Positions 1 through 25,927 of a DNA stretch of 25,927 bases are shown here, piece after piece (position 1 is the first letter of the stretch; each line of letters starts with the position of its first letter). The notes below the pieces were generated by a model. It saw nothing but the letters and a program-made list of their open reading frames with translations, was not told the origin of the DNA and ran no database searches. Origin of the DNA: a virus; IMG/VR virus record IMGVR_UViG_3300029448_000374, positions 1 to 25,927 of that record; one strand, given 5' to 3'. Both the position numbers and the translations under genes were made by a program.

Positions 1-69
1 AGATTTTTGATGATAGTAATTTATCGACCACCACACCGATTTTTGTGGTATAAACTGAGTAAAGAATAA
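1..69 (+). CDS. possible 3' end of an upstream gene cut by the window edge
   Basis: Two + strand frames are open through the left edge. Frame 1 runs to a TAA at 67-69 and ends in ...RFLWYKLSKE. Frame 3 runs to a TAA at 51-53 and ends in ...STTTPIFVV. Either could be the tail of a gene starting outside the window, and neither tail is recognisable. Bases 30-48 also hold a 6-bp hairpin (ACCACA/TGTGGT) without a T-tract, so it is not a convincing terminator. The entry only flags that a gene probably ends here. Confidence 0.25.
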   Translation, partial: RFLMIVIYRPPHRFLWYKLSKE

Positions 70-76
70 TAGGCTT

Positions 77-460
77 ATGTCAACAATGAGAAGATCAACT
101 CCAAAGGATAGGTTCTATGCTCCTCTCCGTAAAATGGCTACTGATTACGTTCCAATGCTTTTAGGAAGGATGCGTGTATTAGAAAATAGAGCTAAAAATT
201 CACTTGACTTTTTAGATGTAGAGGAGGAGCAATCAGATGACATTACAGAGGTAATGGAAGCTCAAACTAACCTACATAGAACTGTGCTTGAAGCTGGTAC
301 TTGTCAAGCATTACTTACTGCCTTTATAGATTTATTACAAGATGACCGTAGAAAAATTATAGATAACAAATGCTATTTCTTAAGTAAAGATGGTGAAATA
401 GTATCATTGTATGGAGATTTACCACCTGAAGAAGAAGATGGCTTTATCACGGGCAGATAA
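77..460 (+). CDS. hypothetical phage protein, 127 aa
   Basis: I do not recognise a family for this gene. The protein is soluble-looking, highly charged and probably mostly helical. Residues 45-75 are acidic and rich in Glu, Asp and Gln, and the C-terminus is also acidic (LPPEEEDGFITGR). No signal peptide or membrane segment is visible. The start at 77 has a modest purine stretch upstream (ATAGG), and a second ATG lies at 86. Its 3' end overlaps the next small gene by 23 nt in another frame, as expected in a compact phage operon. It sits just before the replication genes, where T7-like phages carry small early or host-takeover genes, but no role can be read from the sequence. Confidence 0.7.
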   Translation: MSTMRRSTPKDRFYAPLRKMATDYVPMLLGRMRVLENRAKNSLDFLDVEEEQSDDITEVMEAQTNLHRTVLEAGTCQALLTAFIDLLQDDRRKIIDNKCYFLSKDGEIVSLYGDLPPEEEDGFITGR

Positions 461-596
461 ATTAATCATTAAACTTTCTCAAATAGATGAGATAGCAAAG
501 AAAGAGTGTTGGAGTAGCGATAAAAAGAATGATGCTACCTCGAAGATCATTGATGATTGGAAACATAATGAACACGAGGAGCACCTGACCACTTAG
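438..596 (+). CDS. small hypothetical protein, 52 aa
   Basis: The protein reads MALSRADKLIIKLSQIDEIA... and ends in a His/Glu-rich tail (NEHEEHLTT). It looks like a short charged helical protein, and no family is recognised. I chose the ATG at 438, which follows a GAAGAAG purine run, over an ATG at 411 in the same frame that would overlap the preceding gene by 50 nt. It is the last + strand gene before the minus-strand block. Its stop overlaps the stop of the convergent minus-strand YRG micropeptide gene by 4 nt. Function is unknown. Confidence 0.55.
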   Translation: MALSRADKLIIKLSQIDEIAKKECWSSDKKNDATSKIIDDWKHNEHEEHLTT

Positions 597-646
597 TTGT
601 TAATGTAGTAAACAACTCCACGATAAACAAGTTTAATTTGCTTCAT
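593..646 (-). CDS. YRG-motif micropeptide, 17 aa (DUF4278-like)
   Basis: The minus strand encodes MKQIKLVYRGVVYYINN, followed by TAA. The core LVYRGVxY matches the YRG motif of the small cyanobacterial DUF4278 proteins, which are often encoded downstream of the Downstream-peptide RNA motif. A good ribosome-binding site (AGGAG, spacer about 7 nt) precedes the ATG at 646. An in-frame ATG at 691 would give 32 residues, but it has no clear ribosome-binding site and lies inside the structured leader. Seventeen residues is at the bottom of the reported size range for such peptides. The gene is convergent with 438-596 and overlaps it by 4 nt. The role of these peptides is not established, although related small proteins in cyanobacteria modulate nitrogen assimilation. 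Confidence 0.5.
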   Translation of the reverse strand: MKQIKLVYRGVVYYINN

Positions 647-720
647 CGTAATCTCCTGTAACTCAATCCCCGTTTCCTGATTGAGCTTCATGCGTCCGAA
701 AGGATAAACGTGCAACTACA
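647..720 (-). ncRNA. candidate Downstream-peptide / glutamine riboswitch leader
   Basis: Read on the minus strand, the segment has an ATCC-loop-GGA pairing around CGTTTATCCTTTCGGACGCA. A 7-bp stem follows (CTCAATC/GATTGAG) closing a purine-rich loop containing GGAAACGGG, then an AGGAG ribosome-binding site and the YRG micropeptide start. From memory, the order ATCC-TTTCGGACGCATGAAG, variable stem, ACGGGG and then a ribosome-binding site before a short YRG ORF is that of the cyanobacterial Downstream-peptide RNA, which is related to glnA RNA and binds glutamine. That family is reported from Prochlorococcus, Synechococcus and a cyanophage. I could not run a covariance search, so the assignment rests on motif recall and context. 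Boundaries are approximate. Confidence 0.5.
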
Positions 721-764
721 GTCTAATATAAAAATTAACGTAACAATTAATACATTAATAAAAC

Positions 765-938
765 TTAAACATTCTTTGCTTTCTTTTTAAGATAAGCTTT
801 TGATGTAAGTTTTGACTTATCAAAATCTTTTTTAGAAGGAGCACCTGGATCATCTTTTGATCTCATCTTTTCCTTGCTGCCACCCTCTATTCTTTTACGT
901 TTAGCATGGATGTTTGCATACAAACCAGGTCTACTCAT
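765..938 (-). CDS. small basic protein MSRPGLYANIHAKRKRI..., 57 aa
   Basis: This is the last gene of the minus-strand operon. The protein begins MSRPGLYANIHAKRKRI and is extremely basic (about one third Lys/Arg), with a DDPGAPSKKDF segment and a lysine-rich C-terminus (LKKKAKNV). I recall short proteins with the PGLYANIHAKRxRI opening as common and conserved in marine cyanophages and pelagiphages, without known function. The high charge suggests nucleic-acid or virion association, which is inference. The ATG at 938 has an excellent ribosome-binding site (AAAGGAGG) located inside the upstream micropeptide gene. The start overlaps that gene's stop as ATGA. About 44 bp of AT-rich sequence follows before the riboswitch-like leader. 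Confidence 0.8.
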   Translation of the reverse strand: MSRPGLYANIHAKRKRIEGGSKEKMRSKDDPGAPSKKDFDKSKLTSKAYLKKKAKNV

Positions 939-994
939 TTTTTGTAGCCTCCTTTGCCTTTACCTTTACAAGAACCTTTACCTTTGTGAGCCAT
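935..994 (-). CDS. Lys/Gly micropeptide, 19 aa
   Basis: The minus strand encodes MAHKGKGSCKGKGKGGYKK, then TGA. Its start overlaps the stop of the upstream hli gene as TAATG, and its stop overlaps the next start as ATGA. These exact junctions support translation by coupling. The peptide is a GK-repeat with one Cys and carries a strong positive charge. The codons for its C-terminal GKGGYK also contain the AGGAGG ribosome-binding site of the next gene. The ORF could therefore be a coupling leader as well as, or instead of, a functional peptide. I recall similar tiny KGKGSCKGKGKGG peptides near small genes in marine phages, but no function is known. Confidence 0.6.
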   Translation of the reverse strand: MAHKGKGSCKGKGKGGYKK

Positions 995-1203
995 TAGAAG
1001 ATACCAGGAATGATTTGTCCAGTAAAAACATAAGCACCAAACAATGCTATAAACCCAATCATAGCCCATCTACCGTTTACTTTTTCAGCATTCTCAGGAT
1101 AGCTAACGTATGAGACAGTTTTATCTACATAAGGTTTAGTTTCTGATGGAAACATATTCTGTCTACCACCTTGTTCTGTTGTTATATTTGAAGATTTAAT
1201 CAT
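994..1203 (-). CDS. hli: high-light-inducible protein (Hli), 69 aa
   Basis: Hli proteins are single-helix relatives of light-harvesting proteins in the thylakoid membrane. They bind chlorophyll and carotenoid and protect photosystem II and new chlorophyll under stress. Cyanophages are thought to carry them to keep host photosynthesis running during infection. The chlorophyll-binding signature ENAEKVNGRWAMIGF is followed by a hydrophobic helix and the phage-type end TGQIIPGIF. The N-terminal 35 residues are a soluble extension. The ATG at 1203 overlaps the upstream hli stop as TAATG. An internal ATG at 1155 (MFPSETKPYV) is an alternative start. The gene is on the minus strand, opposite the core phage genes, and overlaps the next micropeptide start by one base. 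Confidence 0.93.
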   Translation of the reverse strand: MIKSSNITTEQGGRQNMFPSETKPYVDKTVSYVSYPENAEKVNGRWAMIGFIALFGAYVFTGQIIPGIF

Positions 1204-1310
1204 TAAAAGATTCCAGGAATAATCTGTCCAGTTGTGTAGTAAGCACCTACTGCTGCTACAAAGCCTAGCATTGCTGCCCAACCATTAAAACGTTCTGCTT
1301 CAGGAGTCAT
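1203..1310 (-). CDS. hli: short high-light-inducible protein (Hli), 35 aa
   Basis: The minus strand encodes a minimal Hli of 35 residues that is almost only the pigment-binding helix: MTPEAERFNGWAAMLGF, a hydrophobic stretch, and TGQIIPGIF. The ExxxxNGWAAMLGF core is typical of phage-type and multicopy Prochlorococcus Hli proteins, in which the R of the usual NGR motif is W. It should insert in the thylakoid membrane and may pair with another Hli, since these proteins function as dimers. It is the first gene of the minus-strand operon. Its stop overlaps the second hli start by one base. No strong ribosome-binding site is visible upstream of its ATG at 1310. Confidence 0.9.
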   Translation of the reverse strand: MTPEAERFNGWAAMLGFVAAVGAYYTTGQIIPGIF

Positions 1311-1328
1311 AGTAATAAGTATATATAC

Positions 1329-1357
1329 ATTATAAGTATAGTGTGGCATTAACAGAA
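1329..1357 (-). promoter_or_regulatory. possible sigma70-type promoter of the hli operon
   Basis: On the minus strand a perfect TATAAT (1334-1329) lies about 20 bp upstream of the first hli ATG. A weak -35 candidate (TTCTGT, 1357-1352) is 17 bp further upstream. The -35 match is poor and the region is AT-rich, so this is only a candidate. It would let host RNA polymerase transcribe the minus-strand operon independently of the phage polymerase. Confidence 0.3.
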
Positions 1358-1378
1358 CAGTAACAACATCTCTTTTTA

Positions 1379-1400
1379 AGGACAGTTATATTACTGTCCT
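1379..1400. repeat. 22-bp inverted repeat in the divergent spacer
   Basis: AGGACAGT and ACTGTCCT are perfect 8-bp arms around a TATATT centre. The repeat lies between the divergent hli operon (start 1310) and the SSB gene (start 1461). The motif ACAGTTA occurs at 1382-1388 and again at 1405-1411, with a related ACAGTAAC at 1357-1364. No T-tract follows on either strand, so an operator or RNA hairpin is more likely than a terminator. Confidence 0.5.
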
Positions 1401-1460
1401 ATTAACAGTTACTTATTTGTTGTCTTTTATTAATATGCATTTGTCCTTTCAAAAAAGATT

Positions 1461-2051
1461 ATGGCAAGAACAAAACTAAAATTCAGTGGAACATTAACTG
1501 GATTTGTACCTAGTTTTTTTGATACACCAAAGTATCAAGGAGAACCTAGTGACTTTCGCATCAAGGTAACCGTCAGGAAAGATGTGGATAAACTTCTGAA
1601 TGAATTACAGGAGAAGTATGAAGGTCTATGTGATTGGTACAGGGATCAAACTGGCAAGAAAGGTTTTTATGATGAGCCTTGGATACAGAATGATGACGGT
1701 ACGATTACTGTAAGACTTACTGCTAAACCCAAGTATGAGGAATTTCCATTTCCTGTTGTCGATGGTGAGCTTACACCTGTTGATAAAGGATTGGTGTTAA
1801 AGGAAGGCACTGAGGTAAATGTATCTACATTGCTTATGGGATATTCACCAAGAAGTCCTAAAGGTGGCATGAGAATAAGACCACAAGCAATACAAGTTAT
1901 CAAAGCGGTAACGCTTGATGATAGTACTGATGCTGGCGATCTTAACTTAGACGAAGAGTTTCAAGTTACAGAAGGATTTAAACAATCCAAGCCAAACGTA
2001 CAGAAACCTGCTAGTGTTGCGGAGTGTGAGATCCCTGATCCTGACTTTTAG
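1461..2051 (+). CDS. gp2.5: single-stranded DNA-binding protein (gp2.5-like)
   Basis: The 196-residue protein should coat single-stranded DNA at the replication fork and contact polymerase and primase/helicase. Size and position (first of the block SSB, endonuclease I, primase/helicase) match T7 gp2.5 (232 aa), as does the C-terminal tail, which is acidic and ends in Phe (ECEIPDPDF). In T7 that terminal Phe and acidic tail are the docking surface for gp4 and gp5. The N-terminal 150 residues look like a beta-rich OB-type domain (LTGFVPSFFDTPKY near the start). The ATG at 1461 follows a weak purine run (AAAAAAGATT). The stop is 3 nt before the endonuclease start, implying coupled expression. 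Confidence 0.9.
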   Translation: MARTKLKFSGTLTGFVPSFFDTPKYQGEPSDFRIKVTVRKDVDKLLNELQEKYEGLCDWYRDQTGKKGFYDEPWIQNDDGTITVRLTAKPKYEEFPFPVVDGELTPVDKGLVLKEGTEVNVSTLLMGYSPRSPKGGMRIRPQAIQVIKAVTLDDSTDAGDLNLDEEFQVTEGFKQSKPNVQKPASVAECEIPDPDF

Positions 2052-2054
2052 ATT

Positions 2055-2453
2055 ATGCCCAGACGATTCCATAAATACGGTAAACGCACTGTTGATGGTT
2101 TCAGGTCTGGATTTGAATCTAAGGTGGCACAGGATATGACTAAACTGGGAGTTAATTGGTTGTATGAAAAAAGTAAATACGACATATTAATTCCCAGAAG
2201 TTATACACCAGATTTTGTACTTCCAAATGGAATAGTTTTAGAAGTAAAAGGCTATTTTGATGCAGAAGATAGAAGGCTCATTAAATTATTTAAGGAGCAA
2301 CATCCTGAAGTTGATATTCGTATGGTCTTTCAAAAGGCACATCGAAAATTAACTAGTAAAGGTCGCATGACATATGCTACCTGGTGTGAGAAACACAACA
2401 TTCCTTGGACGGAGGGTCCAGACTTACCTAAAACCTGGTTGACTATGTTATAG
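2055..2453 (+). CDS. gp3: endonuclease I, Holliday junction resolvase (gp3-like)
   Basis: T7 endonuclease I cleaves branched DNA, resolves recombination and packaging intermediates, and helps degrade host DNA. The 132-residue protein keeps the catalytic set of the family: E21 (in FRSGFESK), D53 (YTPDF), E63 and K65 (LEVKG), matching T7 E20, D55, E65 and K67. A basic C-terminal half follows. T7 endonuclease I is 149 aa, so this is slightly shorter but complete. It starts 3 nt after the SSB stop. Two hairpins follow its stop, the second a strong terminator. Confidence 0.95.
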   Translation: MPRRFHKYGKRTVDGFRSGFESKVAQDMTKLGVNWLYEKSKYDILIPRSYTPDFVLPNGIVLEVKGYFDAEDRRLIKLFKEQHPEVDIRMVFQKAHRKLTSKGRMTYATWCEKHNIPWTEGPDLPKTWLTML

Positions 2454-2458
2454 TTCGA

Positions 2459-2481
2459 TTGGTAAGGGAAAGGGTTACCAA
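2459..2481 (+). repeat. small hairpin after endonuclease I
   Basis: TTGGTAA (2459-2465) pairs with TTACCAA (2475-2481) around a purine loop GGGAAAGGG. No T-tract follows. It abuts the larger terminator hairpin, sharing one or two bases, so the two may fold as alternatives or in tandem. Confidence 0.45.
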
Positions 2482-2513
2482 ACCTCCAAGGACTTTAATC
2501 TTTGGAGGTTTTT
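2481..2513 (+). terminator. rho-independent terminator whose stem contains the helicase ribosome-binding site
   Basis: AACCTCCAAGGA (2481-2492) pairs with TCTTTGGAGGTT (2499-2510) as a 12-bp stem with one G-T pair and a 6-nt loop. It ends in a run of five T (2509-2513). The GGAGG at 2504-2508 is both part of the 3' arm and the only good ribosome-binding site for the primase/helicase TTG start at 2516 (spacer 7 nt). The hairpin can therefore act as an attenuator at RNA level and mask translation of read-through transcripts. Confidence 0.8.
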
Positions 2514-2515
2514 AA

Positions 2516-4117
2516 TTGTCTGTAATTCACCAGCCTTGTCCTAAATGTGGCTCAAAAAATAATTTAGCAGTATATGAGGATGGGCATGGCTGGTGCTTCA
2601 CTCCTGGCTGCAACACATACATTCCATCTACTCTTTCCGAACCAATGACTACATCAACAAAAGAAATAGAACCTGTTATAGGTAATTATGTGCCTATTAA
2701 AAGTCGTAGTATAGGCGTTGATACTTGTAAATTTTTTGGATACCAAAAAGGAATGCATGGTGGAGAACCTGCATACTATTGGGCTATCTACGATAACCAA
2801 AGAAGATTAACTGGTTACAAGATAAGAAAACCAAACAAACAATTCTTAATGCAAGGATCTAATCCTGATTCAAGGTTTCTTGGACAAGAGAAATGGGGAA
2901 GTGGAGGTAAACTTCTTGTAATTTTTGAAGGAGAGTATGATGCATTGTCATATGCAGAAGCAAGAAATAGATCTTGGGCTTGTGTGTCGTTACCAAATGG
3001 TGTTGAATCAGGTAACAAAACATTAAAGGCACAGTTACCCTGGGTACTTTCATTTGAAACAATTATCTTGTGTTATGACAATGATGAGCATGGTAAGAAA
3101 GCTGCTCAAAAAGATATACAATTGTTACCACCTCGTAGAGGCAAGATAGGCACAATAGAAGGCTACAAGGATGCTAGTGAAGCATTAACAGCTAACGATA
3201 ACAAAGCCATCATGAGAATGGTATATGACGCTGTAGAGTATGAGCCTGATGGAATTGTTAACGCTTCTAAACTACTTGATAAAGTTTTAGAAGATCCTGA
3301 AGTACACTCTTATGAATACCCTTATTCTTTTTTAAATGACAAATTAAAAGGAATCCGACTAGGTGAGCTAGTGTTAGTGTGTTCAGGAACAGGAATTGGC
3401 AAATCAACTTTTGTTAATGAAATTGCGTATGACTTATTGGTACGCCAAGGGCAAACCGTTGGAGTTATCGCCCTTGAGGAAAATAACAGACGCACAGCTC
3501 AAAGATTTATTAGTATCAATCTCAACTATCCTATACACATCCACCGTGGAGACATCACCGATGAAGAAATCAAAACTGCATTTAGTAAAACCCTTGGGTC
3601 TGGTAGGTTATATCTTTACGACCATTTTGGCTCTCTTGATGTTAATACCATGCTTAATCGTATACGTCACCTTGTTGTTAGCATGGGTTGCAGGTTCATT
3701 ATTTTCGATCACTTATCAATACTCGTATCGGGTTTGGATGAGTCTGACGAGAGAAAAGCAATAGATAGATGTGTTACAAAATTAAGATCACTAGTAGAGG
3801 AAACTGGATGTTCTATGATTCTTGTGTCACACTTGAGGCGACCTCAAGGAAATAAAGGTTATGAAGATGGACAACAAACGAGTCTTAGTGGGATTAGGGG
3901 TTCTTCAGCTATCGCTTGCCTTAGTGACATTTGTATCGGTTTGGAACGTGACCAACAGGATACAGAAAGTGGAGAAGGAACTGTCGTCCGTACCCTCAAG
4001 AACCGCTTTACTGGTTGGACGGGTATTACGGGGAAGGTAAACTATGATGAGCACACAGGTAGAATGCTTGAACAAAGTGTGGAGGAATTAAATGGTGATG
4101 TTGTACCCGACTTTTGA
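2516..4117 (+). CDS. gp4: DNA primase/helicase (gp4-like)
   Basis: The 533-residue protein makes RNA primers and unwinds the fork ahead of the phage polymerase. An N-terminal zinc finger (C8, C11, C27, C32) reads the primase template. A TOPRIM fold follows, with EGEYDAL at 138-144 and DND at 188-190. A RecA-like helicase comes next, with Walker A CSGTGIGKST (289-298), Walker B around D398 (FIIFDH) and an ILVSHLRRP motif after it. T7 gp4 is 566 aa. The start must be the TTG at 2516, because a stop directly precedes it and the next Met (44) would delete the zinc finger. Its GGAGG ribosome-binding site lies inside the upstream hairpin. The gene's second half is clearly more GC-rich than the first (hand count 48% at 3421-3480, 32% at 2821-2880). 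Confidence 0.97.
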   Translation: MSVIHQPCPKCGSKNNLAVYEDGHGWCFTPGCNTYIPSTLSEPMTTSTKEIEPVIGNYVPIKSRSIGVDTCKFFGYQKGMHGGEPAYYWAIYDNQRRLTGYKIRKPNKQFLMQGSNPDSRFLGQEKWGSGGKLLVIFEGEYDALSYAEARNRSWACVSLPNGVESGNKTLKAQLPWVLSFETIILCYDNDEHGKKAAQKDIQLLPPRRGKIGTIEGYKDASEALTANDNKAIMRMVYDAVEYEPDGIVNASKLLDKVLEDPEVHSYEYPYSFLNDKLKGIRLGELVLVCSGTGIGKSTFVNEIAYDLLVRQGQTVGVIALEENNRRTAQRFISINLNYPIHIHRGDITDEEIKTAFSKTLGSGRLYLYDHFGSLDVNTMLNRIRHLVVSMGCRFIIFDHLSILVSGLDESDERKAIDRCVTKLRSLVEETGCSMILVSHLRRPQGNKGYEDGQQTSLSGIRGSSAIACLSDICIGLERDQQDTESGEGTVVRTLKNRFTGWTGITGKVNYDEHTGRMLEQSVEELNGDVVPDF

Positions 4118-4307
4118 TGTACATATAAAACGTATTAACTCAAAAAAGTTAAACGCATTAGCTACAAGTCAACAAGCTACACGACCCTTACAATCCTTTT
4201 TTAAAAATAATGACTCTTACCACTCCCTTAACAACGACAAACTCCAAGACTTCTTGGACTACTGTGAATCAAACAAACTCAGATTCTATTTCGACAATAG
4301 TATTTGA
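4092..4307 (+). CDS. 71-aa ORF overlapping the polymerase start; separate gene or frameshifted N-terminus
   Basis: The ATG at 4092 has an excellent ribosome-binding site (GGAGG at 4081-4085, spacer 6 nt) inside the end of the helicase gene. Its translation looks like a real protein (SLNNDKLQDFLDYCESNK). It runs to a TGA at 4305-4307, which falls within the first conserved motif of DNA polymerase read one frame ahead. Either this is a small independent gene overlapping the polymerase start, or ribosomes shift +1 at AUU-UGA and continue into polymerase, giving ...FDNSI-DIETDAL. No family is recognised for the 71 residues alone. Confidence 0.5.
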   Translation: MVMLYPTFDVHIKRINSKKLNALATSQQATRPLQSFFKNNDSYHSLNNDKLQDFLDYCESNKLRFYFDNSI

Positions 4308-6081
4308 TATTGAAACTGATGCTTTAAAAATTAAAGACGTTAGTAAAATACATTGTTGTGGAATTAATGATAGTAGATCTACCCAGGTCTATACAAAAAA
4401 TTGGTTAAAAATATTAGAAGAAGCTGATGTATTAATTGGACACAATATAATTCAATATGACATACCTTGTATACAGCATATATATCCAGAATTTAAACCT
4501 AAAGGTAAAATTATTGACACGTTAATATTGGCTAGGATGTTTTATCCTGACATATTAGATATTGATTATAAAAAGAAATGGAAAGATATGCCATTGAAAT
4601 TATATGGCAAACATAAACTTGAAGCATATGGATATAGGTTAGGGTTTCATAAAAAACACGCTGATCTTGAAGATTTCTTACAATTTACACCTGAATTAGC
4701 TGAAAGATGTACATCAGATGTCGATGTTACTGCTATGCTCTGGCTACGGTTGCAACCCAAGGTTAACGCAGCCCCTTCTGCTGTTGATCTTGAAATGAGA
4801 TTTGCAAGTCTTATTTCATTACAGGAACAGTCTGGATTTCATTTTGATTGTAAAGGGGCAATGGAATTGGAAGCAAAGATTGTTTCGCAACTGAAGGACA
4901 TTGACAAAGAATTACGTCAAAGTTTTCCTTATGTTAATGGAGGTCTTTTCACTCCTAAACGCAATGATTCCTCCAAAGGATATGTAGCTTTAGCCACTAT
5001 GTGTCGTTTGAGTCCATTGAATCCTAATTCAAGGGATCATATAGCTTGGGTTTTAAAGAACCATCTGAGCTGGGATGCAGATGTTTTCACCAACACGGGG
5101 AAACCTAAAATTGATGAAACTGTTCTTAAGAAAATACCTGGAGCTAAAGGTTTTTTATCTTTACTTACTCTTCAAAAAAGACTTAGCCAACTAAGCACTG
5201 GCACAAATGCTTGGTTGAAATTAGTTGAGTCGGATCGCATACACGGAAACGTGATTACTTGCGGTTGTGCCACAATGAGAGCAGCCCATGTCAGCCCAAA
5301 TATGGCTCAAGTACCTGCCGTCAGGTCTTTCTTGGGTACGGAGTGCCGAACTCTGTTTGGACCTGATGTCTTACCAAAAATGTACACCTCTACGAGGCGT
5401 GTAAATAAAGAGAACCCTGGTATAGTTCTCACCAAGCAGGTTGGCGTGGATCTCTCTGGAATTGAAGCGAGATGTTTATCTCATGTATTACAGCCATTTG
5501 ATGGAGGTAAGTTTGCCAAAGAAGTCATTGAGGGAGACATCCATAAAGCAAACCAGATAGCTGCTGGTTTAGCTTCCAGAGATCTTGCTAAAACTTTTTT
5601 CTACGGGCTAATTTATGGAGCTGGTGCGGAAAAATTAGGTAAGATAACTGGGCAAAACGGTAAAAAACTAAAGCAAAAATATTATAAAAATATGCCAGCT
5701 TTAGCAGAACTTACTAAAAGGATAACAGCAAAAGCAGAGACAGAGGGGAAAATTAAAGGATTGGATGGAAGACCGATCAAGATACGATCTCCTCATTCTG
5801 CATTAAATTTTTGCTTACAATCCATGGGTGCAATCATTAGTAAAGCATGGTACAACATTTGCTATGAAGAACTTTTAAGGGCTGGTCTTGTCTACGGGCA
5901 AGATTGGTCCTTTTTAGTACACGTTCATGATGAAATTCAATTTGCAGTTAGAGAACCTTATGCACAACAATTAGCTGAGATTGCAACTAATGCTTCATTA
6001 CTTGCTGGTCAAAAATATAAGATGAGAATACCTATTGAAAGTGAATACAAGATAGGAAACAATTGGGGAGAGTGTCATTAA
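4210..6081 (+). CDS. gp5: DNA polymerase, family A (gp5-like), 5' end uncertain
   Basis: This is the replicative polymerase with 3'-5' proofreading. Exonuclease motifs: FDIET (32-36), HNIIQYD (78-84) and CTSDVD (167-172), where the usual Tyr of Exo III appears to be Arg. Polymerase motifs: A, VGVDLSGIEAR (411-421, catalytic D414); B, RDLAKTFFYG (457-466, K461 and Y465); C, HVHDE (571-575, catalytic D574). Size is comparable to T7 gp5 (704 aa) without some loops. The ATG at 4210 has no good ribosome-binding site, and the first 30 residues are an odd Thr/Ser/Asn-rich string lying over a better-looking ORF in another frame. The true start may be near 4288, or translation may enter by frameshift. 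Residues are numbered from 4210. Confidence 0.95.
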   Translation: MTLTTPLTTTNSKTSWTTVNQTNSDSISTIVFDIETDALKIKDVSKIHCCGINDSRSTQVYTKNWLKILEEADVLIGHNIIQYDIPCIQHIYPEFKPKGKIIDTLILARMFYPDILDIDYKKKWKDMPLKLYGKHKLEAYGYRLGFHKKHADLEDFLQFTPELAERCTSDVDVTAMLWLRLQPKVNAAPSAVDLEMRFASLISLQEQSGFHFDCKGAMELEAKIVSQLKDIDKELRQSFPYVNGGLFTPKRNDSSKGYVALATMCRLSPLNPNSRDHIAWVLKNHLSWDADVFTNTGKPKIDETVLKKIPGAKGFLSLLTLQKRLSQLSTGTNAWLKLVESDRIHGNVITCGCATMRAAHVSPNMAQVPAVRSFLGTECRTLFGPDVLPKMYTSTRRVNKENPGIVLTKQVGVDLSGIEARCLSHVLQPFDGGKFAKEVIEGDIHKANQIAAGLASRDLAKTFFYGLIYGAGAEKLGKITGQNGKKLKQKYYKNMPALAELTKRITAKAETEGKIKGLDGRPIKIRSPHSALNFCLQSMGAIISKAWYNICYEELLRAGLVYGQDWSFLVHVHDEIQFAVREPYAQQLAEIATNASLLAGQKYKMRIPIESEYKIGNNWGECH

Positions 6082-6409
6082 AATTTGTAAAGTTTGTAAG
6101 AAAGAAAAACCATTAACTGATTTCCCTTCAAACGGAAGTTGGAAAAGACCTGAATGTAGAGATTGTCAAAGTATTTATATGCATCAATATTATAAATTAA
6201 AGAAAAATAGAAAAGCTCCTGAAATAGGAGCAGCTTGTGCTTGTTGTGGTAAAACAGATAAAAAATTAACTTGGGATCATGACCACGAAACTTTAAAAGA
6301 AAGAGGATGGATTTGTACTAATTGTAATTTAGGTATAGGTAAGTTAGGTGACAATATAGAAGGTGTCCTAAAGGCTTACAATTATTTAATTAGAACTACT
6401 AACCTGTAG
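6077..6409 (+). CDS. HNH / endonuclease VII-type nuclease, apparent AUU start
   Basis: The 110-residue protein is a free-standing recombination endonuclease VII-like HNH nuclease. These enzymes nick or cut DNA and often home into neighbouring phage loci. Counting from 6077, an N-terminal zinc-finger pair (C4, C7, C27, C30, in KICKVCKKEKPLTDF) precedes CACC (54-57), the catalytic WDHDHET (66-72) and CTNCN (80-84). The first ATG is at 6179, but starting there would remove the CxxC...CxxC module, which is clearly coding. Upstream in frame there is no ATG, GTG or TTG back to a TAG at 6053. The ATT at 6077 has GGGGAG 6 nt ahead and overlaps the polymerase stop by one base. It sits between polymerase and exonuclease genes, a common place for phage HNH genes. 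Confidence 0.85.
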   Translation: MKICKVCKKEKPLTDFPSNGSWKRPECRDCQSIYMHQYYKLKKNRKAPEIGAACACCGKTDKKLTWDHDHETLKERGWICTNCNLGIGKLGDNIEGVLKAYNYLIRTTNL

Positions 6410-6425
6410 TAGTTGCAAAATTATT

Positions 6426-7199
6426 ATGACTTGGTTATTAATAGATGCAGATATGCTTTTATATCAGGCTGTTACTTCATGTGAAACAGAAATAGAATGG
6501 GAACCTGATGTAATAACTACACATCTACCATTGAAAGAAGTTAAATACGTGTTACATAGTTTAATAGAAAGTAAACAAAAACAAGTAGATGCAAAGCGTA
6601 CAACTTTATGTTGGACAGCATCAGATAATTTTCGTAAAACAATAGATCCAACATATAAAGGAAATCGTAGAGAAACTAAACATAGAATAAAGCCTGTTGG
6701 TTTTAAAAGGGCAAGAACAATTGCAGAGGTAGAATATGAATCTGAATGCTGGTATAAATTGGAAGCGGATGATGTACTTGGTATTTTAGCTACTAAGCAT
6801 ACAGATAAAGATGTTGTTATTTGGTCAGGAGATAAAGATTTAAATCAAATACCAGGAGCACATTTAAGTAATGATGGCGACATTTATGAGATTAGTAAAG
6901 AAGAAGCTGATTTATATTTTTATCGTCAAGTATTAATTGGAGATGCTGTAGATAATTACAGTGGTTGTCCTGGTGTTGGACCTAAAACAGCAGAAAAATT
7001 AATACCTGTTAAAAATTTTAAACCTCATGATGCATGGCAAACTGTATTAAATACATACAAAAAGAAAGGTTTAAGTAAAGAGCTTGCATTGCAGCAAGCC
7101 CGTCTTGCTCGTATTCTTAGGGATACGGAGTATGTCTACGATTTAATTACATTATGGATGCCACCAACCCAACCTATTACGGATATGATAGTGACGTAA
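6426..7199 (+). CDS. gp6: 5'-3' exonuclease (gp6-like, FEN family)
   Basis: The exonuclease removes RNA primers and degrades host DNA to supply nucleotides. The 257-residue protein shows the acidic metal-binding sites of the FEN/5'-nuclease family: D7 and D9 (LLIDADMLLY), D115 and D116 (LEADDVLG), D136 and D138 (WSGDKDLNQ), and D173 and D176 (GDAVDN). A helix-three-turn-helix follows (GCPGVGPKTAEK). T7 gp6 is 300 aa, so this is a compact version. The ATG at 6426 follows the HNH gene by 16 nt. Its 3' end overlaps the DUF3310 gene by 46 nt. The position after polymerase matches the T7 order. Confidence 0.95.
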   Translation: MTWLLIDADMLLYQAVTSCETEIEWEPDVITTHLPLKEVKYVLHSLIESKQKQVDAKRTTLCWTASDNFRKTIDPTYKGNRRETKHRIKPVGFKRARTIAEVEYESECWYKLEADDVLGILATKHTDKDVVIWSGDKDLNQIPGAHLSNDGDIYEISKEEADLYFYRQVLIGDAVDNYSGCPGVGPKTAEKLIPVKNFKPHDAWQTVLNTYKKKGLSKELALQQARLARILRDTEYVYDLITLWMPPTQPITDMIVT

Positions 7200-7483
7200 T
7201 TGAATGTATTGACTACATTCAGAGTCATGCTTTTGATTTTTTAGAAGGCAACGTGATTAAATATCTTACACGTTACGAAAGTAAAAATGGTGTAGAGGAT
7301 TTAAAAAAAGCACGTTGGTATCTTAACAAAATAATCGAAAGAGAAGAGAACAAACTTGTTCAATATAATGTATCTTTATACAAGTCCTTAATTGATGAAC
7401 AAAATGAAGAACACCAATGCTCAATTAGTAAAGATTTGGATGCAGCAAGCGGGTCAAGTTCAGAATGTGAATGTGACATCTGA
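7154..7483 (+). CDS. DUF3310 protein (T7 gp1.7-like C-terminal domain)
   Basis: The first 65 residues carry the DUF3310 pattern: ECIDYIQS, FLEGNVIKYLTRY, then KNGVEDLKKARWYLNKII. The domain is widespread in phages and occurs in T7 gp1.7, a nucleotide kinase, so a role in nucleotide metabolism is plausible but not proven for stand-alone copies. The start at 7154 lies 46 nt inside the exonuclease gene. The last ~26 residues (Ser- and Cys-rich, ending SSECECDI) lie over the start of the next gene in another frame and look like unconstrained tail. It is surrounded by exonuclease, MazG and RNR genes, which fits nucleotide recycling. Confidence 0.82.
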   Translation: MDATNPTYYGYDSDVIECIDYIQSHAFDFLEGNVIKYLTRYESKNGVEDLKKARWYLNKIIEREENKLVQYNVSLYKSLIDEQNEEHQCSISKDLDAASGSSSECECDI

Positions 7484-7763
7484 AGCTTCTAGTGATCTTC
7501 AAAAATTTCAATTAGATTTAGTTGATGAAGAATTTAATGAACTTCTTGATGCTTTTTGGGAAGATGACCGTATACATATAATCAAGGAATGTCTTGATTT
7601 AATTTGGGTAACTTACGGTTTGTTACATTTACTAGGTGTTGATGTTGATGAAGCTTTTGGTAGGCTTTATGCTTCAAATCAATCTAAATTACCATTTACC
7701 TACAAAAACGGTAAAGTTCAAAAAGGTCCAAATTACGTTCCACCATTTTTAAAAGACTTATGA
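7404..7763 (+). CDS. mazG: MazG-like nucleotide pyrophosphohydrolase
   Basis: The 119-residue protein is an all-alpha NTP pyrophosphohydrolase of the MazG/HisE type, which hydrolyses (d)NTPs to monophosphate and pyrophosphate. The metal-binding pattern is visible as DEEFNE (E42, E43, E46) and, one helix later, KECLDLIW (E62, D65). The following GVDVDEAFGRLYASNQSK segment is typical of the family in phages. Cyanophage MazG proteins have been linked to nucleotide-pool control and, more debatably, ppGpp. I chose the ATG at 7404; in-frame ATG 7395 and TTG 7392 are alternatives. It overlaps DUF3310 by about 80 nt, and its stop overlaps the RNR alpha start as ATGA. Confidence 0.87.
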   Translation: MKNTNAQLVKIWMQQAGQVQNVNVTSEASSDLQKFQLDLVDEEFNELLDAFWEDDRIHIIKECLDLIWVTYGLLHLLGVDVDEAFGRLYASNQSKLPFTYKNGKVQKGPNYVPPFLKDL

Positions 7764-9175
7764 AACTCAGACAACCAGAATTAAAAGAATTTTTTACACC
7801 AAGCCTTGCAATGACAGGGCGTGTAGAAAGTTGGATTGATAATCCTGTAAGACGTTACCCTGTGTCGTGTACGGTCATGGTGGTTGAAGATACTATGGAT
7901 GAACATAGAGATGGTTTAGAGGGTTCATGGCAGTTTGCTAGTAAAGCTTTACGTTATGGAGCTGGTGTTAGTATTCATCTTTCTAAATTAAGACCAAGAG
8001 GTACAGAAAATAAACATGGCATGGTAGCTAGTGGACCTTGTGGTTTTATGGAAATTTATAGCAAGTTTAATGAAATACTTAGGAGAGGGGGTACATACAG
8101 AAATGGTGCGATAGTGTGCCAACTTGACGCAGATCACCCAGACATTGTTGAATTTATAACTTATGACAGAGCTAAAATTCCCTGGGTAAAACGTACAGTA
8201 AATGTAACTCCAGAAATTTTAAAAGATGACAGATTACTTGAAGTAATTATGGAAGGTGCAAGAAAAGGAGATATTTGGATTGTTAAAAAACAATATGATA
8301 AAAAGGGTGAAAGAATTTATCACAATGTATGTCAAGAAATACTTTTAAAAAGTAGAGATACTTGTTTGTTAAGTCATATAAATTTATCTGCTATACCTAT
8401 AGTTGATATTCCAAGTGCAATGGTACATGGTATAGAATTTTTATGTTCTTTATATCAAAAAACTGGTGTACATAAATCAGGTATTTATAAAAAACAAGAC
8501 AACCAAGTTGGTTTAGGAATATTAGGTTTATCTAATTTATTAGCAATTGAAAATGTATCTTACAAAGATTTTTTACAATCCTTACGCAAAGTTAATTTAG
8601 GTATAAAACTAAATTATTTATTACCTTCTGATATGATTGCAGGTGCGATTGCTACGGGCTATAAAGAGGCTGCTAAAGTAGCTAAACGATTCAATATGTC
8701 CAGAGCATTTACAATAGCTCCTACAGCGTCTTGTGCATACCGCTATACAGATAGAGAAGGTTATACTTGTACTCCAGAAATTGCTCCACCAATATCAAGA
8801 GAAGTAGATCGTGATAGTAGCACATTGGGGGTACAAAGTTACAAATTTAATCCTAAGTGTGAGATTGCTCAAGAAGTAGGATGGGATACATTTTTTGAAT
8901 TAAATGCTGAATGGCAAGTCATGATGGACAAAACAGAATTAGCTCATGCAATTTCCATGAATTGGTGGTCAGATATGACTACAATGAATAAAGACTTTAT
9001 GTCAAGATGGATAGAATCACCGTTAAAAAGTTTATATTACTCTTTACAGGTGCTACCAGATACTCAAGATAAATCAAATGTATATGCTGCACTAGACAAT
9101 GCAGATGTAGACAGCTATCTCAGTGAAATCTTATCAAACGAAAACGAACAAATTACTTGTGATTGTGCAGAATGA
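7760..9175 (+). CDS. nrdA: class I ribonucleotide reductase alpha subunit (compact cyanophage type)
   Basis: This subunit reduces ribonucleotides to deoxyribonucleotides for phage DNA synthesis. Visible catalytic parts: redox pair C37 (YPVSC) and C202 (TCLLSHINL), thiyl-radical C191 with N189 and E193 (NVCQE), the PTAS loop, radical-transfer tyrosines Y426-Y427 (SLYYS), and the C-terminal reducing pair C467 and C469 (CDC). At 471 residues it is far shorter than E. coli NrdA (761) and lacks an N-terminal ATP cone. The dyad tyrosines and the adjacent beta gene show class I, although such cyanophage enzymes were long annotated as class II. Start and stop both form ATGA overlaps with neighbours, so it is translationally coupled to MazG and beta. 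Confidence 0.93.
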   Translation: MKLRQPELKEFFTPSLAMTGRVESWIDNPVRRYPVSCTVMVVEDTMDEHRDGLEGSWQFASKALRYGAGVSIHLSKLRPRGTENKHGMVASGPCGFMEIYSKFNEILRRGGTYRNGAIVCQLDADHPDIVEFITYDRAKIPWVKRTVNVTPEILKDDRLLEVIMEGARKGDIWIVKKQYDKKGERIYHNVCQEILLKSRDTCLLSHINLSAIPIVDIPSAMVHGIEFLCSLYQKTGVHKSGIYKKQDNQVGLGILGLSNLLAIENVSYKDFLQSLRKVNLGIKLNYLLPSDMIAGAIATGYKEAAKVAKRFNMSRAFTIAPTASCAYRYTDREGYTCTPEIAPPISREVDRDSSTLGVQSYKFNPKCEIAQEVGWDTFFELNAEWQVMMDKTELAHAISMNWWSDMTTMNKDFMSRWIESPLKSLYYSLQVLPDTQDKSNVYAALDNADVDSYLSEILSNENEQITCDCAE

Positions 9176-9888
9176 ACAACCCTTATGACAAATTACTTGC
9201 TAGGAAAAGAACATGGACTCCTGTAAAAACTAGCAAAGGACAACTAAAGTATGGAGCAGAAGAAGCCATCCACCGTGCTCTTGCAATACGCATCATGGAG
9301 CTACCAGTTGGTTCCTATATTGAGGAAGCCCTTGAAAAGGATGTTCCCAAAGCTGCACGAGATCTTCTTAGATCAAACGTAAAGGATGAAGAACGTCATG
9401 ACCTTGCTCTTAACTACGCTGTCGATGCTCATGGTAAAAATGAGAAAGCGGAGGCAGAAGCTGAAAGACTTAGAAAAGCCTGGGATAGTCACCCAGACCA
9501 CACACTCAACAAAGCTTTAGTAGCAGAACGTGCAGTTTTCTTTGTTGTTTTACCTTTCTTTAGGTTTTGTGGTGATGCTGGTCTCAGAACAATATCGGCT
9601 GATATTTCCAGAGATGAGCAAATTCACGTTGCCACTAATTCTCTCGTATGTCTTGATTTGGGTTTACGGTATAGTCCTTCTTTGGATAAACTTAGGAAAG
9701 CCACCGTTAACTGGATCTTTGAACCTTTAAAAAGATCTGAAGATCGCTATCTTAATAAACAGTTTTGGATGGATCAAAGCGATAACCTGATGTATGCTGG
9801 AAAGACAGAGGGTTTGCAAGATACTCAAAGAGCTAGAATGCCAGCTTTTTTTGAGACATCTAATTCCGATTTACCTAGTTACTCATGA
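9172..9888 (+). CDS. nrdB: class I ribonucleotide reductase beta subunit, atypical
   Basis: The 238-residue ferritin-like protein should supply the radical for the alpha subunit. Likely metal ligands are E73 and H76 (DEERH), E119 (VAERAVFF), and E149 and H152 (DEQIH), with E43 as a possible first ligand. In E. coli NrdB the radical tyrosine is four residues after the first His ligand; here that position is L80, while a Tyr occurs at 82. The cofactor may therefore differ from the classical di-iron tyrosyl radical. The ATG at 9172 overlaps the alpha stop as ATGA; an in-frame TTG at 9163 is less likely. It is shorter than E. coli NrdB (376 aa). Codon use is visibly richer in C/G third positions than in alpha. 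Confidence 0.88.
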   Translation: MNNPYDKLLARKRTWTPVKTSKGQLKYGAEEAIHRALAIRIMELPVGSYIEEALEKDVPKAARDLLRSNVKDEERHDLALNYAVDAHGKNEKAEAEAERLRKAWDSHPDHTLNKALVAERAVFFVVLPFFRFCGDAGLRTISADISRDEQIHVATNSLVCLDLGLRYSPSLDKLRKATVNWIFEPLKRSEDRYLNKQFWMDQSDNLMYAGKTEGLQDTQRARMPAFFETSNSDLPSYS

Positions 9889-10535
9889 TTTATTTACCTG
9901 AAAGTTTTAACCCTTTTCACAGAGTAGTTCCTGAAGACTCTCCTTTATATGACAATCCTAATGATTTAAAATTTCAAGGACCAGAACAACATTTTTTTGG
10001 AAGAATTTTTAGAGGAATTACAAGAGCAGTTACCAATGTTTTAACATTAGGTGCATCAAGAAGAGCTGAAAAGAAACAACAAGCTGCTACAGCAGAAGCA
10101 AAAGCTGAAGCTGAAAGAGCAAGAAATGAATATAACAGAGTGGCTACTGACATAAATAAAAACATAGCAAGTAGACAAGCACAATCAAAAGCTGAAAAAG
10201 CAAAACAGGATAAATTAGTTGGAGAATCTAATACTCGTAGACAAGCTGCTGAAAGTAATTTAAAGAGTGTAACTGAAACAGGTAAAAGAAATGTTGCTTA
10301 TGCAACTAAGTTGAGGGAAAGCACTATGTCTAGACTTCAACAAGAAAAACAAGCTAAAGCTGCTGCTGATATTAAAAAAGCACAAGCTAATAAAAAAACT
10401 GGTGCAAGTGCTCCTGGTATTAGTAGCACAGTAGTTAAAGGTCCAGGAGATGTAGGTGGTACAGGTAAAACTGGATCTGCTAGAGGTAAAACTAAAGGTG
10501 TAAAGGATAAAGCAGGTAAACTGTTAATAGGTTAA
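9885..10535 (+). CDS. coiled-coil hypothetical protein, 216 aa, probable virion-related
   Basis: No family is recognised. The N-terminus (MIYLPESFNPFHRVVPEDSP) is followed by a basic GRIFRGITRAVTNVLTLGASRRAEK segment. Residues ~65-165 form a long Ala/Lys/Glu/Gln helix suited to a coiled coil, and the C-terminus is Gly/Lys-rich. Its start overlaps the RNR beta stop as ATGA. It opens the late region and lies three genes before the portal, where T7-like cyanophages have poorly characterised head or tail accessory proteins. The composition resembles phage ejection or scaffold-type proteins, which is only inference. Confidence 0.75.
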   Translation: MIYLPESFNPFHRVVPEDSPLYDNPNDLKFQGPEQHFFGRIFRGITRAVTNVLTLGASRRAEKKQQAATAEAKAEAERARNEYNRVATDINKNIASRQAQSKAEKAKQDKLVGESNTRRQAAESNLKSVTETGKRNVAYATKLRESTMSRLQQEKQAKAAADIKKAQANKKTGASAPGISSTVVKGPGDVGGTGKTGSARGKTKGVKDKAGKLLIG

Positions 10536-10536
10536 T

Positions 10537-10716
10537 ATGAATCCAGTACCATACATTGAAAAATCTGTTGTAGACTATTTGGATAGTTTGTATCCAGATT
10601 GTGCTCCTGATCTTAGTATGGAAGAAAAGCTAATCTGGTTTAAGGCTGGTCAAGTAGCGGTTGTGCGTCACTTAAAAGACCAGTACAATTTACAAGAGGA
10701 GTCTAAATACAATTGA
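10537..10716 (+). CDS. small conserved-looking protein, 59 aa
   Basis: The frame encodes 59 residues starting MNPVPYIEKSVVDYLDSLYP, then EEKLIWFKAGQVAVVRHLKDQY, and ending EESKYN. It starts one base after the preceding stop and ends 8 nt before the next ATG. An AGAGGAG near 10694-10700 and GAGGTT at 10715-10720 supply ribosome-binding sequence for the next gene. The amphipathic helical character and tight packing support a real gene. I recall similar short proteins with a W-F-x-A-G-Q segment just ahead of portal genes in marine podoviruses, but their function is unknown. Confidence 0.75.
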   Translation: MNPVPYIEKSVVDYLDSLYPDCAPDLSMEEKLIWFKAGQVAVVRHLKDQYNLQEESKYN

Positions 10717-10724
10717 GGTTATAA

Positions 10725-11216
10725 ATGGCTATTCCATGGGTTGCACTTTCTATTCTTGGAGCTGGAATTTATTCTGGTAGTAAAGCTGCTGAAGCTGCTC
10801 GTAGACAAGCTGAAGCATCAAGAGCTGCTACTCAAGCTGCAAGAACTAATGCAGATAGACAAATTGCTCAGATGCAAGCTGATGCACAGCAAAGAGCTAA
10901 ACAATTTAATTTACAAATAGAACAAAGTAGAGCATCTACTCAACAAGCTGTTGATGCTGCATCACAGGCACAAGCACAGGCTGAAGCACAAGCTAATCAA
11001 CAAAAAAATCAATCAGCTTTAATGATACAACAACAACAGTTACAAGCTGCTGTTGCTAGACAAGGTTCTGCTAGTCCTGTTACAAGAACTAAACGAACAG
11101 CAAAACGTGCCACTCCAGAAAGTATGAGAACAAAAGTAAGTTTAGATACTTATGGTTCAGGTGGATCGCCTGGAGGTGGAACTTCAGCTACGGGTGTAGG
11201 AGCATTAAATGTCTAA
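10725..11216 (+). CDS. Ala/Gln-rich coiled-coil virion-region protein, 163 aa
   Basis: The N-terminus (MAIPWVALSILGAGIYSGSK) is a hydrophobic stretch that could be a membrane-inserting or signal-like helix. Residues ~20-115 are an Ala/Gln/Arg-rich coiled coil, followed by a basic PVTRTKRTAKRATPESMRTK patch and a Gly/Ser-rich tail. No catalytic motif is seen. It lies immediately upstream of the portal and overlaps it by 8 nt. The layout of membrane-seeking N-terminus plus coiled coil suits an ejected or structural protein, but I cannot name a family. Confidence 0.78.
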   Translation: MAIPWVALSILGAGIYSGSKAAEAARRQAEASRAATQAARTNADRQIAQMQADAQQRAKQFNLQIEQSRASTQQAVDAASQAQAQAEAQANQQKNQSALMIQQQQLQAAVARQGSASPVTRTKRTAKRATPESMRTKVSLDTYGSGGSPGGGTSATGVGALNV

Positions 11217-12792
11217 AGGTACAGCAGAATCTAGGTATACTTTTCTAGAACCAGAAAAAACTATATATTTAGATAGAGCTATTGAATGTAGTAAATATAC
11301 TTTACCTACTCTTATTACTGATAATGATCGTAGTACTGGTAAAAATTTTTATACAAAAATAGATACCACATATCAAGGACTAGGTGCTCGTGGATGTAAT
11401 AATTTAGCAGCAAAATTATTAATTGCTCTTCTACCTCCTAACCAAGCATTTTTTCGTCTGTCTGTAGACGATATGAAATTACAAAGAGAATTAGATAATT
11501 TTAAAGATTTACAATCTGAATTTGAACAACAATTATCTTTAATGGAACGTTCTGTTATGCGTAACATTGAAGAGTCTGGAGATAGAACTGCATTGTTTGA
11601 AGCACTTAAACATTTAATTGTTGGTGGTAATGCTTTGTTATACATAGCTGAAAATGGTACAAGAGTATATCCATTAAAATCATTTGTTTTAAATAGAGAT
11701 CCTGAAGGTAATATTTTAGAAACAATTGTACGAGAAGAAGTTAGTCCTGAACTTTTACCTGAAGGTATAGCTGCTAAAACAACAGAAGGAAATTTTCAAG
11801 ATAAAACAGTATTTTTATATACGCACATAACTTGGGATTATCCAAAAGATAGATGTAATTGGCATCAAGAAGCTTATGGAAAAAGAGTAGGTAAAAAAGG
11901 TTCAGTACCTATAGATAAATCTCCCTGGATTCCATTAAGATTATTTCGTGTAGCTCATGAAAGTTACGGACGTTCTTTTTGTGAAGAGATACTTGGCGAT
12001 TTAAAATCTCTTGAATATTTAAGTAAAGCAATCGTTGAAGGTAGTGCTGCTGCTGCAAAAATAATTTTTCTTTGCAATCCATCTGGCACTACACGCCCAG
12101 ATGCTTTAGCTAGAGCTGCGAATGGAAGTATTGTAGCTGGTAACGTAGGAGATGTTGCACCTTTACAAATGCAAAAGCAAGCAGATCTCACAGTTGCATT
12201 AAATACAATAGCTCGTATAGAACAAAGACTTAGTTTTGCATTTTTATTAAACAGTGCTATACAGGCTGGTAACTCAGGTAGAGATAGAGTTACTGCTGAA
12301 GAAATTAGAATGGTAGCAAATGAATTGGAATCAGGATTAGGTGGAATATATTCTGTATTATCTGTAGAACTACAACTACCACTAGTTAAAAGAAAAATGG
12401 CTCTTATGGAACGTCAAGGTAGTTTACCAAAGTTACCTAAAAATGTAGTAACACCTCGTATAACTACAGGTTTAGATGCACTTGGTAGAGGTAATGATAA
12501 AGCTAAATTAATTGAATTTATTACAACATTAGCTCAAACTATGGGTCCAGAAGGTATGGCTAAATTTGTAAATAATAGAGAATTAATTACAAGATTAGCA
12601 GCGTCAGATGGTTTAGATACATATAAACTTATTAAGAGTGATGAACAATTAATGGCAGAAGAGCAGCAGCAAGCTATGATGATGCAACAACAGGCTGCTG
12701 CTCAAGATCCAAATAACGATCCTAGCAAGCAAGCCCAATTACTAAAAGCTGAAAATGACTCAATCAGGACAGACCAAGAAACCAACCAGTAA
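11209..12792 (+). CDS. gp8: portal / head-tail connector protein (gp8-like)
   Basis: The portal forms the dodecameric ring at the capsid vertex through which DNA is packaged and ejected, and it nucleates assembly. Length (527 aa versus 535 in T7), position ahead of scaffold and capsid, and the sequence pattern identify it: RYTFLEPEKTIYLDRAI and TLPTLI near the N-terminus, KNFYTKIDTTYQGLGARGCNNLAAKLL, ALLPPNQAFFRL, and FAFLLNSAIQAGNSGRDRVTAEEIR in the stem region. The C-terminus is Gln/Met/Ala-rich and probably disordered. It starts inside the preceding gene (8-nt overlap), and its last 38 nt contain the start of the next small gene. Confidence 0.96.
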   Translation: MSKGTAESRYTFLEPEKTIYLDRAIECSKYTLPTLITDNDRSTGKNFYTKIDTTYQGLGARGCNNLAAKLLIALLPPNQAFFRLSVDDMKLQRELDNFKDLQSEFEQQLSLMERSVMRNIEESGDRTALFEALKHLIVGGNALLYIAENGTRVYPLKSFVLNRDPEGNILETIVREEVSPELLPEGIAAKTTEGNFQDKTVFLYTHITWDYPKDRCNWHQEAYGKRVGKKGSVPIDKSPWIPLRLFRVAHESYGRSFCEEILGDLKSLEYLSKAIVEGSAAAAKIIFLCNPSGTTRPDALARAANGSIVAGNVGDVAPLQMQKQADLTVALNTIARIEQRLSFAFLLNSAIQAGNSGRDRVTAEEIRMVANELESGLGGIYSVLSVELQLPLVKRKMALMERQGSLPKLPKNVVTPRITTGLDALGRGNDKAKLIEFITTLAQTMGPEGMAKFVNNRELITRLAASDGLDTYKLIKSDEQLMAEEQQQAMMMQQQAAAQDPNNDPSKQAQLLKAENDSIRTDQETNQ

Positions 12793-12973
12793 GGTTGAAA
12801 CAAAACCAGAGGTTATTGAAGAGCCACCAAAGGGTGCTTCAAAAACTAAATTAGATCTTTTACTTGAAGAACTAAAAGAAAAGAAACCTACTACTTACGA
12901 ACAGTATAAAAAAGCAATTGAGCAGAAAAAACCAGCTTGGGTTTATCCTGATCTAACAGTTCGTATAGGTTAA
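12755..12973 (+). CDS. small charged protein between portal and scaffold, 72 aa
   Basis: The N-terminal 30 residues are polar and probably disordered (KKPTSKVETKPEVIEEPPKG). A lysine/glutamate-rich helix follows (LDLLLEELKEKKPTTYEQYK) and a short hydrophobic end (PAWVYPDLTVRIG). No family is recognised. It overlaps the portal end by 38 nt and stops 4 nt before the scaffold start. A minor assembly factor is conceivable from its position only. Confidence 0.7.
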   Translation: MTQSGQTKKPTSKVETKPEVIEEPPKGASKTKLDLLLEELKEKKPTTYEQYKKAIEQKKPAWVYPDLTVRIG

Positions 12974-12977
12974 TTAA

Positions 12978-13604
12978 ATGGAAACACAATTAGATGGTGC
13001 ATTAGGTCAACAAACAGAAGCCTATTCAGAAGCTGATAAAGCTATTCTTGAAGGTCAAGATAAACCTGAAAATCAAGAAGATCTTATTGGTGGTAAATTT
13101 AAAACTCCTGATGAATTGTTACAAGCTTATCAAGAGCTTGAGAAAAAATTAGGTGAACGTCCTGTTGGTTACGATGGTAAACAAGAGGAAGAATCTGAAC
13201 AAGAAGAACCTACAACTAACATTGAAGAACAACCTTTATCTCAAGATGAAGAATCAACTTTGTTAGAAAGTGTAGGTGGTCAAGACAATTTACAAGTTGT
13301 AAGTGAATGGGCAAGAGACAATCTTGATCAAAAAGAAATAGATGATTACAACAAAGAAGTTAATAGTGGTGATTTTGTTAGAGCTAGAAATGCTCTTCAA
13401 TCATTGGTATATGCTTTTCAATCAGAAGTTGGATCAGAGCCTGATTTATTAGGCGGTACAATAAGTAACAATTCAACTGATGTTTATAGATCTACAAATG
13501 AAGTTGTAGCTGCTATGAATGACCCACGTTATTTACAAGATCCAGCTTACACAAAAGATGTAGAAGAAAAACTTAGTAGAAGTAATGTACTAAGTCCTTC
13601 TTAG
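12978..13604 (+). CDS. gp9: capsid assembly scaffolding protein (gp9-like)
   Basis: The scaffold guides procapsid assembly and leaves before or during packaging. The 208-residue protein is acidic and Gln/Glu-rich and largely helical, with KFKTPDELLQAYQELEKKLGE around residues 38-58. This segment (F-x-T/S-x-D-E-L-x-x-A-Y-x-E-L-E) is a recurring signature of T7-like scaffolds. A long acidic middle (EEESEQEEPTTNIEEQ) separates it from helical segments ending SRSNVLSPS. T7 gp9 is 307 aa, so this is shorter. Placement between portal and major capsid protein is diagnostic. Confidence 0.9.
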   Translation: METQLDGALGQQTEAYSEADKAILEGQDKPENQEDLIGGKFKTPDELLQAYQELEKKLGERPVGYDGKQEEESEQEEPTTNIEEQPLSQDEESTLLESVGGQDNLQVVSEWARDNLDQKEIDDYNKEVNSGDFVRARNALQSLVYAFQSEVGSEPDLLGGTISNNSTDVYRSTNEVVAAMNDPRYLQDPAYTKDVEEKLSRSNVLSPS

Positions 13605-13723
13605 ATAAGTATAAAAATTCTTATTTTAAGCTAATATAAGATTAGCTTATGTAAAATTGTTGCCTCTGAGGAGATAACAACAGTGAAACGTTAGCGTCCG
13701 TAAACATCTATCTATTTAATAAG
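13605..13723 (+). promoter_or_regulatory. structured leader upstream of the major capsid gene
   Basis: This 119-nt spacer is long for this genome. It holds a perfect 9-bp inverted repeat TAAGCTAAT-ATAAG-ATTAGCTTA (13627-13649) with no T-tract after it. A GAGGAG ribosome-binding sequence (13668-13673) follows, flanked by TTGTT/AACAA arms that could present it in a loop. Nine bases later a GTG opens a three-codon frame ending in TAG (13683-13694). The capsid ATG at 13724 itself has only a weak purine run (AATAAG). The segment probably contains a late promoter, an RNA processing site or a translation enhancer for the most heavily expressed gene. I cannot tell which. Confidence 0.5.
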
Positions 13724-15136
13724 ATGCCAGATTTTGCATCACTATCCAGATTAGGTGGTATTAATGGCGTTCAATATAACGCTGGATCTGCCTCTGGTAA
13801 TTTTGAAAAAGAGAATGCTAATTTTCTCAAAATTTTCTCTGGAGAAGTTCTAACTGTTTTTAACAGAGAGACAATCTTCAAAGATCTAACACAAAAAAGA
13901 ACAATATCTTCGGGTAAAAGTGCAAGCTTCCCAATTACAGGTCGCTTCTCAAGTCGTTATCACCGACCAGGTGATTGGATTACAGGTCAAGGTAACAAAG
14001 GTCAAATTGGTGAGAAAATAATCACTATTGATGATCTACTTATCGCAGACGCTAGTATCTATGATTTAGAAGAAGCCAAGCTACATTGGGATGTTAGAAG
14101 CATTTACTCAAGAGAATTAGGAAGAGCACTTTCAAGAAGCTATGATCAGCGTCTTGTTCGTACACTTCTTACAGCTTCTGAATCAGATGGTCGTGTTAAC
14201 GATTGGGATTCTAAGAGATTCCAATTAAATGGAGGTACATATGCTTCTGTAAGTACAAACACAATCACACTATCTGCTAACTTCCAAACTGCTGAGTTAT
14301 CATACTGGGCTGCTGGAACTGTTGTATATGGTGAAGATTCAGGTGCTTATGGTGTTATAACAACTGCTCCTACAAACGGTGCAGCTACATTTGTTATTAA
14401 CCCAATTGGGGCAATTGGTACAGGTTCTAATTCAACCTTTACAGTTGGAGAACGTTTATTTGTTCTTAACAAACTTCCTGGTGGAACTTCTTACACAGGT
14501 GTCAACCTTAACGGTGCTGCTGACAGAAATGCCAGAGGTGACTTAATTGTTGAAAACTTGATGAAAGCTTGTCAAGCTCTTGATGAAAAAGATGCTCCTA
14601 AAGATGGACGTATAGCAGTATTAAGCCCAGGTGCTTACTACGATGTTATATCTTCTGACCGTGCAATCAACACTGACTTTAACGGTGGCGATGGACGTAA
14701 TGGAACATTTGCAAACAATATGGTTGCTCAAGTAGCTGGTTTCCAGATCCGTACTTCTAATCACTTAGGCGTAAATAGCTATACAAGTGGTCAGACATAT
14801 GCAGGTCTATCTAACCAATCTGCTACAACAAGAGGAGAACGTCCTAACTACATTAATGGTAAGGATGGTTCTGATGGAACTACTGCTGCTGGTACTAATG
14901 ATTACTACCAAGATGAGCAAGGAAATGGATCAAGTATTGCTAACCTATTTGGACTTTGTTTTACAAAAGAATCTGTAGGTACAGTGGCACTTAAAGACAT
15001 TTCAATGCAAATGACAGGTGCTGAGTACAAAGCAATGACTCAATCAACCATGATGGTTGCTTCTTATGCAGTTGGACACGGTATACTCCGTCCTGATTGT
15101 TGTGTAAGTTTACTTCATGATGGTAACCCATATTAA
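13724..15136 (+). CDS. gp10: major capsid protein (gp10-like), with a large insertion
   Basis: The 470-residue protein builds the icosahedral shell and should adopt the HK97 fold. Identifying features are the N-terminal FLKIFSGEVLTVFNRETIFKD, then SGKSASFPITG, the helical ELGRALSRSYDQRLVRTL spine, and the C-terminal VATYAVGHG-like MVASYAVGHGILRPD. It follows the scaffold and precedes a terminator, as in T7. T7 gp10A is 345 aa; much of the excess is a beta-type Gly/Thr/Asn-rich insertion around residues 168-264, probably a surface domain, plus a Gly/Ser/Asp-rich loop near 375-400. Codon use looks more biased than in neighbours, consistent with very high expression. Confidence 0.96.
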   Translation: MPDFASLSRLGGINGVQYNAGSASGNFEKENANFLKIFSGEVLTVFNRETIFKDLTQKRTISSGKSASFPITGRFSSRYHRPGDWITGQGNKGQIGEKIITIDDLLIADASIYDLEEAKLHWDVRSIYSRELGRALSRSYDQRLVRTLLTASESDGRVNDWDSKRFQLNGGTYASVSTNTITLSANFQTAELSYWAAGTVVYGEDSGAYGVITTAPTNGAATFVINPIGAIGTGSNSTFTVGERLFVLNKLPGGTSYTGVNLNGAADRNARGDLIVENLMKACQALDEKDAPKDGRIAVLSPGAYYDVISSDRAINTDFNGGDGRNGTFANNMVAQVAGFQIRTSNHLGVNSYTSGQTYAGLSNQSATTRGERPNYINGKDGSDGTTAAGTNDYYQDEQGNGSSIANLFGLCFTKESVGTVALKDISMQMTGAEYKAMTQSTMMVASYAVGHGILRPDCCVSLLHDGNPY

Positions 15137-15159
15137 TTAGTTTTAACTAATTCAATTAC

Positions 15160-15194
15160 AATAGGGGGAGACAGTTTGTTTCCCCTTATTTTTT
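15160..15194 (+). terminator. strong rho-independent terminator after the capsid gene
   Basis: AATAGGGGGAGA (15160-15171) pairs with TTTCCCCTTATT (15179-15190) as a 12-bp stem with two G-T pairs around a CAGTTTG loop. A T-tract follows (15189-15194). Position and strength match the T7 late terminator after gene 10. A smaller AATTAGTT/AACTAATT palindrome (15135-15152) lies just upstream, at the capsid stop. Confidence 0.9.
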
Positions 15195-15200
15195 GACATA

Positions 15201-15836
15201 ATGGCAACTACAAAATTAAGTGCAGTTAATACTCTTCTTTCAATTATTGGGGAATCCCCTATTAACTCACTCGTTCCTCCTCTAACAGGAGATGCAAGTT
15301 TAGCAGAAAGTGTATTAAATGAAATAAGTACAGAAGTACAAGGAGCTGGTTGGTCATGGAATACAATGACTTACAGTAATATTCCTTTAGATTCATCTGG
15401 ACATTCAACACTTCCAAGTAATACATTAGCGGTAAGATTTAATCCATTATCTTATCCATCACAAAGATTTGTATTGCGTGGTTTAAAATTGTTTGACAGA
15501 AAGAAAAACACTTATGATTTAAGAGGTAGTTTAGGAGTACATTTAACTGGAACTGCAAGTGATTTAGTTGCAGAACTTGTAGAAGAGTTAGAATGGGATA
15601 ATATTCCTGAAACAGGAAAACGTTACATTATGATTAGAGCTGCAAGAATGTTCTCTAACCGTGCTGTAACATCAAGTAGTATTGAAAGCTACACTAGAGA
15701 AGATGAAGAACAAGCGTTACAAACTTTAAAACGTACTGAAGATATGTCACAAAATCACAATTTTATTAGTGGACCTGATGATATGTATGGAGGTCGAGTA
15801 CAAACAATGTTCCCTCCTGATATATTAAATCGCTAA
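15201..15836 (+). CDS. gp11: tail tubular protein A (gp11-like, head-tail adaptor)
   Basis: The 211-residue protein should form the adaptor ring below the portal, linking it to the nozzle. Length (T7 gp11, 196 aa), position, and motifs LSAVNTLLSIIGESPINSL at the N-terminus and EVQGAGWSWNTMTY identify it. The end DMYGGRVQTMFPPDILNR is also typical. The ATG lies 6 nt after the T-tract of the capsid terminator and has no evident ribosome-binding site. Its stop overlaps the next start as TAATG, coupling it to tubular protein B. Confidence 0.94.
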   Translation: MATTKLSAVNTLLSIIGESPINSLVPPLTGDASLAESVLNEISTEVQGAGWSWNTMTYSNIPLDSSGHSTLPSNTLAVRFNPLSYPSQRFVLRGLKLFDRKKNTYDLRGSLGVHLTGTASDLVAELVEELEWDNIPETGKRYIMIRAARMFSNRAVTSSSIESYTREDEEQALQTLKRTEDMSQNHNFISGPDDMYGGRVQTMFPPDILNR

Positions 15837-18709
15837 TGTCTAGAGAACTTTTTAGTCAAATAATAGGACCGCTAAATAAAGGCGTTAATCAACAAGCGGA
15901 TAGTTTTGTTTTACCTGGATTTGCAAAGGTATTAGAAAATGGTAACTGTGATTTAGTAGAAGGTTTAAAGAAAAGATTAGGAAGTGTACCTTTAAAACGT
16001 ATAGATACATTAACTAAAAATGCAGGTGGTAATACTTTAGTAGGAACTATTAAATGGGATGAAGCTTGGTATTTTGTTTATAACAGAAGTACAACAGAAA
16101 GATTTATTTTAATAATTGCTGATGATAGTAGAACTGTTACACGCACAGGTAACACAAGTAACAATTCTGCTGTAGTTCAATCAGTAAACAGTATGTCAGA
16201 TCTTTTTATAGGATCTATTGTTACTGGAAGTGGTATACCTGCAAATACAACAATTGTTGATATTGATGTTTCTGGAACACGCTTAACTTTAAGTAACAAT
16301 GCTACAGCTACAGCATCTGGAGTTAGTTTAACTATTGAATCTAATTTTACGTTTGCAACTGGAGTATCTAATGTAGAACCTATATCTGGCATATTACCTA
16401 CAATTGTTCCAATAGAACAAACTTTTGCAGGTGTAACAAATACAAATTTAGAATATCTTCGTGGATCAGGTAGAGCAAGAGATAGATTTAGAGCTACTTC
16501 ATTTCAAGACTTTGTTTTTGTAACTAATATTCAAAAAAATACAACATACGACAGTACAGAAACTCTAACAAGATATAACATTGGATATATTAGTAATGCT
16601 TATGTACCTATAAAATCTCAAGTATGGGTTAAATTAGTTGATTACAACACAAAATATGCTATTTCTATTGAATTAGATAACGGAAATACAATATCTGCAA
16701 ATATTACAACTGCTACTTTAGCTTCTGGAACTGCGGTTAGTACACAAACTATTGCAACAGATTTAAAAAATGCTCTTGATTCAGCAGATACATCTAACCA
16801 TTTAACGTTTACTGTTAATGATTCTCAAATATTAATAGGATTAACAAATGCTTCTAGATCATTTAAAAGCTTTGTAGCTGCTGATGCTAGAGGTAACACA
16901 CTTATGTCTGGTTTTTCTAGTCAGATAACAAGTGTAGTTGAATTACCAAGTACATCATATGAAGGTTATCAAGTTATAGTAGCCCCAGATGGAGCTGCTG
17001 ATCAAAGTTCATATTATTTAAAATTTAACGCAGAAAATACAACAGTTAATGGTACATATGGTAGAGGTACATGGGAAGAAGTTGGAGGATGGGGAACTCC
17101 TGGAAAATTAGATGATAATACAATGCCTCATTCTTTTGTGTACTACAGAAACGATACAGGTCTTGTAAGATTTACTTTTCAACCTTTTACTGGCGGTAAT
17201 TATACAGATGGTAGTACAACGATAGTAATACCAGGATGGACAGAACGATTAGCAGGTGATGCAGATGAATTACCTGGACCTTCTTTTGTTGGTAAACCAG
17301 TTACTGATATAGTATTTTTTAAAAATCGTTTTGGAGTAATAAGCGGTGAAAATATAATACTTAGTGAAGCTGGTGATTACTATAATTTTTGGCAACAATC
17401 AGCTTTACAAGTTTTAGATACTGATCCAATAGATTTAACTGCTGTTAGTAATGATGTAACAGTGTTAAATTATGCTTTACAGCAACAAGATGAATTAGTT
17501 TTATTTTCTAATGAAAACCAATTTAGACTTTATTCAGGTGATAACGTAACCTTTTCTCCTGAAACAGCCTCTGTAGGACGTATAAGCTCTATAAGCATGG
17601 AAACACAGGTTAAACCTCAACAGGTAGGTCCACAGGTTATATTCCCTGTTAAAGAAGGTGATTTTACTGGTATCCATACTTTTATAACTACAGATAGAAC
17701 GGTTGGTATTAACTTAGGTCAAACTGCTGTTATCACAGAAACTATACCTAAATACATTCCTAAAAATGTAGACTCGTTAGCTGTTAGTCGTACTGATCAA
17801 TATTTAGTAATTCTTAGTAAAGATGATCCAGATGCATTGTATGTGTATCAATTCTTTTGGGAAGCATCAGGAGGTTCTTTAACTAATAGACAAAATGCTT
17901 GGTCTAAATGGCAGTTTACAAATAAAAGTATACATTGGTGTGAATTTGTTGAAGGTACATTATACAAAGTTGCTAAGTATACAGAGGATGGAACTGTTAA
18001 ATATTATTTAGAAGGAGTAAATGCTTCAAGACCACCACAAGAAGAATCAGAATTATTTTTGTTAGATCGTCAATTAGCTAGTTCTATTACTACTGATTTA
18101 GGTGCTGTAACATTTAGTTATAGTGGTGCTACTAACAAAACTACAGTTAATTTACCATATTACACAGTTAATCCAGCTCAGTTTGTAGTTATTAAAAAAG
18201 ATAGCTCAGATGCTAATGAAGCTAAAAAAAGATGGATTACAGCAGCTTCAGTACCTGCTGGAGTTAATAGTTTTGTGTTAGATAGTTTAGGAGATTTTTC
18301 TAGTAGTTCTTGGATATTTGGTGAAAAATTTACTTTTACTTTCCAACCACCACAATTAATGCCTTATAGTAAAACAGCTACTGATAACACTTTTATAGGT
18401 AATCGTACTGGAAGATTACAGTTAAGATACTTAGATGTCTATTATAATGATTCTAGGTATTTTACTGTAGAGGTTACTCCTAAATTTAGATCTAAAGTAA
18501 TTTATGAATTTGATAGAAGAGATCCTCTAAATGCAAACATAGTATTAAGTCAAGTGTCTGATTTTGAAGAATCAAAATTTCGTTCTTACATACAAAGTAA
18601 AAATGATCAAGTTGTTGTACAAATTATTAACGACAGTATAGATCAAGCTAAGTTTGTAGCTTTAGAATGGACGGGGTTATACTTTGATAAAGCGAGGAAA
18701 TATCAGTAA
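15836..18709 (+). CDS. gp12: tail tubular protein B (gp12-like nozzle)
   Basis: The 957-residue beta-rich protein should form the hexameric tail nozzle. The N-terminus FSQIIGPLNKGVNQQADSFVLPGFAKVLENGNCDLVEGLKKRLGS is a signature of the family. The fold continues with repeated beta segments and LSEAGDYYNFWQQSALQVLDTDPID in the centre. T7 gp12 is 794 aa. Some of the extra length is a Thr/Ser/Asn-rich insertion around residues 100-170 (TGSGIPANTTIVDIDVSGTR), resembling beta domains common on phage tail proteins. It starts and ends in TAATG overlaps, so gp11-, gp12- and gp14-like genes form one coupled unit. Confidence 0.95.
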   Translation: MSRELFSQIIGPLNKGVNQQADSFVLPGFAKVLENGNCDLVEGLKKRLGSVPLKRIDTLTKNAGGNTLVGTIKWDEAWYFVYNRSTTERFILIIADDSRTVTRTGNTSNNSAVVQSVNSMSDLFIGSIVTGSGIPANTTIVDIDVSGTRLTLSNNATATASGVSLTIESNFTFATGVSNVEPISGILPTIVPIEQTFAGVTNTNLEYLRGSGRARDRFRATSFQDFVFVTNIQKNTTYDSTETLTRYNIGYISNAYVPIKSQVWVKLVDYNTKYAISIELDNGNTISANITTATLASGTAVSTQTIATDLKNALDSADTSNHLTFTVNDSQILIGLTNASRSFKSFVAADARGNTLMSGFSSQITSVVELPSTSYEGYQVIVAPDGAADQSSYYLKFNAENTTVNGTYGRGTWEEVGGWGTPGKLDDNTMPHSFVYYRNDTGLVRFTFQPFTGGNYTDGSTTIVIPGWTERLAGDADELPGPSFVGKPVTDIVFFKNRFGVISGENIILSEAGDYYNFWQQSALQVLDTDPIDLTAVSNDVTVLNYALQQQDELVLFSNENQFRLYSGDNVTFSPETASVGRISSISMETQVKPQQVGPQVIFPVKEGDFTGIHTFITTDRTVGINLGQTAVITETIPKYIPKNVDSLAVSRTDQYLVILSKDDPDALYVYQFFWEASGGSLTNRQNAWSKWQFTNKSIHWCEFVEGTLYKVAKYTEDGTVKYYLEGVNASRPPQEESELFLLDRQLASSITTDLGAVTFSYSGATNKTTVNLPYYTVNPAQFVVIKKDSSDANEAKKRWITAASVPAGVNSFVLDSLGDFSSSSWIFGEKFTFTFQPPQLMPYSKTATDNTFIGNRTGRLQLRYLDVYYNDSRYFTVEVTPKFRSKVIYEFDRRDPLNANIVLSQVSDFEESKFRSYIQSKNDQVVVQIINDSIDQAKFVALEWTGLYFDKARKYQ

Positions 18710-19542
18710 TGCAAGCACTTTCTAGTTTATTTACACCTGAAGTTGGCGGTATGCTAAATTTTGGTATGAATATTTTAGGTTCAGCATCTCGTAAATCAGC
18801 TACTGCTATAGAATCTTGGCGTAAATGGGAAGCTGATTCTATAAGAGCTATTAGACAATCAACTGCTACTAATAAAGCTAATTACAGAGCTTATCAAGTT
18901 GATATGACTAATTGGTTATCTAAATCAAAATATACTTCTGAATTAAGACAATATGAAAATCAATTAGCTACTGATCGTGCTCAATTAAAAACAGAAACTT
19001 CTATAAATGCTATGGAAGCTTTAGGTAAAAAATATGCAGATTTAGATGCAAGATATTATGAAGAAGAAGCATCTGACACTATAAAATTAGAATCTTTAAG
19101 AACTAAAGCCATAGCAGATGGTGTAAAAGTTATTGCTAGTGGTCAAGCTGGTAGAAGTATAGAACGTATATCAAATACATATCATCAACAATGGTTACAG
19201 AATGCTGGTAATCGTCAAATAACTAGAAACTTTAGATTAGGAGATAAATTATCAGCAATGCAAGCTGCTAATGCTGATGCTATGAATAAAACTAATTCAG
19301 TTACTTTATATAATCCAAGACCATATAATGATCCTGTACAACCTTTAGCACCTATGCCAGCAGAAACATACTTACCTAATCAACCTAAAGTATCAGGTAG
19401 TTTAAGTTTATTAGATGTAGCTGGAGCTGCTATGGGGGCTTACAATACATATATGGAGATGCGTCCTCCAGATATGGGTGACGGTGGCGGTAATGAATCC
19501 CAAGATGAAAGTGGAGGAGATGAAGGAGGTGGTGAAGAATGA
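18709..19542 (+). CDS. gp14: internal virion / ejection protein (gp14-like)
   Basis: The 277-residue protein follows the nozzle gene, in the place of T7 gp14, which is ejected to form a pore in the outer membrane. Residues ~10-30 are Gly/Met-rich and moderately hydrophobic (VGGMLNFGMNILGSA). A long helical region follows, with AIADGVKVIASGQAGRSIERI, a segment typical of this family in T7-like phages. The C-terminus is acidic and Gly-rich (ESQDESGGDEGGGEE) and probably disordered. T7 gp14 is 196 aa. It begins in a TAATG overlap and ends in an ATGA overlap with the gp15-like gene. Confidence 0.87.
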   Translation: MQALSSLFTPEVGGMLNFGMNILGSASRKSATAIESWRKWEADSIRAIRQSTATNKANYRAYQVDMTNWLSKSKYTSELRQYENQLATDRAQLKTETSINAMEALGKKYADLDARYYEEEASDTIKLESLRTKAIADGVKVIASGQAGRSIERISNTYHQQWLQNAGNRQITRNFRLGDKLSAMQAANADAMNKTNSVTLYNPRPYNDPVQPLAPMPAETYLPNQPKVSGSLSLLDVAGAAMGAYNTYMEMRPPDMGDGGGNESQDESGGDEGGGEE

Positions 19543-22328
19543 CAAGTAGTTTTGGTATAACACCACAAAGACAGTTAAGGGATACATTTGTAAAACCTGA
19601 ACAAACAGATAGAGCACAACCTGCAACACCTGAAATGACACCTCAACGTAGAGGTGGAGAATTATTAGATTTTCAAAATTTTGTACCTGATACAGCTTTA
19701 GAACAGAGAGTACAATCTATAGAAAATTTTGTAAGTCAAGGTAAAAAATTAACAGGCAGTTTAGTAAAACAAGAATCAGAAAAACAGGTAGCAGATGCAG
19801 AAAGATTATTTGATAAAGTAGCTCAATACCAATTAGATAGTTTAGAAATAGGTGAAGTAGCTAAACAGTTAAGAAAGAAAGGTGAAAACAATTTAGCTGA
19901 TGAGGTAGTAAGAAGTAATCCTTGGTTTAGATTTGGTTGGTTACAACAAACAGCTTCTTTTGCAGGTCAAGATACTATTTATAGGACTTACGATTATGTA
20001 AATGCTAATATGGGTACTTTGTCGCAGATTGAAGATCCGACAGAAGTATCAAGAAAAGTAAATGAATATGCAACTAAATATTATGAAAAGAATTATCCTG
20101 GTATTCCGAATCAAATGTATTCGGCAAATGTTGCACCTACATTATCAAAAGGTTTACCTAGATTACTTGAAGGTATAAGAGATGAACACAGAAAATATCA
20201 ATTAAATTTTTTAACACAAAAAGCATTACAAAGTCAATATTCTGCTGTTTCAGAATGGACTAGAAATACAAATGATTATAAAACTTTAAAAGGAAAAGAA
20301 GGAGGTTTATTAAAATCAAGAATACTTTTAAATAATAATAATGATTTATTAGTAAATAAATTATTGGGTGCTAAACGAGATGCTATAAATAGTGGTTTAA
20401 CTTACGATCAATATCGTAATAGTGTTGAAATACCTTTTTTAAAGAAATTTCCTATTGATTTAAATAACGATGGTATAAGCGATATAGAAGATAAAGGTTT
20501 ATTAGGTGAATTTAAAAGAGCACTTGCAAATGTAGAGTTAGATGGTGTACCTGGTCAAAAATTATTAGATCAAATAGATCCAGAAACAGGTCTTACTTTT
20601 AGAAGTTTAATTACAACTGCATCTAATCAAGCTATACAAAATGATGTAAGAATGAATAATGCTTTACAGCAATCAATTAATTTAGATGAACAAAAATTTA
20701 AAGATAATGGACAATTACACTTAAGAACAATAACAGAAGGTTTAGATACTGATGAAGTTTATTTAGCTAAAAGAGATTTTCTTGAACAAGTAATAGAAGC
20801 TCAAAAAACAGGTGGAACAGTAAAAATGCATATATACAACGCAGAAACAGGAGTTGTAGAATTACAAGATGTACCTATACCTAAGTACCTTGATATAGAA
20901 AATTTTGAATCAAAAGTTATAGATAAACAGGTAGGAGCAACAGTAGATATAGATACTTACAATGCTGATTTATCAAGAATAACTACTATAGGAGCACAAA
21001 ATCCTAATGCAGATTTTTCAGATATTTTATCAAACTATGAAAAAGGTGGTAAACAATATAATAAATTAGCTGAAAAAATACAAAAAATTAAAACTAATTT
21101 TGCAGCTAAAGATTGGAATCCTAGTTTAAAACAATTAGGTACAAAAATGGAGCAAGTAGCTAAAACAATAAATAGTAATTCTTTAACAACTTTTTTTGGA
21201 CAAAATAAAGTTACAGATAGAAGAGAAAGAATAAAAGTAAAAAATAATTTTAAAAATGCTTATAACAATTATCAAAAATCAGAAGCGTATGATTTAGCTA
21301 TTAAATATGGAAGAATGAGAATAGCTGATGCAACAGAAGAAGAACTTCAAGATCCTACTTGGTGGAACTCTGTTGCAGAAGATTTATCTAAACATTTTGA
21401 ATCAGATACTTATTTTACAGATCCTAATCAATTTACAGGTACTAATAATGTTGATTCTGAAAAAACTTTAATGGTATATCAAAGAAATGATAATGGTGCA
21501 GTTATAGGAAGTGTAGATCGTGTATATACTAATGAAGATTTTTTATCTGCAAACTCTAAATTAGTTAAAAGTGAAGCTTTAACAACTATGTTTAAAAATG
21601 AGCCAATGATAAATACAAGTACAGTAGAAAATTTATTATCAGCTTTATACACAGATAGTAATAGTTTTACACCAACAGCAGTTAGTGATCTTAACGAAGG
21701 ATTTAAATTAGCTAAAAGATTAAATGAAGGTTTAACTTTAGAAAATTTTGTAAAAGGTCAATTTAGTGATGGAGTTTTTCAAGTTGATTCTGGAGGATTA
21801 GAATTTAATTCTCAAAAATTTAATGAGTTAAGAAATAAATTAATGAATGTTACTGTTAATCGTTCAACAATAATAAAAGATCATGGTGAAAATACTACTA
21901 GCGGTAACTCAGGTATAAGTTTTCATATTGAATCAAAAACATCTGGAGCTAAAAAACCTTTATCAATCAATGTTCCTGTAAAAATGCAAATTACTAATGT
22001 AGCTTATGATGAAGGTAATTTAGGTCATTATTCAGAAGCAATTGTACTTAGTAATGGTAATGGTTTACAAAAAGGAGATATTATAAGGTTATCTCATGCC
22101 CAAAATTTTAAAGTAAAAACTGGTGAAATATATCAACCAGGACAAGTTTGGGGTACGCAACACTCACAATCTAGTTATTCGCCTAGTATGGATGGAGGTA
22201 CTGGATTTCATTTGTTCCTTGATATAAGAAGAAAAAATCCTTATTTTTCACAATATCAAGATCCTTTACCACAACACATTACAAATGAAATTTTTAACAA
22301 ATTCCTTAAAAATCGTTTATCACCGTAA
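19539..22328 (+). CDS. gp15: internal core / ejection protein (gp15-like) with a degenerate M23-like C-terminus
   Basis: The 929-residue, mostly helical protein is placed as T7 gp15 (747 aa), an inner-core protein ejected to form the periplasmic tube. Residues 307-318 (DLNNDGISDIED) match a calcium-loop pattern like EF-hand or dockerin. The C-terminal ~105 residues (about 790-897) resemble an M23/LytM peptidase: VPVKMQITNVAYDEG, NLGHYSEAIVLSNGNG, RLSHAQN (H853), VKTGEIYQPGQVWGTQ and GTGFHLFLDIR. Two expected zinc ligands look lost: four residues after H796 is K800 rather than Asp, and the HxH motif reads H891-L-F893. A binding rather than cutting role is likely. The start overlaps the gp14-like stop as ATGA; the stop overlaps the next start as TAATG. 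Confidence 0.87.
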   Translation: MTSSFGITPQRQLRDTFVKPEQTDRAQPATPEMTPQRRGGELLDFQNFVPDTALEQRVQSIENFVSQGKKLTGSLVKQESEKQVADAERLFDKVAQYQLDSLEIGEVAKQLRKKGENNLADEVVRSNPWFRFGWLQQTASFAGQDTIYRTYDYVNANMGTLSQIEDPTEVSRKVNEYATKYYEKNYPGIPNQMYSANVAPTLSKGLPRLLEGIRDEHRKYQLNFLTQKALQSQYSAVSEWTRNTNDYKTLKGKEGGLLKSRILLNNNNDLLVNKLLGAKRDAINSGLTYDQYRNSVEIPFLKKFPIDLNNDGISDIEDKGLLGEFKRALANVELDGVPGQKLLDQIDPETGLTFRSLITTASNQAIQNDVRMNNALQQSINLDEQKFKDNGQLHLRTITEGLDTDEVYLAKRDFLEQVIEAQKTGGTVKMHIYNAETGVVELQDVPIPKYLDIENFESKVIDKQVGATVDIDTYNADLSRITTIGAQNPNADFSDILSNYEKGGKQYNKLAEKIQKIKTNFAAKDWNPSLKQLGTKMEQVAKTINSNSLTTFFGQNKVTDRRERIKVKNNFKNAYNNYQKSEAYDLAIKYGRMRIADATEEELQDPTWWNSVAEDLSKHFESDTYFTDPNQFTGTNNVDSEKTLMVYQRNDNGAVIGSVDRVYTNEDFLSANSKLVKSEALTTMFKNEPMINTSTVENLLSALYTDSNSFTPTAVSDLNEGFKLAKRLNEGLTLENFVKGQFSDGVFQVDSGGLEFNSQKFNELRNKLMNVTVNRSTIIKDHGENTTSGNSGISFHIESKTSGAKKPLSINVPVKMQITNVAYDEGNLGHYSEAIVLSNGNGLQKGDIIRLSHAQNFKVKTGEIYQPGQVWGTQHSQSSYSPSMDGGTGFHLFLDIRRKNPYFSQYQDPLPQHITNEIFNKFLKNRLSP

Positions 22329-25300
22329 TGCCTTATAAAATTTTTCCAGATGGTTCTTATAAATATGGAGATACTCTTGATGAAGCTCAAGAGCCTTTTG
22401 AAGGTTCTAATGTACAAATAGAACAAGAATCAACTGTACCAACAGAAGAACAAGAAACTGTAAAAGTAGAAGAAAAAGAAGAAGAAAAAAGTCCTAATTG
22501 GGTTAGTGAAACTTTAAAAACTTTAGGATCAATGATTACCCATATACCAGAAACGGTAACTGTGGCTGGTCAAAAGTTAGCACAATCAACTCCTGAATTT
22601 GTATTACAAGGTTTTGCATCTGGAGCTGGTGGAGGTTATAGTGATCCTAATCTTATGCTTATACAAAAAGCACAAAGAGAAGGTAAACCAATAAAACAAG
22701 TTCTTGAAGAACAACAAGAAGCAGCAGAAAAAGGTCAAATAGCTGCAAGATTTAATATTTCACCTCCTACAGAAAATGGTGAATTTTATAAATTAGGATT
22801 ATCAAAAGATATACCAGTTTTAGGTGCGTTTTCAGATGAAGGTAAAATATACAAAGCATTTGAACCAGAAACAGAAACAGGTGAGTTTATATCTGATTTA
22901 GGTCAACTTATAGTTTTATCTTCTATTATGCCTCAAGGTAGTCAAGTCTTTGGCTATGGTACTACTACAAAAACAGCAGCTTTAAAAGCTTTTGCTAAAC
23001 CTAACAAAAAACATTTATTAGGATTAGGCTTAAAAATATTTAAAGGTATAGGAGCTGAACTACCTCAAGATTTTTTAGAAGAACTATATTTATTTGCACC
23101 TCCAGATGTTACTGATGATCAAGAAACTGAAATAAATAGAATACTAAATTTAAATGATTCAGAAGTTAAATCAGCAGCTATAGATTTATTACTTTCAGAT
23201 ACAGATGCTGAAGCTGAATATTATGCAAATTATGGTGAAAACCTTAAAGGAGGTATGGCAGGTGCATTTGCTTTTCGTGGTATATTAGCTTCAGTAAATA
23301 ATTTATTTAGATTACACAAAGCTAAAAAAATTAAAAATTTAAAATTAACAGAAGCTGATGTAGATAAAGCATTAAATAAACCTATTAATGATGTAAAAGT
23401 AAAAGTAGAGGAAGCACAAACAAAAGGTTTAGAAGAACAAAGAGAAAATGAATTATACGAATATAATTCTACATTTAATGGTATATATCAAGAATCATTA
23501 CCTAATTTAAATAAAAAGATAACAGGTTTACATCAAGGTGATTTAGCTATACAAAAAACATTAGAAGAAGGAGAAACAGCAGCTACTAAAGCTACAGAAA
23601 TAAGTGGTGCAAATGTAAAAGTTACAGATGAGTTAAATCGTATAAATAAACTTTTAAAAGCAAGACAAGGTTCTATAAGAGATATAAATAGAGCATCTAG
23701 AAATAATCCTGAATATTTTGATAGCCTTACTAATAAAAGACGTTTTAATCGTTATACAAAAGATTTAGATAAATATAAGAAACGTATAGATGAATTAAAA
23801 GGTGAATCAGAACAAAGACTTATAGATTTAGAAGAACCATCATCACAAGGTCGTATAGCTTCAGCACAGTTTGATTCTTTACAAGCTAGTAGAGCTTTTG
23901 CAGTAAATGAATTTGTAAATGAATTACAACCTTTATTACAAAAATTAGATAGTTTACATACAGCAAGACTTAAAAATGGTGTAAATGTATCTACTTTAGA
24001 TGATGATCCTTTTTATCAATCATATAAAAATGTAAAACAACTTTATGATAATTATGTTTCATTAGGTGGTCAAAATAGAGCTGCTGGAGCAGATTTAGAT
24101 CCAAGTTTAGAAAATACAAGGCAAGCTTTAGAAGTTAAATTATTAAACGGTATACAGGATGAATTTCAAAAATTAGAAGAATATGGAACTGTAGGTAATC
24201 TTGAAATAGATCCTAAAGCTTTAGAAATGGCTGCTGAAGAAGTAGGTCAACCAATGCCTAAAGGTGATGATGTTAAAAAAGGTGATGATAGTAGTGATGA
24301 TCCTTGGTTTAACAACACAGATCAAATGCCATTAAAACTTGATGAAGATGGCAGAGTAACAATAGATCCTGATGCTACTACTACAACTGGTACTACAACA
24401 CAAGCACCTTTAAATAAAGAAGCAAGATTAAGACAAGCTCAAGTACGTTTAGGTTTAGGTGATTCTTATGCTAATTTACAACAACAAAAAGGTGATACAA
24501 TAACAGATCTTGATTTAGATAAGTCTTTAGATGATTATGCAAAGAAAGAAGCTTTTTATGCTATGCAAGAACAAAAAGCTATACAAAATGGAACTAAGGT
24601 TCCTGATTCATGGGATAGGTTATCTTTAAGATCATTAGAAAGATCTGTAGGTAGATTTCCTGGATACAATCAAAGAAAATTAGCTTTGTTAGATGCTGTT
24701 AAAAATTTAAAAGGTCAACCAGATGAAGTTACAACTAGATTTTTAAAAAGATCATATCAATGGGCAGGTAAACTAGCTAACGCAGAAGCTGAGTTTGAAG
24801 ATTTATATACATTGTTAGAAACAAGAAGATTAGCTAGAGGTAAAGCTATGGCAGGTGTAGAAGATGCCATGTTTGAAACAGGTGTCTTACCTTTACAAAT
24901 TGGTGTAACAAGTTCACGTTTATATAAAATTATGGGTGCTATTAGAGATCAAGCATCTAATTTAAATGCATCTGAATTACAAACATACAGAGCTTTAGCA
25001 GCTCAAGAAGCATTAATTTTATATCAATCAGTTAGTGATTTTATGCAGCTTCGTAACTTAGCTGGTAGTTTCTTAGCTAGTTTAAGAGGCACATTTATGA
25101 CAAAAATTGCTAAAAAATTTGGAAAAGCTGAAGCTAAAGTTAGACAAGGTAAAAAGGCTGATGAATTATTTGAAGAGTTTGCAGATAATGCGAATACTTT
25201 AACTGTTAAGTTGGCAGAAGAAGCTAAAGATAAATTACCTACATATATAGGTTTAGATTCTAATGCTAAAAAAGTAGAAGAAATTTTAAATAAATTTACT

Positions 25301-25927
25301 GATCCTGATTTAACACCTACTGACTCTGATTTAAATATATTTAATAAAATTACAAGTCAATTAACAGTAGCTGGTCTTAATCCTGAATCATTAGGTACTA
25401 CAGCTCTTAGAGGCGATAGAATACTTTATACACACATACTTTCTGCTGGTTTATCTAACATATCAACTCAAACAGGATTTATACCACAAACATTTATCTA
25501 TAGTGCAGCTTACGATTTAAATCAATTACTAACAGGTAAAATAAATGCAATGTGGAATAAAGTTCCTTGGATTGCAGATAAAGAAGCGTTAGCAACAGCA
25601 GTTAGAAATGAAAGAATAGCTAAACAAATGTTTCGTACTAAATCAGAAGTGTTTGGAGAAGTATTAAGTTATATGTATAAAGCAAGGCAGTTTGATCGTA
25701 GTATCATTACTGACGCTGCACAATCTATAGAAGATGCAGGTAAATTTAGAAATTCAAGAATTAAAGATCCTTTTAGAGAACAAGAAAAATTAGAATTATT
25801 AGGTGATAAATCAAGAGTACAATTACCTGATAATGGTTTAGGTAGAGCCATACAAAAAATCGTTCCTCCTGAAAAATTACAACAAGTTAAAAATAATTTA
25901 TTTGTAGATTTACTTGAATTACACGAT
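22328..25927 (+). CDS. gp16: internal core / ejection protein (gp16-like), 3' end beyond window
   Basis: The frame is open for exactly 1200 codons to the window edge, so the C-terminus is missing. T7 gp16 is 1318 aa and forms the innermost core and the cytoplasmic-membrane channel during ejection. The protein opens MPYKIFPDGSYKYGDTLDEA and has a Glu/Gln-rich stretch at residues 35-57. Long charged helical segments follow, with an acidic Asp/Thr-rich linker around 645-700, and late hydrophobic helices (THILSAGLSN, GFIPQTFIYSAAYDLNQLL) that could be membrane-active. I see no N-terminal lytic transglycosylase motif such as T7 gp16 carries. Identity rests on position, size and composition. Confidence 0.85.
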   Translation, partial: MPYKIFPDGSYKYGDTLDEAQEPFEGSNVQIEQESTVPTEEQETVKVEEKEEEKSPNWVSETLKTLGSMITHIPETVTVAGQKLAQSTPEFVLQGFASGAGGGYSDPNLMLIQKAQREGKPIKQVLEEQQEAAEKGQIAARFNISPPTENGEFYKLGLSKDIPVLGAFSDEGKIYKAFEPETETGEFISDLGQLIVLSSIMPQGSQVFGYGTTTKTAALKAFAKPNKKHLLGLGLKIFKGIGAELPQDFLEELYLFAPPDVTDDQETEINRILNLNDSEVKSAAIDLLLSDTDAEAEYYANYGENLKGGMAGAFAFRGILASVNNLFRLHKAKKIKNLKLTEADVDKALNKPINDVKVKVEEAQTKGLEEQRENELYEYNSTFNGIYQESLPNLNKKITGLHQGDLAIQKTLEEGETAATKATEISGANVKVTDELNRINKLLKARQGSIRDINRASRNNPEYFDSLTNKRRFNRYTKDLDKYKKRIDELKGESEQRLIDLEEPSSQGRIASAQFDSLQASRAFAVNEFVNELQPLLQKLDSLHTARLKNGVNVSTLDDDPFYQSYKNVKQLYDNYVSLGGQNRAAGADLDPSLENTRQALEVKLLNGIQDEFQKLEEYGTVGNLEIDPKALEMAAEEVGQPMPKGDDVKKGDDSSDDPWFNNTDQMPLKLDEDGRVTIDPDATTTTGTTTQAPLNKEARLRQAQVRLGLGDSYANLQQQKGDTITDLDLDKSLDDYAKKEAFYAMQEQKAIQNGTKVPDSWDRLSLRSLERSVGRFPGYNQRKLALLDAVKNLKGQPDEVTTRFLKRSYQWAGKLANAEAEFEDLYTLLETRRLARGKAMAGVEDAMFETGVLPLQIGVTSSRLYKIMGAIRDQASNLNASELQTYRALAAQEALILYQSVSDFMQLRNLAGSFLASLRGTFMTKIAKKFGKAEAKVRQGKKADELFEEFADNANTLTVKLAEEAKDKLPTYIGLDSNAKKVEEILNKFTDPDLTPTDSDLNIFNKITSQLTVAGLNPESLGTTALRGDRILYTHILSAGLSNISTQTGFIPQTFIYSAAYDLNQLLTGKINAMWNKVPWIADKEALATAVRNERIAKQMFRTKSEVFGEVLSYMYKARQFDRSIITDAAQSIEDAGKFRNSRIKDPFREQEKLELLGDKSRVQLPDNGLGRAIQKIVPPEKLQQVKNNLFVDLLELHD

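Follow-up and report, generated by a model that had tools for sequence, protein, structure and literature searches.

What is the short minus-strand leader that precedes a 17-codon open reading frame (ORF) in the viral record IMGVR_UViG_3300029448_000374, and what might it do for the phage that carries it? A preliminary description of this DNA (here the window, meaning the whole analyzed stretch of 25,927 nt) had taken it for a candidate Downstream-peptide RNA, a class that dates from 2010 (PMC2864571), driving a YRG micropeptide. We consider it highly probable that the record represents a marine P-RSP2-like T7-type cyanophage of Prochlorococcus in which a Glutamine-II riboswitch controls translation of the 17-residue peptide.

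The aptamer and its class

The covariance search that the preliminary description had proposed was run with the Rfam models and recovered the Glutamine-II (Downstream-peptide) RNA (RF01704) at full model length, with 41.9 bits (gathering cut-off, 33 bits; E = 3.2 × 10−7 over the window), at positions 661 to 713 of the minus strand. This is the sole Rfam family above its cut-off in the 25.9-kb window; Glutamine-I (glnA RNA; RF01739), the second candidate family, had no match anywhere in it and was ruled out. A search with a motif pattern gave one occurrence in the window and none in 100 shuffles.

On the minus strand, the aptamer comprises a pseudoknot (710 to 706 with 671 to 675), a 3-bp P1 helix, UCC/GGA (704 to 702 with 697 to 695), a CGC linking strand (694 to 692), and a P2 helix (687 to 679 with 668 to 660), the pseudoknot and linking strand being mapped from the published structure (PMC6698751). 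P1 is the pairing noticed earlier as ATCC/GGA, whereas the stem described as 7 bp is present at its place but is longer, with nine pairs in all (seven Watson-Crick pairs plus G·U and A-U). The GGAAACGGGG loop (677 to 668) and an AGGAG Shine-Dalgarno site (657 to 653), with the start codon 6 nt further on, were found as claimed; the site reads AGGAGG in an alignment of P-RSP2 and relatives, and 22 nt separate ACGGG from the ATG in the window. The pseudoknot of the Glutamine-II crystal structure consists of C1:G40, G2:C39, U3:A38, U4:A37, and C5:G36, to which a long-range C19:G41 pair and A33:G42 are added (PMC6698751). Every pairing of this structure that could be mapped is kept in the window, C19:G41 as C692:G670 and A33:G42 as A678:G669, and G35 and G18 of the same numbering are likewise present by mapping. 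At 5:36, the window has U5:A36, a compensatory swap from C5:G36.

We evaluated these pairings in the 102 distinct viral aptamers that precede a YRG ORF among the matches listed, which were collected with a pattern that left position 5, as well as both positions 7 and 16, free. Pair 5:36 is C-G in 100 of them, U-A in 2, and broken in none, and broken combinations do occur in pattern matches without a YRG ORF. Positions 7:16 are Watson-Crick in 102/102 (shuffle maximum, 91%), and the P2 arms form a mean of 4.97 pairs with their own partners versus 1.43 with shuffled ones (maximum, 2.04). The U5:A36 swap itself occurs in the P-RSP2 clade, in contig L064, and in phage SS120-1. The conserved pairing that the preliminary description demanded of related phages is present.

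The covariance score, the swapped pseudoknot pair, and the conservation seen in related phages together give firm support to the assignment to the Glutamine-II/Downstream-peptide class of an aptamer lying before a YRG micropeptide. The element is an ordinary member of this known class, with which it shares the covariance match, P1, P2, the pseudoknot, the conserved CGC linking strand, and the short downstream YRG ORF; it differs in sitting in a podovirus, in having U5:A36 rather than C5:G36, and in its very short P1. Its ORF lies at the lower end of the 17- to 100-aa range given for Downstream-peptide ORFs (PMC2864571).

The micropeptide and its surroundings

The ORF, MKQIKLVYRGVVYYINN, has its ATG at 646 and runs over 17 codons to 593 on the minus strand, and its YRG motif, named in the preliminary description, is borne out by profile comparison: a profile of 64 YRG peptides, built from other viral contigs with the window's clade excluded, scored the 17-mer at 23.2 bits (E = 4 × 10−6), with 12.1 bits for the best of 2,000 shuffled 17-mers. 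It carries the YRGxxY core of DUF4278 as VYRGVVY, in a single YRG unit. A 26-aa in-frame stretch containing the 17-mer gave no match at E ≤ 10 in Pfam, including DUF4278 (PF14105), whose cut-off is passed by related YRG peptides of greater length from phages. Across viral contigs, Y, R, and G are encoded by differing synonymous codons.

Comparison with phage P-RSP2 (HQ332139), in which neither the aptamer nor the YRG ORF is annotated, gave 100% identity for the aptamer, an identical peptide, and 98% identity for the ORF (one synonymous change); the 50 bases upstream of the aptamer are 70% identical. Because the convergent plus-strand gene is also well conserved (94.5%), only the contrast with the upstream spacer is informative. 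Five metagenomic relatives have a near-identical element; the more distant L132 has the peptide MTKLVYRGVVYYRKEH and the pair C5:G36; and SS120-1 (P-SSP9) of clade MPP-A has a close version, with the homologue MKRTKLVYRGVTYYVNR, behind a high-light-inducible (hli) gene. Given the RF01704 score and E value, the absence of the pattern from shuffles, the profile score of the 17-mer, and the conservation in P-RSP2, the aptamer match is not due to chance.

The module was described as lying on the strand opposite the core genes, and indeed it adjoins two hli genes on the minus strand (994 to 1200 and 1203 to 1337; phrog_178, E = 2 × 10−27 and 5 × 10−20), opposite the replication and structural genes. 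Between them and the aptamer, in the same direction, lies an ORF for a 57-aa basic protein (765 to 938; phrog_16028, function not assigned), 54 nt ahead of the aptamer CGTTT. A candidate −10 element, TATATT (725 to 730, minus strand), was tentatively recognized by alignment with relatives, which have TATAAT 9 nt ahead of the aptamer; a sigma-70 consensus scan of the window found nothing. On the plus strand, a 61-aa ORF (411 to 596) converges tail to tail on the YRG ORF, the two stop codons overlapping, and a simple terminator scan found nothing in the window, including between these two genes. We also observed a tiny Gly/Lys-rich ORF, MAHKGKGSCKGKGKGGYKK (935 to 993, minus strand), flanked by the hli genes and the 57-aa ORF; the corresponding P-RSP2 DNA is 94% identical.

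Distribution among phages and hosts

A scan of viral contigs showed that a YRG ORF follows 126 of the 134 aptamer matches listed. Some of the IMG/VR contigs may be pieces of host DNA, and for this reason the complete records of isolates were searched. The element is present in 13 of 18 cyanopodovirus isolates: 12 are above the cut-off (P-RSP2, P-SSP10, P-SSP2, P-SSP3, P-SSP7, S-CBP1, S-CBP4, SS120-1, NATL1A-7, NATL2A-133, S-RIP1, and S-RIP2), S-SBP1 has an RF01704 match below it, and the whole records of Syn5, P60, S-CBP2, S-CBP42, and P-SCSP1u gave no match. The preliminary description had such RNAs as reported in a cyanophage; phage glutamine riboswitches are indeed published, but the element is no rarity, since most of the cyanopodovirus isolates tested have it.

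All 11 psbA-bearing isolates have the element, as do 13 of the 14 with hli and none of the 4 without (Fisher P = 0.002 for each association over the 18 isolates, shared descent being uncorrected). Among the matches listed, psbA is the same-strand gene upstream in 33 of the 102 distinct viral cases, with a gap from the psbA stop to the aptamer of most often 9 to 12 nt, and hli has this place in at least 6 of the 102. In isolates where the position was checked, the element lies downstream of psbA or hli on the same strand, and in most cases the YRG ORF lacks annotation. In the model phage P-SSP7 (GU071093; locus L352), for example, an unannotated Glutamine-II aptamer at 19748 to 19801 (plus strand) and the ORF MKVTFVYRGVAYTRVIG lie downstream of psbA, in the interval that separates PCPG_00027 from PCPG_00028. 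In four contigs (L022, L026, L113, and L132), the gene upstream of the aptamer is neither psbA nor hli and ends like an outer-membrane barrel protein (e.g., ...TKIGAKYKF).

For host relatives, the family was sampled through 151 genomes, of which 92 carry the element, with a maximum of nine copies. The host DUF4278 genes with Glutamine-II leaders (e.g., PMM1846) and Yfr6 share the aptamer class and the YRG motif with the window; the host peptides sampled are of at least 33 aa with repeated YRG, whereas the phage peptide has one unit. At Prochlorococcus loci L366 to L368 and similar ones, a Glutamine-II aptamer precedes a 56-aa gene without a YRG motif, whose start, MNNLLQIREKIKRANRL, resembles the YRG-bearing phage peptides MNTLNLIKKQIEK.... 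Cyanophage-type aptamers were also seen in three metagenome-assembled genome contigs labelled Blastopirellula (L259), Dehalococcoidia (L265), and Rhodospirillaceae (L318), of which L265 and L318 lead into cyanophage-type peptide starts; all three are probably phage contigs binned into wrong genomes.

Predicted switching and possible roles

Published Glutamine-II homologues bind glutamine and turn expression ON, probably at the translational level, where the ligand-stabilized pseudoknot competes with an alternative structure (PMC6698751, PMC6316151). By homology, the window RNA would likewise bind L-glutamine selectively and switch translation ON, so that the phage would sense glutamine as the preliminary description supposed: glutamine binding would stabilize the pseudoknot and free the ribosome site, and the peptide, which we infer to be translated, would be made once the infected cell is glutamine replete. 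The 9- to 12-nt psbA-aptamer gap leaves scant space for a separate promoter and would fit an intercistronic translational switch within a longer transcript. The window's clade, with its 54-nt gap and TATAAT (TATATT in the window), may have a promoter of its own, so the aptamer there need not belong to the hli transcript.

Tests of leader pairing with the Shine-Dalgarno site and start codon identified no alternative structure. A conserved anti-Shine-Dalgarno pairing was rejected, the predicted partner differing between leaders; so was the idea that the YRG codons sequester the start codon, for which there was only a slight overall excess over shuffles (0.63 versus 0.57) and none in P-RSP2 and the related L126 (0.49 versus 0.57 and 0.55). 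We also discarded a translation start at an ATG within the aptamer, which shares the reading frame of the YRG ORF in only 21 of 59 cases, the chance level.

What the peptide does is a separate matter, and the nitrogen-control role that the preliminary description gave it is speculation. It might be a minimal IF17 that inhibits host glutamine synthetase and creates glutamine feedback during infection. The N terminus of IF17 is a DUF4278 domain, which YRG peptides of greater length from phages match as well, and host genes under Glutamine-II riboswitches encode DUF4278 proteins (PMC6316151); the window peptide, however, has only the motif from that N terminus, which a review describes as chiefly affecting protein stability and dispensable for IF17 function (PMC6316151), so that direct inhibition of glutamine synthetase is not the obvious reading. 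In IF17, the inhibitory function lies in the sequence that follows the DUF4278 part; the window ORF stops after 17 residues and lacks this sequence, and we regard inhibition of glutamine synthetase as unlikely. Our best guess, conceivable if well short of probable, is that the peptide imitates host DUF4278 proteins, or competes with them, in nitrogen control at a time when the phage relies on photosynthesis.

Two further readings dispense with a working peptide. A functional aptamer whose peptide is a by-product, the RNA serving as a small or antisense RNA (e.g., against the convergent gene at 411 to 596), would suit the tail-to-tail arrangement with no terminator found between, and a small-RNA or antisense role has been proposed for host Yfr6, whose 244 nt include a leader of this kind and an ORF of 33 aa (PMC1242208, PMC2518516). 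Yet the YRG residues are kept although their codons change, and KLVYRGVxYY persists in SS120-1, where both the codons and the gene context differ; we give this reading a low probability. That the leader is a decayed, host-derived copy without function in the phage appears very improbable: its 41.9 bits fall below the up to 78.5 bits of the best host copies and P1 has just three pairs, but the aptamer is unchanged in P-RSP2 despite the diverged spacer, the pseudoknot change is compensatory, and most cyanopodoviruses tested retain the element.

What is new here is the context, in that the module recurs, mostly unannotated, behind psbA or hli in cyanopodoviruses; a non-exhaustive search of the open-access literature found no paper on a glutamine switch in these phages or on a psbA/hli-switch-YRG arrangement. 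We tentatively suggest that it forms a widespread cyanopodovirus cassette, P-SSP7 included, where the transcript of psbA/hli would continue into the switch and micropeptide and photosynthesis-gene expression might be coupled to host nitrogen status via a stripped-down DUF4278 peptide. Few riboswitches have been described in phages. Most of the cyanopodoviruses tested, the laboratory model P-SSP7 among them, have this one with its micropeptide behind psbA or hli, which allows direct tests of whether a lytic phage monitors the nitrogen status of the host it infects and of the role of YRG peptides, a question dating from 2010.

Phage glutamine riboswitches in print are those of Melnitz, Mosig, and AG-345-P14 (PMC9004378) and of T4-like cyanophages (PMC9602691, PMC9964418). 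The Glutamine-I RNAs (RF01739) of T4-like cyanophages and Melnitz have in common with the window a glutamine aptamer family and a marine phage, the likeness in a DUF4278 ORF being limited to the cyanophage cases. The window matches Glutamine-II only, whereas in T4-like cyanophages tandem or nested units precede double-YRG proteins of 40 to 55 aa, and the Melnitz switch is located at a tmRNA gene (PMC9004378). Two glutamine aptamer units in tandem were seen in T4-like cyanophage-type contigs (L013, 8336 to 8422; L009, 3878 to 3963; L034, 737 to 825; and L055, 92 to 188), where RF01739 spans both units and the second lies inside the P3 loop of the first. The P3 arms pair above shuffled ones in 22 cases (4.68 of 6 versus a shuffle maximum of 4.5), and such units are possibly nested compound riboswitches. 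Two of the contigs with glutamine aptamers also contain other RNAs, namely, a manA RNA (160.9 bits; L014, 1640 to 1839, minus strand) and a PhotoRC-II RNA (57.1 bits; L013, 1021 to 1116, plus strand).
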